DNA of 64,000 nt. Source: Hyaloraphidium curvatum (taxonomy: Eukaryota; Monoblepharomycota; Hyaloraphidiomycetes; Hyaloraphidiales; Hyaloraphidiaceae). The stretch covers positions 1,440,501 through 1,504,500 of the forward strand of contig JAIVFI010000001.1 in NCBI GenBank assembly GCA_025558095.1. The letters run 5' to 3'. Shown here piece by piece: positions 1-64,000 of the stretch. A program made the translations under genes and the position numbers. Positions within the stretch are counted from its first letter, which is position 1. Each line of letters starts with the position of its first letter. The notes under the pieces are model-generated. The model searched no databases. It had not been told where the DNA came from and worked only from the letters and a program-made list of their open reading frames with translations.

Positions 1-2763
1 TTCCCGCACGTGCTCCACGCCCACACCCCGGGCCGAGGTTCGAAGACCAAGCATGGCGTCCAAGGGGCCCGCCGTGAGGTTGAGTGAAGACAGGTAAGCC
101 GCCGAGGCCACCTTCTCCGATGACAGAAGCCCCATCCCCGAGTAGTGCAGACCCAAGAATACCTGCTCCCGCACAGTCCGACCCTCCACCGACAGCGGAT
201 CCAGATCCTCGGCCCGATCTCCCAGCAAGCGCAAGAAGGTGGTGAAAAGCGCGTTGTCAAGACGTCGAGCAAAGGGTTGGGTAACCGAGGGGGGGAGAAT
301 GCGGAGCCAAAACGAGAAGAGCTGGGTCACACAGAGACGGAGGAGGGAGTACAGGCCCTGGAGGGAGGGGATGTCGGCCGGCATGGCGTAGCCGAGCGCG
401 GCGCGCTCGATTTCATCGAGAAGAGCGGCAATGGAGTCGATCTTGGCCGCGAGGAACGACTCCACATAGGCAGGGGTGCCGACCGGGGCACCTACCACCT
501 TGAGGCCGCACGAGCGAGCGAAGTCAGGCGAGCCCGGGGCCGACGCCGTGGCATGCACCTCGGGGTCGGCCTCGTGAGGCGGGAAGCCAGCGACGCGGAT
601 GTTGTGGGCCGCACCGGCCGCGCGCACCCGCTCCAGCACGGCCGGGTTCGTCGAGAGCGAAAGCAGGTAGCTCTTGTCCGGGCGGTGGGTCATGCCGAGG
701 GAAGAAAGGCCGTCACGCACCTCTCCCAGGACGGCCATGACCGAGTCCAGCGGCCCGACCACGGTGAGGTCGTCGAGGTACCCAAGGATGAGGCAGTCGG
801 GGTGCCCAGAGCGGATGGGCCGCAGCATGCGGCTCATGGCGCAGGAGAAGATGGCAGACGACAGCGGGTCGCCCTGGATGTTGCCCTCGTACATGGTGAT
901 CCGGAAAAGGAGCTCCGCCGAGCGCCGGTCGCGGAAGTAGGCGTGGGAAGGGCGCGAGTAAACGAGGTTGTAGTACGGGATAAGCTGAGGCACCTGGCGG
1001 ACCACCTCGCGCGCGAAGAGGCGGCGCAGCGTATTGAAGGCGTTCCTAGAGTCGACCTTCATGACGACGTGGTCGGGGAAGGCCGCCAGCCACGCGTTCA
1101 CCGCGTGGGCGGTCGCCTCCGCGCCCCCGTCCACCCCGTGACCCAGGTCCTCCTGCTGTTGGAGCTTCCTCAGAAGAGCCTTGTGCCGCACGGCCAGGTA
1201 CGAGCCCGCGAGCCGCATGATGCCCTCCATAATGCCAATCGGCCGGAGCCCCCCCTCCGGCTTGAGCAGAGGGACGAGGATTTGATCCGTGAGGAGCGGC
1301 CGGAGCATGGGGGTGTCGAGTCGGCCAGTGCACACGCCGTGCACCATGGCCGCCAGCGGGCGGAGCTTCCGCCGCGTCGCGTCGTTCTCGCAGTTGTGCA
1401 CGATGAAAAGTTTGGCCATGCTGAAACCCGACATGCCGGCCCCCACGCCGTCCTTCTTCCGGCGCAACCGGGCCCAGATGTCCTCCAGGAAAGCCGCGTC
1501 CGTGTAGGCAGGGCAGGGCGCGGGCGCGTTGGGGGGCAGAGACAGCCGACACAGCGGCTCTCCCTCCCGCGGCCCCGGGTACAGCTCCTCCAGTTCCGCC
1601 TGAAGCGTGGGCGTGAAGCCAGCCGGAACGGCCTCCCCCGAGAGGGCCGCGGACGCAGCACCAGGAGCGCCCTTCAAGGCGGCAAGCACGATGGACTTGA
1701 AGAGCTGGTAGTTGAGCGGCCGCAGCCCGTCCCGCCGCGCGCCCCGGTTGACCTGACGGGCGGCGAAGTAGTTCTGCTCGTACATGTAGTCCCCCGACAT
1801 GACGTAGCCGCCAAACGCAAGGTAGGCGGTGAGAGTGCGGTGCAGGTCGGTTTCCGGTGCCGCCGGGTCCTCGTAGGCCCGTTGGAAAGACTCGCTGGCC
1901 CGGAAGGCGAGCGTGCTCCAGGTGGTGGTCCGGTAGCGGTGCTTCAGCGGCTCCGGCGGCGGCGCCCCCGCGCCCCCGCCCGGCGGCGGATCAGGCCCGG
2001 GACCCCCGGGTGGACCACCGTCGCCCGGGTCGCCCGGATCACCGCCGTTGCCGTGCCCGCCAGCCGCGGCGTTGCCGCCCGGCGCGCCGTCGCCGCCTGG
2101 GGGATCACCGCCGTCCGGGGCGGCACGCGCCGCCGCCGCCGCCGCCGCCAGCGCCGCCCGTTGCGCCTGGCCGTCCTGCGGGGCGTCGGCCGCAACCCGG
2201 GCGGCCGCAAGGGCCGCCATCAGCGCGGGCGCGGGTGGCGAAGCACGGGGAGATGCCGACGATGCCGCTGGTGACGCCGGTCCCTCCGCGCGTCCCGTGG
2301 CAGCCGCCCGCTCGGCACGCACGCGGTCGAGGAACTCGACGAGATCGGGTGGAAGCGAAGCTAAAGAGACGCCGAGTGGCGGGTTAGCTGCGTCCGGGTT
2401 GCACGAGGTGTGCTGTCCAGAAACACCGGCACCAGAGGCGTTTGCGGCGTAGGGACGCCGGCAACCCCCGCACCGCGCTAGCCCCATGGCGCGCAACGCA
2501 TCGGCAGACAGGCGCTGCATCGCCAACCAGTGCTCCGGGCTCCGTGTGACCCGAAGATGACCGTCCCGTTTGTTTTTGTTTGGAGTTGGCTGGAAGCGGC
2601 AACCATCAACCGGGCACGCATGGAGGCCGGGTTCAGCAGGCGCCTCCGCCATCGGCACATCGCCGTTGATGCAAGATTGGTGATGATGAGATAGAGCTCC
2701 GATGTTGGCGAAAGCTGCCGCGCAGCGGTGGCAGCTGTAAGGCAGGAGCGGCGTGCGGCTCAT
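1..2763 (-). mobile_element. Non-LTR retrotransposon ORF2: zinc-finger reverse transcriptase (partial)
   Basis: The frame is open from an ATG at 2763 to the left edge, giving about 920 codons with no stop; the 3' end lies outside the window. It encodes a reverse transcriptase. Three C2H2/C2HC-type fingers occupy about residues 11-31, 50-78 and 98-121, followed by an Ala/Gly/Pro-rich linker. The RT core shows KPEGGLRPIGI, then VDSRNAFN (motif A Asp about residue 571), EGNIQGDPLSSAIF (motif B) and GYLDDLTVVG (motif C Asp pair about 664-665). After the core comes the GMGLLSS...AAYLSSL thumb-type segment common in R2-like and related LINE RTs. Fingers before an RT fit site-specific R2/NeSL-like elements; the expected C-terminal endonuclease would be outside the window. 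Its ATG overlaps the stop of the upstream ORF (ATGA). No disabling stop is seen, so the visible part may be young. The family assignment is from motifs only. Confidence 0.88.
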
Positions 2764-3611
2764 GGCGAATACGGTGGCGGCGGCGATGCCGGTGTCCCGC
2801 CGCCAGGATCAGCTACCGCGGACGGTGCCTTGTCCGACGAGATCTCCCAATCGTCGAGCGCATGTGTCCGCATCCAAACCTCCTGTGACTCGGTCAGGTC
2901 GCCCCCCGCCCTGTGCCAGGCCGCAAGCGCCGACCACGCGTCACCGATAGCATCACGGCCGCCGTCATCGAGGAGCTCGGAACCTGGCCATTCGAGGTGC
3001 GCCGGCGAACCGGGCTCCGTGTGAGCATACCAAGGAGGCAAGGTGCGCGTCGGAGTGGATACTTCCGAGGAGCTCTGCCCCCCCCCGGCCATTGGTGCCG
3101 GCGGCGTGCCGGGGGTTGTGCGGGGCGGCGCAGGCGGCAGCTGCAAGCTCGGCACGGCGGTTGCAGCTGGGGTTTCCCACGGAGGATGGCCTGGGTGCGC
3201 CGAGAGCATGGAAGCGGCCGAAGCCGGGGCATCAGCGATCAAGATCTGCGATGACGAGGAGGGAGATACTTCCGAGCATGCCGCCCCTTTCCCCCCCGCT
3301 GGTGCCGGCAAGCGGGAGGAGCCGCGGGGCGGCGTGGGCAGAGTGTGACCCTCGGCCAAGCTAGGCACGGCATTTGGCCGAGGGGCCCCGGGGGACGCGG
3401 GGTCAATGTCGGAAGTCTCCCCTGCTGCCGCGAACGGCCTCGGAACTCGGTGAGACGTTGTAGATAGTGGTAGTTGGCGTACCGGTGAAGACTGCAAAAC
3501 AGCAAAAGATGGAGGGGCTGACCGCGCCCGGGAGGTATCCGGACGAGCTCGGCGCCGAGAAGAGCAGCCCACTACTCGGCGTTGCCACTTGCTTGGTGGT
3601 GTTTTAGGCAT
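2760..3611 (-). CDS. Proline/serine-rich ORF1 of the retrotransposon (283 aa)
   Basis: This ORF starts at an ATG at 3611 and ends in a TGA sharing bases with the ORF2 start (ATGA, 2760-2763). The protein is rich in Pro, Ser and Ala, has a basic N-terminus, and has no recognisable domain. It contains two related segments, one near PAPAGGKGAACSEVS and one near PAPMAGGGQSSSEVS, suggesting an internal duplication. In non-LTR elements the first ORF usually encodes a nucleic-acid-binding chaperone; no such fold can be named here. Position, strand and the coupled junction make it part of the same element as the RT. Alternatively it could be a translated linker with no function. Confidence 0.55.
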   Translation of the reverse strand: MPKTPPSKWQRRVVGCSSRRRARPDTSRARSAPPSFAVLQSSPVRQLPLSTTSHRVPRPFAAAGETSDIDPASPGAPRPNAVPSLAEGHTLPTPPRGSSRLPAPAGGKGAACSEVSPSSSSQILIADAPASAASMLSAHPGHPPWETPAATAVPSLQLPPAPPRTTPGTPPAPMAGGGQSSSEVSTPTRTLPPWYAHTEPGSPAHLEWPGSELLDDGGRDAIGDAWSALAAWHRAGGDLTESQEVWMRTHALDDWEISSDKAPSAVADPGGGTPASPPPPYSP

Positions 3612-3885
3612 TCAAGGACGGTGAGCCAGGAGCCGGCAGCAGGGATCCGGTTGACGTGGAGGCGGCCTTGGCCTGGGGGGAGCCGAGCTTGCGAACGGCC
3701 GCCTTGGCCTTCCGTTCCGCTTTGGCGGATTTGACGTCGATTTGCTGATACGGCTTGGCAACCTTGTCCGGGTTTGTCCCTGCCACATCCTCCACGGGAC
3801 GGCCCTTGCCTGCGTGCTTGGGGCCTGGGGCCATCGTAGGATCACCAACCGCGGATGCCCCAGCGGCCTCATCGGCCGTGTGCAT
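3604..3885 (-). CDS. Small basic ORF upstream of ORF1 (93 aa)
   Basis: The ORF has an ATG at 3885 and a TAA at 3606-3604, and overlaps the ORF1 start by 8 nt. The product is Lys/Ala-rich (for example KSAKAERKAKAAVRKLG), probably partly helical and unstructured elsewhere, with no family recognised. The two successive overlaps (this ORF to ORF1, ORF1 to ORF2) suggest a translationally coupled set on one transcript. It may also be the 3' portion of a longer spliced ORF1. It begins 373 nt after the Fanzor stop on the same strand. Confidence 0.4.
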   Translation of the reverse strand: MHTADEAAGASAVGDPTMAPGPKHAGKGRPVEDVAGTNPDKVAKPYQQIDVKSAKAERKAKAAVRKLGSPQAKAASTSTGSLLPAPGSPSLNA

Positions 3886-4258
3886 GTCTTCGCTTGGTGC
3901 CTCCGAGTTCCAGAATGAACGGGAGCCTCTAAGAAACCAACAACTAAGCCAACCACAATACCTCCCGGCATCCTGCTCGTACTACGGCGATTGGTTACGC
4001 CGACTCCGGAGCAATGAACCCTACCTCCATTTGTTTTGGTTCCTGCTCCCGCCCGCCGGGGTCTTCTCAGTATCACTGATCGCCCGGAGAAACCGAGCCC
4101 GCGGATAGATGCCCCGCCCGATCAAAACATCATTGCATAGCTCAGTCGGGATCGGATCGGCCACGACCCTTGCTTTCGAGAGCGAACTCAAGATCGCAAG
4201 AGTTGACCGTTGAGCGGGATCGTCACACACACAGGAGTCGTTGGAGGGCCAAAAGACC
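3886..4258 (-). other. Gap between Fanzor stop and retrotransposon ORFs; candidate guide-RNA/3' UTR
   Basis: No conserved ORF lies here once the Fanzor intron is removed; the unspliced Fanzor frame stays open through to 4021 but resembles nothing. In TnpB and Fanzor loci the guide (omega/fRNA) is made from the 3' end of the nuclease gene and the sequence just beyond it, so this is where such an RNA would be expected. A short alternating TG run and GC-rich potential stems are visible. No terminal inverted repeat could be identified by eye. Confidence 0.3.
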
Positions 4259-7200
4259 CTAGTTGACGATGACACCCGCGCTCGCCGGATCGCGTCCCTC
4301 GAAGTTGGCCCTCCGCGTCGAGTAGAACACGGGAGGCCTGCCTCCGTGGAGGATCTCCGACAAGGCAATGGTGCGGATGTTGGTGGCAGCCATGACGTCC
4401 CTGCGGCCGAAGTGTCAGGAGCTGCGTAACGAGAACCCAAGGCAACGAACCGATTCCAGCACTTGATCAAACAATCCGGATTTCTGCAATCCTTGATCTG
4501 GTAGTGCCCGTTCTTCGGGTGTTGTTTGCCGACCCTTTCCCAGCATGCCGCGCAGATCTGCGACGTCATGTCTTCCTCCACGTCCTCGGTGACCGTGACG
4601 CTGCGGCGGCGCAGGATGCGCTTCAGCCACGCCAGTGCCGACCCTGGCGTCGTTACGCCGCCGCGCATGTTGTGACGGAACCTGGCCTTGCCGAACGCAA
4701 GTATAAGGCGCTCCGCTTCGACGCCGCAGCCCTTGATGACCTTCTCGGCAACGGCTTCCTGCGCGGTGTGCTTGCCGATGTACCGGTCGAACCGAGACCG
4801 CCGGTGGACCTTTGTCCCGTAGAAGCCGACGATCGTGGAGAGGTGCTTGAGACAGTGGTGGATGTACAGCTTGGTGTCCGCGACCGTGGAGGCCTTGGCG
4901 ACGGGCGTGTCGCGCTCGATCTCGAGGATGGACGGGTGCCGCTTCTTGCGCTGGTTTGCTTTCCACGTGTTGTTCTTGTACCGGGCGAGGTGGTAGTACT
5001 CGCCCGCGGAGATGCTGACGGCCTTGCTGTTGCCGTGGTGCTTGTCGTCCCCCGGCGTCGAGAGGCCCGTCGAAACCGTGAGGATGGCTGTGCTGCCGGG
5101 GTCGAGCCCGGCAACGGACATGCCGGGGATCTTGATGTCGGAGAACGACGTGCCGGGCTGCTCCTCTGACGGCTTCCGCACGCGAACCGTGATCGAGGCC
5201 TGCACGGCGTTGGTGGAGAAGGAGTAGTCGAAGTGCCTCGACAGGTTCTTGGCGCCGCCGGTGTTGACCTTCTCCGGCCGGAAGAACATGCGCCACCAGT
5301 GCTCCGGATCCTCGGCTTCCGCGGCGAGGTAGTCGGCCAGCGAGGTGGGCTCCTGGCCGAGCCGCCGCTGCGCCACCTGGAGGAGCTGGTGAAGAGCGAT
5401 GCGGTCGATGAGGATGTGCTTGGCTTCGGTCGAGAAGCGCGGGAGGACGTTGAAAGGCTTCACGAGCTTGTGGTTGTAGGGAAAGTTGCGGAGAGCGAAC
5501 TTCCTCTCGCTCTTGCTTAAGTTCTCCGTCCACTGCACTAGCTTCTTGCGCAGCTCCTCGTGCTCCCGCTGGATGCGGAACAGGACGTCGAAGAACCTCT
5601 GCCAGTGGTACGCTACCCAGTACGCGTTGAGGTAGAGACCCTTGAGCAGGTCGTCGCGCAGTTCGGTGTAGACGTCGCGGCAGATCTCCAGGAGCAGCGG
5701 GTCGGTCGTGACCTTGTCGTAGAGCTCGTTGTTAGGCAGCGTGAAGGGTCGGTTCGTGTTGGCGGGGTGCTCCCTCGGATCCCAGAACTTCAGGCTGTTG
5801 ACAAAGTGGGTCGCGATGGCCGTGGTTTCACCCTTGGTGAGCGTACGGCCCTGGTTTGGTTGCTGGGGGCCAAAACGACCGTGCTTGTGCAGCCGGATGC
5901 GAATCCTGCAGATCGTCCACGCGCGCACCCGATCGTGCAGGTTTTCCTTCACCGAGTTCATGGCAGCCGTCACGTAGCCTTGCGAAGCGGTCCGCATGAT
6001 CTGGCCGAGGCCAATCCGTGAGGTCCGCTTGTAACCATGACGAGCAGCTCGTTTGACGCAGCCCAGCCATTCCGTGTCGCGGAACGTGTTCAGAAGCGGC
6101 ACCAGAGTATCGGCGTGGTCTTCGTCGCCGTCGAGTGGCGCCGCCACGGCGAAGAAGGCGTTCAGGCCGAGGCTCATGTCCAGGTGAGGGTACCGAAGGT
6201 CCCCTCCCAGTAGCCGCAAGTCGCGCACGTACTTGAAGAAGAGGTCCATGAACAGAGACTTTTCGAACGAAAGCTTCGTGAACCGCCCGATGGCATCCTC
6301 GATGACCTCGTAGAGCGTGGCAGCTAGTTCCTCCTCTGGGCTCGCGGGTTCCCGCGCCGTCCGGTCCCCATACCTCAAGAACTTTTGGAATGCCATAACA
6401 ACGGTCCTCTGGGCAGACTGCGGGCCCATGAGCTCGTCCAGCGCCTCCTTGGGCGTGAGCTTCTTCAGATCGTTGATGTTGAACACGCAGGCCCCGGCGG
6501 TAACCTTCGAGTGACCCCTTTGTCCGCAGCCGTTGGCGCTCGTGTGGCACGCAGACATGTAGTGCACGTGCTCCTTGGCCCGGTGCTCAAACGATCCGCA
6601 CTGCGAACAGTACAGAGGCTCTACCCCGCCGTGCGCCGCGCGCGTGTGGCCCAGCGAGCCGCAGTGAACGAGGAAAGGCCGGCAACCGTTGGGCTCCTCT
6701 GCGGAAACGAAGCTATGCTTGTGCTCGAGCACGTGGTCCTCGTACGAGATCAGGGGGAACCACGAGTACAGCACGTTCTCGGACAGGAAGCCATTTGCGA
6801 CCATCTCCCACAGTTCCTCCTTTGAACGCGACGCCCAGATCCTCCCGGTGCACACGAGGGCGTCGCAAGGATGCGCGTGGGCGATGTCGCCATGGTCAAG
6901 CTCGCCACACGTGCCGCAGACCGAGTGGAAATCTTCGTCGTGGTCGAGCGTGTTGAGCGGGTCGCAGTGCGGGCACATGAAAGGCATGCGGGGATCGGGC
7001 CGCTTCAGATGTTCCTTGGCGTTGTGGTAGACGCTCCCGCATGGAAATAACTGGCAGCCGCTCCCGTCGCCGTGACCGGTATCCCAATGATCAGTGTTTC
7101 CGCAAAGCAGGGCGGGGCAACCGGTGGGCACGTTGGCCTGCTCCAGGTGGGCGGAGTACTCCGGCGGCAGGGCCGCCTGTGCGGCGGCGGCGGCGGCATC

Positions 7201-7551
7201 GTAGCCCTTCTTCTTCGGCTTCTTCGGTGGCGGAGGCTCTGCCGCGGCGCCCTCGCCGTCCGACAAGGGAGGAGACCGTGCCCGCTCCTTGCCTTTTGGC
7301 GTTGCCTTGGGCTGCTGCTTCTTTGTTGTTGACTTCTTGGGCACCGACTTCGTTGGCGGCGCGGAGTCCGAGTCGTCCCCCCGGACTCGGAATCGGACGA
7401 CTCGTCGAGCGGAAGCTGTGCCGTGACGTCGATCTCTGTCCTCCTTGGCTATTCCTCGAGCTGGTCGCTTCTTCGCCGGGTCCTTTGACGACCCTTTGCC
7501 CGCATCGCTGTCAGATTCCTTATCCGGAGTCCGTCTCCTCTTGGGCCCCAT
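4259..7551 (-). CDS. Fanzor nuclease (eukaryotic TnpB-like, RuvC) with N-terminal zinc-knuckle array
   Basis: Exons are 4451-7551 and 4259-4400 (complement), joined across a 50-nt GT-AG intron, giving 1080 aa. The start is the ATG at 7551 (MGPKRRRTPDK, a likely nuclear localisation signal); the frame is open further upstream, but only from a TTG. Domains: a basic disordered tail (1-130), six zinc-knuckle-like modules (145-355), a large helical middle, then the split RuvC nuclease. RuvC-I is GLDPGS (Asp about 817). The RuvC-II region is LAFGKARF, as in Fanzors, with acidic residues before TSQICAAC (about 992-993) placed like the family's relocated Glu. A CX2C...CX4C zinc ribbon follows, then RuvC-III WNRDVMAATNI (Asp about 1035), which exists only after splicing. 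All catalytic elements appear intact. Fanzors are RNA-guided DNA nucleases carried by eukaryotic transposons. A retrotransposon lies directly downstream on the same strand. Confidence 0.93.
4401..4450 (-). other. Intron within the Fanzor RuvC-III motif
   Basis: The 50-nt intron begins GTTCGT and ends CGGCCGCAG on the minus strand, with a CTGAC branch-like site about 17 nt before the acceptor. It splits the Arg codon of the WNRD motif. Splicing yields the canonical D-V-x-A-A-x-N-I sequence. Retention shifts the frame by 2 and gives an unrelated tail. Confidence 0.9.
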
Positions 7552-8033
7552 GTCACTGCTATTGCAAACAATGTTAGAGCTCGATTGATCCTCGTCGACG
7601 GCCGAGGAAACGGACCTCGATGCGGTGACTTGGGCAGGGGTCGAGGTCGGAGGCAAAGGCGGCTCTAGTCACCAGCGTCCTGGAGGAGGTGCGAAGGAAC
7701 GAGGGCGAGGTCAGCATCGCGCACTTCGCGAACCGTGTACTTGCGGCCCACCTAGACCCGGCTGGTGCAGTGGATGGCCATGCGGCCGGCGAGGCGGACT
7801 CGGACTCGGCACCCGAATGCCATGCCGGCGGAGAGCGAAGCGGGCGCAGACTACCGACGTCTGAAAGAAAGAAGGTCAGCGGCTTCGTCGGAGGCAATCC
7901 CGAGTGGAGCTCACCAACGAGCTGCAGGAATTGTGAATGAGGTTGTGCTGACCACGGGCTCGCCTGGCTCGAGCACGGATCCCCACCGCGAATCCCGTCA
8001 ATCCTTGCACTCCCGGTTTCTTGAGGCCGGCAC
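7552..8033. other. Intergenic region between divergent Fanzor and orphan gene
   Basis: This 482-nt stretch holds the presumed 5' regions of two divergent genes. A short open extension of the Fanzor frame reaches 7656 without an ATG. I see no TATA box, transposon end or RNA gene. Confidence 0.5.
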
Positions 8034-8835
8034 ATGGCTTTTCCCCTGGCATTGGCCGGTCCTCGGGATTTTCTTTCCATAGACCACTTCATTCGGGTGC
8101 GTTGGGGCGCCCTGGTCTACGATCCCACCGTGCACGGGACTGTGCACAACTTTCTTCAAAACTTTGGCGTCTTCGGCCCCTTGCAGTGGGCCCTCATACC
8201 TTCTCTAGCGGTCTTCAATCCAGCATACAACCCTTTTTGGTGGCTGCCAATGCCTCCCTGGTTCCCCTTGCACGCAATGAATAGGGTGCTCCATGGAAAC
8301 ATCCTGATGGCGCAGCCCGTCGGTCCGGCAGTTAAGAAAATGAATGTGATCAATATGGGGATGAACCATGGAATGCAATCGGGATCCATCGGACGCTACT
8401 TCCAGATCGCCAACGGTGATACAACCAACATGGTCAACAGGGAGTTCCGGGCGCTTGGCAATGCCATCATGAACGGACTGGCGCCCCACATCCTTGCCAT
8501 ATTGCTCATACCTGGACATCAAGGCATGCCCGGGTTTCCGCCTGCACAGGCGGTCATCAAGGTCTTCTGCCAGAACGTCTTCAACGGACCCGCCCTCTGG
8601 CAGTGCGTAAGCAATCATCGATCGAGACCTCTACTACTGACTTCATATCTCGACCAGGACGGTTCAAAACATCGACGCAATACCCATTCTGATGCACTTT
8701 CGGTACCTGAGGATCAAGCCTCTGATCATCTACTTCATCGGCCAGAATTCCGGAACCGCCTTCCCCATGACCACCGGGCTGACGACGCTGACGATCGACG
8801 TGCGCTTCCAGCTCGGCAATTTGGTAGTTGTTTAG
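8034..8835 (+). CDS. Unknown protein, 248 aa, two exons
   Basis: Exons are 8034-8602 and 8658-8835, with a 55-nt intron starting GTGCGTAAG and ending CAG; splicing joins a Gln codon to TVQNIDAIP and keeps the frame open to TAG at 8835. The product is rich in aromatic, Pro and Met residues (PFWWLPMPPWFP, NMGMNHGMQSG) with hydrophobic stretches but no clear signal peptide. I do not recognise a family. The sharp splice sites and ordinary codon use argue for a real gene. It lies just upstream of, and on the same strand as, a fatty-acid hydroxylase. Confidence 0.6.
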
Positions 8836-8983
8836 CTTATGGTGGAGACAGAGATAGAGCGTCAGAATGATATGCAGTGGTTAGGAATTCAAGGGCCTGC
8901 TTTAGGCAGTGATATAGAACTTCTTTTGGCACAGAGTCCCGGTTGTTTTGAATACACCGTTATCTTTCGGAGGAGCTACGGCA

Positions 8984-9946
8984 ATGAACGCGACAGACGC
9001 GACGTGTCCATGTCGAGACCATACTCCCGTGACAGTGGGAGGCACGGGACTGTATCATTCCATCGTCGGGCCGGCAGTGGAAATGCTTGGCGAACCGCTG
9101 GCCTTCGTACTCCTGACCAACGCCGTGGTCAACATCGCCAACTGGCCCCTCACTTGGCTGTACCTGGCTGCGGACAAGTACGGCTGGCGGAAGGACATTC
9201 GGATCTGGCCGAACAAGTACGCCGCTGATGAGCTCGTCCGGGAGACGATACCGGACATCGGCACCGCGCTGGTTCAGAACCTCCTTGACCAAACTCTAGG
9301 TTTCTTCCTTCCGTACTACGTGTTCAAGTTCACGTTCGGGATGGACATGCTGGGACCGCTGCCGACGTGGACCACGGCGCTGTTCCAGTTCGTTGGCATC
9401 CATCTGCTCACGGACTTTCTCTTCTTCTGGATGCATCGCGCATTCCACGAAAACGAATGGTTGTGGAAGAACGTCCACAAATGGCATCACCAGTACAACT
9501 ACCCGAATGCACTAGCCCACTATCACTTCAGCAGGCAGGAGCTCATGATCCAAAGAATCTTCAAGGACTGGCCAACGCTCATCCTCTTCAAGCCCCACTT
9601 CGCCTTATGGCTGGTTTACCAAGCTTACAACGAGGTCCTAGACATTCAGATTCACTGTGGATACGACCACGGTTGGGCCTGGGCTGGCGCATGGATGGGA
9701 AGCCGTGTCAGCTGGCACCACTACCATCACAACCAACCGGGGAAGGGAGCCTACACGCTGTGGTGTGCATGGATTGATCGTCTTTTCGGGACTGCGAGGA
9801 ACTACGACACCTGGCTCGAGGCCTCGGAGGCGAGGAAGGGCACCGACGATGGGACGGTTGAAAAGATCATGTTGGAGGACGATAGCGGCATCGTCGGCAA
9901 GGGGGGGATTTACGCGAAAGATGCGAAGGCTGAAAAGTCCGAGTGA
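8984..9946 (+). CDS. Fatty acid hydroxylase / sterol desaturase family membrane oxygenase (320 aa)
   Basis: Single-exon gene starting at the ATG at 8984 (upstream in-frame starts are not ATG). It shows the three histidine boxes of the ER di-iron hydroxylase superfamily: HRAFH (HX3H), HKWHH (HX2HH) and the C-terminal HHYHH after DHGWAWAG. Hydrophobic segments lie before the first box and between boxes, as expected for an ER integral membrane enzyme. Family members hydroxylate or desaturate sterol precursors, sphingoid bases or fatty acids using O2 and a cytochrome b5-type donor; the substrate cannot be told from sequence alone. Length matches the family (about 280-340 aa). Confidence 0.88.
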   Translation: MNATDATCPCRDHTPVTVGGTGLYHSIVGPAVEMLGEPLAFVLLTNAVVNIANWPLTWLYLAADKYGWRKDIRIWPNKYAADELVRETIPDIGTALVQNLLDQTLGFFLPYYVFKFTFGMDMLGPLPTWTTALFQFVGIHLLTDFLFFWMHRAFHENEWLWKNVHKWHHQYNYPNALAHYHFSRQELMIQRIFKDWPTLILFKPHFALWLVYQAYNEVLDIQIHCGYDHGWAWAGAWMGSRVSWHHYHHNQPGKGAYTLWCAWIDRLFGTARNYDTWLEASEARKGTDDGTVEKIMLEDDSGIVGKGGIYAKDAKAEKSE

Positions 9947-10114
9947 TTATTTCGTATGAAACCATCTCGTTTTTGGCAGTGTAGAATAGTACGATTGCGG
10001 GGACGTGGGTCACCGACAAGGTCACCGACGAGTTTCGCCGCGCCGCGACGCGACAGAACGGACATCACATCACGTCAAACCGCGCCGCGTTCCGTCTTCG
10101 TCGGCCTTTGAGCA

Positions 10115-10122
10115 TATTTAAG
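10115..10122 (+). promoter_or_regulatory. TATA-like element
   Basis: TATTTAAG lies 92 nt upstream of the ATG at 10214, in otherwise GC-rich DNA. It is a plausible TATA box for the GyrI-like gene. Confidence 0.4.
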
Positions 10123-10213
10123 CGAGAGACGCTCGGACGGACCGCAGCGCGGCTCTTGAGGACTACGCCGCACCGTCTCCCACCACTCAACCGGCGCCCC
10201 GCCGCCCGAACGA

Positions 10214-10955
10214 ATGGCCTCCATCGACCTCTCCGCCCCCAAGCCCCGCGCCGAAGGTCCACTCGCCAGCAGCTCGGGTGCCCACGTGACCGTCAAGGAA
10301 CTCCCGGAACGGCTGTACGCGGGTATCGCCGCAAGCGTGACGATGCAGACGATTGGGAGCGTGTACGGCGACAACATGGAGATGCTCAACGAGTTCCTGG
10401 GCGGAAAAATGGCAGGACCCCCGTTTCTGAACTACAAGGTATGGCAGAACTGCTCGTGCGTTCTCGATTGGTGATTGAAGCTCGTTGCCATCAAGGTCAT
10501 CGACATGGACCGGCTGCTGCAGGTCGAGCTCGGTTTCCCTGTCACGTCCATCGACGGTCTCAAGCATCCCGAGGGCAAAAACAAGCAGTTTGTGTCAGCA
10601 AAGCTGCCTGCAGGGCGCTATGCGTGCATGGTTTTCAAGGGACAGTGAGTATCTTCCCCGCTCTCCGAGGCTGACCGGTGCTGACGGCTCGCCAAAGCCC
10701 GGGAAAGTTGATCCAGGCGAATGCCGACATCCAGGCCTGGTACGTGCAGTGTCCAGTCAATTGCATGCCTCAGCCTGATCATTGGCCACGGGTTCACGCA
10801 GGGAAAAGGAACAGGGACCGGAAACCAAGTTCGACGTTCGGCAGACGCCCGAAGGCTCGAAATGGGGCGCGAGGCTTGAGATCAGCTTGACGGACCCCCA
10901 GCAGCAGCCGGACATGGAGGAATGGGTGACGGAGCTCCAGTACTTGCTGCGCTGA
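10214..10955 (+). CDS. GyrI-like small-molecule-binding domain protein (four exons)
   Basis: Exons are 10214-10438, 10496-10644, 10698-10739 and 10802-10955; the first acceptor could instead be at 10480, which adds five residues. The product is about 189 aa. It reads as a single SHS2/GyrI-like domain (the AraC-effector-binding superfamily): VTVKELPERLYAGIAASV near the N-terminus, then GPPFLNYK-VIDMD, LQVELGFPVT, LPAGRYACMVFKGHPGKL and a C-terminal DMEEWVTELQYLL. In bacteria such domains bind small ligands or act as gyrase inhibitors; free-standing eukaryotic versions may bind or hydrolyse xenobiotics. The domain looks bacterial in origin, yet the gene has three ordinary introns, so any transfer is old. 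Confidence 0.8.
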
Positions 10956-11114
10956 GGGGGAGCAAGCTCGAGGGAAAGGGAACTCTGGCGTTTAGCTGCG
11001 TCATTATTTTGCATGATTTGAATCTGAATGGATTTTGGTGTTCGAGCTCATCATCCCTCCGACGGCGGGCTCAAAAGGGCGGTTCAATAATTTGGTGTAG
11101 GACCCTGAAAGAAG

Positions 11115-12224
11115 ATGCACGTCGTGCTCATCTCCACGCCCGTCGGGCCTCTGGGATCCGGAATGGGCGGCGGGATGGAGCTCACTGTCGCGGCTCTCGC
11201 CGAGGAGTTTGCAGCCCTCAGCTGGGACGTGACGGTCGTGGCACCGCACGGCTCGGTGCCGCTCGCCGCCCCTGTGAAGACCATTCCGGTGCCAGGAGGA
11301 CTCCAGATTCCCAGCCAAACACAGGCACGGGACACCCCCATTACGATGCCGCCCAATCCCGTCCTCGCGGCGATGCTGCAGGCGACCCGCGAGCTCCTCT
11401 TGGGACCCCGTCCGCCGTCGATCGTGATCAATACGGCCTACGACTTCCTCCCGCTGTTCTGCACCCCGTGGATGCCCCTGGTTCATTTCGTATCGATGGG
11501 ATCATTGAGTGACGGGTTCGACGCGGCGCTGGCGTCCGCACTGGCTGCGCGCCCTAGATGTGCCGCTGCTCTGACGCGGACCCAAGCCGAGACCTTCAAA
11601 TCGCTTTCGAGCCAGATCGAAGTGGTGGGCAACGGCCTGGACCTTTCTCCGTACGTTTTCAGACCGGAAGCTGGGGACCATCTGGCGTGGGTCGGCCGCA
11701 TCTCGCCGGAGAAGGCGCTCCAGGACGCCATAGCAGTCGCCGAGCTCGTGAACCTGCCCCTTGTCGTCTATGGACTGTGTCAGGACAAGGATTACTATCG
11801 ATCCTGCCTTGCAGCCCATCCGCGGGCCAGGGTGGAGCACGCAGGATTCCTTCCCGTGCCGGAGCTGGGCCGCCGGCTGGGTTCAGCAAAGGCCCTTCTC
11901 GTGACCCCGAAATGGGTCGAGGCATTTGGCAACGTCGTGGTAGAGGCGCTTGCGTGCGGCGTGCCCGTGGTGGCGTACGATCGTGGAGGGCCGGCCGAGA
12001 TCGTGACCAACCAGGTGACCGGATTCCTCGTCCCAGCCGACGATGTCCATGCGATGGCAGCAGCGGTCAAAAAGATCGGCAATATCGACAGAGTAGCATG
12101 CCGACGCGACGTAAAGACTCGTTTCACCAAGAGGGCTTTCGCATTGCGCGTATTGGACTGGGCAACCCGCGCGCTTGGAGTCGTGGCACACGAACCCGTT
12201 CCGCTGCTGCCCGTCGAGGCGTAG
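11115..12224 (+). CDS. GT4-family glycosyltransferase, bacterial-like (369 aa)
   Basis: Intronless gene from the ATG at 11115. It has a GT-B fold pattern: an N-terminal acceptor domain with MGGGMELTVAALAEEF, and a C-terminal nucleotide-sugar domain with LAWVGRISPEKAL and the GT4 signature EAFGNVVVEALACGVPVVA (EX7E), followed by GGPAEIV. Members use UDP- or GDP-sugars to glycosylate lipids, polysaccharides or small molecules. No signal peptide or membrane segment is obvious, so it is probably cytosolic. Lack of introns and bacterial-style sequence suggest horizontal acquisition. It ends 31 nt from the convergent stop of the mitochondrial carrier gene. Confidence 0.9.
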   Translation: MHVVLISTPVGPLGSGMGGGMELTVAALAEEFAALSWDVTVVAPHGSVPLAAPVKTIPVPGGLQIPSQTQARDTPITMPPNPVLAAMLQATRELLLGPRPPSIVINTAYDFLPLFCTPWMPLVHFVSMGSLSDGFDAALASALAARPRCAAALTRTQAETFKSLSSQIEVVGNGLDLSPYVFRPEAGDHLAWVGRISPEKALQDAIAVAELVNLPLVVYGLCQDKDYYRSCLAAHPRARVEHAGFLPVPELGRRLGSAKALLVTPKWVEAFGNVVVEALACGVPVVAYDRGGPAEIVTNQVTGFLVPADDVHAMAAAVKKIGNIDRVACRRDVKTRFTKRAFALRVLDWATRALGVVAHEPVPLLPVEA

Positions 12225-12255
12225 AGGAAGCACAGGAAGTACATAAACCATAACA

Positions 12256-13260
12256 TCAGTTGGTATTGAGCAGTGTTTTGACCCAGTTCTTGCACCTCTC
12301 GAACAAACTCATGCTCGCGGTGGCCATGGCGGCGCTGAACACGACCCTCGCCCCGGATCCCTTCCACAGTCCCCGGAAACCCTCGTTGGTGACGATGGCC
12401 TTCAATCCGTCGGCCATTCCCCGGTATTTGAAGCCCAGGCCGCCTTTGACCTCGGATGCCTCGCCCCGCTGCACCTGCAGCCGGAGCTTGACCATGTCCA
12501 GCGGGTTCGTCAACCAGCTGGCGAGACCACCCGCCGCGCACGCGGTTCCAATCTGCCAGCCCATGGGCAGCAGATCCGTCTTCTGGAGTTCGAGGCGCCG
12601 CTGCGCAAAAGCCTTGAACCACTCGTAGAACATGAAGTACAGCGCGCTGTTGGGTCCAAAAGAAGCAAGGGTTGCCCAGTACCCCTTGTATAGGCCACGG
12701 ATACCTTCGCCGCGGGAAATCTGCACGATGGCATCGGCACCGGACTTGTAGTATGTCCCGCCGCCGCCGACCTTCTGGATCTGCATCCGTTCCTTCACCA
12801 CGTCGATCCTGGAGAGCAGACGCGTCAACACCGATCAAAGACCGAGCGAGCCTGGGAACACCCACGGAACCCAGAGAATACAGGAAAAGGCCTCGGCGAC
12901 CATCCCGGCCACGAAGAAGTTGAGCTCGTCCGGCATCCTCGCCCCCTCGGGCAGCTCGGTCAGCGCCGACTTGGTCACCTCGTACGAGGTGAAGTAGAGC
13001 ACGCTCGCCGGGCCGCTTCCGATCATGGTCGGGAAGAAGCCGCGGTACAGGCCGCGGAGGCCCTCGGTCCGCATCGTCGCCGAGAGCCCGTGGACAAAGT
13101 TGCGGTACCGCGGGTTCCCCGACGACGCGTCGGCCTGCAGCCGCGCCTTGATGGTGTCGATCGGGTGGCACGGAATCCGCGAAATCATGCCCGACAGGGC
13201 CGAGCCCAGCATGGTGGGAAGGTAGCTCTTCTCCGAGCCTGAAGCGGCCGAAGGAGCCAT
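12256..13260 (-). CDS. Mitochondrial carrier family (SLC25) transporter
   Basis: Exons are 12866-13260 and 12256-12808 (complement), with a 57-nt intron (GTGGGT...CAG); 315 aa. All three tripartite repeats carry the carrier signature: HPIDTIKARLQ, VPIDVVKERMQIQ (its Pro codon is split by the intron) and NPLDMVKLRLQVQ. Each is followed by the EG-type second motif (TEGLRGLYRGFFP, GEGIRGLYKGYW, NEGFRGLWKG). The protein would be an inner mitochondrial membrane solute exchanger; the substrate cannot be assigned. Length is typical. Confidence 0.93.
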
Positions 13261-13535
13261 TTTCGCGCCGGTTCCGCCCGAAACGTGCCAAGTCCAATGT
13301 CGAGTGACGGGCGATGTTGGCTCAGAGCGTTCCTACTGCGATGTTTCGCGCGGCCTTTGTTAGGGGGACATGCGATCGCCTCTGACTGCGGCGGTGACGA
13401 GAACGCCGCCCGCGGGCGATCTAGAGATATCGATGACACTTCGATTCGTCTTTTTCCAACGATAGACAATGATAAGCATAAGCTTCCAGATACCGTGATG
13501 ATGACCCTGCTCCCCTAGACGCCGCTGCTTCCACA

Positions 13536-15951
13536 TCAGACCACCCTGTTCCCCGAGACCTCGAAGCCCCGCAGGCCCGGCGCCCGCCCGACGAGCTGCG
13601 CCTCCGTCGGCGCCCCCCCGTTGTCCGAAAACACCCTCGGATGCGGGCTCCTCGCCCAGACGTTGTCCACGATCCGCAGGTCCGCCGCGGTGTCGCTCCA
13701 GATCCGCGCGCGCTCGTCGATCTCGGGCACCGCCGGGTCGGGCTGCTCGATCCTGTTGCCGCTCACCACGGACCGCCCGACGTTGGCCAGGCTCATGGCC
13801 CATCCGGGCGTGTTGCGCACGACGTTGCGCTCGATCCGTATGTCCGTGAAAAAGTCGGTCACGGGGGTGTAGCTGCTCCCGTAGCCCGCGGCGCGCACGA
13901 GGATGCACCCCTGCCTGAACATCCAGTCCACGTCGCACCCGTCGAACACGTTGTCCGCCACCACCGCGTCCCGCACCCCCGTGCCCTCGTTGGTCCCGGC
14001 GTCGGCGTGGATCATTATGCCGGGCATGGCGATGTTGCGGAAGGTGGACCCGAGCACGGCCGACTCGCCGACCTTGAGGAGGATGCCGCGGGCGCGGTTG
14101 TCGTGGCAGGTCAGGTTGCGCACGAGGAACTTGGGCGCGCGGCGGCGGTCGTTGAACAGGATGGTGGTGGAGATGTTGCCGCCCGTAGGGAAGCTCGAAT
14201 TGAACTCGAGGTCCCACCCGACGCGGCGGTCGAACGACGCGCGGACGAGGGTGCCGACGAACCAGTTGGAAAAGTCGGCGTTGCGGAGCTGCACCACGTC
14301 GCCGGGCATGAAGTCCGGATCGGTGCCCGCCGGCGGCCACCGCGAATCGTCGGGCAGCTGCACCGGGACGGAGCCGCCAGACCCGCCGTCGGACGAGCCG
14401 CCGATCACGTCCGGGCCCGCAGTCTCCTGGTTCGGGATCAGGATCGACGACGGGCCCGTCCGCCGGAGGCCGTAGTTGCCCCAGATGGTGTCGTGGTTGT
14501 TGATGCAGTCGTCCCCGTTCCAGCCGATCTCGACGTCGGCGACGAGGATCTTGCCGTGCGTCTTTTCGTAGAACAGCCCGTCCGCGGTGACGCTCATGGG
14601 CCTCGGCTGGCCCGTCAGCGCGTACGGCTCCTCGGGGCGGGTGATCTTCATGCGCGTGAAGGACATGTACTCGCAGTCGTCCTTCATGGTCATGGCCTTG
14701 CCGGGGGCCGAAACGATGTTGACCTCGTCAAAGGCGCAGTGCACGCATAGGGCGACGGTGAAGGCGTGGCCGGTGTAGACGAAATGGCGGATCAGGTAGG
14801 TGGCGTTGAGCTGGAACGCAGGCCGGAGCACGCGGGTGAAGCGCAACGTGATGATCCTGGTGCCGGGCACGGGCGAGATGCGCTCCAGGTTGCTGTTTAT
14901 GCTGAAGTGCTCCGTGGCGCCGCGGAGGGCCATGTTGTAGCGCACGGGGTCCACCATGTGCAGCGAGCGGTAGCCCGCGATCTTGCGGGGGTCGAACGGC
15001 GGCAAAGACGCCTGGCGCTGTGCCGTGCCGTTGGAGCCGCCGCCGGGCGCGCCGTACTGGAAGAACTCGAGGTCAATCTCCCTGCCCTCCTCGCGGATCG
15101 CGGCCATCTTGACGAGGCTGGCGAGCGGCCACACGTCCCACTGCCAGTCCACGGTGAACCCCCGGAACTCGCACCGGGTGCAGTTGACGACGTGCATGAG
15201 GTGCGAGATGCGGACCATCCGCACGAACGACAGCGTGGTCTCGGGCTGGCCCGGCGGCGCCCGCAGGTCGAGCGAAAAGTCGGTCAGGTTGACGAAGTCC
15301 ACGGCGCGCTCCTGCGAGAAGCGGTAGGTGCCGCCGCGCTCGGCCACCAGGCGGCACGGCACGGCGGCGCGGCGGCATGCGGCCACGGCCATGCTGAGCT
15401 CGAACCAGTTGTCTGCCTTGGCCGTGTCCATCCCATAGTCGTTGACAGAGACAACCATCTGCGCCGAGCAGTTGGGGCGGCGGATGAGGTCGGGCGTGAC
15501 CCACGCCGGGTCGCCGGGGCGCGGGGTGTATATGGGCCCGGCGCGCGAGGCGGGGCACGGGAAGAGCGCCGACACGTTGGCCGCCGCGGGCCGCACGGCC
15601 GGGTCGAGCAGCAGCCTGTCCTGCTCCTGCCAGGAAGGCGGCCCCGACGACACCGAGCCTAGCAAGTGACCGGAATCGATGTTAAATGAACGCTGAAATT
15701 GAAAGCTGGGAAGGAAACCCACTTGCGGTGGAGCTCTGCGACGACTTCGACACGGAGACGCCGACGCCCACCCCAATCGCGACCGCGGCGACCAGCCCCG
15801 CCGCGACGCCCGCCCAAATCCATTTCCGCTTCGACGACGGGGACGGGGCGGGCTCGGCCACCTCGACCTCGAGCCCGTCCTTCGCGGGAACTTTGGCGTC
15901 GCCGACGAGCGTCTCGGCCGACGGCGACGGGGGCAGCCCGCCGGTGCCCAT
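13536..15951 (-). CDS. Membrane-anchored right-handed beta-helix protein (GH110/pectin-lyase-fold-like)
   Basis: Exons are 15723-15951 and 13536-15658 (complement), with a 64-nt intron (GTGGGT...CTAG); 783 aa. The first exon encodes a short acidic cytosolic tail and one membrane span (about 44-67), giving type II topology with a long extracellular or luminal domain. The rest has the repetitive beta-helix look of carbohydrate-active parallel beta-helix proteins, including TADGLFYEKTHGKI and a conserved Asp pair in VEIGWNGDDCINNHD, which resembles alpha-1,3-galactosidase-type (GH110) and GH28 active-site regions. N-glycosylation sequons are frequent. A cell-surface polysaccharide hydrolase or lyase is the best guess; the exact family is uncertain. 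Confidence 0.75.
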
Positions 15952-16154
15952 CGCGCCCGGAAAAGGTGCGAATGAAAACGCCTGCAAGTAGACGGCCCGG
16001 AACCGCGGATGCCCGCGGGAGCGCGATGCCTGTGCGCGAGGGCACTCGGCGCGGGAGACCACGCAGGGGAATGTGGCTGGGCGCCCGGCCCGATTTGGGC
16101 AGATCAGCTTTTCCTCGCGCAACGCCGCCCCACCGCGGACGAACGTGAGAGCTC

Positions 16155-16161
16155 TATATAT
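16155..16161 (-). promoter_or_regulatory. TATA-like element upstream of beta-helix gene
   Basis: An alternating TATATAT lies about 204 nt upstream of the ATG at 15951, in a GC-rich spacer. Position and composition fit a core promoter; nothing else supports it. Confidence 0.3.
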
Positions 16162-16308
16162 CGACAGTTTTGATGCTTCGAAAGCTATTTCACAATTCGC
16201 CGGGCCACATCCGGCGTCCGGCGCCCGCAACAGCCTCCAACCAGATTCCCTCCACCTGTCCACCGTCCGACAACGTCCAATGGTAAGATGGTCGTCAAAT
16301 CGTCGTCT

Positions 16309-19462
<3,154 letters not shown>

Positions 19463-20175
19463 CGCGGCGGATCTGCGGGTATCGGCGGCGGGCGAGCTGC
19501 GCAGCGGAGAAGGCGGGCGCGGAGCAGGAAACGGTAAGATGCGCGAATGGGGTCGCGGCGGGGCACGCACGGGTCCCCGGGAAGTCCGGGAAGGCGGGAG
19601 TGATTGGGGCACTGGGGACGAGCCTGCGCCTGGCCCAGCGTGGCCTATCGGAGCGATCTCCAAACTTCCCCAGAACATTCTCGTTGCGTGGCCCCACAAA
19701 CCGACGACCCGAAGCACCGAGAAGTTGTAACAGGCAACGAGCTGCCAAGTACAGAGAAGGAATCCGGTGACAGGAGACAGTTGCTACCTCCTGCGAGTCA
19801 AAGATCGGACTGCGAACTGGCCCGACGCCAGATCTCCATCCTGAGCGATCATTCACCACATTCACTAGGGCGGGACAGTGGCAAGACACCGAAGCGCATT
19901 CTATATGCTGCCCCTCGAAGCATCCTTGGTGGCCGGCTGTCCAGCTCGAGATCAGCACTTTGGCTATGCCACCAGATCGCGAGACCAGTGAGTGCGGCCC
20001 GTTCCATGGATCCAACTCCAATCGTCCGCCGACCCTTTTTGGAGCTCATCCGCTCATCAGCATGCTATGTTCTTGATCTCGATGGACACCACGTGAGGAT
20101 TGGCCACCGCGGGTGTTGCTGATCAGCTCTCGCGCGATCTCCTTTGGTCCTCCTTCTGTCTCCCTCCAAACCACG
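19463..20175. other. Divergent promoter region between CDC48 and FAD oxidoreductase
   Basis: This 713-nt spacer lies between two divergent start codons. It has no convincing ORF or RNA gene, and base composition becomes less GC-rich in its middle. It presumably contains both promoters. Confidence 0.5.
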
Positions 20176-21633
20176 ATGGCAGAGCGCATCGGGCAGATCA
20201 ATGTGCATCTCGCCGCCACTGCGCCGGCACGCACGCTGCATGCCGACTACGCGGTCGTCGGCTGCGGCATCGGCGGGCTCGCATTTGCCGACACGCTGCT
20301 CTCGTCGTCGCCCACCGCGACGGTGATCGTGGTGGACAAGCAGGACCGCCCTGGGGGACACTGGGTAAGCGCGTATCCCTTCGTGAAGCTCCACCAGCCG
20401 TCTGTGCTCTACGGCGTGGCGTCGATGCCGCTCGGCAGCGGCCGCATAGACGCGTCGGGAGGCAACGCGGGGATGCTGGAGCTAGCCACGGGCACCGAGA
20501 TCCTGGCCTACTGCGAAAAGGTGGTGCGTGAGCGTTTCCTGGACAGCGGGCGGGTGACGGTGCTTTGGATGCACGAGTACGATTGGGGCTCCGGCACGGC
20601 GCGGAACCTCGTGTCGGGGGAGGTTGTCGGGCTGGTCGGCCGCAAGCTCGTCAATACGGCACACGAGGCGGTCGAGGTGCCGTCGATGCGGCCGCCGCCC
20701 TTCCCCGTCTCCCCGAACGCCCTCTGCGTGCCGCCCAACGCCGTGCCGGCCCATCCACGCGCCGCGCGCTTCGCGATCCTGGGCACCGGCAAGACCGCGG
20801 TCGACACCCTGCTCTGGCTACTCGACCGCGGCGCAGATCCGGACAGGATCACCTGGATCGTGCCGCGCGACACGTGGTTCGAGAACCGCGCGCCGCACCA
20901 GCCTGCCGAGGTCTTCCGCCGGAGCGCCGCCGCGTTCGGCCGGGCGATCGGCAAATCGATCATGGACGCGACATCGCTGGACGACGCGCTGCTCCGCCTG
21001 GAGAAGGCCGACGTGCTGTTCCGGCTCGATCCGGCGGTGATGCCGAAGATGTTCCACGGGGCCACGATCACGGCGGTCGAGCTGGCGTCGGTGCGGCGGA
21101 TCAAGGATATCGTGCGCATGGGCCGCGTGTTGGAGATCACGGACGGCGGCATGCGCATGGATGGTGGGTTCAGAGAGATGCCGCCGGGCACCCTCTACGT
21201 GGATTGCACCGCGGCGGGCCTCAAGAGGCGCGCGGTGCCCACCAAGGTGTTCGACGGGGACGTGATCAACCTCCGCCCGCTGTACGCGATGCTGGTGGCC
21301 TTCAGCGCCGCGCTGGTCGCCCACGTGGAGGTCTCGTACGCGGACGAGGCCACCAAGAACCTGCTATGCGACCCGGCCCCGTTCTCGGACCTGCCGGCGC
21401 ACTACTTCACCTCGGCCCTGAACAACAACCGCAACCTGGCCAGGTGGTACGCCGACTGGGACCTGGTTCGGTGGCTATCGGGGTGCAGGCTCTTTCCGGT
21501 GAGCTACTTCGTCGACATGCCTAAGAACGAGGAGGAGCTCCGCATCGCGGCGGCGAGGCGCGCGGAAAAGTTCGAGGCCGAGGGGAGCAAGATGCGGCGG
21601 ATGCTCGAGGAGGCGGGCGTGGAGATCGCTTGA
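20176..21633 (+). CDS. FAD/NAD(P)-binding oxidoreductase, bacterial-like (485 aa)
   Basis: The start is the ATG at 20176; the frame continues upstream only from a GTG. An N-terminal Rossmann fold binds FAD (VVGCGIGGLAFADTLL, then VIVVDKQDRPGGHW, with YPFVKLHQPSVLYG after it). A second dinucleotide site is suggested by FAILGTGKTAVDTLLWLL. The arrangement resembles flavin-dependent monooxygenases and uncharacterised bacterial NAD(P)/FAD oxidoreductases. There are no introns, unlike most neighbours, and the sequence style is actinobacterial/proteobacterial, so horizontal transfer is plausible. Probably cytosolic; substrate unknown. Confidence 0.85.
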   Translation: MAERIGQINVHLAATAPARTLHADYAVVGCGIGGLAFADTLLSSSPTATVIVVDKQDRPGGHWVSAYPFVKLHQPSVLYGVASMPLGSGRIDASGGNAGMLELATGTEILAYCEKVVRERFLDSGRVTVLWMHEYDWGSGTARNLVSGEVVGLVGRKLVNTAHEAVEVPSMRPPPFPVSPNALCVPPNAVPAHPRAARFAILGTGKTAVDTLLWLLDRGADPDRITWIVPRDTWFENRAPHQPAEVFRRSAAAFGRAIGKSIMDATSLDDALLRLEKADVLFRLDPAVMPKMFHGATITAVELASVRRIKDIVRMGRVLEITDGGMRMDGGFREMPPGTLYVDCTAAGLKRRAVPTKVFDGDVINLRPLYAMLVAFSAALVAHVEVSYADEATKNLLCDPAPFSDLPAHYFTSALNNNRNLARWYADWDLVRWLSGCRLFPVSYFVDMPKNEEELRIAAARRAEKFEAEGSKMRRMLEEAGVEIA

Positions 21634-21915
21634 CCGTCACGTTCGATGAAGGGCAGCCAAGCACTAGTCCAGTGAGCACCACGCTTTGCGAGGAATTGGT
21701 GCACGGGACAAGGGCCGATATGTAGGATAAATCATAGAATAACTCACTTATTGGGCGAAGCGGCCGCCGCAGGCGACGTTGCCGTTCGAAGTCAGATCCA
21801 AACTGTGCTCCGGCCACGGATGGGAAGAAAAGGATACATTCCAACACGGGTGTACAACAAACAGGGAGGCACACCACCAGTAAGGAAGCTAGGTACATGA
21901 GGCAGGTGTCCATCA

Positions 21916-22360
21916 TCAACCACGGCACACGCCGGACTGGCAGACCCCCCCAATGACGCAGTTGTCGCCGGGGCAGCACGGCATCCCATCTTCGCCGCAC
22001 TGGCAAGTGCCGCCGAAGCAGCCGCCCGCGGAGCAGGTGTTGCCGGCGCAGCAGGGGCCGAACAGATTCCCGCACGGGGTTCCGTACGACCGGTAAAAGA
22101 GGCGCTGGTCCCGCGGCCGTACTTCATGCAGCGCACCTCGTCGCCGAGATACTCGCCTGCGCGGGCATCGGCGGGTCAGCGGAGCCGGGGATGGGGAAGG
22201 ACGGGTGAGACCTACAGTAGGAGTCGAGGGGGCACTCGGCGCACGACCGGGTCTCCAGGGTGCGGCCGACGGGGGTGCCGTCGGCGCGGGGGAGGTGCGC
22301 GGCTAGCGCAAACATGGCGGCAAGGGCCGCGGCGAGCAGAGCGTGGGCGGCGAAGCGCAT
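21916..22360 (-). pseudogene. Small secreted Cys-rich protein gene with an apparent 1-nt frameshift
   Basis: The ATG at 22360 begins a clear signal peptide (MRFAAHALLAAALAAMFALA). A 59-nt intron (22157-22215, GTAGGT...CAG) joins LDSYC to EYLGDEVRCMKYG. In a different frame downstream lies a dense Cys stretch containing GPCCAGNTCSAGGC and MPCCPGDNC, ending in TGA at 21916-21918. The two frames would be continuous if a T run near 22093-22096 were one base longer. This is either a real frameshift or a sequencing error. The mature protein would be a small disulfide-rich secreted protein with paired Cys, resembling chitin-binding or knottin-like fungal proteins; function unknown. Confidence 0.6.
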
Positions 22361-23444
22361 GGTTGTCGGGGCTGGCACGGCGCGAGCGGTGTAAGATCTT
22401 GGGGAAGATGGGAGGATGAGGTGCGGCGATGCCTGGGATGGCCGTCGGCGTAATCTGATGGTCACTGAGCAGTTGTTGCCGCGCTAATTGTGCCGACGGT
22501 TTCCGCGCCGGCCGCATCGGGCCGCCTTGCCGACCCCGCCCGAACCTGGCGCCTGAACGACTTCGCACGCTTTTCCAACGCTCTGCACGGAGACACCGCC
22601 TGGGACAGCCTCGGAACTTACCGTTCGGCGAGGCCAACTAGCTTGCAAGGCGGCAGCGTCGGCACGTTTGTCAAAGGGACCATCAGGTTGCTTCTGTCCA
22701 GACCATCACCAACCGGCCAACCGGCCCCGATTTTGTTGCAGAGGTACGCGCACTTAGATCCTTCATGCATTACGAATGCGAAAACATCCGCTTATGGCGC
22801 GAAGACTTTTAGTACTTCAAGGAGGCGGAACCTACTTGCCCAAGCAATCCGAGTTATGCGAGGAAGAATGTGCTGGATGCCCTTCGCCGCCATTGCGCTA
22901 CGCAGAACTACCCCAGGTGGTGCAGAGCGCCGGGAAACACGTGGGAAGCAAAATCCCCGCTCGCGCTCGTGGCTTCGTTGATCTTTTCGCCAGGAAGGAT
23001 CTATTCGGCGATATCTGCCCGGGGGTAGGCAAGATACTTGAAGTTGAGTACAACTGCGCCGGATGCTAGATCGGGGGGTTCAACATTACTGTGTGGCGTT
23101 GCCCGTCCATTGGTTTCCTTTGCATTCCATCACCGCTCCTTCAACCGCCTGGATGGCTAGCTAATCATTACACCTTCAACGGCAATGTTCGGAACGGACC
23201 ACGTATCCTGCCAAACAGGGCTGAGGGGGCCCTGGCGCTCTTGCCCTTGGGCGACTCAGATGCGCCGGCCTGCAGGAACTACGCGACGTCATCGGGTGCT
23301 TTTTTCGTCATGTGCGACGTGACCACAGTCCCAGCCACGAACTGGCGATCGACCGATGATCGAAATAGGTGTGCTTCACCACCAACGTGTCCCGGCACGG
23401 ATTCCGCTCTATTGATTTTCCTCGCCATTCGAAAGCCTCCCCCG
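22361..23444. other. Intergenic region, about 1.1 kb
   Basis: Lies between the divergent Cys-rich gene and the aminotransferase. Open stretches here have no family resemblance or consistent codon bias. I see no RNA gene or mobile element. Confidence 0.45.
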
Positions 23445-24875
23445 ATGCCCGCCCTCAACGGCCACGCCGCGCCGTCGGGCACGCTGCGGCGGTTCGTGCA
23501 GGACTTTTCCGGCCACCCGCTCAAGGACAAGCTGGTCCCCTACCTCCCGTGGCTGTCGGACCGCGCGCTGTCGCTGCGCTCGGAGCCCATCGTGCAGATC
23601 ATGCGCGACGCCACGAAGGAGCTCGCGTCGGGCGACGCGGTGCCGCTCGCGGGGGGCAAGCCGTTCCCGTCCCTGTTCCCCATCGCCGGCATCGAATTGG
23701 AGCTGCGGGGCGGCGGGAAAATCAGGGTGTCCGACGACGATCTGGTGCAGGGCAACGACTACGGGCAGGCGTGGGGCCTGGACTCGCTGCTCTCGTCGGT
23801 CAAGGAGATCACGACCGCGGTCCACGGCGTGCCGCGCGACGCCACGTTCGGGTACACGACCAGCATGGGGAACCTGGGCGCCCTTTTCCTGGTGCTGGAT
23901 CTGACGGTCAACAGAGGCGATTATGTGCTTCTGGACTGCCCGACTTTCACGGCCACCCTGACGGCCCTGCATTCTCTCGCGGCGCGGCCGGTGGACGTCC
24001 GCACCGACGGCGATGGCCTGGACCCCGACGCCCTCGAGGCCATCCTCTCGGGTTGGGACGAAACCGCGCGCGGCGGCGCAAAGCCCAAGGTCCTGGTCAC
24101 CGTGCCCACGGGCGGCAACCCCTCGGGCATGTCCACCACCACGGCGCGCAAGCGGCGCGTGCTCGAGATCTGCGGGCAGCACGGCGTGCTGCTCCTCGAG
24201 GACGACCCGTACTACCACCTCTCCTTCGACCCCGAGCCGCCGACGTCGTACCTCTCGTTGCTCCACAGGGAGCCGCCGTCGCCGGCGCCCCCGTTCCTCC
24301 GATTCGACTCGTTCGCCAAGCTCATCTCCGCCGGCGCCCGCGTGTCGTGGGTCGTGGGCACCCCTGCCCTGGTCGATCTGCTCGAGCTGTACACGATGGG
24401 ATCCGTCCAGCACGCCTCCCTGCTGGCCGAGGCGCTCGTCGCCACCGTCATCAAGCACTGGGGCGTGCCCGGGTTCCTCAAACACGCGGACGAGGCGCGA
24501 GACTTCTACAGGGCAAAGAGGGACCGCTGCCTCGCGCTCGCGGAGGAGCACCTCAAGGGGATTTGCGAGTGGGAGGTGCCGCAGGCCGGCATGTTCCTCT
24601 GGCTCCAGCTGGTCCGCGGCCCGAAGGCCGATTGGGTCGCGGGCCCGGACGGAGGCGGGTTCTTCGACTCCACCAAGGCGGTGATCGAAGGGCTGCTGCC
24701 CGCAGGGGTGATCTTGGTTCCTGGACAGCCCTTCATGCCCGAGCCTGTCGACGCGTGCCCGTTCATTCGCATTTCCTACTCCATGGCGACGGATGAGCAG
24801 ATGGAAAAGGGGTTCAGGCGGATGGGCGAGGTGCTCCGGGCGAGGATCGATGGCGAAGGCGGGAAGAGCGCTTGA
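23445..24875 (+). CDS. PLP-dependent aminotransferase class I/II (Aro8 / 2-aminoadipate aminotransferase type)
   Basis: The start is the ATG at 23445 (MPALNGHAAPSG); longer in-frame starts run through sequence that is not conserved-looking. 476 aa, single exon. Fold-type I features: GYTTSMGNLGALFLVLDLTV, VPTGGNPSGMS (substrate/PLP contact Asn), LLLEDDPYYHLSF (Asp/Tyr pair), DSFAKLISAGARVSWV (Lys forming the Schiff base), and the C-terminal Arg in FIRISYS. The pattern matches fungal Aro8-like and kynurenine/2-aminoadipate aminotransferases, which interconvert aromatic amino acids, kynurenine or 2-aminoadipate with 2-oxoglutarate. Probably cytosolic or peroxisomal. Its stop is 58 nt from that of the convergent coiled-coil gene. 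Confidence 0.92.
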   Translation: MPALNGHAAPSGTLRRFVQDFSGHPLKDKLVPYLPWLSDRALSLRSEPIVQIMRDATKELASGDAVPLAGGKPFPSLFPIAGIELELRGGGKIRVSDDDLVQGNDYGQAWGLDSLLSSVKEITTAVHGVPRDATFGYTTSMGNLGALFLVLDLTVNRGDYVLLDCPTFTATLTALHSLAARPVDVRTDGDGLDPDALEAILSGWDETARGGAKPKVLVTVPTGGNPSGMSTTTARKRRVLEICGQHGVLLLEDDPYYHLSFDPEPPTSYLSLLHREPPSPAPPFLRFDSFAKLISAGARVSWVVGTPALVDLLELYTMGSVQHASLLAEALVATVIKHWGVPGFLKHADEARDFYRAKRDRCLALAEEHLKGICEWEVPQAGMFLWLQLVRGPKADWVAGPDGGGFFDSTKAVIEGLLPAGVILVPGQPFMPEPVDACPFIRISYSMATDEQMEKGFRRMGEVLRARIDGEGGKSA

Positions 24876-24933
24876 TGGGTCCTTTTCGACGCCGCGCGAG
24901 AGCGGTCGTATCTATAGATACATTGTGTGTGGA

Positions 24934-25662
24934 TCACCGCATGAGCCTCATGTACGCGAGCGTCAAACCTGCCGTCGCGGTGAACATGGGCAGGAGCACC
25001 CGGAACAGCTCCCATTTGATCGTCTCGAGGCCGGTCTTGAAAGCCGAGATCTCCGAGTCTATCCGGCCCTCAACCTCGTTGATTCGAAGTTCCTCCGCGG
25101 CGTGCATGTCCCGGATTCGTCCTTTCTCCAGTCCAATCTCGAGCTTCATGGCCGACTCGGCCTTCATTACTTCCTCCTTCAGCCGTTGCCGGAGCTTGTC
25201 CAGGTCCGATTTCATCCGCGCCACATCGGCCCTCATGGCCCCGAAATCGGCGCCGTTGAGCCGCGACAGCGCCGTGTCCAGCTCGTGGATGTCCAAATGC
25301 TGCGAGAACTTTGTCCGGTCGAAGTCCGCCCGCGAGACGCAGGGCGCGAGCAGCGTCGAGGTCGAGAGCGCCTCGGTGAGCACGTCCAGCAGCGCGTCCG
25401 GTTGGCCCGGCGGCAGCTCCTTCTCCAGCCGCGAGACGAAGCGCCACGTGTCGAGCGGCTGCGACTTTGGCGGCGGCGGCGCGGCGGGGACCGTCGTGTG
25501 CAGCGTGCCGTCGAAGGACGACGGCCGCGGCAGCGTGTCCTCGACAAAGTGCGGCCGCGCAAACCCCGACTGCGCGCGGCCGCGGGCTGAAGATGAAGGG
25601 ACAAACGTCGAGAGCCCTATTGCGCAACGCCGCGGCGTCCGCAGGGGCGGGAGGGCAAGCAT
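24934..25662 (-). CDS. CCDC90/MCUR1-like mitochondrial coiled-coil protein (242 aa)
   Basis: The start is the ATG at 25662, giving an Arg/Ser-rich presequence-like N-terminus (MLALPPLRTPRRCAIG). The body matches the DUF1640/CCDC90 family: RFVSRLEKELPPGQPDALLD, then a long coiled coil (MRADVARMKSDLDKLRQRLK, AMKLEIGLEKGRIRD) and a C-terminal hydrophobic segment (WELFRVLLPMFTATAGLTLA). Animal MCUR1/CCDC90B and fungal Fmp32 sit in the inner mitochondrial membrane and are linked to calcium uniporter scaffolding, proline use or complex IV assembly. A divergent alpha/beta hydrolase starts 85 nt away, so the two probably share a promoter. Confidence 0.85.
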   Translation of the reverse strand: MLALPPLRTPRRCAIGLSTFVPSSSARGRAQSGFARPHFVEDTLPRPSSFDGTLHTTVPAAPPPPKSQPLDTWRFVSRLEKELPPGQPDALLDVLTEALSTSTLLAPCVSRADFDRTKFSQHLDIHELDTALSRLNGADFGAMRADVARMKSDLDKLRQRLKEEVMKAESAMKLEIGLEKGRIRDMHAAEELRINEVEGRIDSEISAFKTGLETIKWELFRVLLPMFTATAGLTLAYMRLMR

Positions 25663-25747
25663 GTTCGCGTTTCGACGCGCGTGATCGAGACCGGATCGAG
25701 ACTCGAGACGCCGCAACCACTCCGTCGTCGGTCCAGCGGCCGGCGTC

Positions 25748-26752
25748 ATGTCGGCGCCATCTGTTGCGGCTTCCGAGCCGCTCTTCTTCACGTCCCCGAC
25801 GTACGGGATCGCGATCGCGTACTGCATCTTCGGCGACGCCGCGTCGCAGCGGACCCTCCTGCACTCGCACGGCTTCCCGGGCTCGCGCCTCCAGGCCGCC
25901 GTATTCCACCGCCAGGCTCTTGCAGCCGGCGTGCGCGTCGTCGGCGTCGACAGGCCGGGATTCGGCAGGTCGGAAGTGTGGCCGGCGTCCGTGGCGTCGG
26001 ACCCCGCGTCGGTCCTCAAGACGCACTGGCCGGCACTGATCAAGGAACTCCTGGCGGAAATCGCGTCGTCGGCATCCGTTTCGTTCTCTGGGCCGTCGGG
26101 CGGCGGCTCCGTTTCCTTTTCGGGTGTGTCGGGCGGCGGGCCTTACGCGCTCTCCTTGGCGATGAACCTCCCCAACGCCCGCGGGCTGATCCTGATCGCG
26201 CCTTCGACGGACCCGACAAAGAGGAGCACCTGGGCCGGGATGCCCTGGCCAAACTACCTGGTTGTCTCGGCGTGCCTGAACCCGTGGCTGCGCTGGATCG
26301 GCGTGGGCATGAACTCGCTCATGCGCTACGCCATCTCGGGCCGCGACCCCGCGGACATCAAGAAGATGCTTGGGGGCAGCTTCCCGACCGAGAGCGACCG
26401 CGCTGCATTCCAGGACGACGAGTTCGGGACCGCGATCGCCTCGGAGATGCTCGAGGCTTTCGGCGGCGCCGGCTTCGCGCAGGGCGCCACCACCGAGGCC
26501 TGCGTGCTGTTTTCCCCGTGGGGCCTCTCACCTTCGGACCTCAACAAGGGCCTCGCGGAGGGCGATCCCGGCTTCGTGCGCGCCGCGGTGTTTGCCGGCG
26601 CCGAGGACACGGCGTGCCCCCTGGCGGCCGTGCGGGAGAGCTACTTCGTGATCGGCGGCGCCGATGCGGTGGTCAAGGACGGGCTCGGGCACATGGCCGT
26701 GTACAAGGCCGTCGTGGATGAGGCGGAGGGGCTGTTTGCCAAGTACGTCTAG
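25748..26752 (+). CDS. Alpha/beta hydrolase with duplicated nucleophile elbow (334 aa)
   Basis: The start is the ATG at 25748. Features: HSHGFPGSR oxyanion-type loop, GVDRPGFGRSE, a nucleophile elbow of the form S-G-V-S-G-G-G, a candidate acid in GAEDTACPL, and a catalytic His in DGLGHMAVY. Family members include esterases, epoxide hydrolases and C-C hydrolases; the substrate is unknown. Just before the elbow an 11-residue segment (SVSFSG-x-SGGG) is duplicated in tandem at 26075-26107 and 26108-26140. Both copies carry a G-x-S-G-G core, so two possible nucleophile serines exist. No signal peptide, so probably cytosolic. Confidence 0.85.
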   Translation: MSAPSVAASEPLFFTSPTYGIAIAYCIFGDAASQRTLLHSHGFPGSRLQAAVFHRQALAAGVRVVGVDRPGFGRSEVWPASVASDPASVLKTHWPALIKELLAEIASSASVSFSGPSGGGSVSFSGVSGGGPYALSLAMNLPNARGLILIAPSTDPTKRSTWAGMPWPNYLVVSACLNPWLRWIGVGMNSLMRYAISGRDPADIKKMLGGSFPTESDRAAFQDDEFGTAIASEMLEAFGGAGFAQGATTEACVLFSPWGLSPSDLNKGLAEGDPGFVRAAVFAGAEDTACPLAAVRESYFVIGGADAVVKDGLGHMAVYKAVVDEAEGLFAKYV

Positions 26753-26869
26753 CTGGATGTTCGACTCGATCCCCGAGGGACCATGTTTGCCGATTTCGAG
26801 GGACATGTTCACTGCCTGCGAGACTACAAACGACGAACTGCTACCTAACCCCAAGTTGCCGACGACGAT

Positions 26870-29800
26870 TCACTTCGCGCCCTCTTCCTTTCCGTTCACT
26901 TCGACATCCTTGACCTTGTAGGCCGCCTCGGCTTCGCCCGAGGCCTGGGCCTCCCTCTCCATCCTGGCCTTGCGCCGCCTCCCGAGGACGACGACGGCGG
27001 CGATCCCCGCCACGAGCGCCGCCCCCGCGACGGCGACGCCCGCGATGGCACCGACCGGGATCGCGGATGACGCCGAGCTCCCGCCGCTGACGTTGAACAC
27101 GGCCTCGGCGTACTCGTTCTGGCCCTGGCGGATGCGCCCCGACACCGTCGTGTTGGCGGGGGCGGCCCTGCGCGCGAGGGCGTGGCCGGCCAGCTCGGCC
27201 TCGGCCTCGATGGTGGCGTATTTGAGCCTGCGGCGGCGGCCCGCAAGCGGGGTCGACGAGTCGAAGGCGAGGGAGATGCCGATGCGGACCTTGAACGGGT
27301 TTTCTCCGCCGACGTCGCTGGGCGCGATGAGGCCCGTTTCGGGGGCGCCGATCTTGGTGTCGAAGCCGATGGTGTCGGAGAAGCTGGAGTTGCCTTCACC
27401 GCCGGCCGTGTGCGTTCCGGAGAACGACTGCGAACCGGTGTTCAGGTTGAGTACAGTGCCGAGGCTCTGGGTGACGCCGTCGGCGCGCAGGCTGCGGTTG
27501 CGGTAACCGTCGCTTGCGTGCCTGGCAGCAAGCGAGGCGACATAGACGTCCCGAATGTTGTACGACCAGATCAGCTTGTTGGCGGATGAAATAACCAGGT
27601 CGAATTGGACCCGGGATCCCATGTTGACCGTGCCCGAGCTCGCCGACGTCAGCGAGTTGGTCACGCCGGTGACGACCTTGTCCAGCGTTTCGGTGCACAC
27701 GGGCAGCTCGGGCGCGGTCACGTCCGCGGTGAATGTCCCTGAGCCGCAGTCGTCAACGCATCGCGTGCTGAAGGTGAACCTGTAGGTGCCCGCCACCGAG
27801 CACATGTCGTCGGGGAGCAGGATCGTCAGAGTCTCCGTCTGCTTGCAAGTGGTCCATCCGCTGCTTCCAGCCCCGGAGCAGCCTTCGGGGGAAGCGGACC
27901 ATCCAGAGCGGCCTAGGAACGACATCCCGACCTGCGGGAAGACCATCGCATTCGGCTGCCAGTCGTAGACGAAGGGGTACTTGTTGAGAATGGACCAGAC
28001 CACGGTGAGCACGCGCTGCCCGGTCTCAGTCGAATAGGTGAACTGGTCGATGGAGAAGGTGTCCTGGCCCGAGTCGGCGTCGACCGTGGCGTCGCTCTCC
28101 GCGAGACCGGCCGTCGGGAAGCTGAACGAGACATCCTGCTCGTAGCTGCTGGTGCGCTCGGACCCGGCGGTCGGCCCGGTGGATACTTTTTCCGTCCAGC
28201 TCACGCGCACTGTGGTGGAGACGTTGGTCCGGCCGTTGGCTTCGGGCGCGGTGGTCCATCCGCATTCGCGCAGCTGCTTCCACGTGTCCGAAACGGTGAC
28301 AATGAAGCTGCAGCTTTCCCCCGACACCGCTACCGGCCCGGAAAGGGGCCCTGCCGTGCATGCGAGGGACGCAGACGGGGTCGTTCCGACTTCCAGTGTG
28401 ACACGCCTGGATGCGAAAGACGGTACTGATCAGCATCATCACTTTCCAATCTCTGCGTGCATGCATACCTAAGGTAACCAAAAAATCCGCTCATGTACTG
28501 CGCAGATGAGACCGAAAAGGTCAAACGCTCGGCGTCGTTGTAGCTCGCGTCGAGCGCCGGCGGTGCGGCCCCCGCCATTGCCGTGGAGTTGGCGGGGCTG
28601 TCGGGACATTGTAGCAGTTCCGCTTGCAGGCTCCACGAAAGAACTCGTCCCGAGTACCAGGAACCGTAATTCTTCGACACCTGAAGCCGCCACGTTCCAG
28701 CAAAGCTCATCCCACTAAGCGATAGCAGACTACCAGGTCCGGATGAAGGAAGAAACTCAGCGAACACCGGAGTAGGGCAACTAGTCCCGAAATTACCAAG
28801 CCCGCTTCGAGAAAATGTAACGGTACGTGCTTCGACACTGAAAGCGGAATCGCAGCCAGACCCCCCGTAAAGGCGGATCGATTTTGCGGGGGCAGTCAAG
28901 GGAATCAGGTCCATCACGATGTGGTCCAGCTTCGCGTGCTGGAGCTGCACCGTGATCGAGAGGTACTGGATGGTTCCCGGATCGGTTACGACGATGTCCG
29001 AGTACGAGTTACCAGTGTCGTAGATGTAGAACGGCGGGCCGTGGTTCTTTGGTGGCGCTGGGACCGGTGGCTATTTGATGACAAAGATCAAACTCAAACC
29101 AGAGAGAAAGGTCGGTCTTGCTACTCACGTCGGTGCACACGTGGGTCAGAGGCATGTACAAGAACATCACCTCGTCGTTGTATCCGGCGAAATTGTGCCT
29201 GTAAGGGGCTTGGACCCCTCCGTGCGCAGCAAAGCAGAATCCCTCGTCGCCTCGCGGGTACTGGGGATTGCCCATAGCAGCCGTTCCGATTATGTAATAG
29301 TGTTTCCAGCGATCCCCGAGGAGCCGTGTCGGGATGGCAGCGCAGATCACGCGGTCGGATCCGTTGTGCTTCCCGGCCGAAACGAAGTGCCCGGGAGGGT
29401 TGTCGTAGTCGTAGCGCGCCCAGAAGTAGTCCGCGCCGGGGACCTTGACGAGAAATTCCGACTGGGATGCCCATGCGCCTCCCTCAGTGCCGTTGATGGG
29501 CCCCGTCGGCGTGGTCTTCCCGCCGTTGCCTGCGACGACCTTAAGAATCTGACTAAGGGACAAACGCGAAGCTCCGCAAGTGGCTCACCGTATTCGCAAA
29601 AGTAGTTTCCGACATCTGGCAGCTGCCCGTCGTTGGAGTACCCGAACAACGGCCCGACGTGACCTGGTGGGGTGACAGATCCGTTCTTGACCCTGCATGG
29701 CCAGCAATGGGGCGGACCAGCGGGCTTCTCAATCTCTACCCATGACATTGGAGCCTCGGGGTAGCCCGTGTACGTGAACTGCGGCGTGCTCTGCGAGTCG

Positions 29801-29916
29801 TTCCACCGGACGAAGGCGCTGTTGTCCTCGCGGCAAATGTTGGGCGCGGCCGCGCACGCGAGGACGACCGCCAGCAAGCAGAAGCAGATCAAAGGCAGGC
29901 GGGCTCCGACGGCCAT
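26870..29916 (-). CDS. Type I membrane surface protein with P-domain (four exons, 947 aa)
   Basis: Complement exons are 29589-29916, 29129-29529, 28469-29046 and 26870-28406, with introns of 59, 82 and 62 nt. A signal peptide (MAVGARLPLICFCLLAVVLA) is followed by an N-terminal domain of unknown type (about 25-243). A P-domain-like beta-sandwich follows (about 244-345), recognised by GTWRLQVSKNYGSWYSGRV and LSWSLQ. The large ectodomain homologous to the neighbouring plus-strand gene comes next, then a membrane span (IPVGAIAGVAVAGAALVAG) and a short basic cytosolic tail. P-domains usually accompany subtilisin-like proteases; no protease domain is present here. Probably a glycosylated cell-surface or wall-linked protein; function unknown. 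Confidence 0.82.
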
Positions 29917-30693
29917 GGTGCGGTGCGGCGCCGTGCAGTTCGTGAAGCGAAGCGGGAATTGCCCTCCGAGTTGGGCGGGGTGCTCCGCCTGCAGAACCGT
30001 CGCGGGCGACGGTCTCCGCAGCTGGACAGAGTCGGACGGCCGGTCCGGGTCGGAGATTCGTTCAGAGAGAAAAGTCAGTCAATCAACGGGCGGCCAGGCG
30101 GTCCAGACCGACCTCGCCGGGTCGGCCGTCCAGCGCAAAGTCATCGGCGGTAGTTCAGCCCAGTCCCCCACGGAGACCATTGACCTCTCGGCGCAGTCAG
30201 CGAGTGCGCGGCGGTCTGCTGCGCAAGGCAGCCAGGGGGCGATCCCGTCGGCGACTCGAGAAAGTCAGTCAGTCAATCAAACCTGCTCCGCCCCGATGAT
30301 AGGCTCGAGCATACGGCCATCGGCCATCGTCGATCGCAGCGGCTGGAGCGTCACCCAAACCATGTCCATGCACGGACTTATCCGGGGAGCCTTCGGCACT
30401 TGAGGCCGCCCCGGCGGCAAGGTGCTGCGTGCACGGGCGAGCTGGTGCGGTGCCGGGAAGCCGGGAGGCCCGTGATTGACAGACTTTCTTTTTGTCGGCG
30501 TTTTGACTGACTTGGGCTGGTGCACCCCCCTCCGCGCCGCCTTCGCTCCAGGAGGTGCTGTTTCCGCCCGGCCTTCGAGGATCTAACGGCAACAGCGAGG
30601 TGCGTCCAGGCTGGTATGCCCGGGGCCGGACAGAATGACCGACGCCGGCCGGCACGCAGCCTGCGCCCGCGCACCCTCCGCCCCGCCGCAAAG
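29917..30693. other. Divergent region between the paralogous surface-protein genes
   Basis: This 777-nt spacer is flanked by two head-to-head paralogues. It contains short imperfect repeats built on GTCAGTCAATCAA (near 30073-30085 and 30263-30279). No gene is supported. Confidence 0.5.
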
Positions 30694-32520
30694 ATGGCCG
30701 GCGCTCAGAGCCGCCTCCTGCTTGCCTTCATCCTGGCCGTTCTCGTTGCGACCGCCTCGGCTCTCTGCCCCGACAGTCCCGCCAGCTCTACCGCCTTGAG
30801 CGATTCTCCCCCGACGCTGAATGTCACCTACGACAACGCCGACCGGTTGGAGTTCAGGATCAGCTCTGTGCAGTACCAGAACGCGGCTCTGCTTTACCTC
30901 AGGTGGCGCGGGTCGGGCGTCTCTGAATGTCCGTATGCTGACACGGCTACCGCTGGCAGGAACGTCTGGCTCGAGATCGGCAGTACTCCGTCCGCTGCGT
31001 CTTACTGCACGACAGGGCTGTTCAACGGCCCGGTCACCGAGGACGCAGGCACATGCTCCTTCGAAATCGCAGCCCTGTCGGCGACCTGGAAGGAAGTGCG
31101 CGAATGCGGGTGGACCAACGCACCTGAAGAGAACGGCGTCACCAACGTGTCCACTATCGTGCGGGTCTACTGGAAGGAAACCATCTCGACCGGTCCCACC
31201 GCGGGATCGGAGCGGACCAGCAGCTACGAGCAAGAAGTCTCCTTCAGCTTCCCGACAGCCAACCTCGCCGAGAGCGGCCCCATCGATGTCGTTGCCGACT
31301 CTGGCGACGACACCTTCTCCGTCGACCAGTTCACCTACTCGACGGAGACCGGGCAGCGCGTGCTCACCATGGTTTGGTCCATGACCAACAAGTACCCGTT
31401 CGTCTACGACTGGCAGCCGAATGCGATGGTCTTCCCGCAGGCCGGGATGTCCCTTCTCGGGCAATCTGCATGGCTCCAAGAACCGGACGGCTGCACTAGC
31501 AGTGCGACCAACTTGTGGAGCACATGCAAGCAGACGCAGACTTTCACGGTCCTCCTCTCCGCCGACACGTGCTCAGTGGCCGGGACCTACAAGTTCACCT
31601 TCGGCACGCGATGCATCGAGAACGACTGCGGGTCGGGAACCTACACCGTCGATGTGACAGCGCCGGAGCTCCCCGTGTGCACCAGCGCGCTAAACAAGGT
31701 CATCGACGGCGTCACGAACACGCTCACGGCGACGGGCGGCGCCAGCCCCAGCACCTTCTCCACTGGCGGACGCATCCTGTTTGCCCTAAACATCACGTCC
31801 ACAAAGAAACTGCTCTGGTCGTACAGGATCCAGGATATCTACGTCGTCTCGCTCGCGGCCAAGCACGCGAACGACGGGTACCACAACCGCAGCCTTTATG
31901 CCTTTGCCAACAACGGTGTCCAGACCCTCGGGGCCAATCTTGGCCTCGCGGCGGACTCTGTCTCGTTCTCCGGAGTGCACAACACTGGTGGTGGCGAAGG
32001 ACGCGAGAGCTTCTCCGACACCATCGGCTTCGACGCCAAGATCGGCACCCCCGAAACTGGCCTCATCGCATCCAACGACATCGGCGGCGAAAACCCGTTC
32101 CGGCTGCGCGTTGGGATCTATCTCGCCTTCGACACGCAGACGTCGCTGGTTCGCCGCCGCCGGCTCAAGTACGCCACCATCGAGGCCGAGGCCGGGCTCC
32201 CGCGTCCCAAGGTCCTGCGCAGGTCCGAGCCTGCGAACGAGACCGTCTCGGAACGCATCCGCCAGGGCCAGACCGAGTACGCCGAGACCGTGTTCACCGT
32301 CGGCGGCGGAAGCACGTCATCCTCCACCATCCCTGTCGGCGCCATCGCGGGCATCGCCGTCGCCGGCGCGGCGCTGCTTGCCGGGATCGCCGCCGTCGTC
32401 GTCATGGGGAAAAAGCGCAAGGCCAGGATGGAAAAGGAGACACATGCTGCGGCTTCGGCGGAGGTAGCCTACAAGGTCCAGGATGTCGAAGTTGGAGAGG
32501 CCAAGGAAGGCTGGAAGTGA
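30694..32520 (+). CDS. Type I membrane surface protein, intronless paralogue (608 aa)
   Basis: The start is the ATG at 30694, which gives a signal peptide (MAGAQSRLLLAFILAVLVAT); a longer frame upstream lacks such a signal. The ectodomain begins LCPDSPASSTALSDSPP and aligns along its whole length with residues after the P-domain of the neighbouring minus-strand protein (TFSVDQFTYSTETGQRVLT, YPFVYDWQPNAMVFPQ and others). A membrane span (IPVGAIAGIAVAGAALLAG) and a KKRKARMEKE tail end it. It has no introns, whereas the paralogue has one inside the shared region at a YLR codon, and it carries an extra 18 or so residues at that point. Cys residues and N-glycosylation sequons are frequent. Function unknown. 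Confidence 0.88.
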   Translation: MAGAQSRLLLAFILAVLVATASALCPDSPASSTALSDSPPTLNVTYDNADRLEFRISSVQYQNAALLYLRWRGSGVSECPYADTATAGRNVWLEIGSTPSAASYCTTGLFNGPVTEDAGTCSFEIAALSATWKEVRECGWTNAPEENGVTNVSTIVRVYWKETISTGPTAGSERTSSYEQEVSFSFPTANLAESGPIDVVADSGDDTFSVDQFTYSTETGQRVLTMVWSMTNKYPFVYDWQPNAMVFPQAGMSLLGQSAWLQEPDGCTSSATNLWSTCKQTQTFTVLLSADTCSVAGTYKFTFGTRCIENDCGSGTYTVDVTAPELPVCTSALNKVIDGVTNTLTATGGASPSTFSTGGRILFALNITSTKKLLWSYRIQDIYVVSLAAKHANDGYHNRSLYAFANNGVQTLGANLGLAADSVSFSGVHNTGGGEGRESFSDTIGFDAKIGTPETGLIASNDIGGENPFRLRVGIYLAFDTQTSLVRRRRLKYATIEAEAGLPRPKVLRRSEPANETVSERIRQGQTEYAETVFTVGGGSTSSSTIPVGAIAGIAVAGAALLAGIAAVVVMGKKRKARMEKETHAAASAEVAYKVQDVEVGEAKEGWK

Positions 32521-32781
32521 CCGACTTCAGCGGTCATGTTTGCAGAAGAGTCGGACCACATCATTGTATAGGCTTAGCGATCCGTTCGCGGACTATCAGT
32601 TTGTATCTTTTCGAGTGCTTGGAGTACGAATCGTAATGTCGCTTCATAGTTTGGTAGAGGGGCAGCCGGGGCGGCGGCACTCAGGGACAGCGAGGGTTTT
32701 CAACGGTCAGCAGGGGACCTATTTCACGCGTCAATCCCGGGCCATAGCGCCTCCAGGGAATTTTTTGAGGCGCGGTTTGCG

Positions 32782-34872
32782 ATGGCCGACGCTGCTTCCG
32801 AGCGTGCGCCGCTGCTCGGCGGGGCGGCGGCGCCCGACGGGCCGGCGGACGAGGCGGCGGTGCGGGACGCGTTCACGCCGCGGCGCACGTCGGAGCTCGT
32901 CGAACAGGTCATGGGACTCGTGGCCAAGGAAATCACCGAATCGTTCGCGACGCTGGACGATGCGCTCGAGGGCGAGCCGGCGGTCGGCCCCGAGGGCGCC
33001 GCCGAGGCGGTCGTCGCGTCGGCCAGCGGCGCCGCGGTGTACGTGTCGCTGTGCGCCATGAAGCGCTTCCAGGACCGCTCGCACGCGCCGATCGAGACGA
33101 TGCCCGACGCCGGCGCCGGCTGGCCGCCGGACCTGCTGTGGAGCCGCGCCCGGTTCGCGGAGCTGGTCGCGATCGCGGCGCTCGAGGCGCTCATCGCGAA
33201 ACACGGCACGCGGGAGGCCATACTCGAGTCGCTGTGCGCGCTGTACCCCAAGGAGGAGGAGCCGGCCGAGGCCGGCGCCAGCGTGGCAAGGAAGCTCGGC
33301 GACTACGAGGGCGAGAACGCCATACTGCAGGGCGCCCAGTGCGGCGCCAACAAGTTTGTCGGCCAAGCGGCCGTGACCATGGCGTGGGCCTCCTGGTGGC
33401 TGCCCGATTGGCGTTCATTTGCTCACTTGCTGCCTGCCTCCCAGCGTCGACTGGATCTGGTCCGGCACGGTCTGCTTCGCGGGCTCCGCCGCCGGCCCCG
33501 ACGGCGTCGTCCACCCTCTCTACACCCCCGTCCTCAAGAGCAGCGACTTTGGTCTGAGCGCCCTGGCCTCGGGCAACGGCCGGCTGCGCGTGCCGGCCAA
33601 CGGCCGCTTCGCCGCCCGCATCCTCCTCGCGACCTTCATCGGCCTCTACACCTACGTGCTTGCCAACCGCACCGAGACGCCCGGGCCGGCCGAGTGGGCC
33701 ATGATGCTGTTTGCCCTGTCGTACGCGCTGGCCGAGCTGGGGCAGATCGCGCAGCTGGGGCTGGGGCTCTACGTGGCCGACTTCTGGAACGACGTGGACC
33801 TCGTCCTCTGGTGGGTCGCTTCTGGCCCGAATATTACCCCCTACGGGTGTTCATGCGGCGCCTTTGTGCCAGGGGAACGTTCATCGGCTGCGCCTGCATC
33901 CGTATCTACTCGCTCCTGCGCCCGGCCCCCCCGGGGGACCCCGACGACGGCACCTCCCCCTCCGACACCTACTACGACTTCCTCTCCTTCGCCGCCGTCC
34001 CCCTGTGGCTCCGCGTCCTCAGCGCCTTCTCCGAGATCCCCTTCGTCGCGACCACCCTGATGACCGTGCGCCGGGTGCTCCGCGACACGCGGCTCTTTTT
34101 GATCCTGCTGATCCCGCTGTGCGTGGGGTTCTCGCAGGCCCTGCGGGGGCTGGATCCCAAGGGCAAGGCGGGGATGGGGTTCTGGGGGGTGTTTTTCCTG
34201 CTCATGAGGGGGTTCATCGGGGATCTGGACTTTGACGCCGCGCAGGCGTTCCACCCTTTCTGGGGCCCGGTGTTCTACGGCTCCTTTGTCGCCATCGGGT
34301 GCGTTGCCTGCGGTGCAGATCACTCGTGGCGGATCCAGCTGACCTCCCTTCATTCCACCAGCTACATCATCCTGGGCAACCTGCTCGTCGCCATCTACTG
34401 GGAATCCTACTACGCCGCCCTCGCCGACGCCGGCTACCGCTTCCGCCTGCAGCGCATCCTCGCGGCCCTGGAGCTCGGCGACCTCGGCACCCCGCGGCCG
34501 TTCCCGCCGCCCTTCAACCTGCTCGAGCTGGTGCTTGTCAAGCCCGCCGTGCTGGTGTTTGGGCGGGGGGGCGAGACGTGGGCGAGGGCGGTGTGGTGGG
34601 TCGCGTGCGCGCCGGTGCATTTGCTGGTGGCGCTCAAGGAGGAGGTGGTGCGGCCGGCGGTCGCGGCCGCCGCGGAGGGGGGGCCTGCGGCGGCCAAGGA
34701 GGCGGATGCGGCGCCCGCGGAGGAGGAGGAAGGGAAGGCTTCGCCCGTGGCGGAGTTTGCGGACCGCCTGGTGGCCGCGCTCGCGCTGGACCGCGCGCAG
34801 GCGGATCGGCTGGTGGCGCTGCACGACGCCGAGGTCGCGGAGCGGAAGAAGGAGATCGCGCCGGCCAGCTAG
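32782..34872 (+). CDS. YVC1: TRP-type cation channel, YVC1-like (four exons, 634 aa)
   Basis: Exons are 32782-33383, 33445-33810, 33873-34298 and 34362-34872, with introns of 61, 62 and 63 nt. The soluble acidic N-terminal region ends around IWSGTVCFAG. Transmembrane helices follow (FAARILLATFIGLYTYVLA, MMLFALSYALAELGQIAQL, LFLILLIPLCVGFSQALRG). A pore region lies near FFLLMRGFIGDLDFDAAQAF, and the last helix is VFYGSFVAIGYIILGNLLVA, whose Gly codon is split by intron 3. The C-terminal tail is acidic and then charged. The layout matches fungal TRPY/Yvc1 channels, which release vacuolar Ca2+ on osmotic shock or stretch. This supports a fungal source. Confidence 0.85.
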   Translation: MADAASERAPLLGGAAAPDGPADEAAVRDAFTPRRTSELVEQVMGLVAKEITESFATLDDALEGEPAVGPEGAAEAVVASASGAAVYVSLCAMKRFQDRSHAPIETMPDAGAGWPPDLLWSRARFAELVAIAALEALIAKHGTREAILESLCALYPKEEEPAEAGASVARKLGDYEGENAILQGAQCGANKFVGQAAVTMAWASWWLPDWRSFAHLLPASQRRLDLVRHGLLRGLRRRPRRRRPPSLHPRPQEQRLWSERPGLGQRPAARAGQRPLRRPHPPRDLHRPLHLRACQPHRDARAGRVGHDAVCPVVRAGRAGADRAAGAGALRGRLLERRGPRPLVGRFWPEYYPLRVFMRRLCARGTFIGCACIRIYSLLRPAPPGDPDDGTSPSDTYYDFLSFAAVPLWLRVLSAFSEIPFVATTLMTVRRVLRDTRLFLILLIPLCVGFSQALRGLDPKGKAGMGFWGVFFLLMRGFIGDLDFDAAQAFHPFWGPVFYGSFVAIGCVACGADHSWRIQLTSLHSTSYIILGNLLVAIYWESYYAALADAGYRFRLQRILAALELGDLGTPRPFPPPFNLLELVLVKPAVLVFGRGGETWARAVWWVACAPVHLLVALKEEVVRPAVAAAAEGGPAAAKEADAAPAEEEEGKASPVAEFADRLVAALALDRAQADRLVALHDAEVAERKKEIAPAS

Positions 34873-34986
34873 GGATAAGGAAGTGGTGCGCAAAACTATG
34901 TAACGGCGCCCGAAGCTACTGGGGTATACATGCGTTCGTCAGATGCAGTTCCAAATGCAGGTCGCGTCCGCCAGGCACCCGATCCA

Positions 34987-36054
34987 TCACAGGCCTCCCG
35001 AATCCGCCTTTACAAGCGGCCGCACCTCTTCCCTCACCCCCGGTCCTGCGCCCCCCTCCTTGGCCACCTTGGCCCCCAACGCCACCGTCCACACCCCCGC
35101 CACCACCAGCGCGCTCCCCCCCATCCCCACCGCGTCCGGCCGCCCCATCCCCAGCGCGCCTTGCGCCGCGTACACCAGCGGGTTCGACAGCGTCCCGACG
35201 ACCAGCACGTGCGTCGCGGGCAGGTCGCTTAGCGCGCGGAGCATCGCCGTGTGGCCCGAGAGGGTGGCGGCCACGGAAGCCAGGAGGAGGGCGAACTGGT
35301 ACGGGGAGGGGCGGGCGGCGGTGCGGATGCCCGAGGCGAGGAACCACGGCACGCCGATGGCCAGCTGCCCGGCGAGCATGGCGAGGATGAGGTGGTCGTT
35401 GGTCAGCAGGGAGCGCTTGTCCGCGTCCTCGGCCTTTTCCGCCGCCGCGCGCTGCTCGGCGATCGTGCGCGCGTGCACCGACATGACGGCCGCCTTGAGC
35501 GAGGTGAAGACGGCCAGGAAGACGTAGAAGGGGTAGTACGGGTCGGCCAGGGAGGGCGGCAGCGCCTCGGGCCCGCCGTGCATGGCGGTCCTGCCCGCCT
35601 CTGCCAGGCCGAGGAACGACGGCCGCGAAATGAGCGCCATCCCGGACAGACACAGCGCGAGGGCGAGCAGGGTCGGACCCGTCGGCCTCTCGCGCCACGC
35701 GGCCCACTCGAGGGCGGCGGCCAGCACGGGCGACGAGTTGCAGAGCACGTGGGCGTCGCCCACGGGCAGGTGCGAGAGGGAGAGCGTCAGCGTGACGATC
35801 GACGAGCCGTAGACGGCGGCGCGGAAGGCGAGCGCCGCGAGGTGGCCGGCCGGCAGGAGCGGCACGCCGCCGGAGCGCATGCGGCGCGCCAGCAGCGAGA
35901 ACGCGATCGCCGCGCGCGCGACGATGAGCGCCGACGGGTGCGCCGCCGACGACGCGAGGTACAGCGAGATCGACAGCGAGAGCGCCGCCGACGCGGCCGC
36001 CGCCACGGCCGCGAGCGCGACCCCGCGCGCCGCGGTGCCGCCGGCAGGAAACAT
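34987..36054 (-). CDS. EamA/DMT-superfamily transporter (355 aa)
   Basis: The start is the ATG at 36054 (MFPAGGTAARGVAL); the frame continues upstream only from a TTG. About ten hydrophobic helices in two EamA-type halves are visible (GVALAAVAAAASAALSLSI, LPVGDAHVLCNSSPVLAAAL; then LAMLAGQLAIGVPWFLA, LPATHVLVVGTLSNPLVYA). Relatives include drug/metabolite exporters and nucleotide-sugar-like carriers in the plasma membrane or Golgi; the solute is unknown. Convergent with the channel gene (114 nt between stops). Confidence 0.82.
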   Translation of the reverse strand: MFPAGGTAARGVALAAVAAAASAALSLSISLYLASSAAHPSALIVARAAIAFSLLARRMRSGGVPLLPAGHLAALAFRAAVYGSSIVTLTLSLSHLPVGDAHVLCNSSPVLAAALEWAAWRERPTGPTLLALALCLSGMALISRPSFLGLAEAGRTAMHGGPEALPPSLADPYYPFYVFLAVFTSLKAAVMSVHARTIAEQRAAAEKAEDADKRSLLTNDHLILAMLAGQLAIGVPWFLASGIRTAARPSPYQFALLLASVAATLSGHTAMLRALSDLPATHVLVVGTLSNPLVYAAQGALGMGRPDAVGMGGSALVVAGVWTVALGAKVAKEGGAGPGVREEVRPLVKADSGGL

Positions 36055-37668
36055 GGCCGCCGGTCGGCGCACGAACGAGCCGGGTACGTCTTCCTGGCGC
36101 GCCGTAGACGGGAAGGGAGGGTTCGAGGGATCGAGATGAAGAAAGGGCAGCACAGCCAGCGACCGGTCCCTCGAGCCCTCGGCCCGAGCAGAATCGGGCT
36201 GGTCGCTCTTCGATCCAGCGCTGCAAGTGGCCCATATGGTCAACGTTCATAGCCGAGCTTCAGAACTCGACGTCCCCAGGGGCATGAAGTCCGGCGATGC
36301 GGGGTCGGCCGCCGATCCCATCACCGTGAAAGGGGACGGTCCGTTCCGCGCGAATGTGCTAGAGGCCATCGAGTCCATGTCGTCCCGGTCCAATAACCTC
36401 GGATGCTCGAGGGCGAGCGTCCGACTGTAGCAGTGGGTGATCGCACTCGACAGGTCCGCGGCTCCCGCGCGCCTCAAGACGATTTAGGCTTACAACCGGA
36501 GGCATTAGATTTTGCATGTGACCTTCTGCCAATTGGGACCGATACCTTGAAAACGCAGAATCAGCCATATCCTTGTTTGAGGTTTTCTTCAAATAATGCT
36601 TAGTCTGCGCAATGAGAGCTTCCCTCTTTACTTGTGGCTTGTTTAAATCTGCACCCCGTTTGAGCTTCCAAATGTTGGATCGCAAAATGCGGATCAAAAG
36701 ATACAAGAAACTGATGGAGATCTGGTCTTTCTAGGAACTCCTCGAATACAGGGTAAACCCAGCGCATGTATTGTGGAGATTTGTAGAATAAGTAAGGCCG
36801 CAGAGCAGAAAAAGACTGAGAAAGCACGGCGACCACCGGCAACCGGTCGAGCGAGGCGGCGAGGTCCGGGGTGAATGGGAACCCGGGGCCGGAGACCACG
36901 GGGTGCTCCACCCGGTCGAGCCAGCGCGAGTCGAAGCTGTTCACGGCCCCCGCTTCCTCCGAGGCGGAGCATATCGGCAATGTCAGGTCGGGGATCATGA
37001 AAGGATCGCGAAGCAGCCCCACTCATCCAAACGCGCGCTTGCACTGGTTCGAAAGCAAAGCTGCGCAATCGCTCGAAAGCAGACGCCTGTGGACGTGGTG
37101 CGCTGCGGCGCGCGATCGACCCAGTCCCCGGGGGACGATGCGGCATGAACAGGAGATGGACGGGCTCACATCACGTTGGAAATGATATCCAGCATCACTA
37201 GGCTCGCAAGCCAGCGATCGAGCCTTGCTCGTACCATTCCCGGAGGATGCAGTGCCCGTGATGAGCTGCTCCGTCGGCGTCAGCGCACCGCACGACGGTG
37301 ACACAGCGGGGAGGCGCCATTGCGCGAGCGGCGCAAGCGGTTCAGACCGGCTACGTCGGAAAGTTTTCGCGGCGACCCCGCCCTGCTCCGACGCGTACCC
37401 GCGGTTTTGCGCGCAGAAGAGCGGCGCCTTTGCCCGCGCGCTGACTCACCGGGATCGCGTCGCCCATCCAGGCCCTGCTCCGGCCGAGGTTGCGCACCGT
37501 GTCGTGTACAGTGGGGTGATGCAAAGTCGGGCGGTTCACGCTGCTGTGTCGCGGTCCCGATGCGCCGGCGGTGCGATTACGATTCAGGCATCTGGGCCTG
37601 GATCGCAAGGGACCGCATGACTCAAGCACCCGAAACAAACAATCTCGCCGCCGGAGCTCCCTGCAGCG
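36055..37668. other. Intergenic region, 1.6 kb, partly less GC-rich
   Basis: Separates the divergent transporter and Cys-rich genes. A stretch at about 36480-36800 is visibly richer in A/T than the rest of the window and holds a doubtful minus-strand ORF (listed separately). No RNA gene seen. Confidence 0.4.
36600..36998 (-). CDS. Hypothetical ORF (132 aa), doubtful
   Basis: The ORF runs from an ATG at 36998 to a TGA ending at 36600. The first 100 residues look protein-like (LDRLPVVAVLSQSFSALRPY, RWVYPVFEEFLERPDLHQFL), after which a second frame at 36359-36706 also reads plausibly. It could be the remnant of a degraded gene or an exon of an unresolved one. No family recognised. Confidence 0.22.
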   Translation of the reverse strand: MIPDLTLPICSASEEAGAVNSFDSRWLDRVEHPVVSGPGFPFTPDLAASLDRLPVVAVLSQSFSALRPYLFYKSPQYMRWVYPVFEEFLERPDLHQFLVSFDPHFAIQHLEAQTGCRFKQATSKEGSSHCAD

Positions 37669-38470
37669 ATGGGCAAAGCATTGCCGCTGAGCCTCTTTCT
37701 CTTGGCCGTCGCCGCCGCCTCCGGGGCGCTCGCGAGGTGGGCGCGCCGCCGCTGTTGCCCGCCACCGTCCTCACCTGTCCCCGTCCGCCCGCCCGATCCC
37801 CTGTCGGCTGCTCTCGCCCGCTGCGTTCCCACAGCCCCGTCGAGCAGCGCGGGCTTTCGGTGACCTTTGCGCCGTCGTGCGCCGCCTGTGCCGCCGACAC
37901 CTTCTGGTGGGTCGTCCGAGCCGCCCGCCTGCCCACCTCCCGACCAACCGCCCGCCCGCCCCCCCCCCCAGCGAGTACGGCTACCCCGGCACCCCGGCCG
38001 ACTCGATCGCCTGCGTTGCCGGCGGCTCGCTCAGGCAGCTTTACCGCCGCTACGACACGGGCAACGAGTGCCCCGACGTGGAGCAGGACGAGCTCACCTA
38101 CTTCCCCGTCGGGTCGCAGCTCTGCCCCGCCGGCGCCCAATCCGCCCAGGCGTGCGACACCTCCACGGGCAGTTTTGCCACGGGGTCGTCGGCCAGCGGC
38201 ACCTGCCAGGAGAACGGCGCGGGCCACGTGTGCTGCGCCGTCGGCTCCGCCCTCGCGGCCGTCTGCGAGGGGTGGCAGCCCGATTCCAAGCTGTGCGTCA
38301 CGTCCGTCGGCGGAGGCCTGGCCGTCAACCCCGTGGGGATCACCGAGGCCATGCAGTGCGACTTTGGCACCGGGGTCGTGGGCTCCGGGACGGGGGTGTG
38401 CTTCATTGGGTCCGCCGATCCCGTCGCGGGGTATATTGCGGGGTGCTGCCAGACGAGCGGGGGGCAGTGA
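37669..38470 (+). CDS. Secreted Cys-rich protein (three exons, 212 aa)
   Basis: Exons are 37669-37736, 37835-37906 and 37972-38470. The first exon is little more than a signal peptide (MGKALPLSLFLLAVAAASGA). The mature protein has many spaced Cys (APSCAACAADTFC, DSIACVAGGSLRQLY, HVCCAVGSALAAVC, AGCCQTSGGQ). Acceptor choice in intron 1 was fixed by frame; another acceptor leads to an early stop. A second intron is bounded by a long C run just before its AG. A small disulfide-rich extracellular protein; function unknown. Similar in style, though not clearly homologous, to the genes at 21.9 and 46.6 kb. Confidence 0.72.
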
Positions 38471-38938
38471 TTCCGCTGCGCCGTTCGGAGCACGTCGTCG
38501 ACTTTCGTAAACCAGCGCATGCCCCGACGGGCATGACCTGCAGCTAAACCAGAGGTACAGGGCTTCCAGTGTACACGGGGGAAAGAACATCCTCGCCCTC
38601 ATCGACGGGATCCCTGGGGGCGGAACCGAACTATCCTCGTTCTGACATGTATGAATCGGAATTCGGAGACTGCGTGAGATTCTAGGCGATTCGGCGGGAT
38701 TCCTGGGCTAGGAAGACCGATCCGCGCCAGTCGTTGGGGCACTGCCGGCACGGATCCCGCGAATCCTGCCCACTTATCGCCGAATCCACTCCTCGGCACC
38801 ATCTTCCGCCTGCCGAGGTTCTCCGGGATGCAGGTAGCCGGTCGGACCGGGCGGGATCCGCGCGCGGGAAAATCGGAGCGTTTCGTCGCTGCCCTTGCTC
38901 TCCAAACATTACGCAAACGTCTCCCGGCCGAGCGCGGG
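38471..38938. other. Intergenic spacer upstream of SDR gene
   Basis: 468 nt with no supported ORF; ends at the TATA box of the SDR gene. Confidence 0.5.
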
Positions 38939-38945
38939 TATAAAA
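38939..38945 (+). promoter_or_regulatory. TATA box of the SDR gene
   Basis: A perfect TATAAAA lies 91 nt before the ATG at 39036, in GC-rich surroundings. This is the best core-promoter match in the window. Confidence 0.7.
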
Positions 38946-39035
38946 CCGGCCGGAAGCTGGCGTGCGGTGCTCCATCAAAGCCATCGAACAGCTTCCCGCC
39001 GCCTTCGACGCCCAGTCTCCGTTGAACGGAAAGCA

Positions 39036-39725
39036 ATGAACGTGCTCGTTTCCGGAGCGACGGGGGAGGTCGGCCGCGGCATCGCCGCCGCCTTCCTCGC
39101 GCGCGGCGCGTCGCGCGTCTTCATCCTCGGTCGCAGCGCCGACAAGCTCGAGGCCGTCAAGCAGAAGCACCTCGGCTCGGACCCCCGCGCGGTGCCAGTG
39201 GCCGCCGACTACTCGACCGAGGCCGGCGCCCGCGAGGCCGCCAGGAAGGTGCAGGAGCTGCTGGCGGGGGAGAAGCTCGACCACGTGGTGTCGTCCTCGG
39301 GCCCGTGGTGGCAGGTTCCCTCGCTCGCGGGCATGGACCCCGCCAAGTGGAGGGAGGCGATGGCGGCCAACGTCGACGCGCACTTCTACGCCTACCGCTT
39401 CCTGATCGGCCTCACCAAGGGGAGCTTCCAGATCGTCAACGGCGCCGCCAAGGACGGCCTCCCCGGGATCGGGCTGACGGGGATCACGGCCAACGCCGTG
39501 GACGGCTTCGCGCGCGTCGCCGCGCACGAGGCCAAGCGCGGGGGCGGGGCCAGGGTGTACAACGTGCTCCTAGCGTCGTCGGTGGGGCATGCCGCGCAGA
39601 GGGGGAGGACGAACGATCCGGCAGAGTACGGGCACGCGTTCGTGGCGATCGCGCTGGGCAAGGCCGGGGGGACCGAGGTGGCGCTGGACGACGCGGCGGC
39701 GGCGAGGCTGATCGCTTCGCTGTGA
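39036..39725 (+). CDS. Short-chain dehydrogenase/reductase-like protein lacking the catalytic Tyr-Lys pair (229 aa)
   Basis: The start is the ATG at 39036 (MNVLVSGATGEVGRGIA), which gives the TGxxxGxG cofactor loop at the very N-terminus. A basic residue pair follows in ILGRSADKLE, suggesting NADP preference. The usual NNAG position reads SSSGPWW, and the region where SDRs have Ser...YxxxK reads GSFQIVNGAAKDG...GITANAVDGF, without a Tyr-x3-Lys. It may therefore bind a dinucleotide without classical catalysis, or use another mechanism. Single exon, cytosolic. Confidence 0.82.
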   Translation: MNVLVSGATGEVGRGIAAAFLARGASRVFILGRSADKLEAVKQKHLGSDPRAVPVAADYSTEAGAREAARKVQELLAGEKLDHVVSSSGPWWQVPSLAGMDPAKWREAMAANVDAHFYAYRFLIGLTKGSFQIVNGAAKDGLPGIGLTGITANAVDGFARVAAHEAKRGGGARVYNVLLASSVGHAAQRGRTNDPAEYGHAFVAIALGKAGGTEVALDDAAAARLIASL

Positions 39726-40035
39726 GCCGAGCATGGTTCGGGGGAGACACCGGGACCGGATGGCAGTCTGTATCAGATCGAATTGAAGTGTGCCAAGGAC
39801 TATGACGCCTTCCCGTCCATCTTCCATCCAAGCATCTTTCCAGCAAATTGGGCAATCTGGAGGACGGATCATTTAAGACTCCGTCGCGATGCTGCTTCTG
39901 CCTGCCTCCCACTCTAGCAGCTGGCCGGCCGGTTTTCGGGATTCCAGCCCGACCGGCCGGCCCGAAGGCAGCCCCCAGCCCGACTCGTCCCTCAATCACA
40001 AGACGTTCCCCTTCCGCGCCGGATCCCCTCCGCCG
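39726..40035. other. Spacer between SDR and URO-D genes
   Basis: 310 nt. The URO-D frame is open back to an ATG at 39889, so part of it may be coding for an N-terminal extension; otherwise nothing seen. Confidence 0.45.
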
Positions 40036-40986
40036 ATGTCCAAACGCGCGCGCGTGCTCTCTCTGCTCGCGGGCGGCCCCGCCGACGCGGTGCCCGCCGC
40101 GTTCTTTGTGCACTTCCCGGAAAACGCGCACTTTGGCGACGCGGCCGCCGACGCGCACCGCGCCTTCTTCCGCGCGACCGACGCCGACGTCGTGAAGGTG
40201 CAGTTCGAGCAGCCCGCGCCGGTCGTGGACCCGCCGGTGCGGGACGCCGCGGACTGGCGGCGGCTGCCCGGCCTCGTCGAGGCGCACTTTGCCCCCACCG
40301 CCGACATAATCGGAAAGCTGTCGGATTTAAAGACCGAGGCGCTGCTCATCGCCACCATCTACTCGCCCTTTATGCACGCCATGCACATGGCCGGCGACGT
40401 CGACCCCGTGCTGCACGCGCAGCAGGACCCCGACGCCGTGCGGGCCGGCCTGCGGACCGCAACACAAAGCACCTGCGCGCTCATCGCCGCCTGCCGCAAG
40501 GCCGGGCTCGACGGGTTCTACCTCTCGACGCAGGGCGGCGAGGCGTTCCGCGCAAACACGCCCGAGGGCCGCGCCTTCTTCGAAGATTTCGTCGTGCCCG
40601 CGGACCTCGAAGCGTGGCGGGCAGCGGAGGGCTGCGCGTTCAACGTGCTGCACATCTGCGAGTACCTCGGCCCTTACGATGACCTCGGGGCGTTCAGGGA
40701 GTACCCCGCGCACGCGGTGAGCTGCCCGCTCAACATCGGGGGGAGGCAGTGGACGGCGGCAGAGGCCGCGGCGTTTTTCGGCAAGCCGTTCGTCGGGGGA
40801 TTGTACCGCAAGGGCATTATTGCGACGGGGACCCCGGAGGAGGCGAGGAGGGCGGCGGAGGAGGTGCTGCGCGGGGCGCCGCCGCGGGGGTTCATGCTGG
40901 GCGCGGACTGCACGGTGCCAGGGGACACACCGTGGGCCAACCTCAGGGCGGCCGTGGATGCAGCGCATGCCGTGAAGCCGAGCTGA
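40036..40986 (+). CDS. Uroporphyrinogen decarboxylase (URO-D) superfamily protein (316 aa)
   Basis: The start chosen is the ATG at 40036 (MSKRARVLSLLAGGPADAVP), which matches the family's usual beginning; an in-frame ATG at 39889 would add 49 Pro/Ser-rich residues. TIM-barrel motifs typical of bacterial URO-D-like proteins are present: LIATIYSPFMHAMHMAG, GLDGFYLSTQGGE, FNVLHICEYLG, FVGGLYRKGIIATG and GFMLGADCTVP. Classical HemE decarboxylates uroporphyrinogen III in haem synthesis, but this branch also includes methylcobamide:CoM methyltransferase-like enzymes. No introns and bacterial resemblance suggest transfer. Probably cytosolic. Confidence 0.88.
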   Translation: MSKRARVLSLLAGGPADAVPAAFFVHFPENAHFGDAAADAHRAFFRATDADVVKVQFEQPAPVVDPPVRDAADWRRLPGLVEAHFAPTADIIGKLSDLKTEALLIATIYSPFMHAMHMAGDVDPVLHAQQDPDAVRAGLRTATQSTCALIAACRKAGLDGFYLSTQGGEAFRANTPEGRAFFEDFVVPADLEAWRAAEGCAFNVLHICEYLGPYDDLGAFREYPAHAVSCPLNIGGRQWTAAEAAAFFGKPFVGGLYRKGIIATGTPEEARRAAEEVLRGAPPRGFMLGADCTVPGDTPWANLRAAVDAAHAVKPS

Positions 40987-41233
40987 TCGTTGGGGACGAA
41001 CCATGCGGTGACCCGTTGGTCTTGAGACCTCTTCGTCGGGTGCCTACCCGTTACTTCAACTTGGCAGATGTGTAGCAATATGTACAAAGAGAATGACCAC
41101 GGAGCCATCCGACTTCAGAAAAGGCTATGGCATTCCCGCTTCCGCGAGCAGAGTGACCGATCCGCTCATGGCATTGGCCCGCCACAACGCCGGCGCAGGA
41201 CCCCAGTGTCCCCAGCCCGGCCCACACGGCAGC

Positions 41234-41464
41234 TCACCGCCTCGCGAGCCACTCGAAATCGTCCTCGATGACGCTCCCGACGGGGCTCCCGTACCACAGC
41301 GACCTCGCGTGCCCCATGACGTCCATCGTCCTCCCCTTGCCCTCGCGGGCGGCGATGCGCTCGAGCCGGCTGTGCCGCTCCCTCTTGTCGAGCCGCACGT
41401 TGTACCCGCGCCGGAGGAGCCACTGGTTGGCGGGGTGCTCGACAATGCTCGGCTGGTTGCCCAT
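41234..41464 (-). CDS. Small hypothetical protein, putative N-myristoylation (76 aa)
   Basis: ATG at 41464 to stop at 41234. The protein begins MGNQPS, a good N-myristoylation context, and is strongly charged afterwards (RGYNVRLDKRERHSRLERIA), ending VIEDDFEWLARR. Charge pattern and a Trp/Tyr-rich core (SLWYGSPVG) make it look like a real small protein, possibly membrane-associated. Family not recognised. Convergent with the URO-D gene. Confidence 0.5.
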   Translation of the reverse strand: MGNQPSIVEHPANQWLLRRGYNVRLDKRERHSRLERIAAREGKGRTMDVMGHARSLWYGSPVGSVIEDDFEWLARR

Positions 41465-41915
41465 CTGCGGTGCGCGGGCTCCGTCAGCGTGGGGCGCCCC
41501 GGTGCACGGCTCGGGTTACCCACGATTCGCGGTTTCTGTTGCTTTTTCGCGCCTTCTCGCGCTGCTCAAAGGGTCGTTTTTGTCAGAGTGCTTTGTTGGT
41601 TTTGAATGTCGTCCGTCAGAGCGGCCGCACGGCAAGTCACAGCTCGGACTTGACTCATCCCAACTCAAACTCGTGGCTCACACAAACTCAAAAGGGCCCG
41701 GATCGTTGGAAGCAAAGACGACAAAATCTTGCGATGCATATCGATGCAGGCCAAGGATATACTATATCTCACTTGTTCTGCATGCCGAGCTAAATGAATC
41801 CAGCTTGACGTGTCCCTGCTGGTGCCAAGCTCCGAGATCGTCGAGGCCAGATTTCCATTCCCATGCACATTGATGCAGGACAACCAAGTTCAATGCATAA
41901 TGCCCGCGCCAGAAT
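41465..41915. other. Spacer upstream of the small hypothetical gene
   Basis: About 450 nt of lower GC, containing near-repeats of CGATGCAGG/TGATGCAGG type (41743 and 41870 areas). No ORF or RNA gene supported. It adjoins the 3' end of the MFS gene. Confidence 0.45.
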
Positions 41916-41918
41916 AGC

Positions 41919-44249
41919 TCAGTGCCCCAGCAGTGGCGTCCTCTCCCCTACCGCCCCCGACCCCGCCGGCGACACCGCCTCCTCCCCCTCCTCCTCGCCC
42001 TCCGCGGCGGAAGGCAGCATCCAGAACACCACGAACACCAGCAGCCCCAGGGCGGCCGTCGCGCCGCCGACGTAGAGGAGCATCGCCGCGAACCCGGCCG
42101 TCTCGGCGAGGTGCGAGCACAGCACGGGGCCGGCGAGCATGCCGGCGCTGTAGCAGACGTTCCACATCGCGTCTGGATGGATGGGCGGGAAGAGGATGGT
42201 CAGCGGCCGTCCCCGGATCGAGCGCCAGCTGCAAAGGAACCCACACATAGTCCCGTACCCCTCCCCGCCCGCGTGCTCCCTCACGATCCCCGCGATCTCG
42301 GCGTATATCGGCGTCGAGTACGCGCTCTCCGCCGCGCCGAACGCCAGCAGCGGGAGCGCCACCCAGCCCACGGCCGCCGGCGGCGCCACCAACCCGGTCA
42401 GCGGCGCCGACAAACCAAACAGCGCCAGGCCCGCGGCCGAGAGGAACCGCCTCCCCCTCGACGACATGCGGTCGCACACGGGGCCTAGGACCAGCCGCAC
42501 GAGCGAGTTGGGCACCTCGATGGCGATGAAGAGCAGGCCGACGGTGGAGGGGGAGGCGCCGAACCGCCGGGAGAGGTGCACGGGCAGCGTGGGCTCGATG
42601 CCGCTGAAGAGGGTGGCGTCGACGGCGGAGGCGGCAAAGACGACGAGGAGCTCGGGGCGCAGGAGGAGGCGCAGCACCAGGGTGCCGACGCCGGGCTTTT
42701 CTGGCTCCGCCTCGTCGTCCCCTTCCTCGGCATCGTCTTCCTCTCCGGGGGTGCCGCCGCCCTCGTCGGCCGCACCGTCGTCGTCGGCTTCCTGGGTGCG
42801 GGGGTCGATGAAGGTGTCCGAGGTTTCGCCCACGCGCACGACGAGGTCCTTGCGCTTGCGCGATGCCGGGTCGCCGGGTGTTGCCGCGTCGTCCGCATCC
42901 TCGGCAGCAACCTCTCCAGCAAGGATGTCATCGGGTGCCGGTGTGGTGTCCTCGCCTGCTCCCTTGGTCGGCATGCCGGCGAGCACCGCCTTGTCCGCGG
43001 CCGCCTCCTTCTCCGCCTCTTCCTCCTCCGCCGCGCGCACAGCCTCCCTCCTTGCCCCCTCGAGGTCGATCACGATCCAGCACAGCAGATCCGCCACCGC
43101 CAGCCCCGTGCACACGAAGAACGGCATCCCCATGCCCCCGGCCTGGAACAGCACCCCGCCGACCACGGGCCCGAGGAGGAAGCCCGCGGTGTTGAAGACC
43201 AGCACGCGCGAGGTGGCGCCCGTCAGCGCCGAGGGTGGGTACACGTCCGCGAGGCAGGCCACGGCGACGGACCAGATGGAGGCGCCGGCGCAGCCCTGCA
43301 CGGTGCGGGCGAGGAGGAGCAGCGGGTAGGAGAACTGCGCGAAGGTGCCGAACATGAGCGTGGAGAGGGAGAGAAAGAAAAGGCCGACGAGCATGGGGGC
43401 GCGGCGGGTGCGGTACTTGTCCGAGAGGAAGCCGATGAGCGGGGAGAGGATGAGGTAGCCGAGCGAGTAGCTGGCAAAGAGCAGGCCGACCTCGCGCTCG
43501 CCGAGCTTGAGGCGGTCGACGACCAGCTCGGGGAGCACGGGCACGACGACGCCGTACACGAGCATGTCGACAAAGAGGGAGGCGGCGACGGCGGCTTCGA
43601 CAAAGATTAAAGAGCGCGTGAAGGCGGGCGCGGGGTGGCCCAGGAACAGGGAGCACGGATGCCGCGCAGGGTCGAGCTCCTCCTCGTCGGCGCCCTCCTC
43701 ATCGCCACCCTCGCCTTCTTCGCCTCCCTCGGCAGGTTCCGCGGCGACGTGGCGGCCCTCTTCAATATCTCGTTTCCGCCGTTCTTTGGCAGCGGCCGCG
43801 GCAGCCCGTGCGAGCCTCTGTGCCTCCGATCGCTTCCGCTGCTCATCCAGGACGGCCCGGGACAGAGCAGACTGCCGGCTCCCGGCGCCCAAAAGTCCCT
43901 GCCGCTCGGCATCGGGCGCCCCGAGGCTTTGGGAGCGCTGCGCCCTCGGCCGCCTTCCCAGGCTCCCATGGAACCCCCGATTGTCCCCCTTGTGTCTCTT
44001 TTCCCCCGGCAGAAACGAGTCCGCCGACGATGCACGCGCGGGAAACGCGCGTCGGGGGGCTCCGGAGGGCTGCGCCGGGGGGAGACGGGCGGGGGCGCGC
44101 CCGCGGGAGCCCAGCGAGGACGGGCCCGGCAGCGAGCGCGACGCGCCGTCCGTCGCCTGCCGCGCGATCCGCCGCGGTTCCGAAGCCACGGCAATTTCCG
44201 ATGCGGTGCTTGGAGGGGGGAATGAGGAGCTGCTGGGCAGTGAGGACAT
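41919..44249 (-). CDS. Major facilitator superfamily transporter (vesicular amine-transporter-like), about 752 aa
   Basis: Complement exons are 42245-44249 and 41919-42172, with a 72-nt intron (GTGGGT...CAG) restoring YAMWNVCYSAGMLAGP, a conserved late helix. Twelve helices are visible, with the MFS loop GFLSDKYRTRR between helices 2 and 3, and DRMSSRGRR in the second half, as in DHA1-type multidrug or VMAT-like H+ antiporters. The central cytosolic loop is very long and Asp/Glu-rich (about 42700-42950). The N-terminal 190 residues are low-complexity and may include an unrecognised intron, so the start is uncertain. It ends ERTPLLGH, resembling a dileucine vacuolar sorting motif. Confidence 0.85.
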   Translation of the reverse strand: MSSLPSSSSFPPPSTASEIAVASEPRRIARQATDGASRSLPGPSSLGSRGRAPARLPPAQPSGAPRRAFPARASSADSFLPGEKRHKGDNRGFHGSLGRRPRAQRSQSLGAPDAERQGLLGAGSRQSALSRAVLDEQRKRSEAQRLARAAAAAAKERRKRDIEEGRHVAAEPAEGGEEGEGGDEEGADEEELDPARHPCSLFLGHPAPAFTRSLIFVEAAVAASLFVDMLVYGVVVPVLPELVVDRLKLGEREVGLLFASYSLGYLILSPLIGFLSDKYRTRRAPMLVGLFFLSLSTLMFGTFAQFSYPLLLLARTVQGCAGASIWSVAVACLADVYPPSALTGATSRVLVFNTAGFLLGPVVGGVLFQAGGMGMPFFVCTGLAVADLLCWIVIDLEGARREAVRAAEEEEAEKEAAADKAVLAGMPTKGAGEDTTPAPDDILAGEVAAEDADDAATPGDPASRKRKDLVVRVGETSDTFIDPRTQEADDDGAADEGGGTPGEEDDAEEGDDEAEPEKPGVGTLVLRLLLRPELLVVFAASAVDATLFSGIEPTLPVHLSRRFGASPSTVGLLFIAIEVPNSLVRLVLGPVCDRMSSRGRRFLSAAGLALFGLSAPLTGLVAPPAAVGWVALPLLAFGAAESAYSTPIYAEIAGIVREHAGGEGYGTMCGFLCSWRSIRGRPLTILFPPIHPDAMWNVCYSAGMLAGPVLCSHLAETAGFAAMLLYVGGATAALGLLVFVVFWMLPSAAEGEEEGEEAVSPAGSGAVGERTPLLGH

Positions 44250-44397
44250 CCCGGTGTTCACACTTCAATGCGTCGGGCGGGATCGTCACTGCGCTACTTC
44301 TTGGCAGCTCTTCAGCTCGTGATGTCTATCTTCAAGTCAGCCAAAATGGCAAATCTAGTAGTGATGGCATTCTAGGCATAATGATGCCGTCGTAGGT

Positions 44398-46164
44398 CTA
44401 GAGCTTGCCGGGGACGGCCTCTCCGGTCTCGAACCCGTCGTCGCCGTTCTTGGACTCCACAGCCGTCTCGCCCGTGCCCCATCCAATCTGCAGCAAAGCA
44501 AACGATCAGCAAATGAACGCACCATCTCGCAATCAAGACGCAACCCACCGGCCGCCCCCCGTACTTCTTGCTGGCGTCCACAAACAGCGACTCCGAGTCG
44601 ACGATCGGCACCAACCGCTCGTCGATGAAGCCCGCCCGGTCCGGCGCCGCCGCCTCGCCCGACGGGATGTCGTACACCCTCCCGCCAAACACCGTCTTGC
44701 GCCCGCCGCCCTCGACCCGCTTGACGAAGCACCGGAACATCTTGACCCCCCGCGAGGCGTCGTCCGTCCGCGCCTCGGCGGCAAAGTCCAGCCGCAGCGT
44801 CAGGGTGCGGAAGTTCCACTGGTGCGTCGCCAGCGTGGCCTTCTCCTTCTTCCCCACGCTGGCGAGCAGCAGCGTGTTGATCAGCATCCCGTAGGTCGAG
44901 TCGATGAAGGCGCCGATCGCGCCGTGCGATGCCGCGCCGGAGCCCGAGCCGGCGCGGTGGGGGTGGAACCACACCAGGCCACAGATCTCGCCGCCGGGGC
45001 GGAGGTCCCCGACGCCGCCGTCGCCCGGCGCCGCGGGAGCCTGCGGCCGGCCGAGGAAGTAGATCCCGTACACGCGCCGCCCTTCGGGGAACTCCTCCCG
45101 GAAGTAGCGCTCCGACCGGTTCGAGCGCTCCGGGAGGCGCAGGGCCTGGTAGGTCCCGCGGATCAGGGGCGCGAGCAGGGAGAGGTGCGCGCGGGGCATG
45201 TAGTTGAGCTCGGGCTGGCGCGAAGCGAGGGAGGCAAAGGCGCGGTCCTCCAGAGGGGGAAGCGAAGCGGGGATCGCGGGGAGGGCGAGCGAGGAAAAGG
45301 GGATGCGGATGGTGGTCTTGCCCTCGACGGCGAACTTTTCGCTCGCGCCCGTGGGGTCCGTGCGCTGGTTGATCCGCGACGAGATGGTCAGGATGGTGGC
45401 ATCGCCCGAGTGCTCGACCTGCGTGATGGCCGCGCGCCAGCTCGAGACGGTGCCAAGGGGCACTCCGTCCTTGTACACGTTCTCGTGCGAGGCCGAGGAG
45501 AGGTACGGCAGCTTGCCGCGGTTGCGGCCGCCCGAGGTCAGCCAGTGGCCGGCCAACATCGTCGCCACTGCGTCGAGGAAGGTGTATGTGCTCCCGCCGC
45601 TGGTTGGGATCGCTGGATCAGCGCCCATCGCACACAATTTCGGCCGATAAGTGCTCACTGGCAGTTGTCCATGGGCCCCTGGCACATCCGCGTCGGGTAG
45701 AAGAGGCCGACAAACTGGTCCCGCGCGGGGGCGCCGGCGGCGTCCACAGGCACGAACCACAGCGCGGCCATCCTCTTGTCGTCGAAAACGTAGCTGATCT
45801 CCCGTTCTCCGGGCACATCGACGAGCGGAGGCAGTCCCAGCGACGCCTCGCGGTGGTGCTCGAAGGTGTAGGCCGAGCGGACCAGCCGGCCCGCCGCCAG
45901 CTCGTCCAGGACGTATTTCAGCGCCGGCGGCGCAGCCTTGAGCGGCCACACGGGGTCGTTGTCGGGGTCCGCCGATTTGTGCCGCGGGGGAGGCGTCGGC
46001 GGGACCATGAAGGCCGAGGCAGAAGGCTGCCCGTACTCGGCGATTTTGGCCAGGACGCCGGCATAGTCCGAGAGCTGCGCCCGGGAGGGCGCGGCAGTCG
46101 AAAAGCCGGCAATTCTGCTCGTTGCCGCCGCGGGAGCGATGTCCTCCGCCGTGGATTTGGCCAT
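44398..46164 (-). CDS. HotDog-fold thioesterase-like protein (three exons, 548 aa)
   Basis: Complement exons are 45659-46164, 44549-45599 and 44398-44487, with introns of 59 and 61 nt. The start chosen is the ATG at 46164 (MAKSTAEDIAP); an ATG at 46239 would add a basic leader. The C-terminal half carries a PaaI/HotDog-type signature (SGAASHGAIGAFIDSTYGML, with the catalytic-position acidic residue Asp). The long N-terminal half (LKYVLDELAAGRLVRSAYTF, FVGLFYPTRMCQGP) resembles another, more degenerate HotDog-like region. Family members hydrolyse acyl-CoAs or related thioesters. A two-domain acyl-CoA thioesterase is the best guess; location and chain-length preference are unknown. Confidence 0.72.
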
Positions 46165-46629
46165 CTTTCGGGGGGTTAAAAGCGAGCCCCGGGCAAACTT
46201 TGTTCCGGTGGCCGGTGAGGGCCACCTCACCTCATGCATCACGCGCAATGGGCGGCGAGGCGGATTCGAGCTTCTAGATCACGAGAACAACAGGTGAAGC
46301 ATGAGGACAGGCGTTTTATATAGCAGAGCTGCCAGAGCTTGAGAAGATCCGTGTTCGGCTAGGTCCCCGGCACCCTTGACAGCTGACTGAGTGATCTTCC
46401 ACCCAATCGCCTGATCCCGTGCAAATCAAAGGCATAGAGACAAAGTGGGCATCCGTGGCAATGCGGTTGTGCATTCAGGATCCCATATTGGTTCGCTTTG
46501 ACACCACCTTCCCGATATCCCAGTATCCCTTTTAGGATCGGGGTCCACGATTGCGGCGCGGCGTCCCTGACCGACTCACCACGGAATCACCCTCTGTTTT
46601 CCACGCCCATCGACCCCAAACCCCACGCA
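46165..46629. other. Divergent promoter region
   Basis: 465 nt between the thioesterase-like and Cys-rich genes; contains a TATAAAA on the minus strand (listed) and no ORF. Confidence 0.5.
46314..46320 (-). promoter_or_regulatory. TATA box of the thioesterase-like gene
   Basis: TATAAAA on the minus strand, 149 nt before the ATG at 46164 and 74 nt before the alternative ATG at 46239. Confidence 0.5.
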
Positions 46630-47722
46630 ATGCCGCGCCACGCGCTGATCTCCTGCCTCGGCCTCCTCCTCGCCCTCGCGGCCCGCGCGTCGGCCGCTCC
46701 CGCCGCCCACGAGCTCGAGGAGCGCGGGTGGACCGACTTTGACGGCACCCAAGTCTGCATACAGTCGTGCAGCGACGGCGGCGCCTACTTCATTGGGATG
46801 ACGAAACCCGCGGTGCCCATCGTCTACTGCGCCGGTTCGCAGGGCGCCTGCGCATGGTCTGTGAAGGCGGCGCTCTTGCCGGCGAGTCCACGCTGACTGC
46901 GCTCTCCTTCCACAGGTACGAAGACCCCTCGTGCACCAAGCCGAAGCCCCTGGCCGTGAGCCCGTACGGCGAGCCGGTGCCATGCCCCCGTAAGTCACTC
47001 TGCTGCACCACCACCACCGTATAATCAACCTGACCGCCGAATCACCTCCTGGCCGACCCAGAATACCCCTCGTCCGGCTGGTGCAAGGCCGCCTGGGACG
47101 TTCTCAGGAACGGTGCCAACCTTCCCAGCTGCGGTGGAGGCGGCGGCGGCGACAACGCAAACTGCCCAACGACGCCCGTGGGATATCCCCACCTGCCCGT
47201 CGACCCTGTGCCATACAGGACGTGCTCCGCCCCTGTGGGAGGTCCGAACTACCCGGGCGGGAACTGGTTCTGCCTCCAGGACGCGTCGGGCATCGATTCG
47301 TGGGTTCCCGTCAAGCGCACAGGGGTTGGTGATCGCATCGCTCCAATTTGTGCCGTGCTGACTCGTCTGCACAGGCCGGGCAGATCGCGTGCATGTCGAC
47401 CAATTCGTGGGACTGTGAGCTCGATGCCTTGGTTGCGCGGGGAGCTGTAGCTCACGCCGTGATGTTTTCGCAGGCATCTGGACCCCTCGCGAGTGTTGCC
47501 TCCGCCTGGCCGCCTCCGGTACCTCGACCAGCCCTTACTTCGAGGCAGGTTCATCGATGGATTGCCTTCCGCAGCGGATGAGCTGACAACGCCGCTCTCT
47601 AGTGTGGTCCACTTCACTTTCAATTGTGGCAGACCTCGGGCTACACGGACCCCTCCCACTGGTGCTACCGCGGATGGCAGCTGGTCAACCCGGGCGTTCC
47701 CGTGCCCAACCTGGGGTGCTGA
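46630..47722 (+). CDS. Secreted Cys-rich protein, multi-exon; 3' structure uncertain
   Basis: Supported exons are 46630-46856, 46916-46989, 47062-47324, 47375-47414 and one starting at 47474. The signal peptide is MPRHALISCLGLLLALAARA. The mature protein is rich in Cys, Trp, Tyr and Pro (VCIQSCSDGGAYF, YPSSGWCKAAWDVL, GGNWFCLQDASGIDSW, CMSTNSWDC, WTPRECCLRL). A last coding stretch at about 47636-47722 (SGYTDPSHWCYRGWQ, ending NLGC-stop) clearly belongs to the protein, but I could not join it to exon 5 with consistent phase. Either another small exon exists or there is a 1-nt error. A fungal-type secreted disulfide-rich protein; function unknown. Confidence 0.62.
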
Positions 47723-48080
47723 GGCCGATCTCCGAGCCCAAGAATCCTTTCGTCGCGCTCGTAGTTCCGTAGTTCCATCGTGTACATATTGCACCTCAGT
47801 CGTAACGCCTGGCAATACATCATGTACGTATTGCAGCTCTGTCGTAACGCCCGTGTCTCGGCTTCTCATGAGCTTGATGAGGATGGAACATCCACGCACG
47901 AGCAAGGAGAAACGGGCTTTACTTCACAGACGAGTAGAAAGGAGAAGTAGGTGGACAGGTGGTTTGGGAGACACCGCTTGCCCGCCTTCGCCACCTCGGC
48001 CGCCAGCGCCAATTGCCAAAAAGGAACCCTTGGCCGCTCGCCCAGTCCGTTTGGCCGACTGCCGCAAACTGCCGCTGAAG
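47723..48080. other. Spacer with tandem imperfect direct repeat
   Basis: 358 nt upstream of the b5-desaturase gene. It holds the direct repeat listed separately and a short GTAGTTCC doublet at 47761-47776; no ORF. Confidence 0.5.
47779..47853 (+). repeat. Two-copy imperfect direct repeat
   Basis: Two copies of about 33 bp (47779-47811 and 47822-47853) share a TGTAC(A/G)TATTGCA...TGTCGTAACGCC-type core, in the presumed promoter of the b5-desaturase gene. Could be regulatory or a replication-slippage product. Confidence 0.5.
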
Positions 48081-49797
48081 ATGCCCGACGGGAGCGAGTC
48101 CGCCGCCCAGCGCTCGTTCGAGCCGCGCCGCACGTTCCCCGCGTGGGACGAGGTGCTCGGCGGCGGCAACCCGGATCTGTACGCTTGGCTCGAAAATCGC
48201 CGGAAGTACAACGCCCGCGGGGGCGGCCTCTATCGCGTTCACGATGGGCTCTACGATTTGACGAACTTCGAGCACCCCGGCGGCAACGATTGGCTCGAGC
48301 TCATGAAGGTGGGGGGCGTGCAGCGTATCGCGACAGGCCGTGATCCGATTGACGCCTCGCATGAAGGGGGCCGACATAACGGAACTCTTCGAGGCGCACC
48401 ACGTCAACATCGAGGCCGCGAGGGCGATCCTGAAGAAGTACTACGTGCGTGACGCGGACTGGCCCCGCGAGTCGCCAATCACCTTCGAGCCCGACGGCTT
48501 CTACTCGGTGCTCCGCGGCCGAGTCTTCGAGGTCGTCAAGAAGCTCGGCAACCGCCCCAAGATGCTCTCAAAGGCCATCACCGACTCGTTCGCGGCGCTG
48601 TACCTCGGACTGTCCCTCGCGGCAGCCTACAGGCGGAGCGTGCCGCTCGCTGCGGCCGCCGGACTCTTCGCCGGGATGCTCGGCATCGCCTCACACAATT
48701 TCATCCATCAACGATCTACCAGGGAGAACTGGAGACGCTTCTACCCAGAGCTGACGGGCGGCTCGCACGTCGTGACGAGGATCCACCACGCTCTGAGCCA
48801 CCACATCTACCCGAACACCTCCCTCGGTCAGTTTTGCTTGTGTTCGAGCTCGCGACCAACCAGCTTTGAACTTCTTTTAACAGACGTGGAGATCCCCATG
48901 TTCACGACCATGTTCCGCATGAACTGGTTGCTCCACGAGCCTCGCTCCAAGAACTCCATGCTCTACGACATCATGCGCTTCTACTTCCGCCTCATCACCA
49001 TGGGTCCCCTCTCGGCGGTCCTCACCCCGCTCAGCTGGATACTCGGCCGACGCATCCCGAAGTTCTTCGAGACCCTCACCTACCTCGTCCTCTCGGCCAT
49101 GATCCTCGCGCGGCGGCGATCGGCGCTCCCCAACTCGCGCACTCTGCGCGGGGCGCTCGAGACCGCGGGGCTGTACCTCGTCACCCGGGCGCTGGCGCCG
49201 TGCTGGACCCTCACGGTCGGGCTGACCGTCGGCCACTACTCGGACGACGTGTGGAGGCAGGGCGAGACGGTGCCCAAGGAGGAGGAGATCCTCGACTTTG
49301 GGCTGCTGCAAATCGAGACCGTCGGCGAGCGGAAGGAGTACCACGCACCCGAGACGGACCTGCATCTGCTGATCGTGCTGATGACGCTGGGCGACCACGG
49401 GATGCACGTGGGTTGTGCGAGCGTTGGGCTTTATCTTTTGCTGACGTCGTTTCCTGCATCTTGTGACACGCTTGCAGCACCTCTTCCCTGCGTGAGTGTT
49501 CTCCCTCTCCCCGCGCCGAACGCTGGCTGATCAATCCACTCCTTTCGCCCCGGATTTTCCAGCCTCGACCACGGCTACCACCGCCACCTCTACCCTGCCC
49601 TCGCCAAGACCTGCAACGAGTTCGGCGTCCGCTTCGAGTTCGTCTCGCAGCTCGAGACCTTCCGCGCCTTCTTCCGGCAGCTGAAGCGGACGGACCCGAT
49701 CGCCGTCACGCGGAGGGTGGGGTACAGGGGGGACAACCAGAAGGGCTGGGTGGACGAGTGGAGCGGGTTCCTAAAGGACCCGAGGATCGTGACCTGA
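48081..49797 (+). CDS. Cytochrome b5-related fatty acid desaturase fusion (five exons, 486 aa)
   Basis: Exons are 48081-48308, 48367-48826, 48884-49407, 49478-49491 (14-nt microexon) and 49563-49797. The N-terminal cytochrome b5 domain has both haem ligands (FEHPGGNDWLELMK-GADIT...FEAHH). The membrane desaturase domain has histidine boxes HNFIH, HHALSHH and, across introns, HGMHHLFPALDH, plus the YPNTSLDVEIPMF segment. The third box has His rather than the Gln of front-end desaturases, so it is closest to cytochrome b5-related proteins of animals and protists, whose reaction is not settled. ER membrane expected. The microexon is needed to complete the third box. Confidence 0.88.
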
Positions 49798-49908
49798 GCG
49801 CGCGGATGAGACGAAGTGGGCGTGTGTTGTTCGACCAAGCACCAGTATATGTCTTCCATGTACGAGGAGCAAATAGTAGTCAAAGTCTGCATAGCATCAT
49901 CAGAATGC

Positions 49909-52900
49909 TCAGCTTGCCGCGCTCCGCCAGAGCGGCGCCACGCGGAACTGCCACCGGTTCCGGTCTAACCGCACGAGCCTGTACGGCCGTTCCTTGGCCC
50001 TCCGCCGCGACACGACGACGTCGAAGATGTCGTCCACCATGGACCTGTTGAGGGTGAAGGTCGAGTGCCGCAGCAGGTGCACGTTCTGGTCCAGGTTGGA
50101 CCCGTCGATGACGTCCATGCCGTGCGACAATATGTGCCGGAAGTAGGCCTCGAGCGAGTCGAAGTGCTGCACGCCCGGGAGCTGCGGATACGTGGCCGCG
50201 AGGGCGGCTCCTGAGGGGGTCGGCCGGTCGCCCCGGTCGCCCTCGAAGCGCATGGTGCCCATGGCCATTGGCGGGGGAGGCAGCACGACGACCTCGTGGT
50301 CGCCCTCGGGCACGGTCTCGGTGTCGCTTCCGCCGGCAGGGCTGGCGCCGGGCACGCTCAGAGATGCGGTAGTCATGCTTCTGCCGTTGGCTCCGGCGCT
50401 CCGATCCGCCTGCGCCTCGACCGACGCCAGCGTTGTTGTCAGCGAAAAGTTCGAAAGGTAAGGCTGCGAGCTCGCCGCGCCGTTGGCGAGCTGTCCGTTG
50501 GCGGCCTCCTCGGTGGGTGTAGCGGTCCCCGAGAGGGACTGGCGGGGGGTCAGGTCCGCGAGGATCTCGGCCGCGACGGCCTTGTCGTCCTTGTTTGCCA
50601 CCTCCTCCATCGGAATCGCCACGGATCCCGGCGGGTTCGCCGGCCTGCCCGCCGTCCCCCCGGGATCCATGCTCCGCCGGCCCAGCGCGTCCTGGCTGGC
50701 CCTCCCGGCACCAATGACCATGTTGGTCATGTTGGTCCCCGCGCGGATGACCTGCCCGGGCACCTCGCCGATTGCCGTCCCGGCGCGCTTGAAGGCATCG
50801 ATCAGGCCCGTGCCGACCTTGCCCGCCGACGCGCCCAGGCGGGCCTTCGAGTCGAAGGATTTGGCGATGCGGAGGGCAACGTCGTACTCGTCCGCGTAGA
50901 TGGTGACGACACGGCAGAACTTGTAGACGTTGACTGGCACGCGGCGTGTCAACGAACCAGGACTGAATGTCGCGAATTCACCCACTGAAATTGCTCTGCC
51001 AGGACTGCAGGTCGATCTCGGCCGCGATAAGGGTAAAAGTTGCGAGCTCCGGCAGCATCCCCTCGGTCCTGGCCGTCGCGGACTGCGGCTGCGACGCCGT
51101 GGGCTGTGGCGTCCTCGACCGCGGCCTCCTCCCAGACGTCCAGTTGGCCGCACGGCCCCCCGCGAAGGTCCCCGCGGCCGCGGGTTCCCGAAAGGCGTGC
51201 TGGGACCGCACCACCGGCCTGAACAGCCGTGACAGCGGGCACGGCGAGTCGAGGTACGCGTCGGGATTGTCGGGCTCCGCCAGGCGGGTCAGCACGCGGC
51301 TGCCCAACGAGTGCCCGATGAGGTGGAAGCTTTCGAAGCCGTGAGAGGTGAGCTTGGTGATCATCTCCACGAGGGCGTCCCGGACTTCGTCCTTCTGGGA
51401 GTTGCGGCGCGCGTTGAAGAAAGAAATGATGCTGGAGCCACCGGGCCAGGCAAAGACAAAGGGGCGGATGGTCGGAGGGAATTCGCCGAGGGTCAGGACC
51501 TGGCCGAGCATCTGCACGGCGTACTGGAGCGGGAACCGTAAGACGGATAGCGCAAAGCAATTCGCGGAAGCCCACCTTGGGAGATGTGTTGTAGCCGTGA
51601 ACAAAAATGATGCACTCGGTGGGTTGTTGCTGAGCAGGCGGCCTCGGGACGGGCGAGGACTCTTGAGCAAGCACGGCGCTGTCCCGCTTGCGTTCCGAGT
51701 CGGCAAAGATGAGACGATCGTCATCGCCCGGCGGAGAAATGGTCACGGAAAGGCGTTGCAGGACCTCCTCGCAAGTTGCTGGGTAGGGCACTTGGACGAC
51801 GGCCCCCGAAGCCGGATCTCCGTCGCGCCGCATGACGACCGCTCGCGGCAAGTGCGAGAAGAAAGTGCCGGAGACGGAGCACTCCACCGAAGTGAGAATC
51901 CAGCGCTGATCAGACGGCGGTCGGTCAAACCAAAGCAGGCAGCTTTCGCAACCGGCTTACCAATCCGTCCCGGAACGGGTCGGGCCCGGGAACGACGTAG
52001 CCGGTGTCAAAGTCGGCGACGTGACACCTCGCCACGCCGACCCTGATCGCCCTGCTCGCGCACCCCGTCCTCGACTCCACCGCCAGGTAAGGTGCCGTCG
52101 GTTCCCCGTCGACCCAGAAACCTTCAATCGACTCGCCACCCATATCGCTCGACTCCCAGGTGCCCCAGCCGTGCGGCCTGCCCCTTGCCGCCTCCCTCCC
52201 CGGCGCCCGCTCGTCCCAGATGTAACGGAAGTTGTTCTTGCGGTACCGCAGCTTGAGCGCCGTGCCGGGCTCGATGACCCGGAAGCGGTACCACCCCGAA
52301 GTGGCCTGGTGCGTGTTGAGGGCGCCGAAGAAGGCGGCGACGACCGAGTTGGAGCGCCGGAGGGTGCCGCCAAGCGCCGTGCGGCGCCGGCGGAGGGTGT
52401 TGAAGCTGCCTCCAGGGACCGCGTCCTTGTCTTCGGCGCCTTGCAGCTGGGAAACATCGAAGCGGCGCACCTTCCAGTCGGCCACCGGCCAACGGCCGAA
52501 CGTCTTGCCGAGCACCGATTCGGGCTGCAATGAATGATGGTTAGAAGAATCGACGTGATGTGCGGGCCGTGTCAACCCACGTCGAAAGCGGCAAAAAGCA
52601 ACAAAGGGAAGAAGGCGAACCAATAGATGAACCAGCCGACGAAAGCGAGCATGGCCAGGGCGCACGCCCCGCCGACCACGCCAAACACGATCTGGATCGT
52701 GAGGTTCGTCCGCAGTAGCTCGATGAACGGGGCCTCGGTCTTGTTGACCGCGTACTCGACGGCGATCACGGTTTGGCCCGCGGCCAGCAGGCAGATCCAG
52801 GCGAAACGGGCGCCGAGCGGGAGCGACATGACGTAGCGCGGGGAATAGATGAAGACGAGGATGGCGGCGATGAGGAAGGGCCAGGCGTCACGGTAAGTGG

Positions 52901-53921
52901 TGAGCCGGATGATGGAGATGGTGAGGAGCCCGGCCGCGAGGACAAAAGCCAGGATAAACCAAGTCAGGCGTTCGGTGAAGGAAGGAGGGTATCCCGACCA
53001 AAGACGGAGGAGGCGACGGTACGAGAGGATAGACAGAGACTTGATGTACCATTCGGGATGGACGTCGGAGAGGTTGACGTGGGGAAGGGTGCTTAAGGAG
53101 GTATTGACCGGGGAGCTCGGCGGTGCAAGGGGAACAGCCCGATCCGCGGCTGCTTCCTCAAGCGGTGCGTCCGGCTTGACGCCAAGGAACCAGTAGATGA
53201 CCTTGAGACCGAAACGCGGCGGTCCGAGGAGTATGTCCACCAGGTCGTTGCCCACCGAACCCGAGCTGGGACCCGTGGTCGGCGACGTGGGCGAGATGAG
53301 GTCCCCGCTGGTGGGGAACGACTCTGGCGCCGAAACCGGGGAGGCAATGTCGGTCGGGCTCGAGCTATCGGGAGCCCCCGAAAGGATCTGCTGCTGCTCC
53401 GCGCGGGCGGCGGCGGAAACATCGTTCGGAGACGAGGCCATAGCCGTCGCCGGCACCGACAGGTCGGCTGTCCCGGCACGCGTGACCGAATGATCGGCGG
53501 TCGGGGACCGTTTGACCGAAAGATCCGCCGTCGGGGACCGTTTGACGCCGAACGAAGCGCCCGGTGAAACCGACTGTCCGGTGCCCTGCCTCTTCTTCAG
53601 TTCCTTACCCGGCGGTCCGTGTTCGAGCAGCACCTCGATCTGCTCCTGAAGCTCTGCGGAAACACCGGCGGTATAGCCCAGGTAACGTGGTGCCGGGAAG
53701 CCGTTGGACTGGTCCGCCAATGGAGGCTTGGCCGACGCGTCGGACCCACGGCCCGACCGGCGGACCTTCGGCCCGCTGTCCAGGTCGTCCAAAGGATCCG
53801 GCAGCACCGCCTCATCCTGGCCGAGGTCCTCAATGACCGAGATAACGTCCTCCTCGGCTTCGTCCGGGATCGTCAACGGGGGCAGAGCCGGGAGCTCGCC
53901 GTCGGAGGCCCCAGGGTCCAT
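49909..53921 (-). CDS. Multi-pass membrane protein fused to DUF900-type alpha/beta hydrolase (five exons, 1265 aa)
   Basis: Complement exons are 52581-53921, 51961-52524, 51576-51905, 50986-51523 and 49909-50933; introns are 52-56 nt. Residues 1-280 are disordered and acidic, with a short tandem repeat. About 320-447 hold several membrane spans (LTWFILAFVLAAGLLTISI, AWPFLIAAILVFIYSPRYV, MLAFVGWFIYWFAFFPLLL). A cytosolic or luminal region follows, then the hydrolase: IIFVHGYNTSPK, FVFAWPGGSS, and the nucleophile elbow LIGHSLGS (Ser about 817). The C-terminal 300 residues are partly disordered. The hydrolase resembles bacterial DUF900 esterase/lipase-like domains. A membrane-tethered lipase or esterase is likely; the substrate is unknown. 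Confidence 0.82.
53455..53547 (-). repeat. Three-copy 30-bp in-frame tandem repeat
   Basis: Three adjacent units encode SVKRSPTADL, SVKRSPTADH and SVTRAGTADL in the disordered N-terminus of the membrane hydrolase. The first two units are nearly identical at the DNA level. Confidence 0.75.
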
Positions 53922-54333
53922 GTCTCCGCTCCACTGCCCACCAGCCCACTACAGCCTCTGTGCGGAAAGAGGCCGAGACAAGTCCATTTCGAAGGAGCGC
54001 AATCCCGCTGTTTTCTCAGGTCCTTGTTGTCCGGCCGGCAGGCCGTCAGCGGTTGGGCCCGAAAGCGTCCCACGGCTCTGACCGGTCGGAGGTGGCAAAA
54101 GAGCGGCCGGAAATGGCTCCTCGCCAATGTTCAAGGAAGGAACTCGTCGATCCCGGCCAGGAAACACGACGCCGGAGCGGGCAGGACCGCCGACAGCCCC
54201 GGAACGTGAGGGTTGGCCGGCTTAGGATTTTCGGGCCGGCTCGGCTGACCGCCAAATACGCGTGCTCGAACCCCCCCGGTCCTGGACAGTTCTCGAGCTC
54301 CGCCGCCTCAGCTCCGGAGCGGCGTGGTGCAAC
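53922..54333. other. Divergent spacer between membrane hydrolase and F-box gene
   Basis: 412 nt. The F-box frame is open upstream of its ATG but only from a GTG. No other feature seen. Confidence 0.5.
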
Positions 54334-55497
54334 ATGGGCGTCGACGACACCCGGCTTGGTCCCGGGGACCAGTCCCCCAGTTGCAGCCTCTCCCGCCTCC
54401 CGGCCGGACGCCTCCCCGGCGCCTCCCTAATGCGGCTGCCCCTGGAGCTGATAATCCCGGTCATGGAGCTTCTCCAAGCTTCCTCGCATCTAGGCACTCT
54501 TGCCGAACTTATGCGTGCCAATCGGGCCTGCCACCGCCTCGGGCGGCGCCTGCTCCACGCCGACCTGGCCGTGGGAGACTGCTGGCATGACCCCTGGCGA
54601 GGCGGCTGGCCCCTCAGCGATGTGCTCCGCCTCTCTGGGAAAAGACTGGACGACCTTGCTCTCCGGCTTTCGAGGCAAACGAACCTCCAGATCCGGACCC
54701 TGTCCTTGTGTCACGCGGCGACGCCTTCCGCGGCGATGTTGCTTGCCTCTGCCCTCCCAACCCTGGAGTTCCTCGCGCTCGACGCCCGCAGCACCTCGGC
54801 TGAGCTGTTCGGGAAGCTCTGGTCCGTCGTCGTGCAGCACGCCACGCCGAAGCTCACGGAGCTGCGGCTCGTGCTCTCCTGGGGCTTCCCGCACAGGGTG
54901 GCCTCGTTCCCGCCCGGATTGGAGAGGCTCACCCTGGACACCTTCGGACACCGGGTGGAGAGCATCGTCGAAGTATGCGCCGTCGCAGAGCGGGATTGCA
55001 TAGGGCTGAAGGCCGCGAGGCTTTCCGCCAGCCATGCCCTGTACCGCGAGCTGAGGACGGCCTGCCCCGGGTTCTTCGACAAGCTCGTGGCGGTTGCGGT
55101 GGACGGATCGCATTTGGAGAACCTGATTGCGGCGCCGCCGCCTTCGCTCAGGGCGGTGACGGTGCGGGCCGCTTCCCGGGCGGCGGCAGAGGCGCTGAAG
55201 CAGCTGGTCGTGTGGAAGGGCCTGGACGAGGTCGAGCTTCTGGATATCGAAACGACGGTGCTACCATCCATGTTTTCTGAGGGAGCTCCGGAACCGTTGT
55301 CGGTGGTGCTCAAGGATGCCAAGCCCGGCATCGACCAGGCAACTTGCGCTGACTGGAGGGCGGACGTCGCCAGATGCAAGTCTAAGTTGATCTTCCGCTT
55401 CGGCTCGGAGGACGAAATGAAGAGGTGGTCCGAGGCGTCTGCTGCAGCAGAGAGGGAGTTCTGGCGGAGCTTGCCGAACGTGGTCTGGCAGGACTGA
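54334..55497 (+). CDS. F-box-like / leucine-rich protein (387 aa)
   Basis: The start chosen is the ATG at 54334; an in-frame ATG at 54430 begins exactly at the F-box-like motif (MRLPLELIIPVMELLQ). After it come LAELMRANRACHRLGRRLL (typical of F-box helix 2-3) and degenerate leucine-rich stretches (LRLSGKRLDDLALRL, LPTLEFLALDARS, LERLTLDTFG, LDEVELLDIET). No introns. F-box proteins link substrates to SKP1-cullin-RING ubiquitin ligases; the substrate is unknown. A second such gene lies at 59.2 kb and a SKP1/BTB-like gene at 63.4 kb. Confidence 0.72.
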   Translation: MGVDDTRLGPGDQSPSCSLSRLPAGRLPGASLMRLPLELIIPVMELLQASSHLGTLAELMRANRACHRLGRRLLHADLAVGDCWHDPWRGGWPLSDVLRLSGKRLDDLALRLSRQTNLQIRTLSLCHAATPSAAMLLASALPTLEFLALDARSTSAELFGKLWSVVVQHATPKLTELRLVLSWGFPHRVASFPPGLERLTLDTFGHRVESIVEVCAVAERDCIGLKAARLSASHALYRELRTACPGFFDKLVAVAVDGSHLENLIAAPPPSLRAVTVRAASRAAAEALKQLVVWKGLDEVELLDIETTVLPSMFSEGAPEPLSVVLKDAKPGIDQATCADWRADVARCKSKLIFRFGSEDEMKRWSEASAAAEREFWRSLPNVVWQD

Positions 55498-56067
55498 TCG
55501 ACAAGCATACACCGCCGTGGAAGTTTGCATTTCATTAGCTCTTCAGCGCATTTGCATGAGCTCAGCTGCTAACTCTCTTTCTCGAACATCATTGCTTGGT
55601 TTGCTTTTGCCAGTGCGGCTTTGCAAATGCGGAATCGCCATGCTCTGGGAAGAGCCGTCCGCGGCGTCCGAACCCGTCCCACCATCAGCCAGCAGCGACT
55701 CGAGAATCTTTCTTTCATGTTCGGAACTCCTGGTTGAGGGCAGAAACGGTGGGGGCGTCAGATCAGCGTCTCGGAAGTTTTCGGGCCGGGGTCGAGCGGC
55801 ACCAGCCGGAGCGCCGGGCCGCGGCAGTGACGTTTGGGGTCGGCCCGCGAAGTACAAATCTCGCTGCTCATCGCGCTGCGAACCCGGTCGACGCCGCTCC
55901 GAGCCGCGCAGATCATTCGGGTGCGTCCGCCCCGCCCGCCGCCCGGCGCTCCGTCCCCGGCGAGGCCGCTGACCGGCGTCTCCCGGCGCGCCACCCTCCG
56001 CCGGACAGATCTCCGCACACACCGCGAACGCGACTCCGGGCTCACTTTTTTCCCGCCAAAACTCGCG
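55498..56067. other. Spacer upstream of ketosynthase gene
   Basis: 570 nt; a long minus-strand open frame crosses it but is antisense to the ketosynthase exons and has no family resemblance. It presumably holds the ketosynthase promoter. Confidence 0.45.
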
Positions 56068-58020
56068 ATGGGGATCCCGCAGACCACGCCCGGCCTCGAG
56101 CAGTGGTGCGTACCCCGCGGTGCTCGGGCCGCCGACGGCCAGCTCACCCCCTGCTCCCTCCAGGCCCGAGCCCATTGCCGTGATCGCCATGGTTGGTTCA
56201 TCTTTCTTTTGAAATGCCCAGAGTCTGCTGGGACGCCACTTCGCCGATGCTGACCACTCTCCGACGTTCAGGCCTCGCGGTACCCCGGCAAGGACGGCGT
56301 CAACACCGAGACGCCCGCCGAGTTCTGGGAGACCCTCCTCCGCGGCGAGGACATCCGCACCACGCCGCCGAACTCCCGCTGGGGCACCAACATCCCCCCG
56401 GAGGCTCCCATGCGTGGCACCTACATCACGGGCGCCGAGGAGTGGGAGCCGGAAAAGTTCGGCCTGACCGAGCCCGAGGCCGTCGACATGGACGCGCAGC
56501 AGAGGCTGTCGATCGAGGTGGCGTACGAGTGCCTGGCCAACGCCGGCTACCTCGGCGAGAACGGCAAGGTCAAGCCCGAGAAGGAGGACGTCGGCTGCTA
56601 CGTCGGCATCGCGCTTGCCGAGGGCCTCACGACCTGCATGCAGGTGAGTAGGGGCGTTCATTGGGATGAAGCTGCTCTGGATCACGGAGGGGCGGATTTT
56701 GCGCCCGGAGGGCGGCGGATTTGGCAGCGCCGGGGCGGCCGTGTGGCGTCGTGATCACTCTCCATGTTTAGTCGGGCTGATCACATCCTCCCTTCAGACC
56801 GAGGTCTCGCCCTACACCCTCGTCGGAAACCTTCCCGCCGGCACTCCCAACCGCGTTTCGTACTGCCTCGGCCTGAAGGGTCCCTCGCTGATGGTTGACA
56901 CCATGTGCTCGTCGTCGCTCTGTGGGTTCACGACTTGCTTGCCTCCAGTCTTCTTCCTAATCGTGGCCGCAACAGACTCGGTGCACCTCGCCTGCAACGC
57001 CATCCTCCAGCGCGACTGCGTCACCGCCCTCGCCGGCGGTGCCAACATCATCCACAACCCCGTCTCGTACACCATGCTCGCCAAGCTCGGCGTCCTCTCC
57101 CCCGAGTTCGTCCTCCGCGCCTTCGACGCCGATGCCAAGGGCTACGTGCGCGGCGAGGGCGTCGGCTTCGTGCTCCTCAAGCGCCTCTCGGAGGCCGAGC
57201 GCGACGGCGACCCGATCATCGCCGTGATCCGGGGCTCGGCTGCCAAGCACAACGGGTGGACCCGCAACATCGCCGCCCCCTCGGTCGACGGGCAGTGCCA
57301 GGTCGTCGTGGACGCGCTCACCCGCGCCGGGCTGACGCCGGACGACATCGACCTCGTGGAGGCGCACGCGACGGGCACCAAGGCCGGGGACAAGAAGGAG
57401 ATCGAGACGGTGCACAAGGTGTTTGTGGAGGGCAAGGGGGACAAGCGCGGCGACCGCAAGATCTACGTCGGCGCCGTCAAGACCATGTACGGTGCGTACC
57501 TCGCCCGCGGCGGTCGGCGATTCAACCAGCGCTGACCATCTCTCCGAATGGGTCGCACAGGCCACTCGGAGGGCGCCGCCGGCATCACCGAGTTCATGAA
57601 GGCCACCCTCACCATCCACAACCACAAGATCCCCCCGAACATCAACTTCAAGACCCTCCGCCCCGACGTCACCCTCGCCCCCGAGGTCGTCCTCCCCGTC
57701 GGCGCGCCCGTCCCGCTCGAGCCCCGCGCCCCGGGCGTGCCGCTCCGCGCGGGCGTCAACTCGTTCGGCGCCGGCGGGACCAACGCCCACCTGATCCTGG
57801 AGGAGTACGTCGGGCCCAGCAAGGCGGAGGTCAAGTTCAACAAGTACTCGTACAACAAGCGGTGCGTTTTCCGCCCTTGCCCTCGCCGACGTCGCTGATC
57901 CGCCTCCGCCACAGCCCGATCCCGCTCGTCTCGCAGCGCCCGGGCGTGAACATCTACCGCACCAAGCACATCAAGGACATGGAGGCCGCGGCAGCGCCCG
58001 CGCCCGCCGCCGCGTCTTGA
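56068..58020 (+). CDS. Free-standing beta-ketoacyl synthase (type I PKS-like KS), seven exons, 494 aa
   Basis: Exons are 56068-56105, 56164-56191, 56272-56643, 56798-56921, 56976-57491, 57561-57861 and 57915-58020. The protein reads EPIAVIAMASRYPG, FWETLLRGEDI, DAQQRLSIEVAYECL, then catalytic Cys in DTMCSSSL (about 183), His in EAHATGT (about 318) and His in YGHSEGAAG (about 361, restored by intron 5). Spacing of the Cys-His-His triad fits KS domains. It ends shortly after NSFGAGGTNAHLILEEY with an Ala-rich tail, so no acyltransferase or carrier domain is attached. DTACSSSL is the norm; here Ala is Met. KS enzymes condense acyl and malonyl units. Partners must be encoded elsewhere. Confidence 0.92.
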
Positions 58021-58238
58021 GGGATCGAAGGAGCACATGGTAGCAGGGACGTTTGGCATTTTGCAGTTGCAGTAGGGTAGCTGTACATCGCATGGACGAT
58101 GGGAGGTCGGGGATTGATGACATAGAGCATTTTGCATTGCCATCACCGGTTTCCAACTGGCGTCACCCGGTCTCATCCCTCCCTGGGCGTGCACCCCAGG
58201 AGGGCTCCGATTTTTCAGCTACGTACAAGCGAGCCGGC

Positions 58239-59154
58239 TCACCACTGAACCTCGGCGTACCTAAACCTGGGTGCCCCAGCCTCACCCATGTCCTTCTCCC
58301 CAAACACCTTGTTGCATGCCGCCACCTGCGACGGGTGTATGCACCACTTCCCCCCGAACCCCATCCTCCTCCCCCCCGCGCACTCCTCCTCCAGCCCCTC
58401 GGTGTCCTTCACGTTGACGAACACCATGTCCAGCGGCACCGCGCCCGCCGCCCTCGCCGCGACCACGATGGCCTGCCGCGGGTGCAGCAGCGAGGAGGTG
58501 GCGGGGGAGGGCAGGTTGGCGGCGGCCTTGTAGTCCTCGGCGGCCATGGAGAGGGAGGCCAGGCGGGGGTGGCGGAAAGGGAGGCGGAGGAGGGAGGTGG
58601 GGGATTCGACGAGGGCGTGGAAGAGGAGCCGGTTCTTCCTAATGATTGAGGGCGACGTCGGGCGATTTGAATGAATAGGATAAGTCCGGAGTTTTGTTTC
58701 CCCGGAAGAGTCACCCACGTCGACGTCGGCGCCAGCGCCCTGACGAATCCCTCCACGAAATCCAGGTCCGCATTCGTCTCCGTCTTCGGAATCACGATGC
58801 CGGCCAGGCCCTCGACCGGCAGCTGTCCGATCGAGTGAGCGCCTGGCCCACGGAGCTGCTCCACCGACCCACGATGGCCTTGAGGTCCTCCACCTCCTCC
58901 CCGCTCCCGACGGCGTTTATCCGCACCCACATCTCGACCCCCCGCGCCGGCCACGAGCCGTCCCGCGCGCCCTCGAGCACGCCGCGTGCTGTTTCGCGGG
59001 CCATTTGTTTGAGCGCAGGCGCGACGGAGTCCTCGAGGTCTAGGACAAAAGACGAGGGCAGACCGGTCGCTGGGAGCCGCGTGGCCGACGCCAGAATCTT
59101 GGCGTTGCTCGCCGGGAGGAAAAGAGGCGACGGGAAGGCCCGCGGGATGCGCAT
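58239..59154 (-). CDS. CitE/HpcH-type lyase (CLYBL-like), three exons, 261 aa
   Basis: Complement exons are 58873-59154, 58719-58822 and 58239-58638; introns are 50 and 80 nt. Motifs: RAFPSPLFLPASNAKIL, FVLDLEDSVAP (metal-binding acidic residues), VRINAVGS, LAGIVIPKTETNAD (acidic ligand), and the C-terminal GFGGKWCIHPSQV. These are the landmarks of CitE-like proteins such as mitochondrial CLYBL (citramalyl-CoA lyase/malate synthase activity). The product stops soon after the IHPSQ motif, some 60-80 residues short of CLYBL, so the last exon may be missing from this model or the C-terminus truncated. Convergent with the ketosynthase gene. Confidence 0.82.
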
Positions 59155-59219
59155 TGTTGCCGGAATATTGCCGAGGCCGCGTTGAAATCTCTCAGGGCCC
59201 GATCGAGCGTCTCCGAGCT

Positions 59220-60719
59220 ATGGCGGAGGAGGTTCCGCCGCAGCTGGGCGACCTGGCGACGGAGCTGCTGCTCCATGTCACGTCCTTTCTCGTGCCGCGG
59301 GCAGGAGACGCCGATCCGCCGCGTCCCTGGCTCTACATCGGGCAGAAAGTCGCGACCGGCAGATATGCTGCTCTGCTGACCCTGGCGACGGCCTCCCGGT
59401 TCTTTTTCAGGATTGTGGTGCCGGTGCTGTACAAGCACGCGACGCCGATGCTCACCAACGAGAGGATGGGCCGGCTGCTTGGCGGGGTGGCCTCGGGAAG
59501 GACAGAGTACCTGACAGCGGTGAGGTCTGCGAAGCTGCTCTTGCCTGCCTATCTTCGGCCAATGGGCACGCAGGAGTACGAGAACTTGGTCGTCGTAGAG
59601 CGAGTCGCTGAGCGGCAGACGCGTCGGGAGTGGCTGCGCGCCTTCGGACCTTCTCTCGAGGAGCTCGAGCTCATGTACCAGACGGCCTCTTCCGCAGCCG
59701 AGGGCGAGACGGGCTACGACTTTCCCGAGAGCGTGCGGGAGCTCCTCACCCGCGTGGAAGGATCCTGCCGGGCGCTCAAGAAGCTCAATCTGTCGGGGTT
59801 CGGCCTTCACGCGCACGACGGCGGCGACGCATTGCTCTACTTTGGCGGGCTCGAAAAGGACCCGCTCCTTGCTTTGGCGGACCTCACCATTGGACCGCGT
59901 GGGGAGCGCGGCGGCGGCTGGGCGGAGCTGGCCGAGCTCGGTATCTCCCTGTGCCGCCTGCCCGACTTCCCGCACCCCATCGACGCCGGGATGCTCTCCC
60001 CCCGCGCTCCGAATCTTCGCCGCCTGTCCCTGACAATGGCTCACGCCTCGGACGCGCAGCACGCCGCCCTCGCCTTCCTCTTCGGCCGGCGCATCCCCTC
60101 GCTCTCCCTGTCGTACGCCGAGTTCCAGCTCCGCGAGACGTCTGCCTCGTCCCGGCTGTGGTTCTCAGGCTTTCCCGCCCTGGTCTCGCTGACGGTGGAC
60201 AACATCATCCTTTCCCCCCGCCAAGCCGCCGACCTCTCCCCGCTGCTCCTCCGCGCGCGCGAGATCGAGCTCCGCGTGGACGGGAACCCCAGCATCCGGT
60301 TTGGACGGCACTCGGTGACCATCCGCGACCCGGAGGGCGTGCTGGGGACGCTGTGCGACGCCGCCGCGGATAAGCTGCGGGAGGGGGAAACGGGAAGGAC
60401 CGAGGTGCGGATCGCGGTAAGGGACGTGGACTGGTTCGAGATGCCCGAGGCCGAAGGGATGTGGCGGGCAGCGTTAACCGGTGCCGCCGCGGCGCGGATG
60501 GGGTGCGCGGTGTTCGATCCCGATTCCGAACCCGGTGAAGGGCGACATGGCCGGCAGGGGATCGAGGTGCGGCTGGAGCTGAAGGAGAAGACGGCGCCGG
60601 GGAGGGCGGCGGCGCTGATGGTGGAGAGGGAGGCGGGGTTCGTGGTGAGGGACCGGGGGAGGGGGAAGGTGGTGCGGATGGGACTGAGGATGGGGTTGCA
60701 ATGGGGCGAGGGGAGCTGA
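59220..60719 (+). CDS. F-box-like / leucine-rich protein (499 aa)
   Basis: The start is the ATG at 59220 (MAEEVPPQLGDLATELLLHV); earlier in-frame starts would overlap the divergent CitE gene's 5' region. The N-terminus resembles an F-box (LGDLATELLLHVTSFL...LLTLATASRFFFRIVVPVLY). Leucine-rich segments follow (SLEELELMYQ, ALKKLNLSGFGL, NLRRLSLTMAH, PALVSLTVDNIIL). No introns. A probable substrate adaptor for an SCF ubiquitin ligase. It resembles the 54.3-kb gene in layout but shows little direct identity. Confidence 0.72.
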   Translation: MAEEVPPQLGDLATELLLHVTSFLVPRAGDADPPRPWLYIGQKVATGRYAALLTLATASRFFFRIVVPVLYKHATPMLTNERMGRLLGGVASGRTEYLTAVRSAKLLLPAYLRPMGTQEYENLVVVERVAERQTRREWLRAFGPSLEELELMYQTASSAAEGETGYDFPESVRELLTRVEGSCRALKKLNLSGFGLHAHDGGDALLYFGGLEKDPLLALADLTIGPRGERGGGWAELAELGISLCRLPDFPHPIDAGMLSPRAPNLRRLSLTMAHASDAQHAALAFLFGRRIPSLSLSYAEFQLRETSASSRLWFSGFPALVSLTVDNIILSPRQAADLSPLLLRAREIELRVDGNPSIRFGRHSVTIRDPEGVLGTLCDAAADKLREGETGRTEVRIAVRDVDWFEMPEAEGMWRAALTGAAAARMGCAVFDPDSEPGEGRHGRQGIEVRLELKEKTAPGRAAALMVEREAGFVVRDRGRGKVVRMGLRMGLQWGEGS

Positions 60720-60800
60720 TGCGGACGAGGATGATCGACGTGAGCGCAAGTACGCGGGGATGATCCCGATATATTCGGAACTGATAGTGAGCCAACGCCG

Positions 60801-62911
60801 TCATGTGCGAAATGTCTCGACGGAGTCGGAGCTTGGTTGGCCCGAAGTTTTCCCCGTTGATGAGTCGGCACTGGGAAAGCCCTCGTTCTTGATGCGGATC
60901 AAGTCCCTCGCAATTTCCGCCATTGTAGGTCGCTCATCAATGTTTTGTTTCCAGCATGATTTCATGAGGTCCCACACCGCATCCGGTACTCCATAGGGCC
61001 GATCTGGGAGTTTGCCGTCGCAGACTGCCACTCCCACCTGGCGGCAGAGCGAAAGTCAGGGCAAATGAGGCCGCCAAGGAGCTCTCCACTCACTTTTTCT
61101 AGTTCACACTGCAAGTAAGGCGGATATCCTTTAGAAAATACTTGGTAGCACATCATCCCGAATGACCAGACGTCCGATTGTCGGTGCAAAGGCAGCGAGC
61201 GAAAATACTCCGGGGGCGCGAATCGAAGGGATGCACCTCCCTTGCCCTGGTACTCGTAGACTGGGTTGCCGCCCGCATCCTCCACCCTTGTGCGTTTCTT
61301 GGCCAAGCCAAAGTCGGCGATCTTGGCCACCGGTGTCGGCCGGCCTTCCTCCACGACTTCCTCCACAAGGACGTTGTCGGCTTTGAGGTCCGAGTGAATG
61401 ACGCCCTTGGAGTGAAGGAAATCGATGCCGATCGCGGCCTCTGCCAGCAAGTGCAGTGCGAGGGCGGGATCCCAATCCTTGGCAGCGAGGAACTCTTTCA
61501 TGCTTCCCCGGCTATAGAGCTTCGTGATCAAGAAAGTTGGTGAAGTGCGGTAGCCAAGAAGCGCAACGACTGCCTCCCCAAAGGATCAGTGGGCCTGAGG
61601 AAGGAGGACACTGCAAAACGCACCGTTGTCGTGACCAGGCAGCTCAGACCAGATTTTTACCTCCGTCTCGAGAAGCCTGTTGGCTTCCTCAGTGTTGTAC
61701 CTTTCCAGGTACACCTTGACGGCCACGTCTTTCAGCTGTCGGTACTTCCCACAATACACTGTGCCGAAGCCACCGTTCCCGAGGCACTTTGAGCAATCAT
61801 AGGTGACGTCGGACACCTCGACCCACAACGAAGGCTTCGGATCAGGATGGGCTGCCACTGCCGCGAGTACAGCTTCCACCCTCTTGATATCCCGTTCCAC
61901 ATGCCTGTGGCCCATTGTTGCGGCCTTCCGATACAAATCCAGAGCCTTGAGCATGTTGATCGCTATGCCCAGGCCGTTCTCGTAGCACCGTCCAAGGTTT
62001 CTCAGCCCCTCCGCGTGGTCCTGGTCTGCGGCGAAGAGGTACAGCTCTGCGGCCTTCTCAAAGTTCTTCTCGACCCCGCAGCCGTTCTCGTAGCATCGTC
62101 CAAAATTGTTCTGTCCGTTCGCGATGCCCTGGTCGGCTGCAATACGGTACTGCTCTGCGGCCTTTCCGAGGTCCTTCGGGACGCCTATGCCATTCTCGAA
62201 GCACCGTCCCAGGTTGTTATGCCCGGACGCGTCTCCTCGGTCCGCTGCGTACTCGTACTGCTTCGCTGCTCTCTCGAGGTCCTTCGGGACGCCTATGCCA
62301 TTCTCGTAGCACCGTCCCAGGTTGTTATGCCCGAACGCGTCTCCTCGCTCCGCTGCGTACTCGTACTGCTTCGCTGCCCTCTCGAGGTCCTTCGGAACGC
62401 CTATGCCATTCTCGTAGCACCGTCCCAGGTTGTTATGTCCGGACGCGTCTCCTTGGTTCGCTGCGTACTCGTACTGCTTCACTGCGTACCCGTACTGCTT
62501 CGCTGCCCTCTCGAGGTCCTTCGGGACGCCTATGCCATTCTCGTAGCACCGTCCCAGGTTGTTATGCCCGGACGCGTCTCCATGGCCCGCTGCGTACTCG
62601 TACTGCTCCACTGCCCTGTCGAGGTCCTGCGAGCCGCCCAAGCCGTTCTCATAGCACCGTCCGAGGTTGTTCTGCCCGGCCGCGTTGCCCTGCTCGGCCG
62701 CCAAGAAATAGAGTCGCTTGGCCTCAGCGAGGTCCCTGGCAACACCCGTGCCATTCTCGTAGCACATTCCGAGGCCATTTTGTCCGTACGCATCGCCCTG
62801 CTCCGCTGCCATGCCGTACCATTTCGCAGCCTCGGTCGGGTTCCTGGCCACCCCGTGCCCGAAGAAGTAGGCGTCGCCGCGCCGGGCGCATTCCGCCGCG
62901 CTTCTAGACAT
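60801..62911 (-). CDS. Sel1-repeat protein kinase (three exons, 666 aa)
   Basis: Complement exons are 61624-62911, 61094-61569 and 60801-61037; introns are 54 and 56 nt. About nine Sel1-like repeats of 36 residues fill residues 1-350 (for example NNLGRCYENGIGVPKDLERA). A kinase domain follows: glycine loop LGNGGFGTVYCG, VAVK (Lys about 399), IHSDLKADN (HSD in place of HRD, Asp about 489), ADFGLAK (about 514), APPEYF for APE, and SDVWSFGMMCYQ. Catalytic Lys and both Asp are kept. It looks like a tyrosine-kinase-like Ser/Thr kinase of the Sel1-fused type, abundant in chytrid and Glomeromycotina fungi. Sel1 repeats are protein-binding scaffolds. Target unknown. Confidence 0.9.
62165..62640 (-). 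repeat. Near-identical 108-bp Sel1 coding repeats
   Basis: Four consecutive 108-bp units (36 codons each) in the kinase gene are almost identical at the DNA level, including synonymous sites. One unit contains an extra short internal duplication (KQYGYAVKQYEYAA). This points to recent unequal exchange. Confidence 0.85.
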
Positions 62912-63359
62912 CGTCTGTTTGTAGCGATGCGCTCCAATGGCGGACGTCTGAAGTCAATGGCGCCTGCACAGGAGCGAGTGGCTGGTGTCTAGGGCCTTGC
63001 CTGATGAGTCGGGTGAAGAAGGACCGGCCGGCCCTATTACTCCCGTCTGATTCCACAAGTTTGATGGGCTGATTGATCACCTTCGAGGATCATTTTCGAA
63101 GATTGGGGCGTGTTTAGACTGCGACCTAGCGATTGTAGACTCGCCGCGATCACCACCCTATGCAGGCTTCCTTGAACCTTCGCTAAGCCGTGAGAGTGGA
63201 AAGCAGTGCTTGAGGGTATTACCGGCATCCGGACGGGGCTGCCTGGGAGGGTGAGTGTTCAGCGTCCTCGAGAAGTTTCGTTTCCCACCGCTTCGCCGCC
63301 GGGCGCCACTTCCAGCACACCGTCACCCGAACTTCCGCTGCCCCGCGCGGCCCCGGACG
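62912..63359. other. Divergent spacer between kinase and SKP1/BTB-like gene
   Basis: 448 nt, lower GC in its middle (63040-63200); no ORF or RNA gene supported. Confidence 0.5.
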
Positions 63360-64000
63360 ATGGCCGCGGCGGAGCCGACGGTGCTCCTCCGCGCGGCGGA
63401 CGGGGCCGAGTTCCCGGTCGACGAGGCGGCGGCGAGGGCCTTCAGCCCGATGCTTTCCGCGCTGTCCCTCGACGACGAGGGCGCGACGCCGGCCTTCGAC
63501 CTGCACCTTTCGGGCCCGCCGGCGGAGCTCTTTTCCGAGCTGATCGCGGCCGCGGGCGAGGAGCCGGGAAAAGTGCTGGGGAAGGCGCGGAACAAGGACT
63601 TGGTCCCACTCTTTGAGGAGTCGAGTTTCTTTGAGGCCCCGCCACAGGTCACGGGGGCCGTTGCGAGGGCCATCTTCGACAAGGCACTTGTGGGGAAGAA
63701 GGAGGCGCTGAAAGCCGTGCTCCGGCCGGACGTGGCGGCGTGCCTGCCGAAGGTTCACGCCCGGTTCGCAGCCGAGCTCGGGCCGGAGCGGAAAACCTTC
63801 CGGAACGCCCCGTCCGAGGCCGAGTGCTCGGTTGGAGACGCCCTGGACCTTGCGGTCGCGGCCCTCGCCGCCCTGCGCGCCAGCAGCGACCCCGATCACG
63901 TGAAGAACCTCGCCGGGGCTCTGGACCGCCGCCTCAAAGCCGGCCGTCCCCTGGCACCAGACGTTCCGCTGCTGCACAAGAAGCAGAACCCCGCGATCGA
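63360..64000 (+). CDS. SKP1/BTB-like domain protein (partial, 3' end outside window)
   Basis: The ATG at 63360 opens a frame that continues to the right edge (213 codons). The first 90 residues look like a SKP1/POZ fold (VLLRAADGAEFPVDEAAARA, FSPMLSALSLDDEGA, LVPLFEESSFFEAPPQVTG), followed by an Ala/Leu-rich helical region. In SCF ligases SKP1 binds F-box proteins; here it could be an adaptor for the two F-box genes nearby or an unrelated BTB protein. Completeness and downstream domains cannot be judged. Confidence 0.6.
   Translation, partial: MAAAEPTVLLRAADGAEFPVDEAAARAFSPMLSALSLDDEGATPAFDLHLSGPPAELFSELIAAAGEEPGKVLGKARNKDLVPLFEESSFFEAPPQVTGAVARAIFDKALVGKKEALKAVLRPDVAACLPKVHARFAAELGPERKTFRNAPSEAECSVGDALDLAVAALAALRASSDPDHVKNLAGALDRRLKAGRPLAPDVPLLHKKQNPAI

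Follow-up and report, generated by a model that had tools for sequence, protein, structure and literature searches.

A probable Fanzor1 nuclease gene on a TA-ended DNA transposon of Hyaloraphidium curvatum, with a LINE in the right-end tip of the element

Fanzors are eukaryotic RNA-guided DNA-cutting nucleases and relatives of CRISPR enzymes. A first-pass annotation of a 64,000-nucleotide stretch of the Hyaloraphidium curvatum genome (contig JAIVFI010000001.1, positions 1,440,501 to 1,504,500; hereafter the window) described a complete Fanzor gene with all features needed for an RNA-guided nuclease, and proposed a living system rather than a fossil. The locus raises the question of whether the gene encodes a true Fanzor, and whether this copy can still work as one. 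The features concerned, in window coordinates, are as follows.

1-3907, minus strand: part of a 5.1-kb non-LTR retrotransposon (LINE; whole element C1:1439305-1444407, L047), inserted in the right-end tip of the DNA transposon
3908-8962, minus strand: Fanzor-bearing DNA transposon of ~5.05 kb (in Fanzor orientation, left end 8962 and right end 3908)
3908-4258, minus strand: 3´ non-coding region, candidate omega-RNA scaffold, the last nucleotides of which are cut off in the window copy
4259-7551, minus strand: Fanzor1 gene by translation (exon 1 7551-4451, exon 2 4400-4259; 1080 amino acids when spliced)
4397-4399, minus strand: RuvC-III aspartate D1035
4401-4450, minus strand: Fanzor intron of 50 nt, GT-AG, within codon R1034
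4459-4554, minus strand: zinc ribbon (TNB) with C1000, C1003, C1022, C1027 and C1031 (Pfam PF07282 E=9.6e-4, below the gathering score)
4573-4575, minus strand: RuvC-II glutamate E993, at the rearranged 'Ealt' position
5092-5109, minus strand: RuvC-I motif GLDPGS with D817
6487-7119, minus strand: zinc-knuckle-like array (aa 145-355) of C-x2-6-C-x3-5-H-x3-5-H motifs
7382-7437, minus strand: shifted-frame segment, compensated +1/-1
8034-8835, plus strand: companion gene without an assigned function (exon 1 8034-8602, intron 8603-8657, exon 2 8658-8835), divergent from the Fanzor gene
8961-8962, strand not applicable: left-end TA, presumed half of a TA target duplication

A search of the genome (31.9 Mb, 55 contigs) revealed seven other Fanzor loci, which comprise one paralogue on C14 (about 41-42% identical) and six close relatives (three on C2 and one each on C7, C31 and C34). 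In the window, the Fanzor gene is spanned by a minus-strand open frame of 1215 codons (7668-4021); translation starts at the ATG at 7551 and runs to a stop codon whose last base is 4259. The coordinates, length and motifs given in the first-pass annotation all proved correct in the spliced translation. Removal of the intron restores WNRDVMAATNIRT, and exactly the same motif is present in the C14 paralogue. Between the window and C31 copies, the intron differs at 10/50 sites versus 45/2895 in the core coding sequence (p=1.3e-8). This excess divergence, together with the spliced motif common to the C14 paralogue, gives the intron good support.

The RuvC-I motif starts at residue 815, and its DPG is invariant in the C14 paralogue. 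The acidic residue anticipated near position 992 is E993, which sits in EEDMTSQICAAC in the Fanzor 'Ealt' register, with six residues between it and C1000. The hmmsearch alignment puts E993 on E541 of SpuFz1 (Spizellomyces punctatus Fanzor1, PDB 8gkh), while the canonical RuvC-II region aligns as LAFGKARF, without a glutamate. D1035, which belongs to CWNRDVMAATNI (NRD, residues 1033-1035), is placed by the same alignment on D606 of SpuFz1 and N658 of GtFz1 (Guillardia theta Fanzor1, PDB 9cer); the WNRD motif is recovered after splicing. The CX2C/CX4C ligands are present as C1000-x2-C1003 and C1022-x4-C1027, plus C1031. The catalytic residues of SpuFz1 are D383, E541 and D606 (PMC11423790, PMC10432273); its residue register was counted in the profile alignment, with the offset fixed by D606/N658. 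The placement of the catalytic triad rests on this register against the solved Fanzor1 structures. AlphaFold2 prediction of the exon-1 core from a three-sequence alignment reached a pLDDT of 42.5, and Foldseek found no match for it.

A profile built from the window protein and the C14 paralogue, searched against the PDB, returned exactly two matches, GtFz1 (3.7e-6) and SpuFz1 (0.0075), with E993 and D1035 on the catalytic E541 and D606. With a single sequence, phmmer found GtFz1 weakly (0.016), and a match to the TnpB family NF040570 was obtained for one of the two paralogues (E=1.7e-6). The pattern of Bao and Jurka, D-X(125,275)-[TS][TS]-XX-C4 zinc finger-X(5,50)-RD (PMC3627910), is present as D817, 178 residues, T996-S997-Q-I-C1000...C1027 and R1034-D1035. 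A DPG at RuvC-I and a glutamate six residues before the zinc finger separate Fanzors from most TnpBs (PMC10711439). Both the window protein and the C14 paralogue have the DPG, and the glutamate occupies the Fanzor site and is absent from the canonical one. TnpB (NCBIfam NF040570) and Cas12f share the RuvC domain and the C4 zinc ribbon with the window protein, but the glutamate of TnpB typically lies ~50 residues upstream of the zinc finger, in contrast to six here. GtFz1, the best solved relative, has the same E-x2-TSQ-x-C register, C-x4-C and WNR motif, whereas it carries N658 where the window protein has D1035; the similarity is confined to the C-terminal region, and no GtFz1 counterpart of the N-terminal zinc-knuckle-like array was aligned. 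Carriage on a eukaryotic DNA transposon, as for other Fanzor1 genes, is seen in six copies with common ends. Scans of viral contigs found no Fanzor relatives. These comparisons support the assignment of the window gene to Fanzor1, apparently with a complete D-E-D set in the right register, and the 98% core protein identity to the C31 copy, together with the significant Fanzor1 profile matches, confirms at the sequence level that the observation is far beyond chance.

A blastn comparison between the window and the other copies in the genome located the ends of the host element, which are the same in these copies, at 3908 and about 8958. Five of the six close relatives have these two ends in unrelated flanks, so that six copies, including that in the window, share them. 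In Fanzor orientation, the element has TAGTGGTGTTTTC at the left and ...TAAACGGTACTA at the right, with TA at each tip, and the terminal inverted repeats are imperfect (TAGTGGTGTTTTC versus TAGTACCGTTTAC, 9/13). TA dinucleotides at the ends are a trait of Tc1/mariner (IS630) elements. TA is found at both element ends in several copies, which suggests a TA target duplication; an empty-site search for the C31 copy returned only its own flanks. In the window copy the left TA follows an A, as it does in four others, which makes 5/5 readable copies (p about 1.6e-4 at this base composition); the left end of the C7 copy is altered. In SpuFz1, CA lies beside the left end and the TAM is CATA (PMC10432273). 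Because the A+TA at the left end recalls this arrangement, a TAM ending in ATA is predicted beside the left end of the window element, which would resemble the CATA of SpuFz1. The two systems differ in that the SpuFz1 locus is ~2.1 kb with one ORF and many ghost copies (PMC10432273), whereas the window element spans 5 kb and includes a companion gene, and a pattern search of the genome with up to two mismatches found no solo right ends ('ghosts'). No recognisable transposase was found within 3908-8962, nor any transposase with these element ends. A fatty acid hydroxylase gene (PF04116, 1.6e-21; window 8918-9946) starts very close to the left end of the element.

Fanzor1 in a mariner-like element is of an already known kind, and the details are new. 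The Fanzor1-bearing Tc/mariner elements PUl-1, PUl-4 and PGv-1 (Bao and Jurka 2013, PMC3627910) likewise have TA flanks, a transposase in some only, and extra genes beside Fanzor, but they come from other organisms, and the companion gene in the window has no match to a known family. Fanzor has been known in combination with IS630/Tc1-mariner since 2013 (PMC3627910). The C14 element (L025:1343-6884) is 5.5 kb long with ~30-bp inverted repeats and TA at its ends, and encodes an intact-looking transposase of 363 aa after removal of two short introns, with DDE residues and a DDE_3 match (E=1.1e-16). Its Fanzor looks intact, with the same motifs as the window Fanzor and all three catalytic residues; its intron is not at the window position and lies about 13 codons upstream. 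The presence of this transposase and a Fanzor within one element links the Fanzors of this genome, as a lineage, to IS630/Tc1-mariner. The C14 element also contains an extra cysteine-rich gene (2675-3394, minus strand).

The companion gene is found in the six element copies and nowhere else in the genome. It has fewer variable sites than fourfold sites, and non-synonymous changes are depleted (p=0.0009-0.004). No Pfam, PHROG or credible PDB match was found for its protein, prediction of the exon 1 structure gave a pLDDT of 36, and no relatives were present in viral contigs. A divergent extra gene beside Fanzor also occurs in the C14 element, but it is a different gene.

The N-terminal region of the window Fanzor contains five motifs by the loose rule and two by strict zinc-knuckle spacing; 0/5000 shuffles reach either count, and the C14 paralogue keeps most of the same array cysteines and histidines. 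Fanzor1 proteins have been noted up to about 800 residues (PMC10711439), and in the literature searched, 'zinc knuckle' was not found paired with Fanzor. The length of the predicted protein and its zinc-knuckle-like array, common to the C14 paralogue, appear unusual for Fanzor1. Our tentative suggestion, which we consider possible but rather unlikely, is that the window protein represents a large Fanzor1 type of its own, and that the array and the conserved companion protein form an added part of the RNA-guided machine and, for example, hold the omega-RNA or the target strand. Upstream of the array, alignment of the copies shows that ~19 aa of the disordered tail are rewritten relative to every other copy by a compensated +1/-1 pair at 7437 and 7382. 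The earlier statement that no disabling mutation is present thus holds for the core, while the frame of the tail has been altered. The N-terminal tail as a whole (window 7227-7551, the first ~115 residues) occurs in two types that are 62-79% identical in DNA, unlike the rest of the gene, which is mostly 95-99% identical between copies; this suggests exchange between element lineages.

Of the window copy and its six close relatives, only those in the window and on C31 keep the Fanzor frame uninterrupted. Frameshifts are present in the C34 copy and in two of the C2 copies, the third C2 copy is a wreck, and the C7 copy, the nearest sister of the window copy, is broken by a stop codon, carries a 30-nt duplication and has lost a zinc cysteine (C1027 -> Tyr). 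Over the core (aa 116-1080), 27 synonymous and 18 non-synonymous changes separate the window copy from the C31 copy, which correspond to dS 0.040, dN 0.008 and dN/dS 0.21 (p=3.5e-7 against neutrality); for the wrecked copy, dN/dS ratios are near 0.47. The lineage has therefore kept a working protein, and the substitution pattern supports descent of the Fanzor copies from sources under purifying selection. The private core substitutions of the window copy are T178A and G984S only, neither of which affects a catalytic or zinc residue.

In the Fanzors studied so far, the omega-RNA maps to the right end and the flank that follows serves as guide (PMC10432273). The corresponding region here comprises the 351 nt between the Fanzor stop codon and 3908. 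Among six related copies, it varies at 13/338 sites versus 36/447 fourfold sites (p=0.011, from 13 variable sites), while the 5´ intergenic region varies at 43/402 sites and the left end at 14/63 across six copies. The conservation of the 3´ region modestly fits a constrained RNA. Folding of this region in the C31 copy was no better than that of shuffles (z=-1.4 for 358 nt and -1.0 for 181 nt), and an Rfam search of the element gave no credible match and one chance hit.

It is at this end that the window copy is broken. The LINE is flanked by a ~12-bp duplication of the element tip, with about TTMCAGAATGAA as the target duplication. A pattern search located the right-end tip of the window copy, TAGTACCGTTTACAGAATG, at C1:1439284, ~5.1 kb beyond 3908. 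The LINE has thus pushed the last ~9 nt of the right end, together with a flanking duplication, to C1:1439284-1439304, outside the window. Since LINE sequence now stands in place of these ~9 nt and of the flank, we infer that the window copy cannot give rise to a correct guide junction. The claim that all features needed appear present in one gene is not supported, because the RNA half is expected at the 3´ end and the tip is split. The proposal of a living system stands in part: the protein looks competent and its lineage has been selected. Such a status is nevertheless doubtful for the window copy itself, because the RNA end is broken and an open frame alone does not demonstrate it.

The age of the LINE bears on how the open frame is to be read. 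The LINE carries a 1318-codon frame with an RVT_1 match (E=3.6e-10), and at least 25 copies in the genome are 96-100% identical to it in the RT domain, which indicates a young family. With a young family, the open Fanzor frame may only mean that decay has not yet had time to set in. Many relatives of the LINE have a full-length 1318-codon frame, so the family is probably active.

We consider it likely that the window holds a Fanzor1 on a ~5.05-kb TA-ended DNA transposon moved in trans, whose nuclease is probably still made but whose own guide junction is destroyed, such that it needs the omega-RNA of another copy. The element, without a recognisable transposase, would be mobilised in trans. 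Its right end, downstream of the stop codon, would yield an omega-RNA, the last ~15-20 nt of which would be copied from flanking DNA. Fanzor would bind this RNA and recognise, next to the left end, a TAM with ATA as its last bases, and the RuvC site (D817, E993 and D1035) would cut empty target sites, which would favour the keeping or copying of the element. In this scheme, the analysis shows the element with its ends and copy number, the register of the catalytic and zinc residues, past purifying selection, the paralogue beside an intact-looking mariner transposase, and the LINE in the right-end tip of the window copy. The omega-RNA, the TAM and the cleavage are inferred, and the nuclease of the window copy would depend on omega-RNA supplied by another copy.

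The strongest alternative is that the family was active but the window copy died when the LINE was inserted, with a frame that is open for lack of time. We give this a substantial chance, although well below an even one: a LINE of a young family in the right-end tip, the compensated frameshift in the tail and the advanced decay of the C7 sister (its stop codon, 30-nt duplication and lost cysteine) all point in this direction, whereas the frame is fully open, the splice sites are intact and the core has only the two private substitutions. In addition, a Fanzor protein can work in trans with the omega-RNA of other copies, and ghost elements are known to supply RNA (PMC10432273). Improbable by comparison is a TnpB-derived DNA-binding protein that no longer cuts and is kept for regulation; the large N-terminal zinc array could serve binding, but the window, C31 and C14 proteins all retain the full catalytic triad, and the C14 protein is only 42% identical. 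A domesticated, Fanzor-derived host gene that has left its mobile element would account for the purifying selection on the coding sequence, but this signal is that of a family copied from working masters, and the six close relatives in the genome, of which five share the element ends and lie in unrelated flanks, render it very improbable. Prokaryotic contamination carrying a TnpB, for which nothing was found in favour, is refuted by the occurrence on several contigs and by introns of spliceosomal type in three genes (Fanzor, companion and transposase), and the DPG and Ealt features typical of Fanzors and the 1.6-Mb contig with eukaryotic repeats also argue against it.

This small genome bears on the role of Fanzors in transposition, since it combines a Fanzor element with no recognisable transposase, copies in graded decay, and a second, diverged Fanzor element that brings along a mariner transposase. 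It allows one to ask directly whether Fanzor aids the persistence of the element, and whether intact copies supply RNA or protein to broken ones. The known architecture of Fanzor1 would also be widened by the zinc array and the companion gene.

With regard to the host, no match to the light-harvesting family PF00504 was found in the whole genome, which suggests that the organism is probably not photosynthetic. Host genes in the window include a group 1 glycosyltransferase (11109-12224; 1.4e-25) and an MFS transporter (41919-44261; 8e-49).
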